Assembly (NCBI RefSeq): GCF_005503625.1
Contig: NZ_SCMX01000018.1
Coordinates: 1-64,000 of the forward strand
Direction: 5' to 3'
DNA: 64,000 nucleotides
DNA from: Cupriavidus sp. 2SB
GTDB lineage: Bacteria > Pseudomonadota > Gammaproteobacteria > Burkholderiales > Burkholderiaceae
Position numbers and translations under genes: made by a program
Shown: positions 1-64,000 of the stretch, piece after piece
Layout: each line of letters starts with the position of its first letter
Numbering within the stretch: the stretch's first letter is position 1
Notes under the pieces: model-generated
What the model saw: only the letters and a program-made list of their open reading frames with translations
The model's database searches: none
What the model was told of the DNA's origin: nothing

Positions 1-5
1 CCAGC

Positions 6-3000
6 TCATCGCGACTTCCCTGCCCCCCGCCGCCGGACGATGACTTCGGCAAGTGCCTGCAGGTTGAACGGCTTGGCCAGGCAGGCATCGCAGCCTGCCT
101 CCCGCGCCAGGGGTTCTTCCTGCGGCACGGGTCGGCCGGTGACCGCAACCATCGGAATGTCAGCACAACGGGGGAGCCGTCGCAATTGCCTGACAAGCGA
201 ATAGCCGTCCATGTCGGGCAGATCCACGTCCGTGACCACCAGATCGAAAACCGATTCGTTCGCGATTTTCTCCGCCTGGGTGGCGTTGGGCACACCCGTG
301 ACGCGCGCTTCGTACAGCGCAAACAGGTCCGACATCGCCTGCAACGAGTCCTCGTGATCCTCCACCAGCAAGACACGCAGGTTGGCGAACAGGGAAAGGT
401 CGGCCGGCCTGTCGCCTGCCTGGCGATGCGCAAAGGACGCGTCCGTAGGCAGCCATACCGCGAAGCGCGTCCCCTGCCCTCTGCCATCCGAGAATACCTC
501 GGCGCGTCCGCCATGCAGTTCCGCAAGCTGACGTACCAGCGACAGGCCAATGCCGAGACCATGGGTCCGCGCACGTGAGGTCACGTCGCGCGCCTGCTGG
601 AACATGTCGAAGACGGTGCCGAGCGATTCACTGGCGATACCCACGCCGGTATCGATAACCTCCAGGCTGATCGCCACGGCCGTACGCTGCAGCCGGATGA
701 CCACCTTGCCGCCAGCCGGCGTGAACTTCAACGCATTGGTGACCAGGTTCCACGTGATCTGTTCGAGCCGGACGCGGTCGCCGTGGATGATGAATGGCTC
801 GGGTGGTGCATCGACTTCCAGTACGATGCCCGCCCGGGTGAAATCCACCTGCACGGCTTCCACGATGGCCTGCACGACGCCTCGCATATCGATGGGTGCA
901 AAGCGCAGCGTGAGCTTGCCGGTCTGGATGCGCGAGAAATCCAGCAGGTCGTCGATGATCTGCGCCTGGGTCAGCACGGATTTCTGGATCGAGTCCGACA
1001 CCTCCTGCACACGCCGGATATGCTGCGCCTCCGGAATGCGGGCCAGCATTTCCGCCTTCATATGAATCAGGTTCAGCGGGTTCTTGAGTTCGTGCGACAG
1101 GATCGCGATGAACTCGTCCTTCAGGCGACTGAGCTTGCGAACTTCGGAGTGGTCGGCGCGCTCCTGCGCCAGCACCATGTCCTTCTGCCCTTCCATCAGC
1201 TTGCGCCGGGTGGCGTCGTGGACGATCTTCGTGAAACCGGAGAAGCCCGGTACGTCGATGCGGCTTAGGAAGCCGCTGCAGAACACCGGCTCGCCACTCT
1301 TGGTGGCGTGCCAGCGTTCGTCTTCGGCGCGCCCGTTGGTCCGCGCCTTGTTCCGTTCGTGCAACGGCATGTCCGCCGCGACATCCTCGGCCGTGAAGAT
1401 GGCATCGAGCGGCTTGCCCAGCATCTCTTCGGAGCGGAACCCGAAGATGCGCGTGGCACCCACGTTCCAGCTCACGATCATGCCCTGATCGTCCAGCAGG
1501 ATGATGGCGAAGTCGTGCGTCTCCTGCGCGGCCAGCTTCAATTTTTCCTCACTGACGCGCGCGGCATTCTGCGCGGCCTTCTGCTCGGAAATGTCGATCA
1601 GCGCCAGCACCGCGCCGTCGATGCGGTCGTCATCGGTGCGGTACGGAATGACGCGGGCGAGGAAGGTCCGGCCATCCTTGCTGCGCACTTCCTTCTCGGC
1701 TTTCTTGAGGGATTCGAACGCGGCCCGCAGGTCCTCGACCATGTCGGGGTAATCGAGCCGGTGCGTCAGATGCTGCAGCGGCCGGCCACGGTCTCCGGGC
1801 AGGATGTTGAACAGCGTCTCCGCCGGCGACGTATAGCGCTTGATGTTGAGCGTACGGTCGACGAACACCGTTGCCACGCCCACTAGTGCAATCAGGTTCT
1901 GCAAGTCGTCGCTGACGCGGGCGGCTTCCTGCACCTTGGCGAGCAACTCGGAGTTGACGGTCACAAGCTCCTCGTTGAGCGATTGCAGTTCCTCGCGGCT
2001 CGCTTCCAGTTCCTCGGTGGCGGAGCGCAACTCCTCGTTCATCGCCTGCAGCTCTTCGTTCGACGCGCGGAGCTCTTCCGTGGAGTTCTGCACATCCTCC
2101 AGCGACGTGCGCAGGCGAGCCTCGCTGCCATCGAGTGCCTGCCGCAGGGTATCCATGGTCTCCTCGCCTGCTGGGTCCTCGGCCGCCGATTCGCCCTCGG
2201 GCAGCGGCGTCAGGATGTCGCAGGTAATCGAGATCAGGTCTTCGTCCCGCGCCCGATCGCGGTAGACGCGGAATGACAGGTCGACCATCGCCTCGCCGGA
2301 CGCCGTGGCCATGGGCACAGCGCTCTCGTCGCGCCGCCCCCGCACGCCGGTGCAATGCCGGATGGCCGCGCGGATTCGGGCGTGCGCATCTTCCCGGATG
2401 ATGTCGAAGAGGTTAACCGCCCGCGCATGCTGCGGATCGGCCGTCAGCCGGATGGCATTGGCCGACCGGTGAACGATGGTGCCGTCCGTGTGGATCACGA
2501 TGATGGGTGGCCCGAACAGTTCCAGCGATCGCGCCTGGCCCGGCGGCGTGGCAGCCATCTGTTTCACATCGATTGGCATGGAGAAATACGTTTGGCCGCC
2601 CCCGGAATAGGTATGCGCCTGCAGGCTGGCATACGTGGCCAGCCCCGAGCTCACCGCGCCGGGTTGCGCCCGATAGATGCGCTTGTGCTTGAGCACTGGG
2701 GTGAAAAGCTCCTGGGCGAAATCCGCGGATTCCGCCGTGCCGAGGAACAGCAGGCCGTTGGGCCGCAGCGAAAAATGAAACGCCTCCAGGACCTGGGTCT
2801 GCGCGCGGCGGTCCAGGTAGATCAGCAGATTGCGGCACGACACGAGATCGACGCGCGAGAAAGGGGGATCGTGCAGCAGGTTGTGCGCCGCGAAAATCAC
2901 CGTGTCGCGCAGCGACTTCACCAGGCGATAGCGGTCGCCTTCCTTGTTGAAATACTGTGCCAGCCGCGCCTCCGGAATGTCGTTGGCAATCGCGGCCGGA

Positions 3001-4139
3001 TAGCTGGCGGCGCGTGCGATGGCGATGGCATGCTCGTCCACATCGCTGGCATAGACCGTGATGCGCGGCCGATGGGGCAGGCGTCGTGCGAATTCGTCCA
3101 GGATGATGGCGACGGAGAAGGCCTCCTCCCCGGTGGCGCAGGCGGGCACCCAGGCGCGTATCTCTTCCCGGTCGTGGAGCCTGCGCAGCAGCTCCTTGCG
3201 CAGGGTGTCCTCCAGCGCGTCGAAGGCTTCCGCATCTCGGAAGAAGTTCGTCACCCCAATCAGCAAGTCGGCCAGCAGCTTCGAGGTTTCCTCGGGCATC
3301 GCGACGAGGTACTGCCGATACTCCTGCACCGTCTGCTGCCCGTTGACCTGCATGCGGCGCTCAATCCGCCGCAGGATCGTCCCGCGCTTGTAGTTCGAGA
3401 AATCGTGACGGGTGCGCGACCGCAGCGTATCGAGGATGTCGTCCACCGCCTTGTCCGACGAGGGCGACAACTGGGACTCTTCGGTGTCGTCGTCCGCAGC
3501 GTCGGACGGCGAAGGCAAATCGATGGCGGCGGCATTTCTCGCCAGTTCCAGCAGGCGCGGCACGATCTCCATGACCGGCAACACCAGATCCACATCCCCC
3601 GTGGCGATGGCATTGCGCGGCATTTCAGCGTACTCGGCTTCGGCGGGGTCCTGGGCGATGGTGATGCCGCCCCGCTCGCGCACCCGCGCGATGCCAACGG
3701 ACCCATCGGCGCCGGAGCCGGACAGCAGGACGGCTACCGCTCGGTCCCCATGGGCATCGGCCAGGCTCCGAAAGAACACGTCGATGCTGGTGGGCGGCAG
3801 ACGTGGCGGTTCGGGATCGGTCAGGCGCAGATACCCGTCCACCATCGAGAGCAGCTTGCCAGGGGGAATGACGTAGACGTTTTCCTTTTCCAGCGGCACC
3901 GAATGGGCCACCTGACGCACGCGCAGATTGGTGACGTTCTGGATGACGTCGTGCGCGTGGCTCGTGTGATCCGGCGACAGATGCAACACCACCACGAACG
4001 CCGCGCCCGTGGACGAGGGCGTGGACTCGAACAGTTGCAGAAGCGCCGGCACGCCCCCAGCGGAGGCGCCAATCCCGACCACCGGAAAGTCAGGGCCGGA
4101 ATGTTTGCGACCGATTGCGCTGCTGCTGGCTATTGCCAT
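6..4139 (-). CDS. CheB-CheR-PAS-histidine kinase-receiver hybrid signalling protein
   Basis: One 1377-residue cytoplasmic protein joins methylesterase, methyltransferase, sensor and kinase modules. The CheB core (about 15-200) shows GASAGG, LHLSPDH and SGSGADGS, carrying the Ser/His/Asp triad. The CheR part (about 230-490) has ACATGEEAF and SCRNLLIYL. A coiled coil rich in EEL repeats (about 665-750) leads to two PAS domains (about 750-985). HisKA follows (SHELKNPL, His near 1015), then HATPase and a C-terminal receiver with LLVEDHED and VVTDVDLP. The ATG at 4139 is chosen because GGAGA lies just upstream and CheB homology begins soon after; the 64 upstream in-frame residues have no homology. 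No chemotaxis genes are nearby, so a role in a non-flagellar stress pathway is inferred. No transmembrane segment is visible. Confidence 0.93.
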   Translation of the reverse strand: MAIASSSAIGRKHSGPDFPVVGIGASAGGVPALLQLFESTPSSTGAAFVVVLHLSPDHTSHAHDVIQNVTNLRVRQVAHSVPLEKENVYVIPPGKLLSMVDGYLRLTDPEPPRLPPTSIDVFFRSLADAHGDRAVAVLLSGSGADGSVGIARVRERGGITIAQDPAEAEYAEMPRNAIATGDVDLVLPVMEIVPRLLELARNAAAIDLPSPSDAADDDTEESQLSPSSDKAVDDILDTLRSRTRHDFSNYKRGTILRRIERRMQVNGQQTVQEYRQYLVAMPEETSKLLADLLIGVTNFFRDAEAFDALEDTLRKELLRRLHDREEIRAWVPACATGEEAFSVAIILDEFARRLPHRPRITVYASDVDEHAIAIARAASYPAAIANDIPEARLAQYFNKEGDRYRLVKSLRDTVIFAAHNLLHDPPFSRVDLVSCRNLLIYLDRRAQTQVLEAFHFSLRPNGLLFLGTAESADFAQELFTPVLKHKRIYRAQPGAVSSGLATYASLQAHTYSGGGQTYFSMPIDVKQMAATPPGQARSLELFGPPIIVIHTDGTIVHRSANAIRLTADPQHARAVNLFDIIREDAHARIRAAIRHCTGVRGRRDESAVPMATASGEAMVDLSFRVYRDRARDEDLISITCDILTPLPEGESAAEDPAGEETMDTLRQALDGSEARLRTSLEDVQNSTEELRASNEELQAMNEELRSATEELEASREELQSLNEELVTVNSELLAKVQEAARVSDDLQNLIALVGVATVFVDRTLNIKRYTSPAETLFNILPGDRGRPLQHLTHRLDYPDMVEDLRAAFESLKKAEKEVRSKDGRTFLARVIPYRTDDDRIDGAVLALIDISEQKAAQNAARVSEEKLKLAAQETHDFAIILLDDQGMIVSWNVGATRIFGFRSEEMLGKPLDAIFTAEDVAADMPLHERNKARTNGRAEDERWHATKSGEPVFCSGFLSRIDVPGFSGFTKIVHDATRRKLMEGQKDMVLAQERADHSEVRKLSRLKDEFIAILSHELKNPLNLIHMKAEMLARIPEAQHIRRVQEVSDSIQKSVLTQAQIIDDLLDFSRIQTGKLTLRFAPIDMRGVVQAIVEAVQVDFTRAGIVLEVDAPPEPFIIHGDRVRLEQITWNLVTNALKFTPAGGKVVIRLQRTAVAISLEVIDTGVGIASESLGTVFDMFQQARDVTSRARTHGLGIGLSLVRQLAELHGGRAEVFSDGRGQGTRFAVWLPTDASFAHRQAGDRPADLSLFANLRVLLVEDHEDSLQAMSDLFALYEARVTGVPNATQAEKIANESVFDLVVTDVDLPDMDGYSLVRQLRRLPRCADIPMVAVTGRPVPQEEPLAREAGCDACLAKPFNLQALAEVIVRRRGAGKSR

Positions 4140-4475
4140 GATGTCTCCGAGCCCTCTGCGGCGCAGTACGGCGCCGCGCGATACGTTCTGCTGCCTGATT
4201 GGCGATGACGAGAGACATTCCCTCCGGAAGCACGGAGCGCCACCACGCCAAACGCCAGGATGCGCGGCGGATTCTAGCCTATTCCAGATCACATGCGGGC
4301 GTGGGTATGCCGCGAACCGGACGGGCAGCACCCGTCCGCCATGCCCTCATGCTCCGCCTTTTTCGCGCCATTGGCAAAGGTATGGAATTTGCGTCGCTCG
4401 CATGCCTTCGATCCCCATCCCATGGCGGACACGGCAAGCAGCGTACTTGATGCAAATTCCCCACGGAGAACCGAC
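4140..4475. promoter_or_regulatory. Divergent intergenic region between the CheB-CheR hybrid and hemerythrin genes
   Basis: This 336-base stretch has no convincing gene. It must hold the start signals for the minus-strand hybrid kinase and the plus-strand hemerythrin gene. A perfect 8-bp stem (CGGACGGG, loop CAGCA, CCCGTCCG) lies at 4318-4338. It lacks a T tail, so its role is unclear. No strong sigma-70 consensus was recognised. Confidence 0.5.
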
Positions 4476-4940
4476 ATGGACAAGTCAAAAGTACCAGTCG
4501 AACAACGCCAGGCCATCGGCCTGCTGATGGACGACCATCGCGCCGTCAAGAAACTGTTCAAGCAGTTCGAAGCGGCATCCGGCCTGGCCGAGAAGCGATC
4601 CATCGCCCAGGAAACCTGCCAGCAACTGACAGTCCACGCGCAGATCGAGGAGGAGATTTTCTATCCCGCCCTGCGCGGCGCCTCAGACAAGCTCGACGAC
4701 ATGCTCGATGAAGCCAAGGTCGAACATGGCGTTGCCAAGGACCTGATCGCCGCCATCGAGCAGGATGACGCGGAGATGCTGGAGGCCAACTACAAGGTGT
4801 TGACGGAATACGTGGGACACCATGTGGAAGAAGAGGAAGGCGAACTCTTTCCTGCGGTGATCAAGGCAAAGATCGACTTGCGCGACGTTGCCACGCAGCT
4901 TGAATCCCGCAAGATGGAGTTGCTTGGGCAGCCGGCCTGA
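4476..4940 (+). CDS. Hemerythrin HHE domain protein
   Basis: A 154-residue protein of the hemerythrin-like HHE cation-binding family, which binds a non-haem di-iron centre and is linked to oxygen, NO or oxidative stress responses. Metal-ligand candidates are visible in order: LMDDHRAVKKLF, LTVHAQIEEEIFYP, VEHGVAKDLI and GHHVEEEEGELFP. The last two give the expected H-x3-E type ligands of the fourth helix. GGAGAA six bases upstream supports the ATG at 4476. It stands alone on its strand and is followed by a long hairpin at 4958. Its position beside a signalling protein and HdeA fits a stress role, which is an inference. Confidence 0.92.
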   Translation: MDKSKVPVEQRQAIGLLMDDHRAVKKLFKQFEAASGLAEKRSIAQETCQQLTVHAQIEEEIFYPALRGASDKLDDMLDEAKVEHGVAKDLIAAIEQDDAEMLEANYKVLTEYVGHHVEEEEGELFPAVIKAKIDLRDVATQLESRKMELLGQPA

Positions 4941-4957
4941 TGGTTGGTGTGTGCGGT

Positions 4958-4990
4958 GGCCCTGGGAGTCTGATTTCAACTCCCAGGGCC
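4958..4990 (+). terminator. Hairpin downstream of the hemerythrin gene
   Basis: A perfect 12-bp inverted repeat (GGCCCTGGGAGT and its complement) with a 9-base loop starts 17 bases after the hemerythrin stop codon. The T tail is poor, so it may act as a weak terminator or as an mRNA stabiliser. Confidence 0.6.
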
Positions 4991-5143
4991 GGCCCCAAGA
5001 CGCCCCACCGTCTACACCCTTGCCATTCCGTCTTTCCGGAATCGATAGTGCATCCTTGAAAGGGCCTCTCAAAGAACTTCCCTACCATCGCTCTCGACCG
5101 TGATGACCCTGTCATGGCAATCACACACCAATCTGGAGCGATC

Positions 5144-5488
5144 ATGAAACTGTCCACCCTTTCCGTAGCGCTGGCATTCCTCGCCGTACCCCTGATCTCC
5201 TCCGCAGCCACTAGCGATGCAAAGACCGACGCAAAAACCGTGAAGCCGTTCAAGATGTCCTGCGAGGACTTCCTGTCGGTGAGCGAAGCCTACAAGCCGG
5301 CAGTTGTCTACTGGGTAGCCAGTGTCGACAAGCACGGCGTTCGCGAGAACGACGAGATCGTGGTGGATGAACCGCAGATCGTGGACAAGCTCGTAGACGA
5401 GTGCAAGAAGACGCCGAAGCAGAACTTCGCCAGCAAGGTGAAGTCGTGGGTCAAGCAACGCGTCCTGTGGGTCGAGAGCAAGGTCTGA
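5144..5488 (+). CDS. hdeA: HdeA-family periplasmic acid-stress chaperone
   Basis: A 114-residue secreted protein. Residues 1-21 form a signal peptide ending in SSAATSDA. The mature part matches the HdeA/HdeB family: KMSCEDFLSVSEAYKPAVVYW near the start, and DECKKTPKQNFASKVK with the second cysteine, so the single disulphide of HdeA is possible. The family prevents aggregation of periplasmic proteins at low pH. GGAG before the ATG at 5144 supports this start over an in-frame ATG 30 bases upstream. A terminator-like hairpin follows at 5496. An acid-protection role fits the oxalate decarboxylase gene found downstream, which is an inference. Confidence 0.85.
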   Translation: MKLSTLSVALAFLAVPLISSAATSDAKTDAKTVKPFKMSCEDFLSVSEAYKPAVVYWVASVDKHGVRENDEIVVDEPQIVDKLVDECKKTPKQNFASKVKSWVKQRVLWVESKV

Positions 5489-5495
5489 CAGGCAC

Positions 5496-5519
5496 CGGGG
5501 GCGATGTCCGCCGCCCCCG
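5496..5519 (+). terminator. GC-rich hairpin after hdeA
   Basis: CGGGGGCG and CGCCCCCG form a perfect 8-bp stem with an 8-base loop, starting eight bases after the hdeA stop codon. There is no T run, so termination is likely but not certain. Confidence 0.55.
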
Positions 5520-5614
5520 ATCGTGGCAGCCGCGCGCTTCTGTGCTTAAATGCCGGCTGTTAGCGCCCGACTGCCACGCCCCTGTTTCTCCCAGCGTCGG
5601 GCCTCGATATCATC

Positions 5615-6523
5615 ATGGCCGACACCGACACCACCTGGCAATACTCCGAGCACATGCACGCCGACGTCACGCAGACGATCGTCAGCCGTGCCCTGCCGTA
5701 CTCGCCAGTCGGTATCACCCGCGTCAACACCAACCGGCGCCACTCCGGCTTGACGGACCCGTACGAACGGGAATCCGCTTACCTCGTCATTCTTCAACTG
5801 CAGCCGTTCGGAGAGCAGGAACTGTGGCTCGCGGGCAAACCCGCGCCGCACGTACCTTATGGCGCGGGCTGGCTGGCCATCTACGACCTTGAGCGCAACT
5901 GGTCGGCCAACCTGATCGGCGAGTATGACTGCATGCAGTTCTATATCCCACAGGCCGCACTGACCGAAACCGCCAAGGATCTGGGTATCCGCGCCGTGCA
6001 ACACCTGCATTGCCCGCCGCATCTTGCCGTGGCCGACCCCGTGGTCCACCACCTGAGCCTGGCGCTGCTTCCCGCGCTGGCGCATCCCGAACACGCCTCG
6101 GCGTTGTTCGTCGACCACATGGCGCTGGCGCTGCGCGCTCATCTTGTGCAGCACTACAGCGGCGTGCAGGTGCCATCGCGCCGCGTGCAGGCCGGGCTGG
6201 CCCCGTGGCAGGAGGAACGCGCCAAGGCACTGATCATGGCGCACCTCGACGGTGAAGTCCTGCTGGAAACCCTGGCGGAAGCCTGCGGCGTCTCGCGTGC
6301 GCACTTCGCCAAAGCCTTTCGTACGAGCGTGGGCATGCCCCCGCATCGCTGGATGGTGTTGCAGCGGATCGAACGCGCGCAGCACTACCTGCACCACACC
6401 CAATTGCCGCTTGGCGAAATCGCCCAACTGTGCGGCTTTGCCGATCAGAGCCATTTCACACGGACCTTCGGCCGGGTGGTCGGTGCCAATCCGCGCGAAT
6501 GGCGCCGACAGAAGCGACATTGA
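5615..6523 (+). CDS. AraC-family transcriptional regulator
   Basis: A 302-residue DNA-binding regulator. The C-terminal ~100 residues are a typical double helix-turn-helix: LLETLAEACGVSRAHFAKAF for the first HTH, then LGEIAQLCGFADQSHFTRTF and VVGANPREWRRQ for the second. The N-terminal ~180 residues are a divergent sensor domain with a cupin-like look, so the ligand is unknown. No strong ribosome-binding site precedes the ATG at 5615, but the homology fits this length. It stands between hdeA and a soluble histidine kinase. Its target cannot be told from sequence; the neighbouring stress genes are the first candidates. Confidence 0.9.
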   Translation: MADTDTTWQYSEHMHADVTQTIVSRALPYSPVGITRVNTNRRHSGLTDPYERESAYLVILQLQPFGEQELWLAGKPAPHVPYGAGWLAIYDLERNWSANLIGEYDCMQFYIPQAALTETAKDLGIRAVQHLHCPPHLAVADPVVHHLSLALLPALAHPEHASALFVDHMALALRAHLVQHYSGVQVPSRRVQAGLAPWQEERAKALIMAHLDGEVLLETLAEACGVSRAHFAKAFRTSVGMPPHRWMVLQRIERAQHYLHHTQLPLGEIAQLCGFADQSHFTRTFGRVVGANPREWRRQKRH

Positions 6524-6671
6524 CGCGAGATTGACCCGTCAATGGCACCTCGCGTGCGGCACATTGCGGGGACCAAGCACACGTTTGTACAAAAGCGGCA
6601 CAGCGGTTCTATCCACTGGCGGCATCCGCTCGTAAAGTCCAGCATGCCACTGGATTCAAAGGACTTGCCGC

Positions 6672-7562
6672 ATGATCGCCGCCGAACACTCTTACCCCGC
6701 CGCGCGCCGTGATGCCCCTTCGCCCACCTCGGAGGCGGTTCAACTGGTGCGCGACATGGCGCAGGCATTCGAGCAGCGCATCCTGGCGGCCGAAGCCGCA
6801 TCCTGTGGCAATGCTGACGCCCTGCATACCATGCGGCATTGGGAATCCCACCTCGTCCACCTGTCGCGCGTGTCCACGCTCGGCACGCTGGCCGCATCCA
6901 TCGCCCATGAAATCCGCCAGCCGCTGACCACGATCCAGGTGGAAACGTATGCGATCCAGCGCTGGATGCACCGCGAGATCCCGAATCTGGCGGAGATCGA
7001 CGAAGGGGTGCGCCGTATCCAGGGAGAGTCCGAACGCGCCGAACGCGTGATCCGCAGCCTGCGCGCACTGATGCGTTGCGAACCCGCTTCCAGCCAGCCG
7101 TTTGCCATCGGCTCGGCCATTGCCGATGTCCTGCCCCTGATCGAAGCCGCGCTCCAGGAAGCCAATATCGCCGCCGAGATCGACATCGAGGCCGGCTTGC
7201 CCCTGATCCAGGGAGATCGTGTCCAGATCCAGCAAGTCGTGCTGAACCTGCTGCTCAATGCCATGGATGCCGTGCGCCATTGCCCGCAAGGCACGGCCGC
7301 ACTGCGGCTGTCGGCGCGGCGGCATGGCGTCTGCCAGGTGGTCATCGCGATCACCGACAACGGCAAAGGCATCGTGCCGGCGGATCTGGAACGCGTCTTC
7401 ACGCCCTTCTTCAGTACGCGGGCGGACGGCATGGGAGTGGGACTGGCCATCTGCCGGCTGATCGCGGAGGCCCACGGCGGCAACATCCATGCAACGAGCC
7501 AGCCCGGCCACACCACGATCACGATGCATCTGCCTGCCATCCGCGAAGCGGCAAATAGCTGA
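6672..7562 (+). CDS. Soluble sensor histidine kinase, minimal form
   Basis: A 296-residue cytoplasmic kinase with a short N-terminal region (1-60) that has no recognised sensor domain. HisKA follows with the phosphoacceptor His79 in AASIAHEIRQPL. The HATPase shows the N box (VVLNLLLNAMDAV), G1 (DNGKGIV) and G2 (GMGVGLAICRL). AAGGA upstream supports the ATG at 6672. The kinase core is clearly paralogous to those at 8890, 14430 and 20222, all sharing the S-R-V-(S/T)-x-L-G and IAHE-x-x-QPL pattern. No receiver is fused, so one of the FixJ-type regulators at 12907 or 13589 is a likely partner (inference). Confidence 0.9.
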   Translation: MIAAEHSYPAARRDAPSPTSEAVQLVRDMAQAFEQRILAAEAASCGNADALHTMRHWESHLVHLSRVSTLGTLAASIAHEIRQPLTTIQVETYAIQRWMHREIPNLAEIDEGVRRIQGESERAERVIRSLRALMRCEPASSQPFAIGSAIADVLPLIEAALQEANIAAEIDIEAGLPLIQGDRVQIQQVVLNLLLNAMDAVRHCPQGTAALRLSARRHGVCQVVIAITDNGKGIVPADLERVFTPFFSTRADGMGVGLAICRLIAEAHGGNIHATSQPGHTTITMHLPAIREAANS

Positions 7563-7579
7563 CAGATGCTTCTCTTTGC

Positions 7580-8101
7580 CTATCGCAGCAACCGCTTCAT
7601 CGCGTTCAGCAGCGATGCGGTGTCCGGTTCCCCGTCATATCGTGTGCCATTCAGGAACAGCGTAGGGGTGCCATTGACGCCGCTGTGCATGCCGCCACGG
7701 AAATCGGCTTCCACCTTGCTCTCGAAGTCGCCGGCGAATGCCCGCTGCGTCAGGGCGTCGGGCACGCCCAGGTCGCGCGCATAGCGCAGCAGATCCTCGT
7801 CTTCCAGTGCGGACTGGTTCTCGTAGAGCCGGTCGTGCATCGCCCAGAACTTGCCAGCCTGCCCCGCCGCCTCGCTCACCAGCGCCGCGGCACCGGCATG
7901 CGGATGCATGTCCACAAGCGGAAAATGCCGGAAGACTACCGCCAGGCGGGGCCCTAGCGCCTGCTGCAGATTCTTGATGACGAGATACATGCGCCCGCAG
8001 TACGGGCATTCGAAATCGCCATACTCGACCATGACGATGGGCGCATCCGCTGCACCCTGGATGTGGTCGGCGGGACCGACGGGAACCGTGAGGCGGGTCA
8101 T
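7580..8101 (-). CDS. DsbA-family thioredoxin-fold oxidoreductase
   Basis: A 173-residue thioredoxin-fold protein with the active-site motif ECPYCGRMY near residue 30. A cis-proline loop, VNGTPTLFLNG, lies near the end, as in DsbA and the FrnE/DsbG-like Thioredoxin_4 family. No signal peptide is seen, so it probably acts in the cytoplasm. The start at 8101 overlaps the stop codon of the peroxiredoxin gene by 4 bases (ATGA), which implies translational coupling. The pairing suggests it may recycle or work beside the peroxiredoxin. The gene converges with the kinase at 6672 with only 17 bases between. Confidence 0.88.
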   Translation of the reverse strand: MTRLTVPVGPADHIQGAADAPIVMVEYGDFECPYCGRMYLVIKNLQQALGPRLAVVFRHFPLVDMHPHAGAAALVSEAAGQAGKFWAMHDRLYENQSALEDEDLLRYARDLGVPDALTQRAFAGDFESKVEADFRGGMHSGVNGTPTLFLNGTRYDGEPDTASLLNAMKRLLR

Positions 8102-8604
8102 GACAACTCCTTGTCCAGTGTCTGCGTATCCGATTGCAATTGACCGAGGGCGGCGAGCACCCCATCGACGCCGGGATTGATTGCCAGCGGCGACACATAG
8201 CTCCAGCGAATTGCACCGTCGCCATCGATCACGAACAGCGCGCGCTCCGATGTGCCATCCGCTTCGCGATAGACGCCATATGCACGCGCCACGCCGCCTT
8301 TCGGCTCGAAGTCGGCCAGCAGCGGGAAGTGCAGTTTCTTCTGGTCGGCAAAAGCGACGTGACTCCATACGCTGTCTACCGAGATACCGAGCAGCACGGC
8401 GCCATGGGACGCGATCTCGTGGCGAGCCGCATTGAAGAGGCTCATTTCATCGCCACAGACCGGACTCCAGTCCGCCGGATAGAAAGCGATCACGACGGGG
8501 CGGCCCCGCAGCTCATGCAGCGACACCGTCTGGTCGGGCGTGGCATGCAGGCGGAAATCGGGCGCCTGCTCCCCTTGCTTGAGACATGCGGCTGGTAGCG
8601 CCAT
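8098..8604 (-). CDS. Peroxiredoxin (AhpC/TSA-BCP type)
   Basis: A 168-residue thiol peroxidase. GEQAPDFRLHATPD and GRPVVIAFYPADWSPVCGDE show the peroxiredoxin fold and the peroxidatic Cys in the P-x3-(T/S)-x2-C loop. No obvious resolving Cys follows, so it may be a 1-Cys enzyme that depends on an external thiol such as the DsbA-like partner encoded next. Start at 8604 is chosen because AAGGAG lies seven bases upstream; that Shine-Dalgarno sequence falls within a longer in-frame extension beginning at 8619, so the extension is rejected. It is divergent from the kinase gene at 8890. Confidence 0.92.
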   Translation of the reverse strand: MALPAACLKQGEQAPDFRLHATPDQTVSLHELRGRPVVIAFYPADWSPVCGDEMSLFNAARHEIASHGAVLLGISVDSVWSHVAFADQKKLHFPLLADFEPKGGVARAYGVYREADGTSERALFVIDGDGAIRWSYVSPLAINPGVDGVLAALGQLQSDTQTLDKELS

Positions 8605-8771
8605 GGGAAGCTCCTTCATGAGGCGGTGCGAGTGGAATGACGACGCGTGGCGTGTGTCGCGCAATGCCGCGTCCGTCGCCTCATTGTTATCGACCCGCCG
8701 AAGCCGGGTTGGCTCGTCCGCCCGACGGTTTTCGTATGCGAACGACTTCGCGCCGTGTGTGGCAGCGTGCC

Positions 8772-8791
8772 ACTACGACAAAGGTCGTAGT
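8772..8791 (+). promoter_or_regulatory. Palindromic operator upstream of the GAF-PAS kinase gene
   Basis: A perfect inverted repeat, ACTACGAC-AAAG-GTCGTAGT, lies about 100 bases before the kinase start. A TATAGT box lies at 8814-8819 with no good -35 at the proper spacing. The palindrome would sit near -44, as for a class II activator. A very similar element precedes the giant kinase at 20222. A FixJ/NarL-type regulator is a reasonable ligand, by inference. Confidence 0.65.
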
Positions 8792-8813
8792 CCCATAGGC
8801 CCAAGCTCGCAGG

Positions 8814-8819
8814 TATAGT
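8814..8819 (+). promoter_or_regulatory. Putative -10 box for the GAF-PAS kinase gene
   Basis: TATAGT is a near-consensus -10 hexamer. The -35 region is unlike TTGACA, which fits activator-dependent transcription from the adjacent palindrome. Confidence 0.4.
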
Positions 8820-8889
8820 TGCGGGTCCCGTTGTCGTTCCCTCGTGTAGCCCCCGTCGTGTAGTCCCCTTACACCCTGTCAGCCCGAAG

Positions 8890-10473
8890 ATGGAAAATCT
8901 GGATCTGGAGGCGACCATCGCCTGGACCCATGCAATTGGGTCCAACCTGAACGTGGAAGGGGTCGTGCGATCCTTTCTGCTGGCCGCCATGCAACGGTTT
9001 CGGGCACGGCAAGTGGGCATGTTCTTCTGCGACCCCGTTGGCGGACATTTCCTGCCGGAAGCCCGCATCTTGTCGGCAAACGGACAGGAGCGGCTCCCCA
9101 TTGGGGCCGACCGCCTCCCGCTGGCCTTGGCAAGCGACGTCCTCCAGACCACGCAAGGCTCGTCGCAGGTGGCTGTTCCCACCGATCCCTCGCTGGTTTG
9201 CCTGCCTGCCGAAACCGCCGGCAATGTCGTGGCGGTTGTGTTTGTCGATCGACCCAACGCACTGACACCGGCGGAGCAAGCCGAATTCCGTTTCCTCGCC
9301 TCGCTCGCTGCCACGTCGCTGCACAATGCCCGGGTCCACGAGGCGGCAGCGCGGCAATCGCATGTCCGCGAGGTGCTCAACACCAACATTCTCGGCATCG
9401 TCGTCTGGGAGCGCGGCGGCAGGATTCTGGAAGCCAACGAAGCCTTCATGAAGATCGTCGGCTATGCCGGCCATGAGAGTTCGTTGCCGGCTTCGCTGGA
9501 TGCCTTGACGCCCGACGAATGGAAGCCGGTCATTCGCAATCGGGAAGCGCAGTTCAGCGGTGGTGGCGTGCTTCCCCCCCTGGAACGCGAGTTCTTCCGC
9601 CGCGATGGCAGCCGCGCGCCGGTGCTGGTGACCGCCACGCGTCTCGATGAGGAATCGCTGCAACGCGTGACCTTCGTGCTGGACCTTTCGGAAAGAAGGC
9701 GAGCGGAAGAGGATCTTGAAAACGCCCGGGCCGAACTTGCCCACGTCTCCAAGGTCACCGCACTGACCGCGCTCGCAGGGTCGATCGCGCACGAGATCAA
9801 CCAGCCGCTCATGGCCATCGTGGCGTATGGCAGCGCGGCCATCCGCTGGCTGAACAAGGAAACGCCCAATGTCGATGAAGCGCGCGACTCCATCGAGCGC
9901 CTGGTGCTGGAAGGCCACCGCGCCGGCGCCATCATCCTGGGCATCCTCTCCCTCTTGAAGAAGCACGCGGAGAGAACGGAGCCGCTGGACCTGAATGCCC
10001 TCGTGAAAACCACGGTCCAGATCTTCCAGCCCGATGCCGTGCGGTCGAAAGTCCGCATCCAGCTCGACCTCGCCGCACAGCTTCCGCAGATCGTCGGCGA
10101 CAAGCTGCAGCTCCAGCAGTTGATCGGCAACCTGGTGGTGAATGGGCTGGAGGCCATGGCGGGCCTGACGCCCGACGCAAGGTTGCTTTCCATTTGCTCC
10201 GCGCAGCGGGGAGACTGGGTGGAGGTTTCCGTTCGCGATTCCGGCAAGGGGCTGGGCGCGGAAGCCACGGAGCGCATCTTCGAGCCGCTCTTCACCACCA
10301 AGGAGGAAGGACTCGGCATGGGGCTGAGCGTCTGCAAGCTGATTGTCGAGGCGCACGCCGGGCGACTGTGGGTCAGTCGCGACGAAGCCGGCCACACTGC
10401 TTTCCGGTTTGCCTTGCCGGTCATGTCGCCGCTGCATTTGCCCCCGATGACCGATACGGCATCGACGAAATAA
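8890..10473 (+). CDS. Soluble GAF-PAS sensor histidine kinase
   Basis: A 527-residue cytoplasmic kinase. An N-terminal GAF domain (about 5-150) is followed by a PAS domain (about 155-275, with NILGIVVWERGGRILEANEA). HisKA has His301 in AGSIAHEINQPLMAI, and the HATPase has DSGKGLG and GLGMGLSVCKLI. There is no membrane segment and no receiver. The kinase core resembles that of the giant hybrid at 20222 (shared IAHEINQPLM). The start at 8890 has a weak Shine-Dalgarno. A palindromic element and a TATAGT box lie upstream. The oxalate decarboxylase gene follows after about 115 bases on the same strand. Confidence 0.92.
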   Translation: MENLDLEATIAWTHAIGSNLNVEGVVRSFLLAAMQRFRARQVGMFFCDPVGGHFLPEARILSANGQERLPIGADRLPLALASDVLQTTQGSSQVAVPTDPSLVCLPAETAGNVVAVVFVDRPNALTPAEQAEFRFLASLAATSLHNARVHEAAARQSHVREVLNTNILGIVVWERGGRILEANEAFMKIVGYAGHESSLPASLDALTPDEWKPVIRNREAQFSGGGVLPPLEREFFRRDGSRAPVLVTATRLDEESLQRVTFVLDLSERRRAEEDLENARAELAHVSKVTALTALAGSIAHEINQPLMAIVAYGSAAIRWLNKETPNVDEARDSIERLVLEGHRAGAIILGILSLLKKHAERTEPLDLNALVKTTVQIFQPDAVRSKVRIQLDLAAQLPQIVGDKLQLQQLIGNLVVNGLEAMAGLTPDARLLSICSAQRGDWVEVSVRDSGKGLGAEATERIFEPLFTTKEEGLGMGLSVCKLIVEAHAGRLWVSRDEAGHTAFRFALPVMSPLHLPPMTDTASTK

Positions 10474-10589
10474 GCGGGCATTCCCAAAGCCGCACCTGGC
10501 GTCATCGGCTCACGATGGATGCGATTCGAAACGAAACAGCAAGCCCCCGCCGTTCGATCGATCCCCTTCATCGATACAGGAGCCGCATC

Positions 10590-11810
10590 ATGGCCAATAA
10601 CGCCAGCAACGCCGATAACGCCAATAACGCCAGTAACGCCGAATACGCAGGTAACACCGACAACGCGATCGTCCAGCCCGTCCGGGGCACCCGAGGCGCC
10701 ACCGATCCCGGCCCGCGCAATGTCGCACTGGATCTGCAGAACCCCGACATCCTCATGCCGCCGGACACCGACAACGGGTCCATCCCCAACCTGAAGTTCC
10801 CGTTTGCGATGGCCCACAACCGCCTGGAAGATGGCGGATGGGCGCGCGAAGTTACCGTGCGCGAACTGCCCATCGCCAAGTCGATGGCGGGCGTGAACAT
10901 GCGCCTCGATGCCGGCGTGGTGCGCGAACTGCATTGGCACAAGGAAGCCGAGTGGGCCTACATCCTGCAAGGCAACGTGCGGCTCACCGTGGTGGACTCG
11001 GACTACAGCGTGGTGGTTGACGATCTGAAACCGGGCGACGTATGGCTCATTCCCACCGGCATCCCGCACTCGATCCAGGGACTGGAAGGCGGTTGCGAAT
11101 TCCTGCTGGTGTTCGACGACGGCAACTTCTCGGAAAACGAGACGCTGCTGATCACCGAGTTCATGGCGCACACGCCGCCGAGCGTGCTGGCGAAGAACTT
11201 CGGCATCGATGCCGAGCACTTTGCCAACATTCCCAAATCCGAGAAGTACATCTTCCGCCAGCCAGTACCCGAGCCGCTCGACGTGGTGCTGCAGCAACTG
11301 CCCGACCGTCCGCCCGCGCTGGCCTACACGTGGCATGCATCGGAGCATGCCCCGGCGCACTACGAGGGCGGCTCCGTCAAGACCATCGATTCGCGCGATT
11401 TCCCCGCCACCACGCTGTCGGCGCTCATCATCGAACTGGAGCCGGGCGGCCTGCGAGAACTGCACTGGCACCCCGATGCCGACGAGTGGCAGTACTACCT
11501 CGAAGGCGAGGCCCGCATGACGGTGTTCGACGCCACGTCGAAAGCACGCACGTTCAACTTCCAGGCCGGCGATGTGGGCTTCGTGCCACGCACGATGGGG
11601 CACTACATCGAGAACATCGGCACCACGACGATGCGGGTGATCAACGTGTTCAACAGCAAGCATTGCACCGACATCTCGCTGAACCAGTGGATGGCGTTGA
11701 CACCGCCTGCGCTGGTGCAGGGTCACCTTGACCTGGATGACGTGGCGATGGCCTCACTGCGACGCGATCGCCGGCCCGTGGTGCCGGGCACGCCGCCAGA
11801 CAAGGACTGA
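10590..11810 (+). CDS. oxdC: Bicupin oxalate decarboxylase
   Basis: A 406-residue two-cupin enzyme that converts oxalate to formate and CO2 with manganese. The first cupin has ELHWHKEAEW and IPTGIPHSIQG. The second has ELHWHPDADEW and VPRTMGHYIENIG, so both HxH-E-H metal sites are complete. The lid segment reads FSENETLL; a Glu in a SENST-type lid marks decarboxylases rather than oxidases. AGGAG nine bases before the ATG at 10590 sets the start. The first 26 residues are an odd A-x-N tripeptide repeat (see 10593). A strong terminator follows at 11851. Consuming protons would help acid tolerance, as with hdeA. There is no secretion signal, so it should be cytoplasmic. Confidence 0.93.
   Translation: MANNASNADNANNASNAEYAGNTDNAIVQPVRGTRGATDPGPRNVALDLQNPDILMPPDTDNGSIPNLKFPFAMAHNRLEDGGWAREVTVRELPIAKSMAGVNMRLDAGVVRELHWHKEAEWAYILQGNVRLTVVDSDYSVVVDDLKPGDVWLIPTGIPHSIQGLEGGCEFLLVFDDGNFSENETLLITEFMAHTPPSVLAKNFGIDAEHFANIPKSEKYIFRQPVPEPLDVVLQQLPDRPPALAYTWHASEHAPAHYEGGSVKTIDSRDFPATTLSALIIELEPGGLRELHWHPDADEWQYYLEGEARMTVFDATSKARTFNFQAGDVGFVPRTMGHYIENIGTTTMRVINVFNSKHCTDISLNQWMALTPPALVQGHLDLDDVAMASLRRDRRPVVPGTPPDKD
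10593..10664 (+). repeat. Eight 9-bp units encoding A-x-N tripeptides at the OxdC N-terminus
   Basis: The codons after the ATG read A-N-N, A-S-N, A-D-N, A-N-N, A-S-N, A-E-Y, A-G-N, T-D-N. The first five 9-bp units all fit GCC-xxx-AAC, and the last three have decayed. This is a coding microsatellite that could change length in frame. Confidence 0.85.
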
Positions 11811-11850
11811 TCGCACCTCCACATCGCGTATCGAGCATGACCTGTCGATG

Positions 11851-11878
11851 AAACGTCCGCCCTGGTGGCGGACGTTTT
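11851..11878 (+). terminator. Rho-independent terminator after oxdC
   Basis: AAACGTCCGCC, a 5-base loop, and GGCGGACGTTT form a perfect 11-bp stem. The right arm ends in a run of four T. It lies 40 bases after the oxdC stop codon. Confidence 0.85.
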
Positions 11879-11958
11879 GCTTCTGGAGCGTGCGCAACGA
11901 AAACCCGTTCCCGATGCCGGAAGCACGCCACCGATGGAATCCGTATTCTGGGGTCTAT

Positions 11959-11998
11959 CACCACCGCACCACCACACCACCACACCACCATCACACAA
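11959..11998 (+). repeat. CAC/CCA-rich simple tract upstream of the hydrolase gene
   Basis: The sequence is almost entirely CAC and CCA trinucleotides on the plus strand for 40 bases, ending just before the Shine-Dalgarno of the gene at 12008. It would form an unstructured, C/A-rich 5' leader and could be length-variable. Confidence 0.7.
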
Positions 11999-12007
11999 GG
12001 ACACATC

Positions 12008-12829
12008 ATGAGCTACATCACCACGCAGGATGGCACCCGTCTCTTCTACAAGGACTGGGGCACTGGCCGCCCGGTTGTCTTCTCCCACGGCTGGCCGCTC
12101 GACGCCGACGCCTGGGACGCCCAGATGCTGTTCCTGGTGCAGAAGGGCTTCCGCGTCATCGCCCACGACCGTCGCGGCCACGGCCGTTCGGACCAGCCTG
12201 CGCAAGGCAACGACATGGATACCTACGCCGATGACCTGGCTGCCGTGTTGAATGCGCTCGACATCAAGGAGGCCACGCTGGTGGGCCACTCCACCGGCGG
12301 CGGCGAAGTGGCGCATTACATCGGTCGCCACGGCACCGCACGCGTGGCCAAGGCAGTGCTGATCGGCGCGGTGCCGCCGATCATGATCAAGACGGAAAAG
12401 AACCCGGGCGGCCTGCCGCTGGAAGTGTTCGATGGTATCCGCGCGGGCGTGGCCGGCAACCGTTCGCAGTTCTACAAGGAACTGGCGCTGCCGTTCTTCG
12501 GCTTCAACCGTCCGGGCGCAAAGGTCAGCCAGGGTACGATCGATACGTTCTGGGCACAGGGCATGCTGGGCGGCGTTCTGGCTCACTACCTGTGCGTGAA
12601 GGAATTCTCGGAAGTGGACTACACCGAGGACCTGAAGAAAATGACCATCCCCACGCTGATCCTGCATGGCGACGATGACCAGATCGTGCCGATCGACGAT
12701 GCGGGCCGACTGTCGGTCAAGATCGCGCCCAATGCGACGCTAAAGGTCATTCCCGGTGCGCCGCATGGCATGTGCTTCACGCGTGCCGATGAAATCAATG
12801 CGGAGCTGCTGGCGTTCCTGAACGCTTGA
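12008..12829 (+). CDS. Alpha/beta hydrolase of the cofactor-free haloperoxidase/esterase type
   Basis: A 273-residue cytoplasmic alpha/beta hydrolase. The oxyanion HGW motif ([11 protein letters not shown]), the nucleophile elbow GHSTGGGE, the acid in HGDDDQIVP and the His in PGAPHGMC complete the triad. The closest named group is the non-haem chloroperoxidase family, whose members often act as esterases or perhydrolases. Annotated peroxidase activity is therefore uncertain. AAGGACACATC before the ATG is a good start signal. It stands alone between two strong terminators (11851 and 12841). Confidence 0.9.
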
Positions 12830-12840
12830 GTATCGCCACG

Positions 12841-12881
12841 GCGGGAGATGCGGGCATCGTTGAAATGCCCGCATCTCCCGC
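12841..12881. terminator. Bidirectional 17-bp hairpin between convergent genes
   Basis: A perfect 17-bp inverted repeat begins GCGGGAGATGCGGGCAT and has a 7-base loop. It lies between the stop codons of the hydrolase (plus) and the response regulator (minus). It should block read-through from both sides even without a strong T run. Confidence 0.75.
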
Positions 12882-12906
12882 GCTTGCGTTCTTACTGTTT
12901 GGCGCG

Positions 12907-13551
12907 TTACTTCGGTTCCACCGCGCACAGTCCAAGCTGCTGCGCCTGGAGCACGAGTTCCGCAAAATTCCTGGCGTTCATCTTCCTCATCACGTTGCCG
13001 CGATGAATCTTCACGGTGACTTCGCTGATGCCCAGTTCAGCGGCAATCTGCTTGTTGAGCAGACCGGTTGCCGCATAACCCAGCACCTGGCTCTCGCGCG
13101 CAGTCAGCGTCTTGTAGCATGCCGCGATCTGCAACTGCTTTTCCCGTCCGGCGCGGATCGTGCGATGCTTGTCCAGCGAGCCATTGATCGCATCCAGCAA
13201 GTCCTGGTCGCGAATCGGTTTCGGCAGGAAATCGTGCGCCCCCGCCTTCATCGCCGTAACGCTCATGGCGATGTCGCCAAAGCCGGTCATGAAGACGATC
13301 GGCGCATCGACATCGAGCGCCGCCAGCTTGGATTGCAGGTCCAGTCCGCTCTGCCCGCGCAACCGCACATCGAGCAGGATGCACGTGGGTACGTCCGGAA
13401 AGCGGAACGACAGCAACTCGGTTGCCGACTCGAACAGCGCCACTTCGAAGCCCACCGACCTGAGCAGGTTGTCCAGGCTCTTGCGAAGCGGCTCATCATC
13501 ATCCACGACCAGTATCAGACCTGGACCCTGTTCCACTTCATCAAGTTTCAT
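12907..13551 (-). CDS. FixJ/NarL-type response regulator
   Basis: A 214-residue two-domain regulator. The receiver (1-120) has LILVVDDDE, the phosphoacceptor Asp in CILLDVRL, FMTGFGD and the Lys in FLPKPIRD. The C-terminal LuxR HTH reads LTARESQVLGYAATGLLNKQIAAELGISEVTVKIHRGNVMRKM. The start at 13551 is preferred: an earlier in-frame start at 13623 would overlap the upstream gene and add residues with no homology. It lies 37 bases downstream of a paralogous regulator at 13589 on the same strand, so the two are probably co-transcribed. The likely input is from the soluble kinases nearby. Confidence 0.92.
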   Translation of the reverse strand: MKLDEVEQGPGLILVVDDDEPLRKSLDNLLRSVGFEVALFESATELLSFRFPDVPTCILLDVRLRGQSGLDLQSKLAALDVDAPIVFMTGFGDIAMSVTAMKAGAHDFLPKPIRDQDLLDAINGSLDKHRTIRAGREKQLQIAACYKTLTARESQVLGYAATGLLNKQIAAELGISEVTVKIHRGNVMRKMNARNFAELVLQAQQLGLCAVEPK

Positions 13552-13588
13552 GTCACCCACCGTTGGCTCCGATTGGCTGGAGCATTGT

Positions 13589-14248
13589 TTAACTGCCGTT
13601 ACCGCGCCGTGCCGCAAGGCCAAGTTCCCGGCCCATGATCACCAGATCGGCAAACGTCTGCGCCTGCATCTTCCGCATCGCCTCCCGGCGATGGATCTTC
13701 ACGGTGGCGTCGCTGATGTTGAGCTGGTCCGCGATCTGCTTGTTGAGAAGCCCCCCAACGGCCAGTTGCATGACTTCTTTCTGCCTCTCGCTCATCGCTT
13801 CGAAGCGATCCTTCAGGGAGTGGCTGAGCGATTGCCCCAGCCGCCGTGAGCCGTCCACTTCCAGCGCGGCATTGACCGCATCGAGCAACTGCTGGTCCCG
13901 GAATGGCTTGGTGATGAAATCGACGGCGCCCGCCTTCATGGCCGCCACGGTCATCGGGACATCACCAAATCCAGTGATGAAGATGATGCCCGCGCTCTTG
14001 CCCTGGGCCTTCAGTTGCGTCTGCAAATCCAGGCCGCTGGTGCCCTTCAGACGGACGTCCAGGATGATGCAGGTCGGCACATCGGGCAGAGGAAATGCCA
14101 GCAACTGATCCGCCGACATGAATGTTCGGACATTCATATCCACCGAACGAAACAGGCTTGTCAGCGAGTCCCTCACGACCTCGTCATCGTCCACGACGAC
14201 GACGAGCGCCTGCGCCCTGGTGTCGCGCGTGTCTGCGGCATTGTCCAT
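13589..14248 (-). CDS. FixJ/NarL-type response regulator (paralogue)
   Basis: A 219-residue regulator closely related to its downstream neighbour. The receiver has VVVVDDDEVVRDSL, the Asp in CIILDVRLKG, FITGFGDVP and the Lys in FITKPFRD. The LuxR HTH reads LLNKQIADQLNISDATVKIHRREAMRKM. Start 14248 is chosen because GGGGGAAG lies six bases upstream; a longer version to 14281 adds only Met/Gly-rich residues. It follows the giant kinase at 14430 on the same strand after about 180 bases, so kinase-regulator pairing is plausible. The two regulators share HTH recognition residues, so they may read similar DNA sites. Confidence 0.92.
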   Translation of the reverse strand: MDNAADTRDTRAQALVVVVDDDEVVRDSLTSLFRSVDMNVRTFMSADQLLAFPLPDVPTCIILDVRLKGTSGLDLQTQLKAQGKSAGIIFITGFGDVPMTVAAMKAGAVDFITKPFRDQQLLDAVNAALEVDGSRRLGQSLSHSLKDRFEAMSERQKEVMQLAVGGLLNKQIADQLNISDATVKIHRREAMRKMQAQTFADLVIMGRELGLAARRGNGS

Positions 14249-14429
14249 CGCACTTCCCCCTGTCATGCCCATCATTGCCATCAGGCAGCGGCATGCACCG
14301 GACGGGACGACGACAATGCCCCATTCAGATGCCTGCCACTGCGGCGGGCCTTGCCGCCGTAGCTTTGCAACAGACTCCCGGTCTGTCTGGCGGCGAGACT
14401 ACAGCACTTCCGGGCGGGCCGAAAGTTAG

Positions 14430-17400
14430 CTAAAAGTGGTATTGCTCCGGCGCGTTCCCGGCGGATGCCGCCGGGAGACAGACGAAGAAAACGCAACCTG
14501 TGCGGTCTCCCGCGTGTTGTTCCAGCCAGATCCGGCCACCATGCGCGTCGACAATCGAGCGGCATATCGACAACCCCATGCCCAGGCCCTCCGCGCGCGT
14601 GGTGAAGAACGCATCGAAGAGCCGATCGACCGCACTGTCCGGGATGCCGGGACCGCTGTCCTCGATGCGAATCAGCACGTCATTCTCCCCGGACCGGCTG
14701 GTTGCCAGCCGCAGGTTCCTGGAGCGCGTATGCGGCAGCGTGGCCATGGCCTGGATGGCATTGACCGCGAGGTTGATGATGACCTGCTGGAGCTGGATAC
14801 GGTCGCCACGCACGGGCGGCACCGCATCCTCGCCGTGCACGGATATGTCCACGTGCTGGGCGTTGGCCTGAAACTGCACGAGCGTCACGGACTCCCGCAC
14901 CAGTGCGTTCACGTCAAGCTCCGTGAACCGGCCCGTATCCTTCGTGGCCAGGTCGCGGACGCGCTGGATGATTTCCCCCGCCCGGACCCCCTCGTTGATG
15001 ATCTTCCGGATGTTGGCGGTGACTTCCTCGACATTGGGCGGCTGGCGATCCAGCCACCTCAGCGACGCATCACCGTATGTCAGGATGCCCGCCAGCGGCT
15101 GCCCTACTTCATGCGCGATGGAAGCCGCCATCTCGCCCAGACTGGTCACCCGCGATACGTGTGCGAGTTCCACCTGCATTTTCTGCCGGTCTGCATTCTC
15201 TGCCAGCAGCCGGCTATAGAGCCTTCCGTTCTCGATCGCCATCGCGGCCTGCGCGGCCAGCATGGTCAGCAAGGCCGAGCGGCCCGGTGTGAACGCACCG
15301 GAGATCTGGTTGTTCTCCAGATAGAGCAGGCCAATCGGATTCGACTGTTTCTGAAGCAGGAGGCACGCGACGGACCGCACATTGCGGCGACGAATGTCAT
15401 CGTCGTAGGAGAACACGGGATGATGGCGCGCATCATTGATGAAGAGATCGCTTCCATCGGCCAATGCGTACGCCAGTATCGCCCTGTTGTACGCCACGTC
15501 GTCGCTGGCCCGGGAGACAACGATCTCCTGCTCCCTGAGCCGCGCGGCGCCCACAGCCACAGTACGGCCGTCTTCCTGCAGCAGCAACACACCGCTCTCT
15601 GCGGCACCATGGCGCAACGTGTTCGTCAGCAACTGAGCGAACAGCCTTTCGAGATCGACCTCCCCGACCAGCGCCTGGCTGGCGTGGATGACCGCCTCGA
15701 TATCCAGCATGGCCAGCGTTCCGTGAAGGTGCGTGCCTGTCGTCACGGCTTCCGGCCGCTGGCGCATCGCGCCCTGGCCCGCCCCCTCCTTCAGCCATGA
15801 CTTGCGAAGGTAACGCACGACACCATCGGCACCCCACGTGCGATACACCTCGCACGCCTTCTCGACATACATGCCACCCACGCTGTCGAGACCACTATCG
15901 AAGCAGCATCTGGCGGCCAGGTTGTAGGCCAGGGCCTCGTCCTGCAGATGACCATCCAGCGCCGAGACACTTGCCGCCGCTTCATACAGCCGCAGCGCCC
16001 CCATTTGGCGACCCTGCCTGCGTTCGTGTTCCGCTTCGATCAGTCGCTGCTTGCCGCCGAAATTCCTCGGGGCGTGGGCGGCGTACTCGTCTACACGCGC
16101 ACGATGCGCGTCGAATGCCGCGCATGCCAGCGTGCGCAACGACGCCTTGCCCGCCGCGCCGACGGAATCGGCGAGCGCTCCGGCGACGAGCGCGCCATAG
16201 ACATGGAAGTCCACCACCTCGGGAAAATATGCGGCGGTCCATTCCAGCGGCGCCGCATGATTCCTGGCCTCCCAGGCGGCGTCGTAGTCGCCGGCCAGAA
16301 ACTTGGCCTGGAGCTTTCTGACCCAGTAGCAGAACGCTGCCACGGACAGCGAGCGATCACCGGCGATGCGCTGCTCGAACTCGCGCCGGCGGGACTCGAT
16401 CGGGATAATCTCTCCGAAATCCCGTCCGCGCCCGTTGAGCGTGTCGATGAAACCGCTTTGCGTCAGCAGGATGTCGACCACCCGACGCAGCCCGATCTCC
16501 CGCGCGAACGTAAGGCCCAAGTCGATCTCGCGGCGAATCTCGTGCAGCGGCACGCTGCTCGCCAGCATGTTCGACACGATCTGGTTGCGACTATAGGCCG
16601 CGAAGTTGACATCTCCCTCCCGCCTGCCTTCCTCATAGGCCGTGCTGACGTATTCCAGTCCCTCCGCGTAAGGACGCGTCCACGGCAACAGCAAGGCACC
16701 GAAGCACATGTTCACCTTGGGCCTGAACGGGCTGGACAACTCTCCGCGCGAGAGTTCCACTCCCGCCAGGCCAAGCTGGTAACCGGTCTCATACCGTCCC
16801 GTGCGCGGCCCCATGACCATGCCGAGGTGCACATAGGCGATGCACGACGATGGCGCGTTGCCACGCTCGATGCTGAGCATCGTCATCCAGGCGGGCACAA
16901 GATCGCGCAGATGCCGGCTCATGAAGGATGCTGGCGACATCAGTTCGGCCAGCACGCTCATGGCCGCACGGCAACCCTCGTCCTGCATCGCCGGCAAGGC
17001 CAGCAGCTTTCGTGTGCCATCGTGATCGAATCCCGAGATCAGCCGCGCGTAGAGGCTGTCGATCTGCGCGTCGATATCCGCGTCTGGCACCAGACCGAAG
17101 CGGGCAAGATAGGCCAGTCCAAGCGCAACCGCTTCGTTCGAGGCATCCAGCGCCGTATGCACCGCGATCTGCAACCGGACCACCTCGGCCAGGCGCACCA
17201 GATCGCTGCAGTGCGCGGCGAGGTCCTGGAGCCGTTGCCGCGCCGTATCGGCCTCACCCGTCCTGAAATCGCACTCCGCCAACCCCAGGTGAATCGCGAA
17301 GGCGGTCTCCGGGTCGCTGCTCAGGGAGAGCCCTGCGGAGAAGACGGTGCGCGCGGCCGAGTAAGCCGAGCGGTGCAGTGCATTCCGACCCAGCGCCAGG

Positions 17401-18281
17401 CAATCCTTTGCAGTCTGCGGACCGGTCTCGACCGCACGGGATGCGTGCAGGCGTTTGCTGGAGATACGTGCATGCGTGATCCATTCATCCAGGCAGCACT
17501 GGAGTTCGTCATGCAACGTCCGGGCATCCTGAAAGCGGTCGTCCGGTGTCTTGTTGAGCAGTTTCAACACGATGCCGGAGAGCCTTGGCGGGATTTCGGT
17601 GACATACCCCGCCGGATCTGGCGGACGCATCGCCAGATGCGCATGCAACCATTCGGCCGGCGTCGAGGCGTCGAACGGCAGCACGCCGGTGAGCAACTGG
17701 AAGAAGATGACACCCAGCGAATACAGATCCGCGCGCCCATCCACTTCGTGCGTGGTGCGCCCGGTCTGCTCCGGCGCCAGATAGGCCAGAGTGCCAACCA
17801 TGTGCGCCATCTCGGTTGCGCTGTAGGGCTCGGACATGCGCTGCGCAATGCCGAAGCCGGTGATGTACGCCTGCCCGCCCTGCCTTACCAGCAGGTGGGA
17901 GGGCGTGATGTCCCGATGCAGGATGCCGGCGGCGTGCATCCGGTGAATGGCGGACGACAGCGATACCGCCAGGGGCAGGAACTCTTCGAGCGAAAGCTTC
18001 TGGCCCAGCTTCCGTTTCAGCGGATAGCCGCCGGGATCGCGCAGCAGCAATGCTGGCTGACCCGAGAAGCGGGTCAACGCGACGGGCACTGCCGCCCAGT
18101 CAGGCGACAGTTGGGAACGGAGCTGCAGTTCGCGTGCGAGCCGCCTCTCCTGTGCAAGCACAGGAAGCGCGGGATTCGCCACGGCGATCAGCAGCGCTTC
18201 GGCATCGTTGCCAAAGCCTCGCAACAACCAGCTCTCACCTTCGAGCAGATAACTGATCGTGTTGTCGTCCAGCGGGGTCAT
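14430..18281 (-). CDS. Pseudokinase-TPR-GAF-histidine kinase hybrid lacking the AAA domain
   Basis: A 1283-residue soluble protein. Residues 1-270 have a Ser/Thr kinase fold, but HRDITPSH replaces HRDxKxxN, GFG (142-144) replaces DFG, and no VAIK lysine is seen; APE is kept (169-171). It is probably a pseudokinase. Helical TPR-like sequence (about 300-850), a GAF domain (about 860-1020), HisKA (His1057 in AASIAHEVGQPL) and HATPase (EDSGPGIP, GLGMGLSICRS) follow. The relative at 20222 has an AAA ATPase between kinase and TPR regions; this one does not. It lies upstream of two FixJ-type regulator genes on the same strand. The start at 18281 has a weak Shine-Dalgarno. Confidence 0.9.
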   Translation of the reverse strand: MTPLDDNTISYLLEGESWLLRGFGNDAEALLIAVANPALPVLAQERRLARELQLRSQLSPDWAAVPVALTRFSGQPALLLRDPGGYPLKRKLGQKLSLEEFLPLAVSLSSAIHRMHAAGILHRDITPSHLLVRQGGQAYITGFGIAQRMSEPYSATEMAHMVGTLAYLAPEQTGRTTHEVDGRADLYSLGVIFFQLLTGVLPFDASTPAEWLHAHLAMRPPDPAGYVTEIPPRLSGIVLKLLNKTPDDRFQDARTLHDELQCCLDEWITHARISSKRLHASRAVETGPQTAKDCLALGRNALHRSAYSAARTVFSAGLSLSSDPETAFAIHLGLAECDFRTGEADTARQRLQDLAAHCSDLVRLAEVVRLQIAVHTALDASNEAVALGLAYLARFGLVPDADIDAQIDSLYARLISGFDHDGTRKLLALPAMQDEGCRAAMSVLAELMSPASFMSRHLRDLVPAWMTMLSIERGNAPSSCIAYVHLGMVMGPRTGRYETGYQLGLAGVELSRGELSSPFRPKVNMCFGALLLPWTRPYAEGLEYVSTAYEEGRREGDVNFAAYSRNQIVSNMLASSVPLHEIRREIDLGLTFAREIGLRRVVDILLTQSGFIDTLNGRGRDFGEIIPIESRRREFEQRIAGDRSLSVAAFCYWVRKLQAKFLAGDYDAAWEARNHAAPLEWTAAYFPEVVDFHVYGALVAGALADSVGAAGKASLRTLACAAFDAHRARVDEYAAHAPRNFGGKQRLIEAEHERRQGRQMGALRLYEAAASVSALDGHLQDEALAYNLAARCCFDSGLDSVGGMYVEKACEVYRTWGADGVVRYLRKSWLKEGAGQGAMRQRPEAVTTGTHLHGTLAMLDIEAVIHASQALVGEVDLERLFAQLLTNTLRHGAAESGVLLLQEDGRTVAVGAARLREQEIVVSRASDDVAYNRAILAYALADGSDLFINDARHHPVFSYDDDIRRRNVRSVACLLLQKQSNPIGLLYLENNQISGAFTPGRSALLTMLAAQAAMAIENGRLYSRLLAENADRQKMQVELAHVSRVTSLGEMAASIAHEVGQPLAGILTYGDASLRWLDRQPPNVEEVTANIRKIINEGVRAGEIIQRVRDLATKDTGRFTELDVNALVRESVTLVQFQANAQHVDISVHGEDAVPPVRGDRIQLQQVIINLAVNAIQAMATLPHTRSRNLRLATSRSGENDVLIRIEDSGPGIPDSAVDRLFDAFFTTRAEGLGMGLSICRSIVDAHGGRIWLEQHAGDRTGCVFFVCLPAASAGNAPEQYHF

Positions 18282-18472
18282 GAAATTGGCTTGGAAATCC
18301 GGACCTCATGGAGATTCGCAGGGTTGGCCAGGCGCCGGTTCGGCGCCGCAGTCCGTCGGGCGAGGTCAGGTCGGGGAACACCGGGTACCACGGATACATA
18401 CCGCAGTATTATGGTCAGCGCTCCGCGGCTCGCCTACTATCTCATCGTGTTAGATCGCCCCGGAAACCATCC

Positions 18473-18847
18473 GTGAACCCCCGACCCGTGATTGCTGTGG
18501 TGGAAGACGACGATGCCGTACGGGACTCCCTCGCCAGCCTGATTCGCTCGCTGGACATGACACCTCGATCCTATGCGTCGGCACGAGACTTCCTGAATGA
18601 AGAAGGATGGGGTGGCACGGACTGCCTGCTGGCGGACATCAGGATGCCGGTGATGGACGGAATTGCCATGTACCAGGCGTTGCTGGCACGCGGCATCCGC
18701 CTGCCGGTCATTTTCATGTCGGCCTCGGCAAGCGAACGCACCCTTGCCGATGTCTTGGATCTTGGCGCGAGCGGTTTCATCAAGAAGTCGCGGCTCGGCG
18801 CCAGCTTGCTCCCGTGTGTCCGCAAGGCGCTTGGCCTCGGCACGTAA
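18473..18847 (+). CDS. Receiver-only response regulator
   Basis: A 124-residue single receiver domain. VIAVVEDDDAVRDSL holds the acidic pocket, CLLADIRMPVMDG holds the phosphoacceptor Asp, IFMSASASE the Ser switch, and FIKKSRLGA the Lys. No output domain follows. A GTG start at 18473 is chosen because the receiver begins four residues later; an upstream extension to 18308 would overlap the promoter region and lacks homology. Such proteins act by protein contact or as phosphate sinks. Its place beside the divergent giant kinase at 14430 suggests it modulates that pathway. FixJ-like sequence similarity is clear. Confidence 0.88.
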   Translation: MNPRPVIAVVEDDDAVRDSLASLIRSLDMTPRSYASARDFLNEEGWGGTDCLLADIRMPVMDGIAMYQALLARGIRLPVIFMSASASERTLADVLDLGASGFIKKSRLGASLLPCVRKALGLGT

Positions 18848-18883
18848 CTGCCCTCCGCATTCCTTGCCACATTGTTGATCCCC

Positions 18884-20068
18884 ATGCCTCCTCAGATTCG
18901 CGAGCGACTGGCGCTGTGTGCATGCGGCTTCTTCTCGGCTGCATCGGTGCGCGCCACCGACACCCTCATCCCCGTCTTCGCCCGGGAATTCGCCGTCAGC
19001 ATCGGCACCGCCAGCACCCTGCTGACCGGATTCCTCCTGGCATATGGACTGATGCAATGGGTATTTGGCCCGCTCGCGCAGCACCACGGCACCGTTCGCG
19101 TCATGCTCTACGCGCTGGCGGGCAGCACCCTCATGAACCTCGGTGTCGCGCTGGCGGATTCCTACCACACCCTCCTCGTCTTCCGCACCCTGGCCGGGGC
19201 CAGTGCCGCCGGGATCGTACCACTGTGCCTGGCCCGCATTGCGGAAACCGTGCCGCTGGTGAACCGGCAAAGTGCCATCGCCCGCTTTTCGCTGGCAACC
19301 ATTACCGGCTTGATGGCGGGCCAATGGATGGCGGGCCGCATGGCAGACACCGTCGGCTGGCGCGTCACGTTCGTCATCCTCTCCTGCGGCTTTCTGATTT
19401 CGCTGCTTGCCCTGCGCCGCCATTCGCCCACGCCACCGGCGATGCCGAAACAGCCGGGGACGATTACGCTGCGGTACGTGGTGACGGCCCTGCAGTCGCC
19501 CGGTGCGCTCTCCACGCTCGGTCTCACCACATTGCTGGCTTCGTTCGGATCGGGTGTGCTCTCGTTCGTCGTCGCAAGCTTGCGCCACACCACGCAAATG
19601 ACGCTGTCCGATGCAGGACTGCTCACGGTGTGCATTGGCGCAGGCGGATTGCTGTACGCCGCATTCGCGCCGAAGATCCTCGAACGTACGCCATTGCCCA
19701 GGCTGGCGCTCTGCGCAGGCGTCCTGCTCTGCATGGCACTGACGTCGCTGGCGGTGGTGCGTGAGCCGTGGCAGGTTGCACTCGCCTGCCTGGCCGCAGG
19801 CCCGGGCTACTACGCCGCCCTGAACATCATGCAGACCGCAGCTACCGAGTTTGCGCCAGACTTGAAGCCCACCGCCGTGACGCTTTTTGCATCCTGCCTG
19901 TTCTGCACCCAGGCGCTGGCTGTCCTGGTGTGGGGACAGGTCGTCGACCGCCTTGGCTTTCCGGTGCTGTTCGTGATTGGCGGATGCGGCGCACTGCTGT
20001 TCGGCCTGCTCCTGCGAGGCTTTCTCACGACGGGATCGCCCTTGTCCGCCCGCGTTGCCCCGCGCTGA
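18884..20068 (+). CDS. MFS transporter (drug:proton antiporter-like)
   Basis: A 394-residue inner-membrane protein with about 12 hydrophobic helices. The loop between helices 2 and 3 (GPLAQHHGTVRVM) resembles the DHA1-type signature, and LVFRTLAGASAAGIVPL fits helix 4. The ATG at 18884 is preferred to a TTG 12 bases earlier. The gene follows the receiver-only gene after 36 bases on the same strand. The substrate is unknown. Its stop codon touches the palindrome at 20069. Confidence 0.88.
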   Translation: MPPQIRERLALCACGFFSAASVRATDTLIPVFAREFAVSIGTASTLLTGFLLAYGLMQWVFGPLAQHHGTVRVMLYALAGSTLMNLGVALADSYHTLLVFRTLAGASAAGIVPLCLARIAETVPLVNRQSAIARFSLATITGLMAGQWMAGRMADTVGWRVTFVILSCGFLISLLALRRHSPTPPAMPKQPGTITLRYVVTALQSPGALSTLGLTTLLASFGSGVLSFVVASLRHTTQMTLSDAGLLTVCIGAGGLLYAAFAPKILERTPLPRLALCAGVLLCMALTSLAVVREPWQVALACLAAGPGYYAALNIMQTAATEFAPDLKPTAVTLFASCLFCTQALAVLVWGQVVDRLGFPVLFVIGGCGALLFGLLLRGFLTTGSPLSARVAPR

Positions 20069-20088
20069 ACTACCACTTTGGTCGTAGT
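20069..20088 (+). promoter_or_regulatory. Palindromic operator upstream of the giant hybrid kinase
   Basis: ACTACCAC-TTTG-GTCGTAGT starts at the first base after the MFS stop codon and about 150 bases before the kinase start. It matches the element at 8772 in 16 of 20 positions, with an identical right arm. Both precede soluble kinases of the same family, so co-regulation is likely. Confidence 0.6.
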
Positions 20089-20221
20089 GGACCCCGCCAA
20101 TCTGGTGAGCCCACTACACCGCGATGCGAAAAGCCGTTCGAGAGAGTCCTCCAGGAGGCAATAGCTCAACTCACGCCATTTCCGACACAATATCGGGATC
20201 CATCCGAGTCTGTGCCAAGGC

Positions 20222-23200
20222 ATGAGCGACAAGCACTACACATCCGCCAGCAACATTTCCCTCAGTGACTACTGTCTTGTGCCCATCCACCAGGATGGCA
20301 TCATGGCGCTCTCGCGCGGCGTGCCGCCCGGAAGCGAGGAAACCGTTCTTCTTGCCCATGCTGCATCGGACCAATCGGAGGCCGTGGCCGCCCGGCTGCT
20401 GGAGAACGAGTACGCGTTGCGCTCGTTGCTGCGGACCAGTTGGGCCATCGTCCCCAGGACATTGTCCCGGGCGCACAGCGGCGTGTTCGCGGTCTACGAC
20501 GATGACGCCGGCCACCCTCTCGGTGCGCTCGACGACGCGCAGCATTCCGTGGAACGCGTGCTGTCGATTGCCGTCAAGGCCAGCGTCGCACTGAAAGCGG
20601 CGCACGAAAGCGGATTGATCCACCGGTCCATCACGCCGTTCACGCTGTTCGTGGACGACGAGGACACCTGCCGCATCTCGAACTTCGGCTTCGCCCAACG
20701 CCAGACCGAAGGCGACAAGCAGGCGCCGCAGCAGATCGTCCTGCGTTCGGACGTACTGCCCTATATTTCGCCGGAGCACACCGGACGCACGCGGCATCCC
20801 ATCGACACGCGCAGCGATCTCTACTCGCTCGGCGTGGTGATCTACCAGCTTCTGACGGGGCAGTTGCCGTTCAAGACCGGCCACGCCGCAGAGCCGTCGG
20901 AATGGCTGCACAGCCACGTTGCACGCACGCCCACCTCGCCCAATACGCTGGACGCCAACATCCCCGAGGCGCTCTCGGCCATCGTGCTCAAGCTGCTCGA
21001 CAAAAGTCCCGCGCTGCGATACCAGTCCGCTGCGGGACTGGAGGCCGACCTGAAACGATGCGAGGCGGAATGGACAGGCAAGGGATTGATCGGCTTCTTC
21101 CAATTGGGCGATGCCGATCATCCTGCGGAACTGGTGCTGGCCACAGGGCTGTTTGGCCGCGACACCGAGATGGAGGCACTGTCTTCCGCACTGGACGATG
21201 CGCGCAGGTTGCAACGCCCCGTGGTGGTTACCCTCATCGGCCAGTCGGGCGTGGGCAAATCCACGCTGCTGCATGCCTTTCTGGCCCACGCGCAGGAGTC
21301 AGGCGCGCCCGTTGCCCTGGGCAAGGCCGATCAGGTCCGCTCGGACATTCCCTACGCGCCCATCGCGGAAGCCGTCCGCGCGCATGTGCATCACATCCTC
21401 GGACTGGACGAGGCACAACTGGCGTCCTGGCGCGCGCGCGTCAAGCTCGCATTGGGCACCTACGGCAAGGCAGCTTCCCGCATCGCCCCGTCGATCAGCC
21501 TGCTGGTCGACGAGTTTCCCGCGCCCGCCAGCGACGTAGCGGACGATGCGCACGTGGAAACAGCCATGCTTCGGATGATCGGCGTGTTCAGCCAGCCGGG
21601 GCAACCCTTCGTGCTGGTGATCGACGATTACCAATGGATCGACGAGGCATCGCATCGACTGCTCGCCGGACTGCTCGATGATCGCGACAACCTTCCCCTC
21701 CTGCTCGTCTGCACCGCCCGCGAAGAAGTCCTGAGCGGCGTCGTTGGCCATCAACTCGCGACACTGCGCCACGCGGCGAGTGCTTCCGCGAATCTTCACC
21801 TCGTACCGCTCGACCTCACGGTGCTGACGCGCGTGCTAGCCGAAACACTGCGCGACACCCCGCAGGAAGTGCAACCGCTCGCCCAGGTCATCCAGATGAA
21901 GACGGCGGGGAACCCGTTCTTCGTCAGCCAGTTCCTGCGCATGCTGGCGGACTGCCGTCTCATGCAAATCAGCGAAGACGGCAAGTGGAAGTACGATCTG
22001 GAGGCAATCGATGCCCATGAGATCACGGAGAACGTTGCGGAACTGGTCTTGCAGCGGCTGGAGCGCCTGCCCGACAGCACCTCCGAGATTCTGGCGAACA
22101 TGGCGTGTCTGGGTCGAAGTACCGAGTTGTGGCTGCTCGGCGAACTCTTCCATCTTAGCGAGCGTGCCCTGCACGCGGCACTGTCTCCCGCGCGCAGCCT
22201 GGGGATCGTGAGCCTTTCCGACCAGAGCTACAGCTTTACCCATGACCGCGTGCAGGAAGCGGCAAGCCGGCTCATCGACCCTGCGCTTCGCGCAAAGACC
22301 TGCCTGCGGGCAGGCAAGCTGATGGCCGACTCGATGCTCGCCGACCAAGGCGCCCAAGCGGACGATCTGCTGTTTCGTACCGCAGGATGGATGGCACAGG
22401 GCATCGACAGCGTGACCGCGCCCATCGACATGATGGAGGTGTCCCGCATCTTCCTGTCGGCATCGCGCCGCGCGCGCAGCAGCGCCGCACTGGCCAGCGC
22501 GCATGCCTATGTGGAACATGGCCTGGCCTTGCTGGACCGTCTTCCCGTTTCGCATGCTGGTCGCGCAGATCTGCTCTATGCACTGCGGCAGGAATATGCG
22601 GCCACCCTCCTACTGCAAGGTCAGCTCGATTCGGCACTCGCCATTGTCAATGCGCTGATCGAGCTTCCCGTCCCGGCCCTTCAGGTGGCCAACGCCTACC
22701 TGCTCAAGATCGAGATCCATTCCCGGCGCTCCGAAAACAGCCTGGCATTGAAGACCGCGATTGACGGGCTGAAGCGGTTGGGCATCCAGTTGCCCAGCCA
22801 TCCGACCGCACGCCAATGCGATCAGCAATACGCGCAGATCCTCCCCCACCTCTGCGCCTCGCAACTGGAAGCACTGCACGCGCTGCATGAAGTCACCGAT
22901 GCGGAAGCCGCCGCTGCCATGGACCTGCTCACGGCGGCGTTCGTACCGGCCAGCTTCACCAACGCGGACGTGGCATTCCTGAGCCTGTGCGAGATGGTCA
23001 GGCTGACCGTAGCGCATGGCATGAGCGCTGCCTCGGCGGCGGCGCTTGCCTGGCTCGGCGTCCTGGTGTGTCATCGCTATGGGGCGAACCATGACGGATT
23101 CCGATATGGCGAGACAGCACGCCATATCGTTGCCCGCCGTGGCTACGTGGCATGGGAAGCCCGCGTACTGCTGCCGCTCGATCAACTCAGCGTCTGGACC

Positions 23201-25759
23201 CAGCCCCTGTCCTATGCGGTGGAATGCGCCCGGGCCGCGTTCGGCGCGGGTGTGGCGCATGGCGATATCACCATGGCGTGCTACGCGGCCTGCCATATCA
23301 CCGCGAACCTGCTGGTCCGGGGAGACAACCTCGCGGAGGTCCGTCGCGAAGCCGGGCGGGGGCTCGATTTCGTGAGAAAGGCCGGCTACCGCGACGTCGA
23401 GGCCATCCTGGAACTGCAGCGCGCATTCATCGACGACCTGATGGCTCCCGATGGCGTCGTCCGAGGGCTGCTGGAAGCGGAGTACCGCGCGCCCGACGGC
23501 GAGCAACTTGCCACCTACGAGTATTGGCAATGGATCTACCGCGCGACGGTCCATTTCCATTCCGGACGAATCGGTGATGCAGCCCTGTGCCTGGACCAGG
23601 CCACTGCATTCGCATGGTCGGCGCCCGCGCACATCCATACGTTCGACTTCCATTTCCTGCGCGCACTGGTGATCGCCAGCCAGTACGCCTCGGCCAACGT
23701 CATCGCGATGTCCACGCTGCGCGAGGATGCGGCCAGGATTCGCGCGTGGGCCGATGACAACATGGAGACGTTTGCCGACAAAGCCGCACTGATCGACGCC
23801 GAGATCGCGCGCCTGGGCGGTGAGACCACGCAGGCGATGTCCCTGTACGAGGAAGCCGCCACACTCGCACGCGAACGCGGCTTCTGGCACGTGGCGGCAA
23901 TCGCCCATGAGCGTGCGTCCACCCACTGCGATTCATTGAACCTGGGCCTGGCCGCCACCGCGCATCGGCAGTTTGCGCTGGAAGCGTACCGGACCTGGGG
24001 CGCGACCGCCAAGGTCCGGCAGCTCGAAGCGCTTCATCCCGGCCTGTCCACCAAGGCGAGCGGGACGTGGCAGATTTCCCCCGGCGTCCACTCCTTCGAC
24101 AACGAAAGCGTCATCCGCGCCTACCACGCACTGACGCAGGAAGTCCGTCTCGATCAGGTCATCCGCAAACTGATGACCATCGTCCTGGAGTATGCCGGCG
24201 CAGAGCACGGGCATCTGGTCAGGACCACGCCCGAGGGCCTGGTCATCGAAGCCAGCGCGCACACGGTGGATTGCGGCATTGCTGTCGATCTGGTGCATAT
24301 CGCCGCCGATGCCACCCACCTGCCCCTTTCCCTGCTGAACACGGCAGTGCGCACCCAGCAAGCCATCCGCGTCAGCGAGCCGTTTGGCGCCAACCCGTTC
24401 GTCTCCGACCCCTACTTCGCGGACCGCCCGGATGGCTCCGCCATGTGCCTGCCGCTCGTTCGTCAGAACGAAGTGGTAGGCGCCCTGTATCTGGAGAATC
24501 GCCTGGTTCGCGACGGATTCACACAGACCCATACCAGGCTGCTGGAACTCATCGCCGTGCAGGCCGCCATCTCGCTCCACACCGCACGGCTCTACGATGA
24601 CCTGCACACGGAGAACGAACGCCGCCGCCGCGTGGAACTCGAATTGAGAACCAGCGAAGCGACCCTTGCCATGGGCGAGATGGTGAGCCTGACCGGAAGC
24701 TGGCGGTGGGACCTGCGGCGCGACGAGTTCATCTGTTCGAGCGAACTCCTGCGGCTGTTCGAACTGGAGGATGCACCGGCGCCCATTCGCTTCGACCGCT
24801 TCCTGGAGCGGATGCATCCCGAGGACAGGGACGATGTGAACCTGAAAGTCGAAACCGCCATCCAGGACATGGCACCCATCCAGGTAGAACACCGGCTCGT
24901 CCGCAAGGATGGCTCGGTCCGCTACGTCGTTGCTGTCGGCAAACCGCTTCAGGTGGATGGCGAGAACTTCGACTACGTGGGAACCGTGTCCGACGTGACG
25001 GAGCGGCGCAAGGCGGAAGATTCCGTGCAAAGCGCGCAATCGGAACTCGCCCGCGTCACGCGCGCCACCACGGTAGGCCAGCTCACCGCATCGATTGCGC
25101 ACGAGATCAACCAGCCCCTGATGTCCATCGTGTCGAATGCCGGCGCCAGCCTGCGCTGGCTCGCAAAGAATCCGCCGAACCTGGAAAACGCCAGGGAAGG
25201 CATCGAGGAAATCGCCACCGCCGGACAGCGCGCCGGCGCCATGATCAGGAGTCTTCAGGATCTGACGCGCAAGAACAAACCCGTGCTGGCCCCCGTGGAC
25301 CTGAACCGTACCATCAGCCAGATCCTTGCCATCGCACGCATGGAGATTGACCGCCGCAATGTGTCGCTCCGGCTCCATACCGCGGCCAACCTGCCTCCGA
25401 CCTTCGGCGATGCCATCCAGTTGCAGCAGGTCATCCTGAATCTTGTTCTCAACGCGGTGGAAGCCATGGGGGATATGACGGATCGCCCACGCATCCTGGA
25501 GATATCCACCGAAACCAGCGGAGACGACATGATCGAGCTGGCCGTCTCGGACAACGGTGCCGGCATCAGTGCCGTCATGGAGGATGAGGTGTTCGAGCCG
25601 TTCTATACCACCAAGGAAAGCGGCATGGGCATGGGGCTATCCATTTCACGCTCCATCATCGAGGCGCATGGCGGCAAGCTGCGCGCGCGCCGGAGAACCC
25701 CGCACGGCAGCGTTTTCTCGTTCACGATCCCGCTTCGCAGAGAATCGGGGGAATCTTGA
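20222..25759 (+). CDS. Giant pseudokinase-AAA-TPR-GAF-PAS-histidine kinase hybrid
   Basis: A 1845-residue soluble sensor of the family annotated as trifunctional Ser/Thr kinase, ATP-binding and sensor histidine kinase. The N-terminal kinase-like domain (1-285) has HRS (134-136) for HRD, NFG (154-156) for DFG and no N or K in the catalytic loop, so it is probably inactive. The AAA ATPase has Walker A GQSGVGKST (340-348) and Walker B FVLVIDD (463-469). A long helical TPR-like region follows (about 600-1280). GAF (about 1295-1455), PAS (about 1487-1600), HisKA (His1627 in ASIAHEINQPL) and HATPase (DNGAGI, GMGMGLSISRS) complete it. It ends one base before the convergent cytochrome gene. There is no fused receiver; the FixJ-type regulators are candidate partners. 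Confidence 0.93.
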   Translation: MSDKHYTSASNISLSDYCLVPIHQDGIMALSRGVPPGSEETVLLAHAASDQSEAVAARLLENEYALRSLLRTSWAIVPRTLSRAHSGVFAVYDDDAGHPLGALDDAQHSVERVLSIAVKASVALKAAHESGLIHRSITPFTLFVDDEDTCRISNFGFAQRQTEGDKQAPQQIVLRSDVLPYISPEHTGRTRHPIDTRSDLYSLGVVIYQLLTGQLPFKTGHAAEPSEWLHSHVARTPTSPNTLDANIPEALSAIVLKLLDKSPALRYQSAAGLEADLKRCEAEWTGKGLIGFFQLGDADHPAELVLATGLFGRDTEMEALSSALDDARRLQRPVVVTLIGQSGVGKSTLLHAFLAHAQESGAPVALGKADQVRSDIPYAPIAEAVRAHVHHILGLDEAQLASWRARVKLALGTYGKAASRIAPSISLLVDEFPAPASDVADDAHVETAMLRMIGVFSQPGQPFVLVIDDYQWIDEASHRLLAGLLDDRDNLPLLLVCTAREEVLSGVVGHQLATLRHAASASANLHLVPLDLTVLTRVLAETLRDTPQEVQPLAQVIQMKTAGNPFFVSQFLRMLADCRLMQISEDGKWKYDLEAIDAHEITENVAELVLQRLERLPDSTSEILANMACLGRSTELWLLGELFHLSERALHAALSPARSLGIVSLSDQSYSFTHDRVQEAASRLIDPALRAKTCLRAGKLMADSMLADQGAQADDLLFRTAGWMAQGIDSVTAPIDMMEVSRIFLSASRRARSSAALASAHAYVEHGLALLDRLPVSHAGRADLLYALRQEYAATLLLQGQLDSALAIVNALIELPVPALQVANAYLLKIEIHSRRSENSLALKTAIDGLKRLGIQLPSHPTARQCDQQYAQILPHLCASQLEALHALHEVTDAEAAAAMDLLTAAFVPASFTNADVAFLSLCEMVRLTVAHGMSAASAAALAWLGVLVCHRYGANHDGFRYGETARHIVARRGYVAWEARVLLPLDQLSVWTQPLSYAVECARAAFGAGVAHGDITMACYAACHITANLLVRGDNLAEVRREAGRGLDFVRKAGYRDVEAILELQRAFIDDLMAPDGVVRGLLEAEYRAPDGEQLATYEYWQWIYRATVHFHSGRIGDAALCLDQATAFAWSAPAHIHTFDFHFLRALVIASQYASANVIAMSTLREDAARIRAWADDNMETFADKAALIDAEIARLGGETTQAMSLYEEAATLARERGFWHVAAIAHERASTHCDSLNLGLAATAHRQFALEAYRTWGATAKVRQLEALHPGLSTKASGTWQISPGVHSFDNESVIRAYHALTQEVRLDQVIRKLMTIVLEYAGAEHGHLVRTTPEGLVIEASAHTVDCGIAVDLVHIAADATHLPLSLLNTAVRTQQAIRVSEPFGANPFVSDPYFADRPDGSAMCLPLVRQNEVVGALYLENRLVRDGFTQTHTRLLELIAVQAAISLHTARLYDDLHTENERRRRVELELRTSEATLAMGEMVSLTGSWRWDLRRDEFICSSELLRLFELEDAPAPIRFDRFLERMHPEDRDDVNLKVETAIQDMAPIQVEHRLVRKDGSVRYVVAVGKPLQVDGENFDYVGTVSDVTERRKAEDSVQSAQSELARVTRATTVGQLTASIAHEINQPLMSIVSNAGASLRWLAKNPPNLENAREGIEEIATAGQRAGAMIRSLQDLTRKNKPVLAPVDLNRTISQILAIARMEIDRRNVSLRLHTAANLPPTFGDAIQLQQVILNLVLNAVEAMGDMTDRPRILEISTETSGDDMIELAVSDNGAGISAVMEDEVFEPFYTTKESGMGMGLSISRSIIEAHGGKLRARRRTPHGSVFSFTIPLRRESGES

Positions 25760-26302
25760 TCAGCCCGGGCGTCCCGTCGTCATCGATGACAGGACGCCGT
25801 CGCGCCGGATCAACCCGTGGAATAGTGCGGCCGCAATATGCAGCACGACGACGGCGAAGAACAGGAAGGCCCCTACGGTGTGCGCCTCGCGCAGCCATGC
25901 GAACAGATAGGGGTCATGCGGAAGAATCGGGGGCAGTTGCAGGCTTCCGAACAGCACAATCGGATATCCCGCCGCGGACAACATCCCCCACCCGATCAAC
26001 GGCATGGCGAACATCAACCCATACAGCAGCCACTGTGAAGCCATGGCAGCAAGACGTTGCGCCGGCGGCACCGACGCGGGTAACGCTGGCGCCGGATTCA
26101 GGAAGCGATTCCACAATCGAATGACGGCCAGCACCAGAATCGCAATGCCAATGGGACGATGCCACGACACGAGCGTCAGGTAACGCGACGATACGGTAGC
26201 GACCATGCCGATGCCGATCGCCAGCATGGCCAGAATCAGCACCGCCATGAGCCAGTGAAGCAGTCGGGAAGGCAAGGAAAATCCTTGCGATGGCGTCTTC
26301 AT
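25760..26302 (-). CDS. Cytochrome b561
   Basis: A 180-residue membrane protein with four hydrophobic helices and His residues placed as in bacterial cytochrome b561: LLHWLMA, SWHRPIG, EAHTVGAF and VLHIAAAL. The family carries electrons from quinol or other donors through the membrane with two haems b. Its start overlaps the stop codon of the catalase-like gene by 4 bases (ATGA), so the two are translationally coupled. It probably feeds electrons to that periplasm-facing haem enzyme. Confidence 0.92.
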   Translation of the reverse strand: MKTPSQGFSLPSRLLHWLMAVLILAMLAIGIGMVATVSSRYLTLVSWHRPIGIAILVLAVIRLWNRFLNPAPALPASVPPAQRLAAMASQWLLYGLMFAMPLIGWGMLSAAGYPIVLFGSLQLPPILPHDPYLFAWLREAHTVGAFLFFAVVVLHIAAALFHGLIRRDGVLSSMTTGRPG

Positions 26303-27390
26303 GATTTCCCCCCAGCCAGCACGTCAGTTTCCGTCACAGCGCTTGGCGGCTTGGCCGCCCGCTCCTTCTCCCGCAGCATGAACGATCGCGAGTAGGCTGC
26401 CGACCGCGCGCTGGGAATCGCATCTGCAGATGTGGAAATACCCGCTGGCAATACGGTCGGGTCGAAGTTGATATCGGTGCATGGACCGACATCTTCCGAG
26501 GTCAGCTTGTCCAGCGTCACCGTTCCAAGGTCGATGTGCTGGCGGTCCTCCGGCCACGGCAAGTCAGGACTCACCGGATCGCCGGGTTGACCGATGGTCG
26601 CAACCATCTTCCACGTCAAAGGGTGATGTGCCGCGTCCGCGATCAGCGCATCGAAGAGATAGTTGGGGTCCTGCTTGTCTTGCGGTGCGGCCGGGGAGAA
26701 TGGCTGCGCGGGAACGGCAGACCATCGTACGGGAACGCTTCGCCCGTCCTTGTCCACGAATTCAAAAGTATCGAGGGCGTTGTACGTGTCATTCGAAAAC
26801 CCCGAGGAAACCGCGCGCTTCCCTATCACAGCCATGGCGGCCACCGTTTCCGGGTGTGCTGCCTTGAAGGCCTGCATCTTTTCAGGATCGGGCTTTCCCG
26901 TGTTGCGGTCGGGAATCGACGCGATCATCTGCGCATAGAACGCCTGCACGTTCGCGACCGGAAACAGCGGCAGGTCAATCATGGCAGTCCGCCACTCCTG
27001 GCCATGGGGCGGCTTGAACTGTAGCGCGAGGCTACGCACCAAACCTGGTGAATCGGGAATGAAGGGCATGCCACCGGCAAACGCAAAGCGCCCGATCACC
27101 GGGACACGTCCAGAGGCCAGGACGTCGGCCTTGCTGAATGTGGCGCCCTCTCCGGTGCTATCGAACCAGCCTGCGGCACACAAGCCCTTGGCGTGATTCC
27201 TGCGGAACCCGATGTGCGTGCCGTTCTGCGCTTCGAAGCCGTCGATGACGGTTGTCTGGGTCAGACGGCCCGGGGTTAGCCACCCGCCGGCATAGGCAAA
27301 TCCAGCCGTGACGCCAAGCACGACGGCCCCAATGGCCCCCAACCGGACTACCCTGGCGCCACCACTCAGCTTGGCCGATTCATCTTCCAT
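26299..27390 (-). CDS. Catalase-related haem peroxidase with N-terminal membrane anchor
   Basis: A 363-residue protein of the catalase-like (SrpA-type) group. A hydrophobic segment at about 16-40 (LGAIGAVVLGVTAGFAYAGG) is an uncleaved anchor or signal. The distal site appears as FRRNHAKGLCAAGWF with the catalytic His; PVIGRFAFAGGMPF and EWRTAMIDLPLFPV follow as in the family. It is shorter than true catalases (about 480 residues) and likely acts as an organic peroxidase. Start 27390 has GGGGGGAA nearby; 14 further upstream residues are rejected. Coupled to cytochrome b561. No sigma/anti-sigma pair is seen beside it. Confidence 0.9.
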   Translation of the reverse strand: MEDESAKLSGGARVVRLGAIGAVVLGVTAGFAYAGGWLTPGRLTQTTVIDGFEAQNGTHIGFRRNHAKGLCAAGWFDSTGEGATFSKADVLASGRVPVIGRFAFAGGMPFIPDSPGLVRSLALQFKPPHGQEWRTAMIDLPLFPVANVQAFYAQMIASIPDRNTGKPDPEKMQAFKAAHPETVAAMAVIGKRAVSSGFSNDTYNALDTFEFVDKDGRSVPVRWSAVPAQPFSPAAPQDKQDPNYLFDALIADAAHHPLTWKMVATIGQPGDPVSPDLPWPEDRQHIDLGTVTLDKLTSEDVGPCTDINFDPTVLPAGISTSADAIPSARSAAYSRSFMLREKERAAKPPSAVTETDVLAGGKS

Positions 27391-27698
27391 CGCGATTCCC
27401 CCCGCACAGTTTGCAAGCGCTGTATGCGGCAACGGAAAACAATGCCTTGTGCCGCTGACTGCAAGTTATGCGAAGTCGGTAGGCCGCACCAGCCTACGAT
27501 AGATTCCCCTATCCTATGTTTTGGCGTGCCCGGGCTATACCATCGCATAGGAAGGGAATAACGTCCCCCGGCTCATCGAGTCACACTGATCCGGCCACTG
27601 CTGCACCGAAGGAAGCTCGAGGCGCCAAGAGGTTCCGCATGCTCTCGTGGATACTGATTTCCTGCGCTTCGGGGAACAACGCAGCAACCGTATGCCGA
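27391..27698. other. Intergenic region upstream of the catalase-like gene
   Basis: This 308-base stretch separates the catalase-like gene start from the end of the E1 gene. It should contain the catalase promoter. A short minus-strand open frame within it (about 27581-27700) shows no family I recognise and no clear ribosome-binding site. A GGGAATAACGTCCCC segment near 27555 is partly palindromic and could be a regulator site. Nothing else is supported. Confidence 0.4.
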
Positions 27699-30395
27699 TC
27701 AGGCATGCAACGGGTTCGGCTTCTCCGGATCGATGCCGTACTTGCGAATGGCTTCCGATACGCGTTCGACAGGGAGGGTTCCCTCATCCGCAAGCGCCTT
27801 CAATGCGGCAACTGCGATCCACTGACGATCTACTTCGAAGAAATGCCGCAATGCCGCGCGTGTATCGGAGCGCCCAAAACCGTCGGTGCCCAGCACGATG
27901 AATTTCTGCGGCACATAGGCGCGGATCTGATCGGCCAGTGCACGGATATAGTCGGTCGCCACAACGACCGGTCCGCGCGCATCGTGGAGCAGTTGCGTCA
28001 CGTGCGGCACGCGGGGCGGCGCCTCGGGATGCAGCAGGTTGTGTCGTTCTGCCGCGCGGCCGTCGCGCGCAAGCTCCGTGAGTCCTGGCACCCCCCACAC
28101 GTCCGCAGCCACGCCCCAGTCCTGCTGGAGCAATGCGGCTGCCGCGATCACCTCATTGAAGATCGTGCCAGCACCCATCAACTGCACGCGCGGTACGGAT
28201 GGCGCGGCCTGCGACTTGCTGAACGCATACATGCCCTTGACGATATGCTGCGCCACGTCCGGTCCCTCCGGCATGACCGGCTGCGCATAGGATTCGTTCA
28301 TGACGGTGATGTAGTAGTAGACGTCTTCCTGCTCCTGCACCATCCGGCGCAAACCATCCTGCACGATCACGGCCAGTTCGTATGCGAACGACGGGTCGTA
28401 GCTGATGCAGTTCGGCACTGAGGACGCCCACAGCAACGAATGTCCATCCTCGTGCTGCAGGCCTTCGCCATTGATGGTGGTCCGTCCCGATATGCCTCCG
28501 AGCAGGAACCCTCGCGCGCGCATGTCGGCTGCTGCCCAGGCGAGATCGCCCACGCGCTGAAAGCCGAACATCGAATAGAAGATGTAGAACGGCACCATGG
28601 GTTCGCCATGCGTGGAATAGGACGTTGCCGCCGCGATCCAGTCCGCCATGCCGCCTGCCTCGTTGATGCCTTCCTGGAGGAACTGGCCAGTGGCCGACTC
28701 CCTGTAGGACGTCAGCGCGTCGGCATCCTGCGGGGTATAGCGCTGGCCGTCCTGATTCCAGATGCCGATCTGCCGGAAGAGCCCTTCCATGCCAAAGGTG
28801 CGCGACTCGTCCGGCACGATGGGCACGATGCGTTTGCCCAGTGCCTTGTCGCGCAGGAGCGTGCCAAGGATGCGTACGAAAGCCATGGTGGTCGACATGC
28901 CCCGCCCTTCGGGGGTGGCCTTGAGCAGCGCGTCGAAGGCCGACAGGTCGGGCACCGGCAACGATGCGGCTTTCTGCCGACGCGCAGGCAGGTAACCACC
29001 CAGCGACTGGCGACGTTCGCGCATGTACGTGAGCGCCTTCGATCCTTCAGGCAAGCTGACATACGGCACGTCCTCGATATCGGCATCGGCAACGGGCAGC
29101 GCGTATTTGTCGCGCAAGGCCAGCAGGGCCTCACGCTGCACCTTCTTCTGCTGATGATTGACGTTCGAGGCCTGCCCCTGGTCTCCCATGCCGTAGCCCT
29201 TGATCGTCTTGGCGAGAATCACGGTCGGCACGTCGCGGCTGCGCGCCGCCTCCGCGAATGCCGCGAACACCTTCTCGGGATCGTGGCCCCCGCGGTCCAG
29301 GCTCCACAGATCGTCGTCGGTGTAGTCGGCCACCAGCGCCTTCAGCGCCGGTGTATTGAAGAAATGCTCGCGCAGGTAGGCGCCGGACTTCGAACGGTAA
29401 GTCTGATATTCGCCATCGACCACTTCCATCATCCGTTGTGCCAGCGCCCCACTTGTGTCGCGTGCAAACAAGTCGTCCCAGCGACTGCCCCACAGCACCT
29501 TGATCACCCGCCATCCGGCCCCCAGGAAGATGCGTTCGAGCTCCTGCACGATCTTGCCGTTGCCACGCACGGGCCCGTCCAGGCGCTGAAGATTCGCATT
29601 GACCACGAACACGAGATTGCCCAGGCGTTCGCGGGCCGCCATGCCAATCGCGCCGAGAGATTCGGGCTCGTCCATTTCGCCGTCACCGAGGAAGACCCAC
29701 ACCTTCCTGTCGTCGGTCTTCGCAATGCCACGCGCCTGCAGGTACTTCATGAAGCGGGTCTGATAGATGGCCATCAACGGACCCAGTCCCATCGATACCG
29801 TGGGGAACTGCCAGAAGTCCGGCATCAGCCACGGGTGAGGATAGGAAGACAGCCCTTGCCCGCCCACCTCGCGCCGGTAGTTGTCGAGCTGCGCCACATC
29901 GAGCCGGCCCAGCAGGAACGCCCGCGCGTAGATGCCCGGCGACACATGGCCCTGTACGAAGATCAGATCGCCGCCGTGCTCCGGCGTGGGAGCGCGCCAG
30001 AAGTGATTGAAGCCCACGTCATAGAGCGTGGCTGCCGAAGCGAACGAAGCGATATGCCCGCCAACATTGGAAGTCTTCCCGGCGCGCACCACCATCGCCA
30101 TGGCATTCCACCGGGTATAGGCGCGAATGTGGCGCTCGAGCTCGCGGTCGCCCGGCATGCGGGGCTGCTGGTCGACGGGAATGGTGTTGACGTACGGCGT
30201 GCCGGCGGAATGCGGCTGCATCTGGCCGCGCAGGCGTGCATGCGCCATCTGCCGCTCAATCAGGTAGTGCGCACGGACGGGACCGACATTGCCAAGAACG
30301 CCGTCGAGCGCCTCCAGCCATTCCGCTGTTTCCTGCGGGTCGTCATCCCGAGGATCATTGGTGGTTGCGATGTGAACAAGTTGCGCGGCAGTCAT
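27699..30395 (-). CDS. aceE: Pyruvate dehydrogenase E1 component, homodimeric type, stand-alone
   Basis: An 898-residue thiamine-diphosphate enzyme of the AceE family (usual length about 885-900). The TPP motif runs from FLGDGEMDEPESLGAIG to VVNANLQRLDGPVRGNGK; the pyruvate-binding region includes YLREHFFN and GEGLQHEDGHSLL. It decarboxylates pyruvate for transfer to E2. No aceF or lpd lies nearby, so it is an extra copy that would need the E2/E3 of another locus. Start 30395 is set by AAGGAG upstream; in-frame extension to 30503 would run through the operator at 30441. That operator is shared with the NADH dehydrogenase and cupin operons, so this copy is probably stress-induced. Confidence 0.93.
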   Translation of the reverse strand: MTAAQLVHIATTNDPRDDDPQETAEWLEALDGVLGNVGPVRAHYLIERQMAHARLRGQMQPHSAGTPYVNTIPVDQQPRMPGDRELERHIRAYTRWNAMAMVVRAGKTSNVGGHIASFASAATLYDVGFNHFWRAPTPEHGGDLIFVQGHVSPGIYARAFLLGRLDVAQLDNYRREVGGQGLSSYPHPWLMPDFWQFPTVSMGLGPLMAIYQTRFMKYLQARGIAKTDDRKVWVFLGDGEMDEPESLGAIGMAARERLGNLVFVVNANLQRLDGPVRGNGKIVQELERIFLGAGWRVIKVLWGSRWDDLFARDTSGALAQRMMEVVDGEYQTYRSKSGAYLREHFFNTPALKALVADYTDDDLWSLDRGGHDPEKVFAAFAEAARSRDVPTVILAKTIKGYGMGDQGQASNVNHQQKKVQREALLALRDKYALPVADADIEDVPYVSLPEGSKALTYMRERRQSLGGYLPARRQKAASLPVPDLSAFDALLKATPEGRGMSTTMAFVRILGTLLRDKALGKRIVPIVPDESRTFGMEGLFRQIGIWNQDGQRYTPQDADALTSYRESATGQFLQEGINEAGGMADWIAAATSYSTHGEPMVPFYIFYSMFGFQRVGDLAWAAADMRARGFLLGGISGRTTINGEGLQHEDGHSLLWASSVPNCISYDPSFAYELAVIVQDGLRRMVQEQEDVYYYITVMNESYAQPVMPEGPDVAQHIVKGMYAFSKSQAAPSVPRVQLMGAGTIFNEVIAAAALLQQDWGVAADVWGVPGLTELARDGRAAERHNLLHPEAPPRVPHVTQLLHDARGPVVVATDYIRALADQIRAYVPQKFIVLGTDGFGRSDTRAALRHFFEVDRQWIAVAALKALADEGTLPVERVSEAIRKYGIDPEKPNPLHA

Positions 30396-30440
30396 GGCAG
30401 GTCTCCTTCGGTGCAATCCGATGAGAACAGTGTAGGCCAT

Positions 30441-30465
30441 AACTACGACTTGTACAGTCGGCGTT
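30441..30465 (-). promoter_or_regulatory. Shared 25-bp inverted-repeat operator, aceE site
   Basis: Left arm AACTACGACT, spacer TGTAC, right arm AGTCGGCGTT: 8 of 10 arm positions pair. It lies 46 bases upstream of aceE and covers the likely promoter. The same architecture occurs at 33365 and 33469. Confidence 0.65.
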
Positions 30466-30551
30466 ATTAGACGAATGCTTCGGGTGATCCGGGCATGGCT
30501 CATGAGAAGGGCCAGGCAAGGACCTTACGTCCGCGATGTCGCCTGCTGCGC

Positions 30552-31076
30552 TCAGGCGCGTGGGCAGAGCATGCCGAATGCATCCATCGGGCAATTTGCG
30601 CATGCGTCCTGATTGCACAGGCGGCATACGCTCATCGCCGACGTGGCATCGCTCGGCATGCTGACAAGCATCGTCTCCACCAGCCGCTCCAGCACCGCAC
30701 GATCCGTGGACGACACGTGGCCCAGTACCGACTCGATCGCGGCGCGGCGCCCTTCCAGGATGGTGGCCCGCTCCGTCTCGCCCGCCGCCGTCAGGTGCAG
30801 GGCGATGGCCCTGCGATCGCTTGCGGCGGGTGTGCGTTGAGCAAAGCCGGCTGCGACGAGCCTGTCCACCATACGCACCGCGCCAGGATGGCTCAACCCG
30901 GACACCTTGCCCAACTGATCGATGGACAATCCCGGCGCGTGGCCGATCACGATCAATGCGGCCGCCGCCTCGCCGCGCAACGATGTGCGGTGATCAACTT
31001 CTGCGTGAATCCGATCGGAAAGCCCTGTCGCCAGGGCACCGAGCATGTTTGCGAGTCGCAAAGGGTCCTTCTTCAT
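30552..31076 (-). CDS. MarR-family regulator with C-terminal cysteine cluster
   Basis: A 174-residue winged-helix regulator. The HTH region reads LSIDQLGKVSGLSHPGAVRMVDRLVAAGFAQR, followed by the wing PAASDRRAIALHLTAAG. The last ~25 residues hold five cysteines as C-x2-C-x4-C-x2-C-x8-C, suited to thiol sensing or metal/Fe-S binding. The start at 31076 has AAGGACAA upstream. A perfect 23-bp palindrome overlaps its -10 box, so autoregulation is likely. The divergent RclC-like gene is the probable target; aceE lies downstream on the same strand. Confidence 0.9.
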   Translation of the reverse strand: MKKDPLRLANMLGALATGLSDRIHAEVDHRTSLRGEAAAALIVIGHAPGLSIDQLGKVSGLSHPGAVRMVDRLVAAGFAQRTPAASDRRAIALHLTAAGETERATILEGRRAAIESVLGHVSSTDRAVLERLVETMLVSMPSDATSAMSVCRLCNQDACANCPMDAFGMLCPRA

Positions 31077-31106
31077 TTGTCCTTGCTCCGAGTAAAAGCG
31101 TATCCT

Positions 31107-31112
31107 ATTATA
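31107..31112 (-). promoter_or_regulatory. -10 box of the MarR gene
   Basis: On the minus strand this reads TATAAT, the full consensus, 31 bases upstream of the MarR start codon. A weak TTACAT lies 18 bases further upstream. The box lies at the edge of the palindrome at 31109. Confidence 0.6.
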
Positions 31113-31131
31113 TGCATGACTCATGCATATA
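31109..31131. promoter_or_regulatory. Perfect 23-bp palindrome, probable MarR operator
   Basis: Arms TATATGCATGA and TCATGCATATA flank a single central C. It lies between the divergent MarR and RclC-like genes and overlaps the MarR promoter. Length, symmetry and place match MarR operators. Confidence 0.8.
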
Positions 31132-31237
31132 TGTAAGAGTTTTTGTGATGAAGGTGCAACACCTTCGAAGTTGGTTGCTGGACAGCCTAGGCACTCAGCG
31201 ATTGACGTACATCCCTAATCTGTTCAGGAGCAACACC

Positions 31238-31729
31238 ATGCACTCGATGTCTTCCTTTGCCGCGACGCATCCCCAGGCAGCCGTTCACGACCGTACGGTC
31301 TTCCTGTTGCGCTGGTCTCTCGTGGTTGTCTTTCTCTGGTTCGGTGGAATGAAGTTCACCCTTTACGAAGCGCAAGGCATCGCGCCATTCATCGAGCACA
31401 GCCCGTTCATGAGCTGGTTGCACACTGCCTTTGGAATACGCGGTGCCAGCGCCGTCATCGGCACGCTGGAACTCGCAACAGCCGCCGCGCTGGCCGTTGG
31501 CGCCTTCCACCGGGGCGTTTCCGTATTGGGTGCCGCGATGTCCTGCGCCACCTACGCGATTACGTTGACGTTCTTTTTCACGACGCCTGGTGTCGCCGAG
31601 CCCACTGCCGGCGGATTCCCCGCCATTTCGGCGCCGATCGGTCAGTTCCTGTTGAAGGACCTCGTGCTGCTGGCTGCGTCTGTCGTGCTGCTGCAATCCT
31701 CCCTCGCGCACTGGAAAGCCCGCGCGTAA
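31238..31729 (+). CDS. DUF417/YkgB (RclC-like) inner-membrane protein
   Basis: A 163-residue protein with four hydrophobic helices. FLLRWSLVVVFLWFGGMKFTLYEAQGIAPFIEHSPFMSWL is the typical start of the DUF417 (YkgB) family; GQFLLKDLVLLAAS ends it. The E. coli relative RclC belongs to the reactive-chlorine resistance operon, so a role in oxidant defence is reasonable. AGGAG before the ATG at 31238 fixes the start. It is divergent from a thiol-rich MarR gene with a palindrome between, and is followed by a strong terminator at 31752. The molecular activity is unknown. Confidence 0.88.
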   Translation: MHSMSSFAATHPQAAVHDRTVFLLRWSLVVVFLWFGGMKFTLYEAQGIAPFIEHSPFMSWLHTAFGIRGASAVIGTLELATAAALAVGAFHRGVSVLGAAMSCATYAITLTFFFTTPGVAEPTAGGFPAISAPIGQFLLKDLVLLAASVVLLQSSLAHWKARA

Positions 31730-31751
31730 CGCCCGCACTTTCTCGATGACG

Positions 31752-31776
31752 ATGGCGCCTCACGGCGCCATTTTTG
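31752..31776 (+). terminator. Rho-independent terminator after the RclC-like gene
   Basis: ATGGCGCC, loop TCAC, GGCGCCAT form a perfect 8-bp stem followed by TTTTG. It begins 23 bases after the stop codon. Confidence 0.88.
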
Positions 31777-32019
31777 TTTGGCAATCTGCGTGAAATATTT
31801 CCCATATCAGCATGGGCGTGGAGTGTGCTCTGCACTGTCTGCTCTTCGCCGCGCGTACCGTGGAGGCGCTGCCCGCCGCGTATGGCTGCCCTGGTGGTGC
31901 AGGGGTTGGTTGAGCAATCGCGCGGCAGACCGGCGCAGTATCCGATGACGAAGCAGATAAAGAAGCAGATAAAGAAGCGGATGAAGGAGCGGATGAAGGA
32001 GCGGATGAAGGAGCCAAAC
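31777..32019. other. Gene-free stretch with a tandem repeat
   Basis: Between the terminators at 31752 and 32020 no coding region is convincing. The only distinct element is the 12-bp tandem repeat at 31951. Open frames across it encode only low-complexity Lys/Arg or Phe/Ile peptides. Confidence 0.5.
31951..32015. repeat. 12-bp minisatellite, five full units and one partial
   Basis: Two AAGCAGATAAAG units, one AAGCGGATGAAG and two GAGCGGATGAAG units run head to tail and end in a partial GAGCC. The array directly precedes the terminator of the NADH dehydrogenase gene. Copy number may vary between strains. Confidence 0.85.
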
Positions 32020-32051
32020 AAGAAGGGCGATCCCGGAGGATCGCCCTTCTT
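32020..32051 (-). terminator. Terminator of the NADH dehydrogenase gene
   Basis: A perfect 14-bp stem, AAGAAGGGCGATCC with its complement, and the loop CGGA. A/T-rich arm ends (AAGAA/TTCTT) make it usable in both directions. It lies 16 bases past the stop codon. Confidence 0.85.
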
Positions 32052-32067
32052 CTCTTCTTGCAGCCGA

Positions 32068-33279
32068 TCAGGCCACGACGATGCGCCGTGGGTCGGCCGA
32101 GGCCAGGGCCTCGGCGCGGTTCGCGCTAGGCGGGTAGATCCATTCCGTGTTGATCTTCGTTTTCAGCGCCTTGGCTTCGGCACCGGACAGCTTCACCTGA
32201 CGGTCCCAACCTTCGGTGTACACCGCGCCCCATGGGCCCAGGTCGAGGCACGTCACGTACTTCGGCTGGCTGTACGGGATCGGCGAGTGGCCCAGCAGGT
32301 CGGCTGCCACGTTGTGTCCCGCCGAGCGACCGAGGTTCATGGCGTGCTGGCAGGACATCATGGTCACGTTGCCTTCGTCGTCCGTGGCAGCACGGGCTAC
32401 GTCCCCTGTCGCGTAGACGTGCTCCACGCCATCCACCTTCAGATTGCGGTCAACATGAAGGCGGCCGAAATTGTCGCGCTGCGCGGGAATCTGGTCTGTC
32501 AGCGCACTGGCACGTGCACCGGCAGTCCAGATCACGGTGTTGGCATCGATGCGTTCCCCGCTCTCCAGCGTGACGCCGTTCGCGTCAACCGATGACACAC
32601 CGGAACCCAGCTTCCACGTCACGCCCAGTTCGGTCAGGGCCTCGGTAATCACCGGGCGCGGGCCTTGTCCCAGATCCGGGCCGATCTCGCCATTGCGCTC
32701 CACCAGAATGACACGCACTGTGGTGTCGGCACCCAGCACTTCACGCAACCGCGCCGGCATCTCGGCCGCCGTCTCGATACCGGTGAAACCAGCGCCGGCA
32801 ATGACCACGGTATTACGCGCGATGCTGTCGGGGCGGTCTGCCAGAGCGTGCAGATGCGCTTCCAGCCGCGAAGCATCTGCCACCTGATCGACATTGAAAG
32901 CATGCGCATCCAGGCCGTCGATGGCCGGGCGGAACAGCCGGCTGCCCGCGGCCAGCACGAGCCGGTCATAGTCCAGGGTCTGGTGCGACGTATCGGCGCC
33001 TACACCCTTCACTTCCACCTTGCGCGCTGCCACGTCGATGCGCTCGACAATGCCCTGCACGAAACGCACGCCAGTGGCGGCAAAGATCTCGAGCAGCGGC
33101 GCCTTCATCTTCAGCGGGTTCTGTTCATAGAGCCGAGGACGCACATGGAGCGCGGGTTCCGGCGCAACCAGCACGATTTCCACATCGGTGCGCGCGGCCT
33201 CGTCGAGCAGACGGGCCGAAGCAAGGGCGCTCCACATGCCGGCAAAGCCGGCGCCAATAACAAGAATGCGTTGGGACAT
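32068..33279 (-). CDS. ndh: Type II NADH dehydrogenase (NDH-2)
   Basis: A 403-residue FAD oxidoreductase that passes electrons from NADH to quinone without pumping protons. The FAD-binding GxGxxG is ILVIGAGFAGMWSA, the NADH-binding motif is VVIAGAGFTGIETAAE, and the second FAD motif is VYATGDVARA. LDLGPWGAVYTEGWDRQVKLSG follows as in the family. No strong C-terminal membrane helix is visible, so attachment to the membrane would be peripheral. A TTGCTC-N17-TACAAT promoter upstream contains the shared operator at 33365. Under stress it would keep NADH oxidised, fitting co-control with aceE. Confidence 0.92.
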   Translation of the reverse strand: MSQRILVIGAGFAGMWSALASARLLDEAARTDVEIVLVAPEPALHVRPRLYEQNPLKMKAPLLEIFAATGVRFVQGIVERIDVAARKVEVKGVGADTSHQTLDYDRLVLAAGSRLFRPAIDGLDAHAFNVDQVADASRLEAHLHALADRPDSIARNTVVIAGAGFTGIETAAEMPARLREVLGADTTVRVILVERNGEIGPDLGQGPRPVITEALTELGVTWKLGSGVSSVDANGVTLESGERIDANTVIWTAGARASALTDQIPAQRDNFGRLHVDRNLKVDGVEHVYATGDVARAATDDEGNVTMMSCQHAMNLGRSAGHNVAADLLGHSPIPYSQPKYVTCLDLGPWGAVYTEGWDRQVKLSGAEAKALKTKINTEWIYPPSANRAEALASADPRRIVVA

Positions 33280-33364
33280 CTCTACTGCTCCTGATTGGAT
33301 CTTTACTGCACTGACCAGCGGCGGCGCCGCCTGCGTCTCCGGGTCGCGTCATTCGCCGCGCCTT

Positions 33365-33389
33365 AACTACGATTGTATGAGTCGTAGTT
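33365..33389 (-). promoter_or_regulatory. Shared 25-bp inverted-repeat operator, ndh site
   Basis: AACTACGATT, spacer GTATG, AGTCGTAGTT: 9 of 10 arm positions pair, and an outer T-A pair extends the symmetry. It covers the -10 box and most of the spacer of the ndh promoter, which suggests repression. Confidence 0.75.
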
Positions 33390-33400
33390 AAGATGAGCAA
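33372..33400 (-). promoter_or_regulatory. ndh promoter
   Basis: On the minus strand TTGCTC (33400-33395) and TACAAT (33377-33372) are 17 bases apart, a good sigma-70 promoter. The start codon is at 33279, so the leader is about 85 bases. Confidence 0.6.
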
Positions 33401-33468
33401 GAAATTTTTGGAACGGGTTTAGCGACGCCATCCTCTACTTGCAGCATTCCGGCGGATCGACTATCTTT

Positions 33469-33493
33469 ATCTCCGACTACATTAGTCGTAGTA
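33469..33493 (+). promoter_or_regulatory. Shared 25-bp inverted-repeat operator, cupin operon site
   Basis: ATCTCCGACT, spacer ACATT, AGTCGTAGTA: the right arm matches the ndh site in 9 of 10 positions and the left arm matches the consensus in 8 of 10. A TACATT -10-like box lies inside it. It ends 17 bases before the first start codon of the operon. Confidence 0.65.
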
Positions 33494-33510
33494 AAGAACT
33501 GGAGTTGATC

Positions 33511-33699
33511 ATGAGACGGTTTGGTTGGGTAGGCGTGCTGGGCACGTTGGCTGTACTGGCTACCGGCATCGCCACATGGGCGGCAGCCGACGGTGCGCTT
33601 GCGCCGCAGGGCGCGCATGGGGTGCTTCTGGGTGCGCAACATGCCGATGGCACGAATGCCGCCAGCCAGGCATCCGGGCCTCCCTATCCGGTGACCTGA
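33511..33699 (+). CDS. Small secreted or membrane-anchored protein
   Basis: A 62-residue protein that I do not recognise. Residues 1-26 look like a signal peptide or single membrane helix (RRFGWVGVLGTLAVLATGIATWAAA). The rest is small, Ala/Gly/His-rich and has no cysteine. GGAG before the ATG at 33511 and the operator just upstream make it the first gene of the cupin-AhpD operon; an in-frame Met at 33439 would lie upstream of the operator and promoter. Real expression is likely from context; function is unknown. Confidence 0.6.
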   Translation: MRRFGWVGVLGTLAVLATGIATWAAADGALAPQGAHGVLLGAQHADGTNAASQASGPPYPVT

Positions 33700-33731
33700 C
33701 CGCCTCTGACAACCCGAACATGGAGATCGAG

Positions 33732-34163
33732 ATGAAAATTGTTTCCTCACGCATGCTGGCGCCGTTATTCATGGCGGCCGGCCTCATGCTTGCCGGCGGT
33801 GCGATGGCACATGGCACCGGCGAGACCGTCACACCAAATTTCTCACGCGCCATTCCCAATATCCCGGGCAAAACGCTGATCGCGGTAGAGGTGAACTATG
33901 CGCCGGGTGGCGCATCACACCCGCACCGGCACGCCGGGTCTGCATTCATCTATGCCTACGTCGTTTCGGGCAGCATCGTCAGCAAGGTCAACGATGGCCC
34001 CGAACGCGTGTACAAGGCGGGTGAGAGTTTCCACGAAGACCCGGGCTCGACCCATCCGGTCAGCCGGAATGCCAGCAAGACCCAACCCGCGAAGCTGCTG
34101 GCCGTTTTCGTGGCCGATACCACGGACACCGAACTCACCACCAACCTTGGCACCAAGAACTGA
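33732..34163 (+). CDS. Secreted small cupin protein
   Basis: A 143-residue single-cupin protein. Residues 1-24 form a signal peptide (MLAPLFMAAGLMLAGGAMAHG). The cupin core shows YAPGGASHPHRHAGSAFIYAYVVSG, with the H-x-H type metal site, then YKAGESFHEDPGSTHPVSRNAS. It probably binds a metal in the periplasm; no reaction can be assigned. ATG 33732 is chosen over 33720 because GGAG lies six bases upstream. It is followed after two bases by the AhpD-like gene, so the two are coupled. It resembles the cupin at 34667 in plan. Confidence 0.88.
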   Translation: MKIVSSRMLAPLFMAAGLMLAGGAMAHGTGETVTPNFSRAIPNIPGKTLIAVEVNYAPGGASHPHRHAGSAFIYAYVVSGSIVSKVNDGPERVYKAGESFHEDPGSTHPVSRNASKTQPAKLLAVFVADTTDTELTTNLGTKN

Positions 34164-34165
34164 TC

Positions 34166-34609
34166 ATGCGTATCGACTACACCCAAACCTCTCCAGCCGG
34201 CGTCAAGGCGCTCGGCACGGTCTACGGCTACATCACCCAGTCCGGGCTCGACGCCGTGCTGGTGGAACTGACCTACCTGCGCATCAGCCAGATCAACGGT
34301 TGCGCGTACTGCCTGGACATGCACACGCGCGAACTCACACGCAAGGGTGTTGACGTGCAGAAGCTCGCACTGGTGCAGGTCTGGCATGAAGCCGGGAATC
34401 TGTTCACCGAGCGCGAGAAGGCCGCGCTGGCCTGGGCGGAAACCGTGACACGCGTCGCCGATACCCACGTGCCCGACGAAGCGTTTGCAGCGGCCGCCGC
34501 GATCTTCGAAGAGAAGGAACTGGCAGACCTGACCATCGCGATCGGCCTGATGAACGCGTTCAATCGTCTCGCCATCAGCTTCCGGCGTGCGCCAGCGCAA
34601 GCCGTGTAA
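34166..34609 (+). CDS. Carboxymuconolactone decarboxylase/AhpD-family protein
   Basis: A 147-residue member of the CMD/AhpD family. The active-site region reads INGCAYCLDMHTREL, the C-x2-C plus His pattern of AhpD-like thiol peroxidase reductants. LTYLRISQ before it and ALMNAF-like NRLAISF after it match the family. It likely reduces hydroperoxides or supports a peroxidase. Starts two bases after the cupin stop codon. The operon is under the operator at 33469. Confidence 0.92.
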   Translation: MRIDYTQTSPAGVKALGTVYGYITQSGLDAVLVELTYLRISQINGCAYCLDMHTRELTRKGVDVQKLALVQVWHEAGNLFTEREKAALAWAETVTRVADTHVPDEAFAAAAAIFEEKELADLTIAIGLMNAFNRLAISFRRAPAQAV

Positions 34610-34619
34610 CGACGAAATG

Positions 34620-34650
34620 CCGACGCCCGCCGCATTGCGACGGGCGTCGG
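34620..34650. terminator. Hairpin between convergent genes
   Basis: CCGACGCCCG and CGGGCGTCGG form a perfect 10-bp stem with an 11-base loop, between the AhpD-like gene (plus) and a cupin gene (minus). There is no T run. Confidence 0.65.
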
Positions 34651-34666
34651 GGCAAAGCGCGAAGCC

Positions 34667-35062
34667 TTACTTTGACGGCGTTGCCAGCGGCGCGCCCTTC
34701 TTCACGATGTACGTCGCCAGCTCCGACGATTTGCCGCTCCCCACGTTGCGGGCGGAATGTGCCATGCCCGCGGGAATGAACAGCGCCTGACCGGCCTTGA
34801 GCGTCACGGGCGGACTATCACCAAGCTGGTACTCCAGCGTGCCCTCCAGCACGTAAGCGATTTCCTCGCCCGGATGGGCGTGTTTGGGTGCAAACGCGCC
34901 AGGTTCAAAGTCCACGCGGACCTGCACCCCTTCGAGATGCGGCGTGCTCAAATCGTGCTTGACCAGATCCGTGCGATGGATGCCAGGCGCCTGCGCCTGG
35001 GCGGTCGAGAACGCCATCGCGCCAGTGACCGCAAGCGCTGCAAGTGAGAGAGTCTTGTTCAT
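34667..35062 (-). CDS. Secreted small cupin protein
   Basis: A 131-residue protein with a signal peptide (1-23, ending TAQAQA). The cupin motif reads FEPGAFAPKHAHPGEEIAYVLEGTLEY, then LKAGQALFIPAGMAHSARN; the HxH, Glu and distal His ligands are present. A metal-dependent periplasmic role is expected but the substrate is unknown. TTGGAG before the ATG at 35062 fixes the start. It lies downstream of ohr on the same strand after about 40 bases, so co-transcription is likely. Confidence 0.88.
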   Translation of the reverse strand: MNKTLSLAALAVTGAMAFSTAQAQAPGIHRTDLVKHDLSTPHLEGVQVRVDFEPGAFAPKHAHPGEEIAYVLEGTLEYQLGDSPPVTLKAGQALFIPAGMAHSARNVGSGKSSELATYIVKKGAPLATPSK

Positions 35063-35104
35063 GATGGTCTCCAATGGATGGGATATGCGATGCGGTGCCA
35101 CAGG

Positions 35105-35524
35105 TCAGACGACCTGTATTTCCACGTCGATGTTGCCGCGCAAGGCTTTCGAGTACGGGCAGATCTGATGCGCGCGCGCCGCCAGGGAACGCGCAAGGTC
35201 GGTATCGATACCCGGCAGGGACACATTGAGGCGAGCCGCAAGCAGGAAAGCGTCGCCAGCGCGGCACAAATCGATTTCCGCTTCGACCGCCGCATCCGCA
35301 GGCAGGGTGATATCGGCAGCCTGCGCCGCCTTGCCGATCGCGCCGAGGAAACAGGCAGACCAGCCGGCACCCAGCAGTTGCTCTGGATTTGTGCCGGGAC
35401 CGTTGCTGCCCGGTCCGGAAAGCTCGACCGCGAGACGGTCATCGGAACTGCGGGAATGGCCGTTCCGACCTCCCGTCGTGCGGGTCTTGCCGGTGTAGAT
35501 CACGGTATCGATAGCTTGCGTCAT
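35105..35524 (-). CDS. ohr: Organic hydroperoxide resistance protein
   Basis: A 139-residue Ohr/OsmC-family thiol peroxidase. Both catalytic cysteines are in family context: GWSACFLGAIGKAA and AHQICPYSKALRGN. GTNPEQLLGAGWSACF is the Ohr hallmark. It reduces organic hydroperoxides using lipoylated proteins, which is of interest because a pyruvate dehydrogenase E1 gene lies in the same block. The ribosome-binding site is weak. No OhrR is obvious next to it, though a MarR gene lies at 37327. Confidence 0.93.
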   Translation of the reverse strand: MTQAIDTVIYTGKTRTTGGRNGHSRSSDDRLAVELSGPGSNGPGTNPEQLLGAGWSACFLGAIGKAAQAADITLPADAAVEAEIDLCRAGDAFLLAARLNVSLPGIDTDLARSLAARAHQICPYSKALRGNIDVEIQVV

Positions 35525-35603
35525 GAATTTCAGGGATGTCAGGAGTGTTCGCCACTTGTGGAATGCGACGGACCATGGTGGCGACACGGACCGCGCGAAG
35601 CGC

Positions 35604-36587
35604 TCAAGGACGGAAGGCGTCGCGGACTTCGTCGATGGTGTCGCCTGGACGCTGGAGGTGCGGGTAGTGGCCCGTGGCAGGCAACAACCGCAATGGCGCA
35701 GCGGTCCTGCGCGAGAACTCGACACCCATCTCCTTGTTGATATAGATGTCCTGTTCACCCCAGACAACACGCACCGGCGTTTTCAGCTTCGGCAGTTGCG
35801 CTTCCAGTACATGCTGGTCTCGCGTGAAGTGCGCGTAGTAGTGTGCAAACGCATCGGCGGACGAAAGGTGTCCGTTCTGCCAGCCGCGTGCCATGTCAGC
35901 CTGATACTCGGCATCGAGCGCATAGCGTTGCGCTTCTGGCAATCCGCGCGTGAATGCGTTCTTCAGAATCTCGTCGCGCGAGGCATTGAAGGCCCTTCGC
36001 ACGGCTTCGGCAGACGCTGGCTCCTTCAGCGCCTGCAGGCGCTCCTGCATATACTGCGGCCGGTCGAACGGTGCAAAATCCCCGACAACGATCATGCGGG
36101 CGATATCCGGCCGATCGACGGCAGCAAGCAGCGCTGGCAAGGCGCCGATATCGGTCGCGTAGATCACCAGGCGGCTACCGCCGATGCCTGTCGTGTCGAT
36201 GTAGCGCGTGAGGACCGTGGCGTAGTCGCGAGGCGCGTAGGCGAAACGCTCCACAGGCGGACGCGAAGATTCGCCGAATCCGGGCCAGTCGAAAGCATGA
36301 ACTTCGAAATCCCGGCCGAGCGTCCTGGCAATCGCTTTCCAGGCAAACATGGTCTCGGGAAAGCCGTGCAGGAAAAGCACGGTGCCCTTGGGCGCTGACG
36401 GCCGGACCACCATGTGTCGCAAACGCAGATCGGCACCCACGTCCACATTGCCGACTTCGAATGCGACTTCGGCAACGTCATGTGACGCAGCGATGGCGGT
36501 GGAGGCGCTGCTCATCAGCGCTGCCGACACAGCGGCAACAGTTGCCACCATGCTGGCTGACCGACGCATTGCTGATCTCTTACCCAT
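35604..36587 (-). CDS. Secreted alpha/beta hydrolase, epoxide hydrolase/dehalogenase-like
   Basis: A 327-residue protein. Residues 1-34 are a signal peptide rich in Ala and Ser. The mature part is an alpha/beta hydrolase: LFLHGFPETMFAWKAIA for the oxyanion loop, VIYATDIGALPAL for the nucleophile, VWGEQDIYI for the acid and TGHYPHLQRP for the His. The nucleophile is Asp, as in epoxide hydrolases and haloalkane dehalogenases. Start 36587 has GGAG upstream; six further residues to 36605 are rejected. A near-perfect palindrome lies at 36623. Lies upstream of ohr on the same strand. Confidence 0.9.
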   Translation of the reverse strand: MGKRSAMRRSASMVATVAAVSAALMSSASTAIAASHDVAEVAFEVGNVDVGADLRLRHMVVRPSAPKGTVLFLHGFPETMFAWKAIARTLGRDFEVHAFDWPGFGESSRPPVERFAYAPRDYATVLTRYIDTTGIGGSRLVIYATDIGALPALLAAVDRPDIARMIVVGDFAPFDRPQYMQERLQALKEPASAEAVRRAFNASRDEILKNAFTRGLPEAQRYALDAEYQADMARGWQNGHLSSADAFAHYYAHFTRDQHVLEAQLPKLKTPVRVVWGEQDIYINKEMGVEFSRRTAAPLRLLPATGHYPHLQRPGDTIDEVRDAFRP

Positions 36588-36622
36588 CTCCACTCCTCTT
36601 GGCACCAGGGAAGGTGCACGAT

Positions 36623-36640
36623 ATGTTGCATATGCAGCAT
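36623..36640. promoter_or_regulatory. 18-bp near-perfect palindrome upstream of the hydrolase gene
   Basis: ATGTTGCAT and ATGCAGCAT pair in 8 of 9 positions. It lies 36 bases before the hydrolase start, a fitting operator position. It differs from the other operators in the window; the MarR protein at 37327 is a candidate. Confidence 0.55.
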
Positions 36641-36809
36641 TAGAGCCAGCCGATGTATCTCTCCTGTAAGGGTGAGCCGGTCAAAACGTATCGTTATGTG
36701 TGCAGGAGTCAGACGGATACATGCCTGTACAAAAAGCCAGCGCGTCTACTATGGCTTCAAGGCATCATCGGCGCCCGTTGGAGTTGTTGTCCGTTTTCAG
36801 GAGTCAGAC

Positions 36810-37286
36810 ATGAGATCCCTCGCCCCCCTATTTGCTGTCGTTGTTCTCGCGGCCGTGCCGATCCATACCATCGCGCAGACTGCTGCCGACGCGATTCGTC
36901 CGCCGGCTGTCTTGCCACTGGATGCCGAGCCAGCGCCACGGATCGTGGCGTACTCAGCGTTGCCGGAACCACTCGCAAGAGGTGTCGTGATCGTGCAGTT
37001 CCGGACCGAGAATTTTCGTGTGATCCCGGTGTTCGGCAAGGGGGCTACGCAGGTCTCGCCGCGCGTCGGCCATCTGCATGTGACCGTTGACGATGGTCCG
37101 GCCACATGGGCACACACCAGCGAGGACCCCATCATCGTGGTGGGATTGCCGCCGGGACCGCATCGGGTGCGCCTGGAACTGGCCGACCCGACACACAAGA
37201 TTCTGGCCACGGAAACAGTTGCCGTGACCGTGCCCGATACACGGTCGCCGAACACTCACGCGGCACCGCCAGCACATCGGCACTGA
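36810..37286 (+). CDS. Secreted DUF6130-like protein
   Basis: A 158-residue protein with a signal peptide (1-23, ending HTIAQT). The conserved core reads VGHLHVTVDDGPATWAHTSEDPIIVVGLPPGPHRVRLELADPTHK, which I recognise as a DUF6130-type domain with an Ig/fibronectin-like look and several His. It ends in a His-rich tail (PPAHRH), which may bind metal. AGGAG before the ATG fixes the start at 36810. No enzymatic function is known to me. It precedes a MarR gene by 40 bases on the same strand. Confidence 0.75.
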   Translation: MRSLAPLFAVVVLAAVPIHTIAQTAADAIRPPAVLPLDAEPAPRIVAYSALPEPLARGVVIVQFRTENFRVIPVFGKGATQVSPRVGHLHVTVDDGPATWAHTSEDPIIVVGLPPGPHRVRLELADPTHKILATETVAVTVPDTRSPNTHAAPPAHRH

Positions 37287-37326
37287 GTACGGTACGCTGG
37301 CGGTACATCCCTGCGTCACACATGAC

Positions 37327-37791
37327 ATGACTTCCGGAAAACGTTCCCCGTCTGGCACCACAGGCGCCGATATCTTTCAGCACTGCGTGATGACGCGCGC
37401 CCGGCAAATCTCGCGCGTGCTGACCGCCACCTACGATCAGGCGTTGCGCCCATTCGGCATCAACGCCACGCAGTTCACGCTGCTGGTGCTTGTTCATGAA
37501 CTGGGGCCCATCAGCCGCGCTGATCTTGGACGACGGAATCATCACGATCGATCCACACTGACACGCAACCTGCAGCCCCTGCTGACGGAAGGATGGATTG
37601 CCGAGGACGTGGCAGAGGCCGCCGATGGCCGGTCGCGTCCGCTCTCAGTGACCCGCGCCGGAAAACTGGTGCTGAAGGACGCTGGGCCGGCGTGGGCAGA
37701 AGCACAGGCGATAGCTACAACGCTGATCGGAGCGGACGGCGTCAGGGCCATCATGGGGATTGCGGGAAAACTCCCGAGGCGACATGGATAA
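37327..37791 (+). CDS. MarR-family transcriptional regulator
   Basis: A 154-residue winged-helix regulator. The HTH reads ISRADLGRRNHHDRSTLTRNLQPLLTEGWIAED, with the wing AADGRSRPLSVTRAG. One Cys (residue 20) near the N-terminus in FQHCVMTRAR is placed as in OhrR-type thiol sensors. The downstream ohr and hydrolase genes on the other strand are possible targets. It follows the DUF6130-like gene and is convergent with the MFS gene at 37851. Confidence 0.9.
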   Translation: MTSGKRSPSGTTGADIFQHCVMTRARQISRVLTATYDQALRPFGINATQFTLLVLVHELGPISRADLGRRNHHDRSTLTRNLQPLLTEGWIAEDVAEAADGRSRPLSVTRAGKLVLKDAGPAWAEAQAIATTLIGADGVRAIMGIAGKLPRRHG

Positions 37792-37850
37792 CCCAATGCA
37801 GGATTGAAGCGCGTGCTGACGGCTCGCCCGCACCTTCGCGTCGTCAGCCG

Positions 37851-39107
37851 TCAAGCATTGTTCGCTGCGTGGATCGGCTCGGCTGGCCGGGCGAGCGTCG
37901 TAGAGAGAAACCCGGTTAGCACGACGCAGCCCGCCAGCGTTCCCATCAATACGAAGGCCCACCGAACCCCCAGATACTCCGCCAGCGGTCCCGCAATCAG
38001 AAGTCCCACAGGTGCAGCCATTCCCATCACCATGTTGAGCAGGGACAGCACCCGGCCTTGAAGAGCATTTGGCACTCTGGTCTGCAGGAGCACGACAAAA
38101 GGACCATCGCCCGCCGCGAACGCCAGTCCGCTCACTGTCCACCAGAATACAGCCGGCCAGAACAACGTAGCGGGGGTAAGGGCCGTCAGCGCCAGCGTGA
38201 AACACGACACGGCAAACCCGAGGATTACCCATCGCACAGGATTGCGGGGAGCCAGCGCGGCAACGGCGATGCCTCCCAGCACCATGCCAGCGCCGGTCAT
38301 TCCTTCCATGATGGCCACTTCGGCAATGCCGCCTGCAAAGTGCTCCTTCACGAGAAGCGGCACCATCGTGTAAGTCGGCATGACGATGAGCGTGACGCCC
38401 GCCAGCAGGAAGTACAACCATCGAAGGGTGGCATCGCGCCATACGATACGGACGCCACCCAGAAAGTCGGCAAACAACGTGGCCCGTTGAGGCGCTCTCC
38501 CCTGCGGTATCTTGAACACGAGCAGAGGCAGCACACCGAGCACCGCTGTCACGGCATCAATGGCGAGCGCCCACCCGAAAGGCATGATGCTCATCGCCAA
38601 AGCGCCTAACGGGGCGGCCGCCACAAGGATCACGCCTTGCAGTGCCTGATTGAACCCTGCGGCGCGCGGCAAGAAGCTGGCTGGCACCAGGAGCGGCGTG
38701 CTTGCAGCAAGCGCGGGCGACTGGAACGCCTGCATCGCGCTGCGAATCGCCATCATCGTGTACACGTGCCACAACTGTTCGTCGCCACTCAGGAACAGGG
38801 CGATCAGCACGAGCATGCAGGCCGCGCTGATGAGGTCGGATGCGACCATGAGCGCGCGCCGGCTGAAGCGGTCTGCAAGAATGCCACCCACTGGAGAGAG
38901 CAGCGCCTGGGGAAGCAAAGCCGCCAGGCCCGCAGTGGACAGTGCCGCCGCACTGCCCGTCGTATCGGCAATCCACCAGAGCAGGACAAACTGGCTAAGC
39001 GCAGACCCGATCAGAGAGAACGCCTGACCGGCGAAGACACTCCAGTAACGCAGCTTCCACGCTGCCTGCCCATGCGTTTGTGTAGTTGACAAGGCCAATA
39101 CGTCCAA
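37851..39107 (-). CDS. MFS exporter (EntS/MFS_3-like)
   Basis: A 418-residue membrane protein with about 12 helices. GLAALLPQALLSPVGGILADRFSRRALMVASDL is the typical loop 2-3 region and PNALQGRVLSLLNMVMGMAAPVG a later family block. The MFS_3 group exports siderophores, macrolides or other drugs. No ATG exists near the N-terminus; a TTG at 39107 is the best start, about 25 residues before the first helix. The substrate is unknown. Confidence 0.87.
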   Translation of the reverse strand: MDVLALSTTQTHGQAAWKLRYWSVFAGQAFSLIGSALSQFVLLWWIADTTGSAAALSTAGLAALLPQALLSPVGGILADRFSRRALMVASDLISAACMLVLIALFLSGDEQLWHVYTMMAIRSAMQAFQSPALAASTPLLVPASFLPRAAGFNQALQGVILVAAAPLGALAMSIMPFGWALAIDAVTAVLGVLPLLVFKIPQGRAPQRATLFADFLGGVRIVWRDATLRWLYFLLAGVTLIVMPTYTMVPLLVKEHFAGGIAEVAIMEGMTGAGMVLGGIAVAALAPRNPVRWVILGFAVSCFTLALTALTPATLFWPAVFWWTVSGLAFAAGDGPFVVLLQTRVPNALQGRVLSLLNMVMGMAAPVGLLIAGPLAEYLGVRWAFVLMGTLAGCVVLTGFLSTTLARPAEPIHAANNA

Positions 39108-39215
39108 TGCTTGCTTGAACGCGAGATTCTCTCTGATGGCCTTCCGGCTTCAGTGGAGACGGGATGGAGATTTCGTGGAGGCGCAAAGCGCCCCAAGGCA
39201 CACGGCAACGCCACG

Positions 39216-40289
39216 TCATGCGCGGGACGGCAACGCTTGTGGCCAGCGCATTTCAAAAGCGCAGCCTCCGCCTGCGGGCAATTCGCAGATAACGGTTCCT
39301 GAATGCGCATGGGCGATAGCCGCCACCACCGCCAGGCCGAGGCCACTGCCGCTGCGGTGCGCTGTGCGCGCCACCCCGGCACGGCGGAAGGCAGAGAAAA
39401 CATGTGCCGCCTGCTCCTGTGGAATACCTGGACCATGATCGCGAACACGAAGATGGCAAGTGCCATCCTGAACAAACGCCTCAATCTGCACGATACCCGG
39501 GCCGGCATACCGGCGCGCGTTATCCAGCAATGCCAGGAGTGCCTGACGAATCCGAAGGGGATCGCCAAGAACGGACGGCGCCGTCACTTTCACCACGGGC
39601 ACCTGATCCGCAGATGCCAACTCGTTGCCGAAGAACTCCAGGACCTCGCCAATCTCCGCCTGCAAGTCCATATCCTGCACATGAAGATCGAGATGGCCAC
39701 TCTCCGCCAGGCTGATCACACACAGATCCTCGATCATGCGCGAGAGTCCCTCCACATGCGTGAGCAGACCACGGAACAAGGCTTCAGTCGGTGGGAACAC
39801 ACCCTCGGCAAGTCCTTGCAGTCGGCCCCGCAGAACGGTGACCGGTGTCCGAAGCTCATGCGCCATTGCGGCGCTCCAGAATGTCTGCTCTTCGGTAACC
39901 CGCTGCAGCCTGGCCGCCAACGCATTGAAATCGTCGGCCAGCGAAGCCGCCTCTCCGAGAGACCGATCACCCGCAACGGCTCTCGCGGCAAGATCGCCAC
40001 GGGAGACCCTTCGCATGCTGTCGGCCACGGAGTTCAATGGGACCAGGATCTTGCGCGCCAGCTTCCTTGCCACCGCCATGGCAACCACCGCGCCGAACAG
40101 GAACGTTGCACCCAGCCAGACCCATTCCGGACCACTGGGCAGGACAGCCGTCTCATCCACCCGCTCGGGCCAATACGTCATCATGACGTAGTAGAAGATG
40201 TAAGACGTGGACACGACGACGAATGTCATCCCCAGCGAGACCGCTGTCATCCACAGAGATATCTTCCGACCCAATCCGACGAGCTTCAC
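39216..40289 (-). CDS. Membrane sensor histidine kinase (OmpR-type partner)
   Basis: A 357-residue kinase. Two membrane segments (about 12-35 and 57-75) flank a short ~20-residue periplasmic loop. HAMP (about 80-130), HisKA with AMAHELRTPVTVLRG, and HATPase with DHGPGIP and GSGLGLAVV follow. The GTG start directly follows the TGA of the response regulator gene, so they are coupled. The short loop suggests it senses the membrane or a partner protein. The regulator encoded upstream is damaged (see 40290), so the kinase may have lost its native output. Confidence 0.92.
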   Translation of the reverse strand: MKLVGLGRKISLWMTAVSLGMTFVVVSTSYIFYYVMMTYWPERVDETAVLPSGPEWVWLGATFLFGAVVAMAVARKLARKILVPLNSVADSMRRVSRGDLAARAVAGDRSLGEAASLADDFNALAARLQRVTEEQTFWSAAMAHELRTPVTVLRGRLQGLAEGVFPPTEALFRGLLTHVEGLSRMIEDLCVISLAESGHLDLHVQDMDLQAEIGEVLEFFGNELASADQVPVVKVTAPSVLGDPLRIRQALLALLDNARRYAGPGIVQIEAFVQDGTCHLRVRDHGPGIPQEQAAHVFSAFRRAGVARTAHRSGSGLGLAVVAAIAHAHSGTVICELPAGGGCAFEMRWPQALPSRA

Positions 40290-40904
40290 TCAGAGCTCCA
40301 GCAACCGGTAACCGACGCCGCGCACGCCCGTGGGAACGCCACTCACGCCACACTCTTCCAATTTTTTCCGCAGCTTGCTGACATGGCTGTCAACCGTTCG
40401 CTCCAGCGCATCGCCTTCGGGCAAGCATGTGGAAAGCAGTTCTGCCCGACTGAACACCCGTTTCGGATACCTGGCAAGCTGCGCAAGGATCCTGTACTCG
40501 GTGAGCGTGAGACTCAGTACATGCCGCGCGTTGCCCGATTGGACAACGGCTTCATGCTGATCGAGATCGATCTCGAACGGCGGAACGCGCAGCACCCGGC
40601 TCGTCTCCGTCTCGGACGCCGTCCTGGCTCGACGCAACACAGCCTGCACCCGGGCGACCACCTCGGCCGGATTGAATGGCTTGACCACGTAGTCATCCGC
40701 ACCGATGCGCAGACCCATGAGCTTGTCGATATCCTGGTCGAGCGCAGTGAGCATGATCACCGGCGTACTGCCCCGATGGCGTAGCTCGGAGAGGACCTGC
40801 CATCCGTCTGCCAACGGCATCTGTACATCGAGGAGCACCAGATCCGGCTTCAGGGACAGGTGGAGATCCAGTGCGCGTCGGCCGTGGAAGAATTCAGTCT
40901 CTAA
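40290..40904 (-). pseudogene. OmpR-type response regulator lacking the start of its receiver domain
   Basis: The frame encodes most of an OmpR/PhoB regulator: the phosphoacceptor loop VLLDVQMPLADGW, TALDQD, VVKPFNPAEV and a full winged helix (LSLTLTEYRILAQLARYPKRVFSRAELL to RGVGYRLLEL). Only about 23 residues precede the phosphoacceptor Asp instead of about 50. The first strand and the acidic pocket are absent. No ATG, GTG or TTG lies in frame near the break, and the sequence upstream is the 3' end of a cupin gene in another frame. It looks 5'-truncated by a rearrangement. The DNA-binding domain is intact. Confidence 0.7.
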
Positions 40905-41262
40905 GCAAAGTTGCTTGACTGTCCATCCAGTCAAGCCGGGGTGGATGAAACAGGTCGTACTCCAGCGTATCCTCCAACACTTCCGCGCGATGCGGAACAT
41001 CAGGGGGAATAATGATGATCTCGCCTGCGGCCACGCGCGTGCCGGCAATATCGCCCTCTCCACACCAGAAGTGCATGGCACCCGCAACGACAAACGTAAA
41101 CTGCTCGTTTGGGTGGGAATGCATGGGAACGAGGTCCCCTTTTCTCAAACGAACCTGCCCGACCATCATGGTCTCGGATGCAATGTATCGGCGCTCTATC
41201 CCGCCTAGAATGATTTCGGCAGGTCGGTCGCTCCAGCGGTAATGCTTCGCAGTCTGGGTCAA
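40894..41262 (-). CDS. Small cytoplasmic cupin protein
   Basis: A 122-residue single cupin. The motif reads VRLRKGDLVPMHSHPNEQFTFVVAGAMHFW, then VAAGEIIIIPPDVPHRAEV, giving HxH, Gln/Glu and distal His ligands. A TTG start at 41262 is favoured because AGGGAG lies eight bases upstream and the family homology begins at once; there is no suitable ATG. It ends in RLDWMDSQATLLRD and its 3' end adjoins the truncated response regulator frame. The role is unknown. Confidence 0.82.
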   Translation of the reverse strand: MTQTAKHYRWSDRPAEIILGGIERRYIASETMMVGQVRLRKGDLVPMHSHPNEQFTFVVAGAMHFWCGEGDIAGTRVAAGEIIIIPPDVPHRAEVLEDTLEYDLFHPPRLDWMDSQATLLRD

Positions 41263-41365
41263 AAGTCGACTCCCTGTATCGGTAACTTGATGGTCTGCCG
41301 GCAGCGGATCTCACCGCCTAGTGTAGATGACCACTCGCGGTGACGATCGAGGCCTGAGAGGAACA

Positions 41366-41998
41366 CTATATGTGGACGACATGCATCGACGGATAAGCCA
41401 ATCCTTCCTGCCGCCGTCGCAGCCGGCCGCTGGGGACTGCCGCCAGGCTGCGCGCCGCATCGATTGTCACGCCGAATCGATCATAGAAGACCGCTTCCAC
41501 GTCACTCGCAGGGGGCCAGCCCACGCGGCGCAGCAGCTTCCATAGTGGTTCGCCTCCTTGAAGGAGGCCGAACAGCAGGCACATTAATCGTTGATTGCGA
41601 CAGATTTCCGTGAGGGCGGCCCCTTCGGAGAACAGTGTTCTCCGAATCCTCAACTCTGGAAGGCCAGTCAACGCCGAGAAAGTCGCCGCCGACCAGGTCT
41701 TCGCCGGTTCAAAGAACACATGGCGGGCGAGCCGCTCTCCAAGTGGTCCGCGCTCAACGAGGTGAACAGGCGTTGACATGTCGAGCGTACTTTGGGCCGC
41801 GCGACACGCCCTGCCCTCCAGATGGAGATCGACCGACTGGAATGCCGGCACGATGAACCCCGCGCCCGCGTGCAGGCGGCGTTCGAAGCCGCGGTATGTC
41901 ACCAGAAGCCCGCCCTCCAAGCAAGTGATTGCCATGGGGGCAACCGGAAGCAGCCGCCGCAGCACCATGTGAGATTGAGCACTCAGATGAATCAGCAT
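41366..41998 (-). CDS. Divergent AraC-type regulator
   Basis: A 210-residue protein. The N-terminal half (1-110) has a cupin-like pattern (MAITCLEGGLLVTYRGF, HAGAGFIVPAF). The C-terminal half resembles an AraC double HTH: TFSALTGLPELRIRRTLFSEG, then LLRRVGWPPASDVEAVFYDRFGVT. The second HTH is weak, so DNA binding may be altered. Start 41998 has GGGAGAGG upstream. It lies 47 bases downstream of the acyl-CoA dehydrogenase gene on the same strand, so it may be the last gene of operon A and regulate it. Confidence 0.65.
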   Translation of the reverse strand: MLIHLSAQSHMVLRRLLPVAPMAITCLEGGLLVTYRGFERRLHAGAGFIVPAFQSVDLHLEGRACRAAQSTLDMSTPVHLVERGPLGERLARHVFFEPAKTWSAATFSALTGLPELRIRRTLFSEGAALTEICRNQRLMCLLFGLLQGGEPLWKLLRRVGWPPASDVEAVFYDRFGVTIDAARSLAAVPSGRLRRRQEGLAYPSMHVVHI

Positions 41999-42045
41999 GA
42001 CTGACCTCTCCCTCCCCGGGCAACACAAGCCAAACTGACCCGGAA

Positions 42046-43203
42046 CTAGTTGTTCTGCGCGTCGCGGACCATGTTCCTTGCGATGATGACCTGTTGAATT
42101 TGCGTCGTCCCTTCATAGAGGCGAAAGAGTCTGACGTCACGATAGAAGCGCTCGATGCCAAACTCCGTCATGTATCCCGAGCCCCCAAGGATCTGAACCG
42201 CGCGATCGGTCACACGGCCTACCATTTCGGTTGCGAACATCTTGCAGCAGGATGCCTCGGTGGATACGTTCAGCCCGTCATCGCGCCGGCGAGCCGCATC
42301 CAGAACCATGCATTCGGCCGCATAGAGTTCCGCCTGACTGTCCGCGAGCATGGCCTGAATCAACTGAAACTCGCAGATGGCTTGGCCAAACTGCTTGCGT
42401 TCCATGGCGTACTGCAGTGCATCGCGCAGGACACGTTTTGCGACCCCAACGCTCACTGCGGCGATATGCAAGCGCCCCTTGTCCAGGACCTTCATCGCCG
42501 TCTTGAATCCCTGCCCCTCTTTCAGCCCAATCAGGTTGCCCACCGGCACGCGGACGTTCTCGAAGATGACATCGCAGGTGTGAGCCCCTTTCTGGCCCAT
42601 CTTCACATCGCGCTTACCGAAACTGATGCCTGGACTCTTGGCGTCGACAATAAACGCCGAAACGCCGGCCGACCCCTTGATAGAAGTGTCGGTGCGTGCC
42701 ATCAAGGTGAACATGCCTGCCTGCGGAGCGTTTGTGATAAACCGCTTGGTGCCGTTGACCACATACTCGTCGCCATCCCGGAGGGCGGTTGTTCGTAACG
42801 ACCCGGCATCGGAGCCGGCCTCAGGCTCAGTGAGCGCGAAGGATGCCAGGATCTCTCCCGTGGCCAGACGCGGCAGCCATGCCGCCTGCTGCTCGGGCGT
42901 CCCGTCCATGAGAATGCCCTGAGAACCGATTCCGACCGTCGTGCCAAGTAGCGACCGAAAAGCGGGTGACGTTTGACAGAGTTCCATTACCACGCGGACT
43001 TCCTCCTCCATCGTCAGTTCCAATCCTCCGAATCGCTGCGGAATCGTCATGCCGAAGAGACCCATGTCACGCATGTCTTGCGCGATGTCCGGAGGAATTT
43101 CGTCGGTCTCGGCCACAACCGCTTCGGCCGGCACCAACCGGTCCCTGACAAACCGCCGTACGCTATCGAGGAATGCCTCAAGAATTTCGTTATCGCGAAT
43201 CAT
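42046..43203 (-). CDS. Acyl-CoA dehydrogenase
   Basis: A 385-residue FAD enzyme of the acyl-CoA dehydrogenase family that introduces the 2,3-double bond. ASFALTEPEAGSDAGS and VNGTKRFITNAPQAG form the FAD and substrate region; the catalytic Glu364 is in RLYEGTTQIQQ. ILGGSGYMTEFGIERFYRDVR is the family signature. It is the fifth gene of operon A, after the thiolase (39-base gap). With the CoA ligase, hydratase, SDR and thiolase it forms a complete beta-oxidation round. Chain preference is not evident. Confidence 0.93.
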   Translation of the reverse strand: MIRDNEILEAFLDSVRRFVRDRLVPAEAVVAETDEIPPDIAQDMRDMGLFGMTIPQRFGGLELTMEEEVRVVMELCQTSPAFRSLLGTTVGIGSQGILMDGTPEQQAAWLPRLATGEILASFALTEPEAGSDAGSLRTTALRDGDEYVVNGTKRFITNAPQAGMFTLMARTDTSIKGSAGVSAFIVDAKSPGISFGKRDVKMGQKGAHTCDVIFENVRVPVGNLIGLKEGQGFKTAMKVLDKGRLHIAAVSVGVAKRVLRDALQYAMERKQFGQAICEFQLIQAMLADSQAELYAAECMVLDAARRRDDGLNVSTEASCCKMFATEMVGRVTDRAVQILGGSGYMTEFGIERFYRDVRLFRLYEGTTQIQQVIIARNMVRDAQNN

Positions 43204-43242
43204 TTTTCTGTCCTGAATTCGAATTGCCTAGCTGTCGATTGC

Positions 43243-44451
43243 CTATGCGCGCTCGAAGACGGCAGCAAGTCCTTGCCCACCGCCGATGCACATGGTTTCG
43301 AGTCCGAACCGTCCTTTGCGGCGGGAGAGCTCGTGCAGCATGGTGGCGAGCATCCGCACACCGGTGGCGCCGATGGGATGTCCTAACGAGATCCCAGAAC
43401 CATTGACATTGAGCTTCTGCTCGATGGCATCGCTATCCGACCACTCCCACCCCTTCAGAACGGCAAGCACCTGGCAGGCGAAGGCCTCGTTCAACTCAAC
43501 CAGATCCATATCGTCCAACGTGAGCCCAAGCCGCGACAGAAGCTTCTTCACCGCGGGAACCGGCCCAATACCCATATGGGAGGGCTCGCATCCTGCCGCT
43601 GCCCATCCGACCAAGGTTCCCATGGGCGTCAATCCAAGCTCCGCCAGTTTGTCCTCGGCAACCACCAGGCATGCGGCCGACGCGTCGTTCTGCTGGCTGG
43701 CATTGCCAGCGGTCACAGTGCCATTCGGCAGTAGTGTCCGCAGCCTTCCCAGACTTTCGACGGTCGCGTCGTTCCGGATACCTTCGTCTCGCGCAAAGAG
43801 CACCGGGTCACTCTTGCGCTGTGCGATCGCGACGGGAATCACTTCGTCGGCGAATCTACCTGCTTCCCAGGCCGCGGCGGCTTTCTGATGGCTGCGCGCC
43901 GCAAACGCGTCCGCCTGCTCGCGCGTGACGCCAAAATCTCGCGCCAGATTCTCCGCCGTTTCGATCATCCCCGAGATCCTGCCAAAGCGCGCTTCGGGCT
44001 GCGAGCGCTCACGCCCACGGTCAAGTCGATCGTGCAAGCGTACGCTGCCCGAGCGCGCGCCCCAACGCATGTCGGTCGAGTAGTACTCAATGTTGCTCAT
44101 ACTCTCAACGCCACCCGCGAGTACAACGTCGGCCGCACCGCTCTGTACCATCATCGCGGCCGTCACGACGGCCTGCAGACCGCCACCACAGCGTCGGTCG
44201 AGCTGCATACCGGGGATCTCCACCGGGAGGCCAGCCTGTAGTGCCGCCCAGCGACCCACACAAGGGACCTCGCTATTTGCATAGGATTGCGCAAAGACGA
44301 CGTCGTCGATGCGCATGGGATCTACCCCGCTGCGCTCAATCACAGCCTTAACGGTCGTTGCCGCCAAGTCTTCAACCGCTACAGATCGCAGCGTTCCACC
44401 AAAGGTCCCAACCGGCGTCCTCACCGGAGAAACTATCGCAGCTCGTCGCAT
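43243..44451 (-). CDS. Thiolase (acetyl-CoA C-acyltransferase)
   Basis: A 402-residue thiolase. The acyl-binding Cys88 lies in MQLDRRCGGGLQAV, His358 in SLGHPIGATGVRM, and the proton-transfer Cys388 in TMCIGGGQGLA. It cleaves 3-oxoacyl-CoA, releasing acetyl- or propionyl-CoA. The RRCGGG context differs slightly from the usual C-A/S-S-G. AAGGAGGCACC before the ATG is the best ribosome-binding site of the operon. It begins nine bases after the CoA-transferase stop codon. Confidence 0.94.
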   Translation of the reverse strand: MRRAAIVSPVRTPVGTFGGTLRSVAVEDLAATTVKAVIERSGVDPMRIDDVVFAQSYANSEVPCVGRWAALQAGLPVEIPGMQLDRRCGGGLQAVVTAAMMVQSGAADVVLAGGVESMSNIEYYSTDMRWGARSGSVRLHDRLDRGRERSQPEARFGRISGMIETAENLARDFGVTREQADAFAARSHQKAAAAWEAGRFADEVIPVAIAQRKSDPVLFARDEGIRNDATVESLGRLRTLLPNGTVTAGNASQQNDASAACLVVAEDKLAELGLTPMGTLVGWAAAGCEPSHMGIGPVPAVKKLLSRLGLTLDDMDLVELNEAFACQVLAVLKGWEWSDSDAIEQKLNVNGSGISLGHPIGATGVRMLATMLHELSRRKGRFGLETMCIGGGQGLAAVFERA

Positions 44452-44460
44452 GGTGCCTCC

Positions 44461-45795
44461 TTACTCTTTTGATGTAATCTGAGATTCACTGTGGGTGGCG
44501 CGCGTGGATGGCGCGACGAACACGGCGCCGCCTTGGCGCAGTACCGCATGGGCTTCACGTTCAAGGGCGTCGCGGTGCTCGGGCGCGGCGATATCGATCA
44601 TGCGCGAGACGCGCCGCGAAAGAGGCTGTCCACGCAGGTCCGCCACACCAAACTCCGTCACCACCAATCCCGCATCGGCACGTGAAGTGCTGACCGGACC
44701 TGACAGGTTGGCCACAATGCGACTCTCCGTCTTCGCTCGCGCAGGCAACGCGATGATCGGTACGCCCCCCTGGCTGCGCGCCGCCCCGCGCAGGAAATCG
44801 GCAGCGCCGCCGACGGCTCCTACGTATAGCCCTCCAGCTACCTCGGCATTGATCTGCCCTGTGAGGTCCACTTCAATGGCGGAGTTGATGGCAGTGAATC
44901 TTCGGAGGCAACTCAGAACTTCCGGGTGGTGGGTATAGTCGGTCTCGCGCAACTGCAACGCAGGATTTCGGTGGGCCCACCGCCGCAGGCGCTCGCTGCC
45001 CATCAAGATGCCGCCGATGCCAATGCCTTCGTCCATGCCCTTACGCGCATTGGTCAGTATCCCTGCCTCGGCCAGTGTCACCACGCCGTCGACCACCGCT
45101 CCACTGTGCAGTCCAAGATCGCGATGTTCCGTCAAGGCGGCGAGCACCGCATCAGGCAAATTGCCGATGCCTACCTGGAGCGTCGCGCCATCTTCAACGC
45201 GTGCCGCAATCAAGCGTGCAATCGTGCGCTCAATCTCGCCTGGTGCACCTTTTCCGACGTCTGGTATGCCATTCTCTGCTTCCACCAGAAGATCGATCTG
45301 ATGCGCCTCGAGATACGGGCCGCCATAGGTCCACGGCACGTCGGCGTTCACTTCGGCAACAATTACGCGGGCGCGCTCCAAGACTGCCGGCATGTACTCG
45401 CGCACTTGGCCCAGGCTGTAGCGGCCGGCGTTGTCGGGAAACGAGACTTGAATCAGTGCGACGTCGGCCGCGAGCGTGCCGGTCCGGATGAGATCCGGAA
45501 GATGGGAATAGTGGCACGGCAAGATGTCCAGCACACCGGCTTCGGCCAGCGCCCGGTGCGACCCGCTGGCGGCGTAGCCAAAGAAATCGAATACGTCAGC
45601 CATCTGAGGCTGCAAGGTGGGGGCATTCCCAATGCCAACGAACACGCGCAAACGTCCGTCCCTGGCAAGTAAGTGACGATGTTGCGCAAATGTGCGAGTA
45701 AGCGTCAGGGGCTCCGCTGTCGCTTGACCCCACCACACTGCATCGCCAGGGCGGATCAAAGCCTCCAGCCGGTCTACCAACGTAATGGCTTCCAT
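44461..45795 (-). CDS. Family I CoA-transferase/acetyl-CoA hydrolase-type protein
   Basis: A 444-residue protein of the acetyl-CoA hydrolase/transferase family, close to 4-hydroxybutyrate CoA-transferase. The catalytic Glu is in FTAINSAIEVDLTGQINAEVAGG; GGAADFLRGAARSQGG follows as in the family. It would activate a carboxylic acid by moving CoA from acetyl-CoA. Together with the divergent AMP-dependent ligase it offers two ways of CoA activation. Starts six bases after the MaoC gene. Confidence 0.9.
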   Translation of the reverse strand: MEAITLVDRLEALIRPGDAVWWGQATAEPLTLTRTFAQHRHLLARDGRLRVFVGIGNAPTLQPQMADVFDFFGYAASGSHRALAEAGVLDILPCHYSHLPDLIRTGTLAADVALIQVSFPDNAGRYSLGQVREYMPAVLERARVIVAEVNADVPWTYGGPYLEAHQIDLLVEAENGIPDVGKGAPGEIERTIARLIAARVEDGATLQVGIGNLPDAVLAALTEHRDLGLHSGAVVDGVVTLAEAGILTNARKGMDEGIGIGGILMGSERLRRWAHRNPALQLRETDYTHHPEVLSCLRRFTAINSAIEVDLTGQINAEVAGGLYVGAVGGAADFLRGAARSQGGVPIIALPARAKTESRIVANLSGPVSTSRADAGLVVTEFGVADLRGQPLSRRVSRMIDIAAPEHRDALEREAHAVLRQGGAVFVAPSTRATHSESQITSKE

Positions 45796-45801
45796 AGCGA
45801 C

Positions 45802-46695
45802 TCAGACGAGCTCCGCCCAGCCATGGCTCAGCACTATCTTGTCCCGCTCCAGCACGCGCGCGCGCAGGCGGAACTCGAGTGGCTCGCTTTCATCCTTCCA
45901 GATTTCGGTAACCAGCGTCTCGCCGGGAAACACGGGCGCTGCGAACCGAACGTCCAGTCCCCGCAAGCGAGATCCGTCGAAATCAGCGCAATGGCGCAGC
46001 AGCGCGGCGGCGACCATCCCGTAAGTCGCTAGTCCATGAAGGATCGGACGTCCGAACCCCGCGGCGGTGGCGACCACCGGGTCCGCATGCAACGGATTGG
46101 GATCGCCCATGAGACGGTAGAGCAGCGCCGCTTCTGGCCGAATGGCCTGGACGTCGACGATGTCCGGCTCCCTGTCCTCCGGAACGGAAGAAAGCGCTGG
46201 CAGTGGCGGGTCACTCGGCTGACCCGCGCCAACCGTGCTAAATCCGCCGTCGCCCCGCAGGAACGAAACCTGCTGCAATGTCGCCAGCAGTTCGCCATCG
46301 ATCGACTCCAACCGGCGCTCGGTGACCATAATCGCGCCCTTTCCTTCTCCCTTGTCCGTCAAATGCGTGACGCGGTTGTGCCCCACCACAGTGGCCTCCG
46401 ACGGCAGCGGTCGGTGCACGCGCATGCGCTGCTCGCCATGCACCAGACGCAGCCAGTCGATGCCAACATCCGGATCTCGCGCCCAAAATCCCGGATAGCC
46501 GAGTACCACCGCCTGCGTCGGGAGGGTGCAAAGACCACGTGAAGTCCCTTCAAAAACGTAGGGCAGGAGCGATACATCCAGCGGATCGTTGCCCAGACCA
46601 AGACTCAGCGCGTACAACATGGTGTCGCGACCGGTGTAATACGAGCGGATGGTCTGCAACTGCCGCTCTTTGATTTTGGAATAGCTAATGGTCAT
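45802..46695 (-). CDS. MaoC/hydratase 2-type enoyl-CoA hydratase
   Basis: A 297-residue double hot-dog protein, as in (R)-specific hydratase 2 (MFE-2 C-terminal part). The C-terminal hot dog has YRLMGDPNPLHADPVVATAAGFGRPILHGLATYG, with the catalytic Asp and His. The N-terminal hot dog has LPTQAVVLGYPGF. It hydrates trans-2-enoyl-CoA to the (R)-3-hydroxy form. CCGGAG before the ATG at 46695 is a good start signal. Its neighbour SDR is of the MFE-2 dehydrogenase type, so the two form a split peroxisome-like multifunctional enzyme. Confidence 0.92.
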   Translation of the reverse strand: MTISYSKIKERQLQTIRSYYTGRDTMLYALSLGLGNDPLDVSLLPYVFEGTSRGLCTLPTQAVVLGYPGFWARDPDVGIDWLRLVHGEQRMRVHRPLPSEATVVGHNRVTHLTDKGEGKGAIMVTERRLESIDGELLATLQQVSFLRGDGGFSTVGAGQPSDPPLPALSSVPEDREPDIVDVQAIRPEAALLYRLMGDPNPLHADPVVATAAGFGRPILHGLATYGMVAAALLRHCADFDGSRLRGLDVRFAAPVFPGETLVTEIWKDESEPLEFRLRARVLERDKIVLSHGWAELV

Positions 46696-46713
46696 ATGCG
46701 TCTCCGGACAGCC

Positions 46714-47628
46714 TTAAACGGGGTCCCAGCTAAACACATCGGCAGAGCGATCCAGCGGGACGAAGGACGCTTTCAACGCCGGCATTCCATGCTCAATGAT
46801 GTCCTCCACAGTCCAACCTTCACCGCGATGAACGGAGCGGAGTGGACGCGGCTGACTCATCAAGAAAAGTTCGTTGTTGCGTACCGTAAAGACCTGCCCG
46901 TTCACGTCGCGGGCGGCATCGGAAAGCAAATACACCGCCAAGGGCGCGATCTTGTTGGGGGTCATTTTCTGGATCTTGGCGACGCGAGCCTGCTGCTCCG
47001 CCGTGTCGGTCGGGATCGAGCCGACCATGCGACTCCAGGCGAACGGCGCGAGACAGTTGGAACGCACATTGAACTTCAGCATATCCAGAGCGATGCTCTT
47101 GGACAACGCAACCAATGCCATCTTCGATGCGCTGTAGTTGGCCTGCCCCAGATTGCCGACGAGTCCGGAGGTCGATGTCATATGCACGATTGCGCCGCGC
47201 TCCTGCTCTTTGAAATGAGTCGCGGCAGCGCGGCTCACGAAATAGCTTCCATACAAGTGTACCTTGATCACGGCGTCCCACTCGTCCACGCTCATCTTGT
47301 GGAAGAAGCGATCTCGCAAAATCCCGGCGTTGTTGACGACGCCATCAATCTGCCCATAAGTGTCCATGGCACGTTCGACAATCCGCCCGGCGCTGGCGGC
47401 GTCCGAAACGCTATCGGTGCTGGCGACAGCCTCGCCACCAGCATCGCGGATCTCCTGCACCACTTTCGCGGCTGGCCCTGCGTCTATTCCTTCGCCGGTT
47501 GTCGACGTACCAATGTCATTGACAACCACACGCGCACCCTGAGCTGCTGCGGCAATGGCAATGTCTCGACCGATGCCACCACCCGCGCCCGTTACGACAA
47601 CGACTTTGTCTTGCATCCACTGCGCCAT
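46714..47628 (-). CDS. SDR dehydrogenase, MFE-2-like (3R)-hydroxyacyl-CoA dehydrogenase
   Basis: A 304-residue short-chain dehydrogenase. TGAGGGIGRDIA binds NAD(P), VNNAGILRD is the structural motif, and the Ser (HMTSTSG) and YSASK catalytic residues are intact. A C-terminal extension of about 50 residues (QPRPLRSVHRGEGWT and onward) matches the dehydrogenase unit of MFE-2/17-beta-HSD4-like proteins. It likely oxidises the (R)-3-hydroxyacyl-CoA made by the MaoC protein. First gene of operon A; start 47628 is followed at once by the Rossmann fold. Confidence 0.92.
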   Translation of the reverse strand: MAQWMQDKVVVVTGAGGGIGRDIAIAAAAQGARVVVNDIGTSTTGEGIDAGPAAKVVQEIRDAGGEAVASTDSVSDAASAGRIVERAMDTYGQIDGVVNNAGILRDRFFHKMSVDEWDAVIKVHLYGSYFVSRAAATHFKEQERGAIVHMTSTSGLVGNLGQANYSASKMALVALSKSIALDMLKFNVRSNCLAPFAWSRMVGSIPTDTAEQQARVAKIQKMTPNKIAPLAVYLLSDAARDVNGQVFTVRNNELFLMSQPRPLRSVHRGEGWTVEDIIEHGMPALKASFVPLDRSADVFSWDPV

Positions 47629-47861
47629 ATCGAGTCCCCATATCTGTTGCCTTAGCCGGGCATCAGAATGGCGCGATTCGCTGCGCTTCGCCATCTGCGA
47701 ATGCTGATGGTGACCTATGGAGTTTTCGAACGCGGTTGCACCTCTTGCCGCGATGAAGCATCGCTCTCGCAATGAATGATTCCGTCGTGGCCTAACCCCA
47801 GCCACCATGGGTGACAGATCACGCACCACGATGTCAGACGCAACCCATTCAGGCGACCAAC
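47629..47861. promoter_or_regulatory. Divergent control region of operon A and its CoA ligase
   Basis: This 233-base region must drive the SDR-first operon (minus) and the CoA ligase (plus). An inverted pair ATTCGC (47676) and GCGAAT (47697) is 15 bases apart and might be a regulator site. No IclR-type TTCCGTACTYTGG motif like those of operon B is present, so the two operons seem to be controlled differently. Confidence 0.4.
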
Positions 47862-49376
47862 ATGAAACCGGCCTCCCCGTTTCTACGACTTGATGACATC
47901 CCACGGCATTGGGCCTGCGTAGCGCCCGATCATCCCGCGATCTACCAGGACGGTCGCGTGGTCACCTATGCGGAACTGTGGGATTGCGTGGTGGCTGCGC
48001 GCGACTTCCTTCACACAAAAGGGGTCTCGACAGAGGATCGCGTCCTGATAGTCGCCGAAAACTCACTGGCATTGATTGCTTTGCTGTTTGGCTCGCAATT
48101 GCTAACGGCATGGCCGGTCATCGCAAACGCCCGCCTTGCCCAATCCGAGATCGCCGAAATCAGGGAACACTGCCAGCCGAGCCTGACGCTGTTCACGCAC
48201 GCCGCATCTCCCGACGCGCTGCGTCATGGTGTGAGTCACCGCGCTGTCGAAGTGACCCCGCCGGGCCTACCAACCTTCATGGTCAGTACTGCAACCGTAG
48301 CCCGCGATCGTTATGCGAGTGAACGGAACCCGGACGTGGCCATGTTGGCTTACACCTCGGGAACAACCGGCAAACCGAAGGGTGTCATGCTGACCCATCA
48401 CGGCCTGCTTCACTTTGCACGGATGACTCAGCAAGCCAGACGAATGACGGCCAAAGACATTGTCTATGGTCTGACACCCATGTCCCACATCTTTGGCATC
48501 GGGACGGTCCTCCTCGCCACATTCCATGCCGGGGCCACGTTGTATCTGACGGCTCGATACCAGGCGGAAGACTTGACGGCAGCCCTGGCGGCTGGCGGCA
48601 TATCCATCCTCCAAGGTATGCCTACCCTGTTCAGTCGCATTCTTTCCCAGCAGCAACGGGTCGGCAAGGCAAAGCTGTGCGCACCTCGCCTGCGCTATCT
48701 CTATACGGGAGGTGGTCCATTGGAACCCTGCCTGAAACGGGCGGTGGAAGCGATGTTCGGCCAAACTTTGCATCATGGCTACGGGACGACCGAATACGCC
48801 GGCTCGGCGATCACCACGCGAATAGACCACCCCCGTGCCGACACGTCGGCAGGTCACATCATAGCCGGGGCGGAAGTGCGCCTTGTCGCTCGGGACGGAT
48901 CGGCACCGCCGCCCGACAAACCCGGGGAATTGTGGGTGCGGGGCCCAGGTGTCATGCGCGGTTACTTCCGCGATCCCGAGCTCACCACCGCAACCGTGAC
49001 GGCCGATGGATGGTTGAAAACCGGTGACCTCGCTCGCATGGGAGCCGACAACGCCTTGCATATCATGGGGCGCGTCGAGGACGTCGTAGTCCGCGCCGGC
49101 GTCCATATCCAGCCTGCAGAGATCGAAGCGGTTCTAAACGCTCATCCAGCAGTTAGGCTATCCGCCGTCGTGGAGGCCATCCCGCAAGAACTGGTAGCGT
49201 TCATCGAGATGCATGACGGTGTGCCCTTCGATCCGGTTTCTCTGCATCACTACGTCCAGGAATCTCTCCCATCGTACAAGCGCCCTTCGCTGTTCATTCG
49301 CTCGATGCTCCTTCCGGTTACCGCAAGCGGCAAGCTCTTGAAGCGTCATTTGCGCGACGCGCTGAGACAGTCATAG
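47862..49376 (+). CDS. AMP-dependent acyl/aryl-CoA ligase
   Basis: A 504-residue ANL-family ligase that activates a carboxylic acid with ATP and CoA. YTSGTTGKPKGVML is the P-loop, YGTTEYAG is the A5 motif, and LKTGDLARMGADNALHIMGRVEDVVVRAG is the A7/A8 region. The A10 lysine is in PVTASGKLLKRHL. The ATG at 47862 is favoured over a GTG at 47811 that adds 17 residues without homology, though both Shine-Dalgarno signals are weak. Substrate is unknown; it is divergent from operon A and probably provides its entry step. Confidence 0.92.
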   Translation: MKPASPFLRLDDIPRHWACVAPDHPAIYQDGRVVTYAELWDCVVAARDFLHTKGVSTEDRVLIVAENSLALIALLFGSQLLTAWPVIANARLAQSEIAEIREHCQPSLTLFTHAASPDALRHGVSHRAVEVTPPGLPTFMVSTATVARDRYASERNPDVAMLAYTSGTTGKPKGVMLTHHGLLHFARMTQQARRMTAKDIVYGLTPMSHIFGIGTVLLATFHAGATLYLTARYQAEDLTAALAAGGISILQGMPTLFSRILSQQQRVGKAKLCAPRLRYLYTGGGPLEPCLKRAVEAMFGQTLHHGYGTTEYAGSAITTRIDHPRADTSAGHIIAGAEVRLVARDGSAPPPDKPGELWVRGPGVMRGYFRDPELTTATVTADGWLKTGDLARMGADNALHIMGRVEDVVVRAGVHIQPAEIEAVLNAHPAVRLSAVVEAIPQELVAFIEMHDGVPFDPVSLHHYVQESLPSYKRPSLFIRSMLLPVTASGKLLKRHLRDALRQS

Positions 49377-49407
49377 CGATGTACGGGTTGTCAACACAGC
49401 AGGACGT

Positions 49408-49427
49408 ACGCACCGGGCTCGGTGCGT
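49408..49427. terminator. Hairpin between the CoA ligase and LysR genes
   Basis: ACGCACCG, loop GGCT, CGGTGCGT is a perfect 8-bp stem between two convergent stop codons. No T run follows. Confidence 0.55.
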
Positions 49428-49450
49428 GACTCAACGATTTTCGTGATCGC

Positions 49451-50353
49451 TCAGTCTTGGCGCCCTTCGCCATCGGCACTCAGGACGTCTACCAGACGGC
49501 GTGCAAAAACTGGCAGTGCGACGCGGTTGGCCACGCATATCTGCAGGCGGCGCTCCGCCCACGCATCATGGAGTGGCACGATACGGATGCCCATTGCCTT
49601 CTCATGACGCATTGCTGTGCTTTTTGGCAGAATCCCAACGCCAACGTTGGCCTCGATCATCCGGCACGCTGCCTCAAAGTTGCTCACCTGCACACGCCAG
49701 CGCAGATCATGATGCATGTCCGTGGCCGCGCGCTTCAAAAACCCATGGATCGCGGCGGCTTCCGACAGTCCCACATGGTCGAAGCCAAGTGTGTCAGCAA
49801 ACATCACGCCATCTCGCGCGGCAAGGGGGTGACTGAGCGCGACGACCAGGACAAGTCGATCCCGTCGATAGGGGATGACCTCAATATCTGCGGCATGGAC
49901 GTCCCCGGCGACGATGCCAATGTCCGCCACGCCCTCCTTCACCGAACGTACGATGTCTCCGCTCAATCGCTCCTGCATGTCGATGGTGATCTCCGGATGA
50001 CTGACCAGGTAACTGCGCAGCACTGCCGGCAGGTACTCGCTCATTGCCGTCGTATTGGCGAACAGCCGTATATGGCCTCTTAGCCCGGAAGAGAATTCCT
50101 GTAGTTCACCACTCAACTGCTCCAGTTCTCGAATGACACGGCGAGCGTAGGCCACCAACGTTTCGCCCGCGCTTGTCATCGTCACACCCTGATTACTCCG
50201 ACTCAGGAGCGTAACGCCAATGTAGTCCTCCAGGTTTCTGATACGGGCACTTGCTGCGGCCAAGGAAATATGTGAGTGCTCGGCGCCTCGGGTAAGGCTG
50301 CGAGCTTCCACAACGTTCGAGAAGAGCTTGAGATCGACCAAGTCGAAGCGCAT
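49451..50353 (-). CDS. LysR-family transcriptional regulator
   Basis: A 300-residue LysR regulator. The N-terminal HTH reads TRGAEHSHISLAAASARIRNLEDYIGVTLLSR. The effector domain starts near residue 93 (GHIRLFANTTAMSEYLPAVLRSYL). GGGAGGTGAATC before the ATG is a strong start signal. It is convergent with the CoA ligase and lies between the two catabolic operons, so either may be its target. The inducer is unknown. Confidence 0.93.
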   Translation of the reverse strand: MRFDLVDLKLFSNVVEARSLTRGAEHSHISLAAASARIRNLEDYIGVTLLSRSNQGVTMTSAGETLVAYARRVIRELEQLSGELQEFSSGLRGHIRLFANTTAMSEYLPAVLRSYLVSHPEITIDMQERLSGDIVRSVKEGVADIGIVAGDVHAADIEVIPYRRDRLVLVVALSHPLAARDGVMFADTLGFDHVGLSEAAAIHGFLKRAATDMHHDLRWRVQVSNFEAACRMIEANVGVGILPKSTAMRHEKAMGIRIVPLHDAWAERRLQICVANRVALPVFARRLVDVLSADGEGRQD

Positions 50354-50460
50354 GATTCACCTCCCACTACTTGGCCGCGCGGAAGCGGCCATCATCGTTG
50401 GAGCCGCCTGCGCCCCAAGTTATGAGGCAGTACAGGCGGCCTCCGCTCACATGAACGTCC

Positions 50461-51645
50461 TCAGGCAAGCGAGGTGTGTCTGACCGCGTCCACGCGAGGA
50501 ACGCCCGCCAGCGTGATCTGGGGGGCTGCGATTGGATCAAAGTCGAACGTGCCCAGATGGGCCCAGGCGGAGTTGTACTGAACCGGCATGCGCGCCGATT
50601 CGGCCCGCCCGAGTTGCAGTGCCGCCCGCATCGGCCAGTAAGGATCCCTCAAGAGCTCCCTTGCCAGCATGACCAAATCTGCCTTGTCCCCCGCCACGAT
50701 CGCGTCTGCCTGCTCGGCATTGTCGATCCACCCCACTGCCGCCACGGCAACTTTTGCGCCGGCACGAATGGCTTCCGCACCAGGGACCTGATAACTCGGT
50801 CCAACAGGGATCTTCGGGCGCGGCACCCCTCCCCCGGAACTCACGTCAATCAGATCCACGCCGTCCTCCTTGAGCCATGCTGCCAGCGTCACGGATTCAT
50901 CCAGGGTCCAGCCACCTTCGCTCCAGTCGGTATATGACAGCCGGAACGCCAGCACATGCTCCGCCGGAATCACCGCACGGATCGCTCGTGCAATGTCGCG
51001 GGTCAGCCGGCAGCGCGCCTCCAGCGAACCACCAAATTCGTCATCACGATGATTGGACGCCGCCGACTGGAACGAATGCAACAGGTAGCCATGCGCCGCG
51101 TGAACCTCGATCCAGGTGTAGCCAGCCTCAACCGCTCGCTGCGCCGCAGTGACAAACGCATCGCGGGTCGCTGCGATCGCACTCGCATCCAGAGCTTGAG
51201 GCACAGTGAATCCCGCGTCGAACGGAACCGGACTCGCTCCCTCAGGGATCCATCCGCCTTCGGCTTCTGCAAGGGGACGACCTTGCGTCTGTCCCGGATC
51301 GGATTCCCACGGTGGCACGCGTGACGCCTTCCGCCCGGCATGGGCAAGCTGAATGCCGGGCACTGCGCCCTGGGACACAATGAACGACACCAGTTCGCGA
51401 TGCCCTTCGACGTGGGCATCGCTCCAAATGCCAAGGTCGGATGGCGTGATGCGGCCCTCCGGAACCACCGCGGTGGCCTCAGTCATCACCAGCCCTGCGC
51501 CCCCGACCGCGCGCGAGCCGAGATGGACCAGATGCCACGGATTCACGAATCCGTCGACAGCGCTGTACTGGCACATTGGCGACACGCCAATTCGGTTGCG
51601 CAGTGTGACGCCGCGAACCACAAAGGCATCAAATATGCTTGCCAT
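50461..51645 (-). CDS. Old Yellow Enzyme-family NADH:flavin oxidoreductase (YqjM-like)
   Basis: A 394-residue FMN-dependent ene-reductase. LRNRIGVSPMCQYSA carries the YqjM-type redox Cys, GIQLAHAGRKAS and WIEVHAAHGYLLHSFQSAASN hold the His residues, and EFGGSLEARCRL and FRLSYTDW complete the site. It reduces activated C=C bonds, for example of 2-enoyl or dienoyl compounds. Start 51645 lies one base after the TGA of the cupin gene, with AAGGA inside that gene, so the two are coupled. Last gene of operon B. Confidence 0.93.
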   Translation of the reverse strand: MASIFDAFVVRGVTLRNRIGVSPMCQYSAVDGFVNPWHLVHLGSRAVGGAGLVMTEATAVVPEGRITPSDLGIWSDAHVEGHRELVSFIVSQGAVPGIQLAHAGRKASRVPPWESDPGQTQGRPLAEAEGGWIPEGASPVPFDAGFTVPQALDASAIAATRDAFVTAAQRAVEAGYTWIEVHAAHGYLLHSFQSAASNHRDDEFGGSLEARCRLTRDIARAIRAVIPAEHVLAFRLSYTDWSEGGWTLDESVTLAAWLKEDGVDLIDVSSGGGVPRPKIPVGPSYQVPGAEAIRAGAKVAVAAVGWIDNAEQADAIVAGDKADLVMLARELLRDPYWPMRAALQLGRAESARMPVQYNSAWAHLGTFDFDPIAAPQITLAGVPRVDAVRHTSLA

Positions 51646-51646
51646 A

Positions 51647-52081
51647 TCAATTTCCTTGTTCATGGCTTGACCGCGACTCGGCCAAGAAATATTGCACCTC
51701 GAACAGAACACATCCGCCACGGGAGACGAAAGGTCCATGCGGCGTACCGGGAGGCCTCAACGAGTAACGCAAAGGTGTGTGGCGATCATGCGATGCGCCG
51801 ATTTCCTGCCGGGCATCCTTGTTCGACAGGTCTCCGGATATCACTAGAACCTCCTCCCAATATGGATGAACCAAGCTGGCACTCGTTTCCACGCCGGCAG
51901 CGAAGCGCACGAGGCGCGTGCGGGCTCCGCGACGATTTACCTCGTCAAGATCGTCCCGAAGCAGAACTGTCTCCAGGCCCGGAAAGCCCGCCAACGGTCG
52001 CCATTGAGTGGCATCGCCCAACTCGATCATCTCGATCGCGGTACAGTAGTTTTTGTCTTTCATGCGAACGTATGTATTCAT
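51647..52081 (-). CDS. ChrR-like cupin protein
   Basis: A 144-residue single cupin similar to the ChrR cupin type. WRPLAGFPGLETVLLRDDL and RLVRFAAGVETSASLVHPYWEEVLVISGDL show the cupin body; PPGTPHGPFVSRGGCVLFE gives the distal His. A metal is likely, but the first motif has a single His, so binding may be weak. It lies between the CaiB gene (2-base gap) and the OYE gene (1-base gap). The role is unknown; cupins in such operons may be lactonase- or isomerase-like. Confidence 0.82.
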   Translation of the reverse strand: MNTYVRMKDKNYCTAIEMIELGDATQWRPLAGFPGLETVLLRDDLDEVNRRGARTRLVRFAAGVETSASLVHPYWEEVLVISGDLSNKDARQEIGASHDRHTPLRYSLRPPGTPHGPFVSRGGCVLFEVQYFLAESRSSHEQGN

Positions 52082-52083
52082 GG

Positions 52084-53274
52084 TCAGATCACGCCACTCG
52101 AACGCAGGCGCGCAATGTCGCTTCGCGCATAGCCGGCTTCCTCAAGGACTTCCTGGGTATGTTCCCCGCTGCGTGGCGGTCGGGTGTGAATAGTGGCCGG
52201 CGTGCGGGAAAGGAGCAGCGGCGCACCGACCAGCGGCGCGGCGCGTTGCAGACCGGGGTAATCAGTCCAATGCAGCGCGCGCGAGGCCTTCACAGTCTCG
52301 TCAGCCAATGTTTCATTGGGCGAGTACACGGGTCCCGCTGGAATCTTTGCCTGCTCCAACAAAGACAACACTTCATTGCGGCCGCGTGAGGCACACCACT
52401 GTGCCATGATCGCGCTCAGCTCCGCGCCGTTCTCCCCCCGCCGGATATCGTCAGAGAAGCGCTCCTCGTCCAAGAGATCAGGCCTACCTACCAGCCCCGC
52501 CCAGCGCTTGAACAACGCGGGACCAATCACCTGGACGATGACCCAGCCGTCCTGCGTGCGGAAGAGGTCGGAGGGCCCGGCGACCGGACTGCGGTTGCCA
52601 GTAGGCTGACGATCCAGACCAAGCGTGGCCGCCTCAATCAGCGCCCCGCTCGACAGATTCAGGGCGGTATGCAGGAGTGAACCCTCGACGAGTTGTCCAC
52701 GACCGCTGGCTCTACGTTCGTAAAGCGCCATGACGGTACCCAGCGCGCACGAAAGCGCCGTCGAAAAGTCCACGACCGGCACCATGGCCTTGGCCGGTTG
52801 ATCTGGCAGCCCTCCGAGATGGACGGCCCCGCTCATCGCCTGGGCGACCCCGTCAAAGCCCACGCGGTGGGCAACCTCTTCATGCGAGCCAAACGCGCTC
52901 GAAGCGGTCAGGATAATGTCCGGTTTGATCGCGCTGAGCGAAGGATAGTCCAGCCCGAGCGATGCCAGCGTACGCGGCGGCATATTGGCGACGACGACAT
53001 CGGCGGTCTTGACGAGGGCGCGTACAACCTCACGTCCCTCCGCGCGATCGATATCCAGGGTAATCGACCGTTTGTTCCGATTGACCTGCAGAAAGAAGGC
53101 CCCCTCCCCTTCTTCCGATACCGGCATGACAAAGCGGTCCTCACTACCGCCCACGCGGTCGATACGGATGACATCGGCGCCGAAATCGGCCAACAATGCC
53201 GCGCAATACGGACCGGCAATGTAGCGCCCGAAGTCGAGCACGCGAATTCCACTTAACACGCTCGAGTGTGCCAT
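52084..53274 (-). CDS. Family III CoA-transferase (CaiB/BaiF)
   Basis: A 396-residue formyl-CoA transferase-like enzyme. LDFGRYIAGPYCAALLADFGADVIRID opens it as in the family, and the catalytic Asp169 is in MVPVVDFSTALSCALG. It moves CoA between an acyl-CoA and a free acid. A GTG lies directly before the ATG; the ATG at 53274 has AGGTGA upstream and is chosen. Fourth gene of operon B, eight bases after the crotonase-like gene. The acceptor is unknown. Confidence 0.93.
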   Translation of the reverse strand: MAHSSVLSGIRVLDFGRYIAGPYCAALLADFGADVIRIDRVGGSEDRFVMPVSEEGEGAFFLQVNRNKRSITLDIDRAEGREVVRALVKTADVVVANMPPRTLASLGLDYPSLSAIKPDIILTASSAFGSHEEVAHRVGFDGVAQAMSGAVHLGGLPDQPAKAMVPVVDFSTALSCALGTVMALYERRASGRGQLVEGSLLHTALNLSSGALIEAATLGLDRQPTGNRSPVAGPSDLFRTQDGWVIVQVIGPALFKRWAGLVGRPDLLDEERFSDDIRRGENGAELSAIMAQWCASRGRNEVLSLLEQAKIPAGPVYSPNETLADETVKASRALHWTDYPGLQRAAPLVGAPLLLSRTPATIHTRPPRSGEHTQEVLEEAGYARSDIARLRSSGVI

Positions 53275-53282
53275 CACTCACC

Positions 53283-54125
53283 TCACGAGATTTTGCGACC
53301 GAAATCCGGCGTACGGCGTTCCCGGAATGACGCCAGCCCTTCCCGTACATCGGCACCGCCAAACCCCAGCATCTCAAGCGCGAGCGAGGTGTCGAAGATA
53401 GGGCCGGCCTGACGGAGCCAGTTGTTGAGCGCGTACTTCGTCCATTGCATGGCGGATGGCGCGCCTGCGGCAAGCCGCATCGCCAAGGACATCGCCTTGT
53501 CCTGCAGCGCATCGTCCTCCACGGCCAGCGCAACCAGTCCGTGACGCTCGGCTTCTTCCCCGGACATCGGCTCGCACAACATCAGGTGGTACTTCGCCTT
53601 TGCCATACCGCACAATAGCGGCCAAAGAATCGCCGCATGGTCGCCGGCCGCCACACCCAATCGGGTATGCCCGTCAACGATCCGCGCACTTCTGGCCGCC
53701 ACAGGAATATCCGCCAGGAGCGCGGCAACCAGTCCGGCGCCCACTGCCGCGCCCTGAATCGCAGACACAATGGGCTTCGAACAATTGATGATGTTGTAGA
53801 CGAGATCCCGTGCCTCTCGCCAGACCCGGACCCGCGCTTCGTGGGAATCGATCATCTCTTCGACTAGGCCGAAATCTCCGCCCGCCGAGAAGCTTTTTCC
53901 GGCTGCGCAAAGGAGGACGGCCCGCACCGAATCATCTCCATCGATATCGCGCCAAATACGCGCGATCTCGTCGTGCCCCTTAGCGTCTAGTGTGTTGAGT
54001 TGCTCGGGCCGATTGAGCATGATTCTCAGGACGCCATCCGCTGGGCGATCGATGTCCACTGTGGTGTACTGCTCGTAACGTTGGTCGGCTTCGATTTGGT
54101 TCATTTCGGTGTCTGGTGACTGCAT
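53283..54125 (-). CDS. Crotonase-fold protein lacking both hydratase glutamates
   Basis: A 280-residue enoyl-CoA hydratase/isomerase-family protein. The CoA and oxyanion regions are normal: [14 protein letters not shown] and [20 protein letters not shown]. Where hydratases carry two Glu, this protein has Val (GAGLVAAL) and His (VDGHTRLGV). It therefore may catalyse another crotonase reaction, such as a hydrolysis, decarboxylation or isomerisation. Start 54125 lies two bases after the SDR stop codon; no clear Shine-Dalgarno is seen, so coupling is likely. A start at 54104 is also possible. Confidence 0.88.
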
Positions 54126-54127
54126 GG

Positions 54128-54913
54128 TCAAGCGATGGAGCGACGGGAACTGATTCCACCGTCGACGGTAACGATGGTGCCCGAGGTGTAGGCAGACCTA
54201 TCTGATGCCAAATACACGAACAGATCGGCCACCTCGGCCACGGTTGCTGCACGGCCAAGTGGATAGCCCGCCATCAGCTCTGCATAGCGCTCGGCATCAC
54301 CTAGCGTGCTCGCTGCGCGCTTCCTGAGAACATTGGTGATGCGTGTCGTCTCGACCGGCCCCGGATTGACACCCAGGACACGGACCCCATCGCAGGCCAG
54401 GCTGGGGCCGCCGAGCGCGCGGGTAAAGGCCATCAATGCCGCATTACCCACTGAACCGGCGATGTAGTTGAAATCGAAATTCTCGCCACCGTTGCCGATG
54501 TTGTTGAGAATGACACCGCTGCCACGCGCCTTCATCCTGGGATAAACCTGGCGGGTCAGATTGATGTACCCGAACACTTTCAGTTCCCAGCCTGCTCGCC
54601 AGGCCGCCTCGTCAACGTCCCAAAGGCTCCCGCCCGGTATGCTTCCGGCGTTGTTCACCAACACATCAACGTCGCCCGCGAACTCCGCGACACGTTCGAT
54701 CGCACCGACTTGCGTCAGATCAACCGGGAGCACTTCCACGGCGACTCCCTGCACAGCACGCAATTCCTCGGACAATGCGGCGAGCTTCTCCGTCGAACGC
54801 GCGACGAGCCTCAGATCGCAACCTTCGCTGCCAAACGCCCTCGCGAGTCCAGCTCCAATGCCTTGCGACGCGCCAGTGATCAGAACGGTGCGCCCCTTCA
54901 GACCAAGTTCCAT
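54128..54913 (-). CDS. SDR-fold protein with degenerate active site
   Basis: A 261-residue Rossmann-fold protein. [16 protein letters not shown] and [12 protein letters not shown] bind the nucleotide as in SDRs. The active-site Ser is replaced in ILNNIGNGG, and the Tyr in [15 protein letters not shown] is not followed by Lys at +4 (Ser instead). Reductase chemistry by the usual route is doubtful, although a close group of such proteins seems to exist in CoA-catabolic clusters. GTGGAG before the ATG fixes the start at 54913. Second gene of operon B. Confidence 0.88.
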
Positions 54914-54953
54914 GATCGTCTCCACAATGGCGGCGTTAGCGCCGCTCGTGTAT

Positions 54954-56897
54954 TCAACGCGCTGCCGCGACGGCTTCAATCTCGGTCAACGCACTCGGGT
55001 TGTCGAGAGCCGAAAGGTCACCCGTCGGCTGGCCTGTATATACGCTGCGGATCACGCGCCGCATGATCTTCGAACTACGGGTCTTGGGTAGCTGCCGGAC
55101 AACATGCACCTGTGCGGGCCGGAATGGACGACCAAGACGGGCGTCGACATGGACGCCGATCTCCTTCGTCAGCGCCACTTCGTCCACCGTTGTCCCAGGC
55201 AAGAGCACCACAAACGCGACCAGCTTCTGCCCCTTGGCCGGGTCGTCGACGCCGATGGCCGCTGCTTCGGAAATGGTAGGAAGCTCCAACAGGATCTCCT
55301 CAATTTCCGCTGGACCCAGACGCTTGCCTGCGAGCTTGATGGTGTCGTCGGATCGCCCTAGCAGGAAGAAGGTTCCGTCCTCGCGCCGCATGGCGAGATC
55401 CCCATGCACCCATATCCCAGGAATGGAACTCCAGTACGACTCGATATAGCGCGAATCATCCTCCCAGAATCCGTGCGTCATTCCGACAAACGGTGCGCGA
55501 ATGGCGAGTTCTCCGATGACACCCGTGACGCCGTTACCGACAAGATCGACGACATCGGCCCAAACACCAGGAGAAATGGTGTTGAATCCGGATGGCGCGA
55601 TGGGCTTCACGATCACGCTTGACAGCAACGCGCCGGATACTTCCGTGCCACCGGTGTAATTGATGACGGGTGCGCGAGCTTGTCCGAAGGTTTGTCCGAA
55701 CCAACCGAAATGCTCCGGATCGATGCCCTCACCCGCCGTGATCAGCAATCGTATGGATGAGGTGTCGCCTCGGGTGGCCGCTTCCGCATTGGAGGCCATG
55801 CCGCGGATCAGCGTGGGTGCCGAACCAAAATGCGTGACGCGATGCCGTTCGACGAGCCGCGACATTCTCGACCAGTCGGGGTAGTCCGGAGCGCCGTCAT
55901 AGCAAACCAGCGTCGCTCCGCGCAACAAGGCGCTGGCCATCACCAGGGAACCCGCAATCCATCCCATGTCCGCGGGCCAGCAGAAGACGTCGCCTTCGCT
56001 GACGTCGAAATGCACTGCTGCATCGTGCGCAATCTTGAGCGGGAAGCCGCCATGCGTGTGAACTGCGCCCTTTGGCTTGCCCGTCGTGCCCGAGGTGTAG
56101 ATCACCATGAAGGGATCATCCGGCGCCATCAACTCGGCATCGGTCCGCGGATCCGCATGGGATACCTCGGCCCAGTCGAGATTGACGCTGGCACAACTGG
56201 GCATGTCGCTTTGATGCTTCCAGATGACGGTTTTTACCGACGGCAGACGTTCTAGGGCTTGCTCGACTAGTTTGGCCGTCCCGATTCGCTTACCGCGACG
56301 CTGGAATCCCGTCGAAGCGATGAGGGCCGTTGCTCCACACGCCGACAGACGCGACACGATGGCATCAACACCAAAACCGCTAAACAGCGGCACCACGATT
56401 GCACCAATCCAGGCCAGCGCAAGCAGTGTGGTCGTGGCTTCGATGCCGTTTTCCATGAGCAAGCCCACACGGTCGCCACGCTTGACGCCGCAGCTATTCA
56501 AGCCGCCGGAAAAGCTCCGGACACGGTCAGCCAGTTCGGCGTATGTTGTGCGCTCCGTCGCTCCATCTTCACGCTCGGCAATCACGGCGACACGCGTCGC
56601 ACCTTGCGCAGAGTCAGCCCAGCGCGTAACCGAATTCACCCAGTTCAGTTCGCCGCCGACGAACCATTTCGGGAACGGCTTCCCGGCCTGCGTATCGATA
56701 AAGGCCTCGTAATCTTTACCCCACACGATGCCGCAATAGCGCAGGACGGTTCGCCAGTAGCGGTCCGGCTGCTCGATGGACAATTCGAGCAACGCGTCAT
56801 AACTGTCGACGCCCAACTGTCGCATGAGGGTCGTCACGTTGGCCGACTCAATAACTTGTGGAGTCGGAATCCAAGTGCCTCGTTGAGTATCACTCAT
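54954..56897 (-). CDS. Acetyl-CoA synthetase-like acyl-CoA ligase
   Basis: A 647-residue ANL ligase with the long N-terminal domain of acetyl-/acetoacetyl-CoA synthetases (RYCGIVWGKDYEAFID, KWFVGGELNWV). MVIYTSGTTGKPKGAVHTHGG is the P-loop. HGDLAMRREDGTFFLLGRSDDTIKLAGKRLGPAEIEE covers the hinge, and TRSSKIMRRVIR holds the A10 Lys. First gene of operon B; the ATG at 56897 is set by the homology start, and upstream in-frame sequence to 57041 lies in the control region. It probably makes the CoA thioester that feeds the operon. Substrate unknown. Confidence 0.92.
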   Translation of the reverse strand: MSDTQRGTWIPTPQVIESANVTTLMRQLGVDSYDALLELSIEQPDRYWRTVLRYCGIVWGKDYEAFIDTQAGKPFPKWFVGGELNWVNSVTRWADSAQGATRVAVIAEREDGATERTTYAELADRVRSFSGGLNSCGVKRGDRVGLLMENGIEATTTLLALAWIGAIVVPLFSGFGVDAIVSRLSACGATALIASTGFQRRGKRIGTAKLVEQALERLPSVKTVIWKHQSDMPSCASVNLDWAEVSHADPRTDAELMAPDDPFMVIYTSGTTGKPKGAVHTHGGFPLKIAHDAAVHFDVSEGDVFCWPADMGWIAGSLVMASALLRGATLVCYDGAPDYPDWSRMSRLVERHRVTHFGSAPTLIRGMASNAEAATRGDTSSIRLLITAGEGIDPEHFGWFGQTFGQARAPVINYTGGTEVSGALLSSVIVKPIAPSGFNTISPGVWADVVDLVGNGVTGVIGELAIRAPFVGMTHGFWEDDSRYIESYWSSIPGIWVHGDLAMRREDGTFFLLGRSDDTIKLAGKRLGPAEIEEILLELPTISEAAAIGVDDPAKGQKLVAFVVLLPGTTVDEVALTKEIGVHVDARLGRPFRPAQVHVVRQLPKTRSSKIMRRVIRSVYTGQPTGDLSALDNPSALTEIEAVAAAR

Positions 56898-57068
56898 GGT
56901 GATTCCAGATAGATCTTGCCTCAAGAACCAGCAGACTCGTGGCGTCGAAAACACCCCGTTTGGCCCGCTGTGCATGAGCTTTGCCGCTGCGCAAACGCGC
57001 GGTGCGAAAGCTTCTGCAACTGATCGTGATCGCCAGCCCATTCTTCGTCAACGCACGCGCAGTGATTG

Positions 57069-57083
57069 TTCCGTACTCTGGAA
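57069..57083 (+). promoter_or_regulatory. IclR-type operator motif, copy 1
   Basis: TTCCGTACTCTGGAA, an imperfect palindrome with TTCC/GGAA ends, as in many IclR-family sites. The exact complement occurs at 57133 and a 13/15 match at 60711. Confidence 0.65.
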
Positions 57084-57132
57084 TTTCACCTCAGCTCGAA
57101 CGCTACGGGTTGCGCACCACGTCAACCAGCGT

Positions 57133-57147
57133 TTCCAGAGTACGGAA
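57133..57147 (-). promoter_or_regulatory. IclR-type operator motif, copy 2 (inverted)
   Basis: TTCCAGAGTACGGAA is the exact reverse complement of the element at 57069. It lies 131 bases before the MHS transporter start. Confidence 0.65.
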
Positions 57148-57278
57148 TCTTCAGCCCATCCGCATTGACGATCGCCCTGCGCGCGTCGCATCGTGAGTAA
57201 GCGGGCGAAGCAACGTTATGTCAGCCGCAAGTACACCGCCACAGAAGCGGACCACCTTCCCTGATCTGGAGACAAATC

Positions 57279-58946
57279 ATGAACAATCCCGTTGGGATAG
57301 AGACGCCACTGGACGGCGCGAACGACGCTGCGGTGCCAATGGCACGCGCCATTTGGGCGGCGTCAATCGGCACGGCATTCGAGTGGTACGAATTCGCGTT
57401 ATACGGATCGCTTGCCACGGTGCTTGCCGCGCGCTTTTTTTCGGGTGTGGACAGCACGACAGCCTTCGTGTTTGCGCTCCTGACATTTGCGATCGGGTTC
57501 ATGACCCGCCCGCTCGGTGCCCTGATCTTCGGGCGCATTGGAGACATGATCGGCCGCAAGCGCACGTTTTTGGTCACGATCTGCCTGATGGGCATCTCGA
57601 CGATCGCCGTCGGATGTCTCCCGACTTACCAGTCGATCGGTATCGCCGCACCGATCATCCTGATCATCCTCCGTATCGCTCAGGGCCTGGCAGCCGGTGG
57701 TGAATACACAGGAGCACTTACCTACGTAGCGGAGTACTCTCCACCCGGCCGGCGCGGCCTCAACATGTCGTGGACGACCGCGGCCACCACAGCGGGTCTC
57801 CTGTTGTCGTTCTTGGTGATCTATCTGTCCCGGGAGATTTCCGGCGACGGCTTTGATAGCTGGGGCTGGCGACTGCCGTTTCTAGTCTCCGCGCTGCTGC
57901 TCGCGATCTCGCTTGGCCTGCGACTCAAGATGGACGAGTCACCCGCATTCCAGAAGCTGCGGCGTAAGAAGGCGCTTTCGAAGGCACCCGTTCGCGATGC
58001 ATTCATGGACAGCAAAAACGTTGGTCGCATCTTTACGGCATTCGCCCTGTGCGCGGGTATGACGGCGATGTACTACATGGCCGCCCTCTACCCTACCTAC
58101 TTCATGACGCAGACGCTTAAGGTGGACCCGAAGACCGTCAATACGATCGTGCTGGCCGCCACTGCGGCATCACTGCCGTTTTTCCCGATCGCCGGGTGGT
58201 TGTGCGATCGCATTGGCCGCAAGCCGGCATTGCTGATCGGATACGCAGCTACCGCCGCCCTGGTTTTCCCGGTGTTCCACGGCATTGAACAGTACGCCAA
58301 TCCTGAACTGGCGGCAGCACGGGAGAAATCGCCGGTCGTGCTACAGACCGATATCTCGCAATGTTCGCTGATGTTCAACCCCGTCGGGAACCGTCGCTTC
58401 ACGTCCCCATGTGATACGGCAAAGCAGGCGCTTGCAGCATTGGGCATCAGCTACCAAGTGATGGACCGGGGCGGTAGCCCAATGATTCGGGTAGGCAACG
58501 CAACGCTTGCAGCTTACGACGGGGCAGCATTGAGCGATGCCGGACTGAAGCAGCAAGCCACACGCTTCTCGGGCGAACTCAGAGAAATGCTCACGGCCCA
58601 AGGCTATCCGGCGCCGGGGACTTCGCGTCAATTAAACACGACCGTCATATTTCTTCTGCTTGTCGTGTTCCTCGCCTTCTCCGTGCTTACCGTCATGACT
58701 ATCGGACCGGCGCTGGTCGAGATGTTCCCGACACGCATCCGCTATACCTCCATGTCCGTTCCATACAACCTGGCGACGGGCTGGGTAGGCGGTCTGCTCC
58801 CTACCGTGGTATTTGCCATCTCGTCGCAAACCGGCAATATCTTCTCCGGGCTGTGGTATCCAGTGGGTTGGTGTGGCTTGTCGCTCGTGGTATTGCTGAT
58901 CTGGTTCCGTGAGACGCGCGACGTCGACATTATGGCGGACGGCTAA
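57279..58946 (+). CDS. MHS-family (metabolite:proton symporter) MFS transporter
   Basis: A 555-residue inner-membrane transporter. IGTAFEWYEFALYGSLATVLAARFF is the typical MHS first helix; FGRIGDMIGRKRTFLV and RIAQGLAAGGEYTGALTYVAEY are further hallmarks. MHS proteins import small carboxylic acids with protons. About 115 residues between helices (about 335-453, with two Cys) form an extra soluble loop that makes it longer than the usual 430. TGGAG before the ATG fixes the start. It shares a control region with operon B, so it likely imports that operon's substrate. Confidence 0.92.
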   Translation: MNNPVGIETPLDGANDAAVPMARAIWAASIGTAFEWYEFALYGSLATVLAARFFSGVDSTTAFVFALLTFAIGFMTRPLGALIFGRIGDMIGRKRTFLVTICLMGISTIAVGCLPTYQSIGIAAPIILIILRIAQGLAAGGEYTGALTYVAEYSPPGRRGLNMSWTTAATTAGLLLSFLVIYLSREISGDGFDSWGWRLPFLVSALLLAISLGLRLKMDESPAFQKLRRKKALSKAPVRDAFMDSKNVGRIFTAFALCAGMTAMYYMAALYPTYFMTQTLKVDPKTVNTIVLAATAASLPFFPIAGWLCDRIGRKPALLIGYAATAALVFPVFHGIEQYANPELAAAREKSPVVLQTDISQCSLMFNPVGNRRFTSPCDTAKQALAALGISYQVMDRGGSPMIRVGNATLAAYDGAALSDAGLKQQATRFSGELREMLTAQGYPAPGTSRQLNTTVIFLLLVVFLAFSVLTVMTIGPALVEMFPTRIRYTSMSVPYNLATGWVGGLLPTVVFAISSQTGNIFSGLWYPVGWCGLSLVVLLIWFRETRDVDIMADG

Positions 58947-59755
58947 CCGCCGTCTGCACGGGGTGCGGGGACAACTCCCGCATCCTGGTCCGCCAGCGCG
59001 GTTTGAACCAGATCCCTCAGTGCCAGTAGCTCGGGCACAATCCGCGCTTTCGCCGCATCAAGCCGCGGCGCGAGTCCCACAGCACCGCAGCTTAATGCCA
59101 TGGGGACGGCGCCGCGACCGATTGACAGGGGCGTTGCGATGCCCACAGCATCCCGCTGGAACTCACCGACACATGTGCAGGTCAGGGAGGTGTCGAGATC
59201 CTCAAACGCATGGCGCGTGCCATATTCGATTGCGTCGGCTTGCCGGGGATTCATAATCTTGAGGCGCTCCAGCTTGCTCTGCCTGTCTACCGGCGCCAAG
59301 GAGTACAGGTAGGCCCGCCCTACCGCCGTGAGGCCCATAGGCAAGAACGATCCAATGCCAAGGCGAAGCGTGGCAATACGCCTGGCGGGCGCGTAAGCCA
59401 AGTACACCATGTGCAAGTCGTCCGCCATCGCCAACGCAACGGAAACGTTGAGCCGGTCTGCGATACGCTGCATGAGGGGCATGGCGATTCCCAAGATCGG
59501 GCTGCTTTGTACGAAAGCATGGCCGACGCCCAGGCCGCGCGATCCGAGCTCGAACCCGCCACCGCCTGCGGCCCGCCGCAGAAACCCCAACTGGACCAGA
59601 GTGGTCGTCAGACGCGAGACTGTCGCTTTTGAGAGCCCCGTTCGTTTCACGATCTCCGTATTGGACAGCGCCCTTCGATCTGCCCGGAATGCCCCCAGGA
59701 CGTCGAGGCCTCGCTGCAACGTTTGCGTGACCGCAAGATCGCTAGAGTCTTTCAT
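58943..59755 (-). CDS. IclR-family transcriptional regulator
   Basis: A 270-residue regulator. The winged helix at the N-terminus reads LSNTEIVKRTGLSKATVSRLTTTLVQLGFLRR. The IclR effector domain follows (MPLMQRIADRLNVSVALAMAD). The start overlaps the stop codon of the upstream IclR gene by 4 bases. The end overlaps the MHS stop codon by 3 bases in a convergent manner. It and its partner likely control operon B and the transporter. Confidence 0.93.
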   Translation of the reverse strand: MKDSSDLAVTQTLQRGLDVLGAFRADRRALSNTEIVKRTGLSKATVSRLTTTLVQLGFLRRAAGGGGFELGSRGLGVGHAFVQSSPILGIAMPLMQRIADRLNVSVALAMADDLHMVYLAYAPARRIATLRLGIGSFLPMGLTAVGRAYLYSLAPVDRQSKLERLKIMNPRQADAIEYGTRHAFEDLDTSLTCTCVGEFQRDAVGIATPLSIGRGAVPMALSCGAVGLAPRLDAAKARIVPELLALRDLVQTALADQDAGVVPAPRADGG

Positions 59756-60615
59756 CCGACTATCCCCGAAGGCATGCTAGTGGCATGTACATTCTGCAAA
59801 TGCATCGCGATACTGACCATTCGCGGGCCAATCTCACGATCGATGCGGGCTTTTGACATGCGACGCGCACGGCAGATGCACGCTAGCGCCAGTGGCGCGC
59901 TGCCCTCCAGTAGTACGGGTGCCGCCACGATGTGGAGTTCCGACTCCCATTCGCATGGCGCGCTGCAAAAGCCGTTATCGGCAATTTGCGCAATCGCCTC
60001 ACCCATGCGCCTGCGCAAGCGCGACCATTCGCGGGGATGTTTGCGCTGGATGTTCTCGAGGAGATAAAAGCGCTCGAGTTCGGGCAATGCACCCAGCATG
60101 GCCCATCCAGACACGGACGACGAGAACGGAAAGCGCTCGCCGGCACGAAAGTCGATTGCCATGTCGAAGCGACGCCCACGACATGCTTCGAGTACAAACA
60201 GATCCAGCCGATCTCGGATGCCCAATGTCAGATAGGCATCGGCGTCGTCGGCCAATGTCTGCATCAGCGCCCGCGCGGCAAGGCGCACTTCGGACTGTGC
60301 GATCGCCGCGTAGCCCAAGGACAGGACCCTCGGCGCCAACGCGTATTTTCTCGAGCACGGGTCGTGCTGCAGGTAGCCCAGACTCGTCAGCGATTGGAGA
60401 ATGCGCGAAACGCTGGCGCGCGGGATGCCTGTCGACAGGGCGATATCGCCATTGCCGAGCCATTGATGCTCCGCTGTAAACGACTCCAGCACATATAGGC
60501 CTCGCGCGACGGGAGCGATGAGCCTACCGCCGTTGTTGCCCGTCTTTTTTACCGGGTGGCTTGGCTCCGCAGCCTTTAGCTGAGTCACTCCACCCGCGGC
60601 GATCACTGTGTTCAT
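59752..60615 (-). CDS. IclR-family transcriptional regulator (second copy)
   Basis: A 287-residue regulator. The HTH reads LGNGDIALSTGIPRASVSRILQSLTSLGYLQHD; the effector domain carries SVSGWAMLGALPELERFYLLENI. It differs strongly from the downstream IclR, so the pair is not a recent duplication. AGGAGGAGAC before the ATG at 60615 is a strong start. An operator-like motif lies upstream at 60711. Two IclR genes with ATGA overlap suggests they work together, perhaps as a heteromer. Confidence 0.92.
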   Translation of the reverse strand: MNTVIAAGGVTQLKAAEPSHPVKKTGNNGGRLIAPVARGLYVLESFTAEHQWLGNGDIALSTGIPRASVSRILQSLTSLGYLQHDPCSRKYALAPRVLSLGYAAIAQSEVRLAARALMQTLADDADAYLTLGIRDRLDLFVLEACRGRRFDMAIDFRAGERFPFSSSVSGWAMLGALPELERFYLLENIQRKHPREWSRLRRRMGEAIAQIADNGFCSAPCEWESELHIVAAPVLLEGSAPLALACICRARRMSKARIDREIGPRMVSIAMHLQNVHATSMPSGIVG

Positions 60616-61075
60616 GTCTCCTCCTGACCGCATGGGGTGGTCATGCTCGCCACCCTCTACTGGAACCTTACCGTGTGCGTCGTCTCAACCGGTGAGCACT
60701 GTTCCATCTGTTCCGTACTTTGGCACAGAATGCGGCCGACGGCGTGGATACACAGTTTAAGTTCATCACGCGACACATTCTCGCGGAATGCCAATTCAGT
60801 GCCTATCGCTGACAGATCAAACCGTAGAATGCAGAAACGGAATTTCGGTTCAAAGTTGCAGAACGTTGAAGCCTGCTCGTGCTGAAATCATTCCCGCTGA
60901 TGGGATGAGACGCCTTTAAGCTTTCGGCCGCGCACCTCGGCTCCAGCACCATATCTTCGGGAAGCGCGCAATGCCCGTGCAGCGCACAGTCTTTTCCGTC
61001 GCGGCACTTTATTTGTGCGGCCGGCGGAGGTAGAACCAGTGCCTCGTACTCGCAAAAGTCAACCGCGTTCTTGCT
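60616..61075. promoter_or_regulatory. Control region of the IclR pair
   Basis: This 460-base region has no convincing gene. It contains the third TTCCGTACTYTGG motif (60711). The remainder up to the acyltransferase gene shows no recognised element, and no strong ribosome-binding site precedes that gene. Confidence 0.5.
60711..60725 (+). promoter_or_regulatory. IclR-type operator motif, copy 3
   Basis: TTCCGTACTTTGGCA matches the motif at 57069 in 13 of 15 positions. It lies 96 bases upstream of the first IclR gene, which suits autoregulation. Confidence 0.5.
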
Positions 61076-61951
61076 TTGGCCTTCGATTCCAAAACTCGCT
61101 CCCATTGGCTGCCAATACTTTGCCGCGCCTTGGCAGTGTTACCCCTGCCCGTGTTGCACGCCATCGGACGTGCGCTAGGCCGCCTCGTCTACGCCCTGCC
61201 CGGCCGATATCGGCAGCGTCTCCAGGAAAATGCGGCGCAAGCCGGCTACCCGGAAGGGAGCTTCGCGCGGCGCTCGGCCGGAGAAGCCGGCGCCATGATT
61301 ATGGAGACCTGTCGCATCTGGTTTCGTAATGACGACAGTATTACCCGCGTCATCTGCGACGACTGGGACGTGATTGATGCCGTCCGCGCCGAAGGTAAGG
61401 GCATCTTGTTCCTCACCCCACACTTGGGCAGCTTCGAAATCACGGCACGATACGTTGCCAAGCGGATGCCGCTTACAGTGATGTTCCGCACGCCTAAAAA
61501 AGAGTATCTGCGCGCGCTAATGGACAACGCTCGCTCCACCTCCGATTTGACCGCCGTACCCGCCTCATCGCAAGGCGTGCGCGCCTTCATGCGGACGCTG
61601 CGTGACGGCGGTGCCATAGGTTTGCTGCCCGACCAGGCACCAAGCCTAGGGGAAGGCGTGTGGGCTCCATTCTTTGGCCGGCAGGCATTCACCATGACGC
61701 TGCCAGGAAAGCTGGCGGCACAGTTTAAGGTGGCTGTAATCCTCGCGTCGGGCGAGCGCCTGCCGCGCGGACGTGGATGGCGCCTGCACCTGATGCGGTT
61801 GCCCGTCGACATGCCGGACAATTCCGCAGCCCAAGCTGCTCTGCTCAACGACGCGATGGAAACGTTGATCCGCCGGTTTCCCGAACAATACCTTTGGAGC
61901 TATAACCGCTACAAGGTGCCTCCAGGCGCGCCACCGCGGCCAGTAGAATAA
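61076..61951 (+). CDS. Lipid A biosynthesis-type acyltransferase (LpxL/HtrB family)
   Basis: A 291-residue lysophospholipid/lipid A acyltransferase. The H-x4-E catalytic motif is FLTPHLGSFEIT, and GLLPDQAPSLGEGVWAPFFGR is a second conserved block. The N-terminal region LPILCRALAVLPLPVLHAIG is hydrophobic and fits the inner membrane. No ATG is available; a TTG at 61076 is the best start, and an in-frame stop lies at 61031. The gene is probably full length but its 5' end is unsure. It stands alone and is unrelated to its neighbours. Confidence 0.88.
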   Translation: MAFDSKTRSHWLPILCRALAVLPLPVLHAIGRALGRLVYALPGRYRQRLQENAAQAGYPEGSFARRSAGEAGAMIMETCRIWFRNDDSITRVICDDWDVIDAVRAEGKGILFLTPHLGSFEITARYVAKRMPLTVMFRTPKKEYLRALMDNARSTSDLTAVPASSQGVRAFMRTLRDGGAIGLLPDQAPSLGEGVWAPFFGRQAFTMTLPGKLAAQFKVAVILASGERLPRGRGWRLHLMRLPVDMPDNSAAQAALLNDAMETLIRRFPEQYLWSYNRYKVPPGAPPRPVE

Positions 61952-62046
61952 GTGAATGCCCCAGCGCACTGAGAGAATCGGCACTCCACCGACTCGCAGA
62001 GTCTTTATGGATTCAACCAGTCCCCTGAACTCTTTCCCGTAGCGCC

Positions 62047-62679
62047 TTAGGTAGCGCCCTGCGCGCGCAGATGCTCGACCAGAGCTTTTCGCACAGCGTC
62101 TAGCGGACCACGAGATTTTTCCAGCTTTGCTCCCAGTACAGCGCCTTCCCACGCGTACCAGAAAAGCCGTCCCAATCCCTCGCAATCAGCAGTCTGTCCC
62201 AACTGCCCCACCCGCTTTGCTTCATCAAGGCAGTTCTGGACCCGAACTTGCCATCCCCGCAGCGTGGCCAAGAGCGCTTCTCTGAACGAATCGTCGAGGG
62301 CGGCAAGCTCCTGCCCTAGATTGCCAACCAGGCATCCTCTTCGAAAGTCAAAGCGCTCCATTCCGATAGCCGCCTCTTCCATGAAGGCTTCCAGACGGTC
62401 AATGGGTGTCATCGACTCATCGCAGAGGATCCGATCCAGCTTCTTATTGAAGTACTCCGCATAGCGGTGGATCACCTCAACCGTGTAGGCATCCTTGCTG
62501 CCGAAGTAGTAAGCAAAAGACCCTTTGGGGACGCCGACAGCTTTGACAATCTCGTCCAGCGAAGTGTTATAGAACCCCTTCTCCGTGAATACGGATACGC
62601 CGAAGCGGATCAGCTCCTCGCGTTTGTCCCCTTCCCGTGCACGGGTCGCTTTCATGAGCGTCTTCGTCTTGGCCGTCAA
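62047..62679 (-). CDS. acuR: AcuR-like TetR-family regulator
   Basis: A 210-residue TetR regulator. The HTH reads TSLDEIVKAVGVPKGSFAYYFGSKDAYTVEVI. The C-terminal domain (CLVGNLGQELAALDDSFREALLATLRGWQ) matches the AcuR type, known as the acrylate-responsive repressor of DMSP genes. A TTG start at 62679 is favoured because AGGAG precedes it; an ATG at 62655 has none. It lies next to an AcuI-like gene on the same strand, with a TetR-like operator at 63749. Symbol given by similarity and context. Confidence 0.82.
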   Translation of the reverse strand: MTAKTKTLMKATRAREGDKREELIRFGVSVFTEKGFYNTSLDEIVKAVGVPKGSFAYYFGSKDAYTVEVIHRYAEYFNKKLDRILCDESMTPIDRLEAFMEEAAIGMERFDFRRGCLVGNLGQELAALDDSFREALLATLRGWQVRVQNCLDEAKRVGQLGQTADCEGLGRLFWYAWEGAVLGAKLEKSRGPLDAVRKALVEHLRAQGAT

Positions 62680-62722
62680 CGCAACTCCTCAGTGTCTGAT
62701 CCCTTCGCCCGGCTCGTCTCGG

Positions 62723-63724
62723 CTATGCGGCGCGGAGGTCTACCAGCACGCGTCCAGTCAGCTTGCCTTCCAGCATCCTCTCGGCCGCATCCTGTACCCC
62801 GTCCAGCGGCACTACGGTCGAAGCAATGCCTTCCAGGAATTGCAGCGGCAAATCCCGTGCAATTCGCTTCCAGGTCTCCATGCGCTCGACCGCGGGCACC
62901 ATCACAGAATCAACGCCGACGAGGGTCACATTCCGCAGAATGAACGGCATGACCGTCGTGGTCAAATCCGCACCGCCTGCCAGGCCGCACGCAGCGACCA
63001 CGCCGCCATATCGCATTTCCGCGAGCACGCGCGCCAGGACATTCGAGCCGACAGTGTCGATGGCTGCCACCCACCGCTGCCCCTCCAGAGGACGTGGAGT
63101 TTCGGACCATTGTGGACCGCCTGCCGATTCAGAGGCACCCAATGTAGCCACGTAGTCGTACTTTGCCGGATCCCGTGTCAGCGCCGATACCTGATAGCCA
63201 AGGGTGTTCAGGATGGCAACTGCGATGCTACCTACACCACCGGATGCGCCGGTGACCAGTACAGGACCTACGCCAGCTTTCATGCCCGCACGCTCGAGAG
63301 CGCCGACACACAGCATCGCCGTAAAGCCTGCCGTTCCGACCATCATGGCTTGCCGGGTGGTCAGACCATCAGGTAGTGGCACAAGCCATTCGCTCTTTAC
63401 CCGTTGATACTGGGAAAGGCCTCCCCAGTATTTCTCCCCGACACCCCAGCCGGTGAGGATGACCTTTGTCCCCGGTTGATACTGCGAGTTGGCAGACTCC
63501 ACAACGGTTCCGGCAAAGTCGATGCCCGGAACGAACGGCCAAGACCGTACGATCTTGCCGCGGCCGGTAATCGCCAGCGCATCCTTGAAGTTCAGCGTGG
63601 AATACTCAATCTTCACCAGCGTGTCTTCCGCAGGCAGCGCCGCCAAGTCGAGTTCTTCTGCAGACGCAACCGTCCTGCCTCCATCATTTCGAAGTACCAA
63701 TGCGCGGAAACTGTCATTGACCAT
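62723..63724 (-). CDS. acuI: AcuI/YhdH-type acryloyl-CoA reductase
   Basis: A 333-residue zinc-free medium-chain reductase of the YhdH/AcuI group. STLNFKDALAITGRGKIVRSWPFVPGIDFAGTV is the family hallmark; VLVTGASGGVGSIAVAIL binds NADPH, and YWGGLSQYQRV is also typical. It reduces acryloyl-CoA to propionyl-CoA and protects from this toxic electrophile. It precedes the AcuR-like gene (43-base gap). A sigma-70 promoter overlapped by a palindrome lies upstream, in keeping with repression by AcuR. Confidence 0.9.
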   Translation of the reverse strand: MVNDSFRALVLRNDGGRTVASAEELDLAALPAEDTLVKIEYSTLNFKDALAITGRGKIVRSWPFVPGIDFAGTVVESANSQYQPGTKVILTGWGVGEKYWGGLSQYQRVKSEWLVPLPDGLTTRQAMMVGTAGFTAMLCVGALERAGMKAGVGPVLVTGASGGVGSIAVAILNTLGYQVSALTRDPAKYDYVATLGASESAGGPQWSETPRPLEGQRWVAAIDTVGSNVLARVLAEMRYGGVVAACGLAGGADLTTTVMPFILRNVTLVGVDSVMVPAVERMETWKRIARDLPLQFLEGIASTVVPLDGVQDAAERMLEGKLTGRVLVDLRAA

Positions 63725-63748
63725 CTTTAATATCCTTTGGATGCCAAC

Positions 63749-63766
63749 TAGACGACCGGTCAACTA
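63749..63766. promoter_or_regulatory. TetR-type operator upstream of acuI
   Basis: TAG-N2-GACCGGTC-N2-CTA is an 18-bp inverted repeat overlapping the -10 box of the acuI promoter. AcuR encoded two genes away is the likely ligand. Confidence 0.65.
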
Positions 63767-63792
63767 TATCGAAGATGCCGCCCACGCGTCAA
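63763..63792 (-). promoter_or_regulatory. acuI promoter
   Basis: On the minus strand TTGACG (63792-63787) and TATAGT (63768-63763) are 18 bases apart, close to the sigma-70 consensus, 39 bases upstream of the start codon. Confidence 0.65.
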
Positions 63793-63814
63793 GCAGACCG
63801 CGAGCCATGCGACG

Positions 63815-64000
63815 TCACGACGGAACCAACGAGGTCGGTTGAGGCGCGCTTGCTGCTGTCGCGCTTGCAATGGCGCTCCCGTGCTCGGCTTGCGCCTTCC
63901 CGTCCCTTACAACAACTTGCGCGTCGGCGACAATGCCGTTCTTGGTCGCAACAATTTCCGTGAGAATCGAGAGCGCTATCTCGCCAGGCGTGCGACTGCC
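63815..64000 (-). CDS. XdhC-family protein, C-terminal part only
   Basis: The last 61 residues of a minus-strand gene that continues past the window end. SRTPGEIALSILTEIVATKNG matches the C-terminus of XdhC/CoxI-type proteins, which help insert the molybdenum cofactor into xanthine or CO dehydrogenase-type enzymes. An Ala/Ser-rich tail follows to the TGA at 63815. The stop codon lies only 49 bases from the acuI operator. The partner enzyme, if any, would be outside the window. Confidence 0.65.
   Translation of the reverse strand, partial: GSRTPGEIALSILTEIVATKNGIVADAQVVVRDGKAQAEHGSAIASATAASAPQPTSLVPS

Follow-up and report, generated by a model that had tools for sequence, protein, structure and literature searches.

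A 25-bp operator of pyruvate dehydrogenase E1, NDH-2 and cupin/AhpD genes in Cupriavidus, probably bound by an RsrR-like Rrf2 repressor

Background

RsrR of Streptomyces venezuelae (PDB 6hsd, 6y42) is an Rrf2-family regulator with a [2Fe-2S] redox switch, the cluster being bound by E8, H12, C90 and C110 (PMC9218516). According to PMC5015018, its operator spans 25 bp in an 11-3-11 layout and is also present at its own promoter, and in the deletion strain, under the conditions used there, only the divergent gene responded significantly among the direct targets. Other members of the family, such as SifR (S. pneumoniae, quinone) and HypR (S. aureus, HOCl), are repressors in redox and electrophile stress and share the operator TGTAA-N9-TTACA (PMC9218516). 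IscR and NsrR have the Rrf2 fold as well.

The system described here resembles RsrR in the fold and the four cluster ligands of its regulator, in the 25-bp span of its operator, in a site at the regulator's own promoter and in targets that recall the NADH dehydrogenase and quinone reductase controlled by RsrR. It differs in operator layout, which is 10-5-10 (layouts, not bases, are compared), in the particular genes behind the operator (NDH-2, cupin/AhpD and pyruvate dehydrogenase E1), and in the number of sites, four in the genome as against 630 ChIP-exo sites for RsrR. The proposed role in redox or electrophile stress is that of SifR and HypR, but their operator is unlike the one found here. 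Our search of the open-access literature, with subscription papers outside its reach, found no paper describing this regulator-operator regulon.

Results and Discussion

One operator at three promoters

In the window (the whole 64-kb stretch of Cupriavidus DNA that was analysed), the site AACTACGAYT-N5-AGTCGTAGTT occurs with up to three mismatches only at O1, O2 and O3 (Table 1; six strand-matches), and each of 100 shuffles of the window gave no match at all. All three are 25-bp inverted repeats in a 10-5-10 arrangement, ahead of an aceE-like pyruvate dehydrogenase (PDH) E1 gene, an NDH-2 gene and an operon for a small peptide, a cupin and an AhpD-like protein. The search thus bears out the preliminary description, which had reported one repeat at three promoters and no other 10-5-10 copy in the window. 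As palindromes these operators are ordinary: 10-5-10 segments with at least nine of ten arm pairs number nine in the 64 kb, against a mean of 4.7 in ten Markov samples, and only O2 is among them, the palindrome at the MarR gene being one of the other eight. What is special is the common sequence. Two 8-4-8 palindromes, at 8773 and 20069, were rejected as additional copies, since their spacing differs.

Table 1. Operators, promoter elements and genes (positions in the window, except for the regulator gene)
Feature	Position	Strand	Description
Operator O1, aceE-like gene	30441..30465	-	-35-like TGTACA (30451-30456) in its centre; from pattern and R1 scans and promoter comparison
-10-like box TACACT, aceE-like gene	30429..30434	-	16 nt from the -35
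Operator O2, NDH-2	33365..33389	-	-10 TACAAT (33372-33377) central; -35 TTGCTC (33395-33400)
Operator O3, peptide/cupin/AhpD operon	33469..33493	+	after -35 TTGCAG (33439-33444) and -10 TATCTT (33462-33467)
Palindrome at the MarR gene	31108-31132		differs from the operator
Pyruvate dehydrogenase E1, aceE-like	27699..30395	-	TIGR00759, 1466 bits (cut-off 860)
Type II NADH dehydrogenase (NDH-2-like flavoprotein)	32068..33279	-	Pyr_redox_2 PF07992; two-Rossmann
P0002, 62-aa small protein	33511..33699	+	signal-peptide-like start (by eye)
Cupin_2 protein	33732..34163	+	Cupin_2 domain
AhpD/carboxymuconolactone decarboxylase (CMD)-like protein	34166..34609	+	AhpD/CMD domain matches
Rrf2 regulator gene	G000:C119:10381-10902		other contig, at the fourth operator

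The names first given to these genes (aceE-type E1, NDH-2, cupin, AhpD) are upheld by family profiles and solved relatives. The genome has three E1 homologues, the aceE-like gene included. Its possible orthologue in H16, pdhA2, is said to be barely expressed (PMC3734047, PMC8591527). The nearest solved relatives of the window flavoprotein are NDH-2 enzymes (4nwz, 3e-27; YjlD; SAOUHSC_00878), which makes it a putative non-electrogenic NADH:quinone oxidoreductase. In other Cupriavidus, too, relatives of P0002 lie downstream of this operator; neither P0002 nor two of these relatives matched an NCBIfam model, and a Pfam scan of the two relatives alone likewise gave none. A related cupin gene adjoins an Rrf2 gene in Sinorhizobium, Azospirillum and Komagataeibacter, and the AhpD-like protein is 71% identical to a CMD protein near the Rrf2 gene of S. 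fredii.

The position of each operator relative to the predicted promoter elements differs among the three genes. The TTGCTC-N17-TACAAT promoter reported earlier at the NDH-2 site appears to be real and recurs in relatives, but TACAAG and TACATT, its supposed equivalents in the other two copies, are present and yet do not resemble -10 boxes, and we replaced them with promoter elements common to relatives. In aceE-like promoters the operator centre would itself be read as the -35 box (TGTACA, TTGAAA, TTGATA or TAGACA), followed after 16 nt by TAYACT or TAGACT, one of which is present in all seven operator-bearing aceE-like promoters (our own and those of six relatives). In the cupin promoter, the operator would begin 1 nt past the -10 box TATCTT. 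The operators thus overlap the -10 box at NDH-2, the -35 box at the aceE-like gene and the start-site region at the cupin operon and rrf2, a placement best explained by steric repression.

The fourth site and the regulator gene

When the 7-Mb genome was scanned with R1, a matrix trained on other Cupriavidus genomes with the loci of this genome excluded, four places were found at E ≤ 10, namely the three window sites and one on another contig; the pattern search with up to three mismatches likewise gave four. The fourth site ends 5 bp before the ATG of an Rrf2-family gene, and of the four Rrf2 genes above the Pfam cut-off in this genome it is the only one that lies at an operator. The preliminary description had proposed such a scan, together with the idea that a matrix match upstream of a regulator gene would identify the regulator, and its claim of one operator and one regulon is supported on both counts, although the classes it named for the regulator (MarR, HxlR, LysR) did not include the right one. 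An OYE gene divergent from rrf2 was not accepted as a firm target, as it is found in two genomes only and overlap with the OYE promoter lacks support; it stays a candidate.

Operator and regulator across bacteria

The operator, at up to two mismatches, is present in 17 of 36 genomes of the genus, and a regulator orthologue (E < 1e-70) in the same 17, with neither in the remaining 19 (Fisher p = 1.2e-10, with the 36 genomes counted as independent and ancestry ignored). An R1 scan of 18 of the 19 operator-free genomes gave no match at E ≤ 1. The pairing reaches Burkholderia relatives, Duganella, Pseudomonas, Psychrobacter, Klebsiella and Sinorhizobium, and C. metallidurans CH34 has both regulator and sites. 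In the upstream DNA of 79 named homologues, a site with up to six mismatches lies no more than 30 bp from the start in 75, and at 4-6 bp in 70 of these, whereas 1.2% of 3950 random windows hold a comparable site; at this threshold it is absent from four of the 79 (L118, L160, L163, L165). Of 13 regions from a plasmid collection, only 7 matched R1 at E ≤ 0.01, and in one of these the match does not precede the regulator. This pairing of operator and regulator, and the site at the regulator's own promoter, are directly visible in the sequences, and from them we infer direct binding.

The operator (≤3 mismatches) is present at NDH-2 in all 18 regulator-bearing Cupriavidus genomes and in 41 of the 47 named-homologue loci that hold an NDH-2 gene; the six without it at this threshold (L109, L152, L158, L160, L164, L165) may include some with miscalled starts. 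In Duganella, Pseudomonas, Klebsiella and E. albertii the Rrf2 gene adjoins the NDH-2 gene. In Klebsiella aerogenes NCTC10006 the two are divergent, with an R1 match between them, and the NADH dehydrogenase is 52% identical to that of the window; the Rrf2 gene there is labelled 'Predicted transcriptional regulator of NADH dehydrogenase, Rrf2 family', which is an annotation label only; the open-access literature yielded no paper in which 'regulator of NADH dehydrogenase' occurs together with 'Rrf2 family'.

Besides NDH-2, the genes behind the site in relatives encode an AzoR-type flavodoxin-fold reductase (site in 7 of 10 loci with a relative of the reductase), a MexE-like efflux adaptor, an MFS transporter and, with weaker support, an aldehyde dehydrogenase. 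The last was not kept as a firm target: all four close relatives (L083, L087, L088 and L105, with L087 and L105 being one and the same contig) carry a site, but each with three mismatches. Judged by operator position only, the predicted targets fall within NAD(P)H metabolism, like those of RsrR-type regulators. They seem to match NADH re-oxidation and quinone or electrophile handling better than peroxide, and the coupling to peroxide defence suggested at the outset is unsupported.

The regulator protein and the alternatives

The regulator belongs to the Rrf2 family (PF02082, 114 bits, cut-off 30; TIGR00738, 101.4 bits, cut-off 73.3). Its best PDB match by sequence is RsrR (2.7e-27), which also fills the first 11 ranks by fold. 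IscR and NsrR match less well by both measures, and the scores against their equivalogs (46.9 bits, cut-off 207.55, and 49.8 bits, cut-off 182) place the protein in neither group. The C-X5-C-X5-C-X2-H cluster motif of IscR is absent from the regulator alignments, which instead have C94-X22-C117, with C101 and H120 not invariant, and none of the targets found is a gene for Fe-S assembly or NO detoxification. The RsrR ligands align to E9, H13, C94 and C117, kept in 81/81 near homologues and in 17/17 of a more diverse set (four of which overlap with the 81), and this conservation points to a cluster. Two features speak against the RsrR model: Trp9, the switch residue of RsrR, is replaced by Tyr10 in 81/81 near homologues, and the operator layout is not the 11-3-11 of RsrR.

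We consider it probable that the three repeats are operators of this RsrR-like repressor, which represses its own gene through the fourth site and releases DNA by a probable [2Fe-2S] switch. The same protein might instead be a cluster-free thiol sensor, releasing DNA once electrophiles modify C94, C117 or C14, in the manner of SifR, an Rrf2 quinone sensor with a single reactive cysteine (PMC9218516). C14, C94 and C117 are kept in 81/81 near homologues and the genes behind the site in relatives resemble those for electrophile and quinone detoxification; yet E9 and H13 vary no more than C94 and C117, although a plain thiol switch could do without them, and C14 is Ser in the homologues of E. albertii, Klebsiella and Komagataeibacter, which leaves this reading unlikely. 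That the protein activates some of the four promoters is considerably less probable. RsrR is thought by its authors likely to both activate and repress (PMC5015018), but the operators here cover the -10 or the -35, or sit immediately past the -10, and not upstream of the -35, the usual place for an activator, and R1 at E ≤ 10 yields no further place in this genome; from the overlap, which can be read off the promoters, we infer repression rather than activation.

A further reading, in which the repeats are recognised by a different factor, be it the window's MarR or an unknown one, is very improbable, although an operator-bearing regulator gene such as rrf2 could be no more than a target. The MarR gene lies between the sites, but it was rejected as the regulator gene because its promoter palindrome differs, in agreement with the earlier view that it was no obvious candidate, and MarR relatives make up only 3 of 1160 called genes around the sites, with the window's own counted. 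The Rrf2 gene, by contrast, consistently accompanies the operator across genera, and both are missing together within the genus. Moreover, a recognition-helix residue covaries with the operator: T49 is present in 11/11 regulators with TACGACT-like half-sites or variants and P49 in 6/6 with AACGCGGACT-like ones (sites classed by eye), and in six alphaproteobacteria operator and residue change together.

In the mechanism that we propose for the RsrR-like repressor, a dimer on the 25-bp site would block RNA polymerase at the -10 (NDH-2), the -35 (aceE-like gene) or the start-site region (cupin operon and rrf2, the latter giving autorepression). A [2Fe-2S] cluster, probably bridging the dimer on C94, C117, E9' and H13', would change state, either by being reduced or by being lost on exposure to redox-cycling quinones or other electrophiles, and DNA would be released. 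NADH re-oxidation by NDH-2, the cupin and AhpD proteins and the alternative PDH E1 would then be turned on, and in relatives an AzoR-type reductase and an efflux pump as well. Additional PDH E1 would increase NADH, a poor fit to a pure NADH-overload response.

Conclusions

As far as sequence goes, the regulon appears real. We would give about an even chance to a broader reading, in which the regulator represents a widespread, undescribed proteobacterial branch of RsrR-like iron-sulfur redox switches with Tyr for the switch Trp. The conserved main function of this branch would be to induce an auxiliary NDH-2 (with AzoR, cupin or AhpD proteins) once the cluster has been reduced, or broken down by redox-cycling electrophiles. 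It would act as a valve for NADH redox poise in Burkholderiales, Pseudomonas, Klebsiella and rhizobia, to which Cupriavidus adds a spare pyruvate dehydrogenase E1. An orphan palindrome has thus become a triple of regulator, operator and regulon that can be tested in tractable bacteria such as C. metallidurans CH34. The RsrR-like regulators gain a small regulon with clear promoter logic, and with it a possible explanation for when bacteria turn on their auxiliary NDH-2.

Operator copies and the candidate regulator

The genes adjoining the operators of the window encode an aceE-type pyruvate dehydrogenase E1 (O1), an NDH-2-type flavoprotein (O2) and a cupin/AhpD-like pair (O3). The preliminary description held that these share a 10-5-10 inverted repeat with no other copy in the window, and a search for AACTACGAYT-N5-AGTCGTAGTT with up to three mismatches bears this out, with matches confined to O1, O2 and O3 and 0 in 100 shuffles of the window. 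It had also proposed a whole-genome matrix scan, in which a copy before a regulator gene would identify the regulator. In the 6.98-Mb genome containing the window, the pattern adds one outside site, and the operator matrix R1, trained on 56 sites all taken from other genomes of the genus, recovers exactly these four places at E<=10 (150 of 554 first-look candidates scored). Bias was also seen in the columns directly flanking the search pattern in these training sites. The fourth site is indeed at a regulator gene, ending 5 bp before the ATG of rrf2, which encodes a 173-aa Rrf2-family protein; four Rrf2 proteins of this genome exceed the Pfam cut-off, and only this one is encoded next to a site.

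Coordinates of operators and other features
Feature	Coordinates	Strand	Remark
Palindromes, ACTACGAC-N4-GTCGTAGT-like	8773-8792; 20069-20088		Ahead of ORFs with starts near 8890 and 20223; arms alike, spacing different
O1	30441-30465		aceE-like gene
Palindrome TTATATGCATGACTCATGCATATAT	31108-31132		Between divergent MarR and DUF417 (RclC-like) genes
12-bp tandem repeat	31937-32008		Five overlapping 24-nt copies, just before the hairpin
Perfect 14-bp hairpin	32020-32051
O2	33365-33389		NDH-2
O3	33469-33493		Peptide/cupin/AhpD operon
P0002	33511-33699	+	62 aa, signal-peptide-like start; between O3 and cupin gene
Second cupin gene	34667-35101		Convergent with AhpD-like gene
Fourth site	C119:10351-10375		Own genome, contig C119
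rrf2	C119:10381-10902		Own genome, contig C119

The separate palindrome beside the MarR gene is perhaps its operator, and the second cupin gene has no operator match nearby in the window search (up to three mismatches).

The 19 rrf2 upstream regions of the genus (one a second copy) mostly show a CTTGC...TATAGG/C promoter, with the operator directly behind it and the start codon next. Upstream DNA was available for 79 named homologues (L115, having none, was omitted), and 75 of them carry a site with <=6 mismatches no more than 30 bp from the start, against 1.2% of 3950 random control windows from the same loci. In 70 of the 75 the distance is 4-6 bp. The 79 regions are not independent of ancestry and overlap in strains with the compared genomes. 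The right arm, by eye GTCGGAG in Caballeronia and Pseudomonas, could double as a Shine-Dalgarno sequence. Second Rrf2 gene copies occur in some genomes (G004:C6, G005:C2, G007:C3, G017:C13), some reported with an in-frame stop, and that of G004 adjoins additional operator sites.

Co-occurrence across genomes

Among 60 genomes surveyed, own genome included, 17 of 36 genus members and 0 of 24 others carry the operator (<=2 mismatches), with 61 sites summed over the 36 vs 12 for a reversed control pattern. Of 40 genus genomes, 18 have the Rrf2 orthologue (E<1e-70), and in the 36 common to both surveys operator and orthologue fall in the same 17 (p 1.2e-10, uncorrected for ancestry). No R1 match at E<=1 was found in 18 of 19 genomes without the orthologue (150 first-look candidates scored each; the scan left out G011, 54% complete). 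These 18 have no close NDH-2 orthologue; in six there are NDH-2 relatives of 47-60% identity, with no R1 match at E<=1. The E1 closest to the aceE-like protein in the 18 shares 69-71% identity with it, comparable to the second E1 of the own genome (69%). Regulator, site and target orthologues thus occur, or are missing, together.

Target genes and promoters

In regulator-bearing genomes, an operator with <=3 mismatches accompanies NDH-2 in 18/18 and the cupin gene in 8/18; the aceE-like gene has one in six by script, plus the own genome, missed because its start was called too early. For the rrf2 site the script gave 14/18, the misses being a miscalled start (G000, the own genome), an rrf2 contig outside the loci covered (G025) and sites with five mismatches (G012, G035). 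Depending on the genome, the cupin gene faces either NDH-2 or the aceE-like gene (e.g. L058 vs L064), each keeping its operator. Further sites precede an AzoR-type reductase (7 of the 10 loci holding a relative), a YbfB-type MFS transporter (7 of 9 loci) and, about 200 bp upstream with 0-2 mismatches, a MexE-like RND adaptor gene in four Cupriavidus genomes (L057, L062, L073, L077; proteins mutually 93-100% identical), while an aldehyde dehydrogenase gene in relatives has sites with three mismatches only.

Also encoded behind operators are small proteins, 62-124 aa long as called, whose start resembles a signal peptide, namely P0002 and those of L053, L064, L066, L067, L069, L074, L078, L081 and L085. 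Several carry an AG-D-GVSA motif, at times repeated, and many a C-terminal ASxASGPP; P0002 and two relatives gave no match in NCBIfam, nor did two relatives in Pfam.

Read from the sequence, the NDH-2 promoter has a CTTGC -35 and a TANAAT-like -10 inside the operator centre; at the aceE-like gene the centre holds a -35-like hexamer, with a 16-nt spacer and TAYACT/TAGACT in 7/7; and at cupin and rrf2 the -10 is directly followed by the operator. All four arrangements are compatible with steric repression.

The wider family

A tblastn search of a plasmid collection gave 59 records at E<=1e-30, 13 of which were examined as regions. In Klebsiella, E. albertii, Pseudomonas sp. ANT_J4 and Novosphingobium the Rrf2 gene adjoins NDH-2 relatives (49-57% identical to that of the window). 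Its neighbours are cupin or cupin/CMD genes in Azospirillum, Komagataeibacter and two Sinorhizobium records, and in Psychrobacter a gene for a reductase remotely related to AzoR. Agrobacterium and Shinella have a cupin gene within a few genes of it, and in Sphingopyxis no NDH-2, cupin/CMD or AzoR-related gene is adjacent. R1 matches at E<=0.01 occur in 7/13 regions (L180, L181, L182, L184, L186, L187, L189), that of L186 behind the Rrf2 gene, not before it. By eye, AACGCGGACT-N5-AGTCCGCGTT-like repeats precede the gene in six alphaproteobacteria, five directly before the ATG, with a gap of about 25 bp in Azospirillum. At the recognition-helix position of T49 these six have Pro, and the other 11 compared have Thr. 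The repeat of E. albertii is the least certain of those read.

We found no description of this regulon in our searches of an open-access library. A Klebsiella protein is annotated 'Predicted transcriptional regulator of NADH dehydrogenase, Rrf2 family', which suggests that annotators had already spotted the Rrf2/NADH dehydrogenase neighbourhood.

A possible redox switch

The best solved relative of the Rrf2 protein by sequence is RsrR, the [2Fe-2S] redox switch of Streptomyces venezuelae, which also fills the first 11 ranks of a fold search run with the predicted structure of the orthologue from C. campinensis (pLDDT 84.5, pTM 0.78). The RsrR cluster ligands given in PMC9218516, E8/H12/C90/C110, match E9/H13/C94/C117, kept in 81/81 homologues, whereas its switch residue W9 (PMC9218516) corresponds to Y10 (81 homologues). 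Since the Trp switch is not conserved, the Rrf2 protein is an RsrR-like variant, not an RsrR member. As described in PMC5015018, RsrR binds DNA with an oxidised cluster and weakly with a reduced one, and among the targets placed in class 1 are nuo and a quinone oxidoreductase. From this relatedness, the ligand match, and the DNA binding and targets of RsrR, we infer that the Rrf2 protein would be a redox-gated repressor, whose natural trigger may be reduction, cluster loss or thiol modification. An E1 paralogue as target does not fit well with a simple NADH-overload account; speculatively, the aceE-like E1 may substitute for stress-damaged E1.
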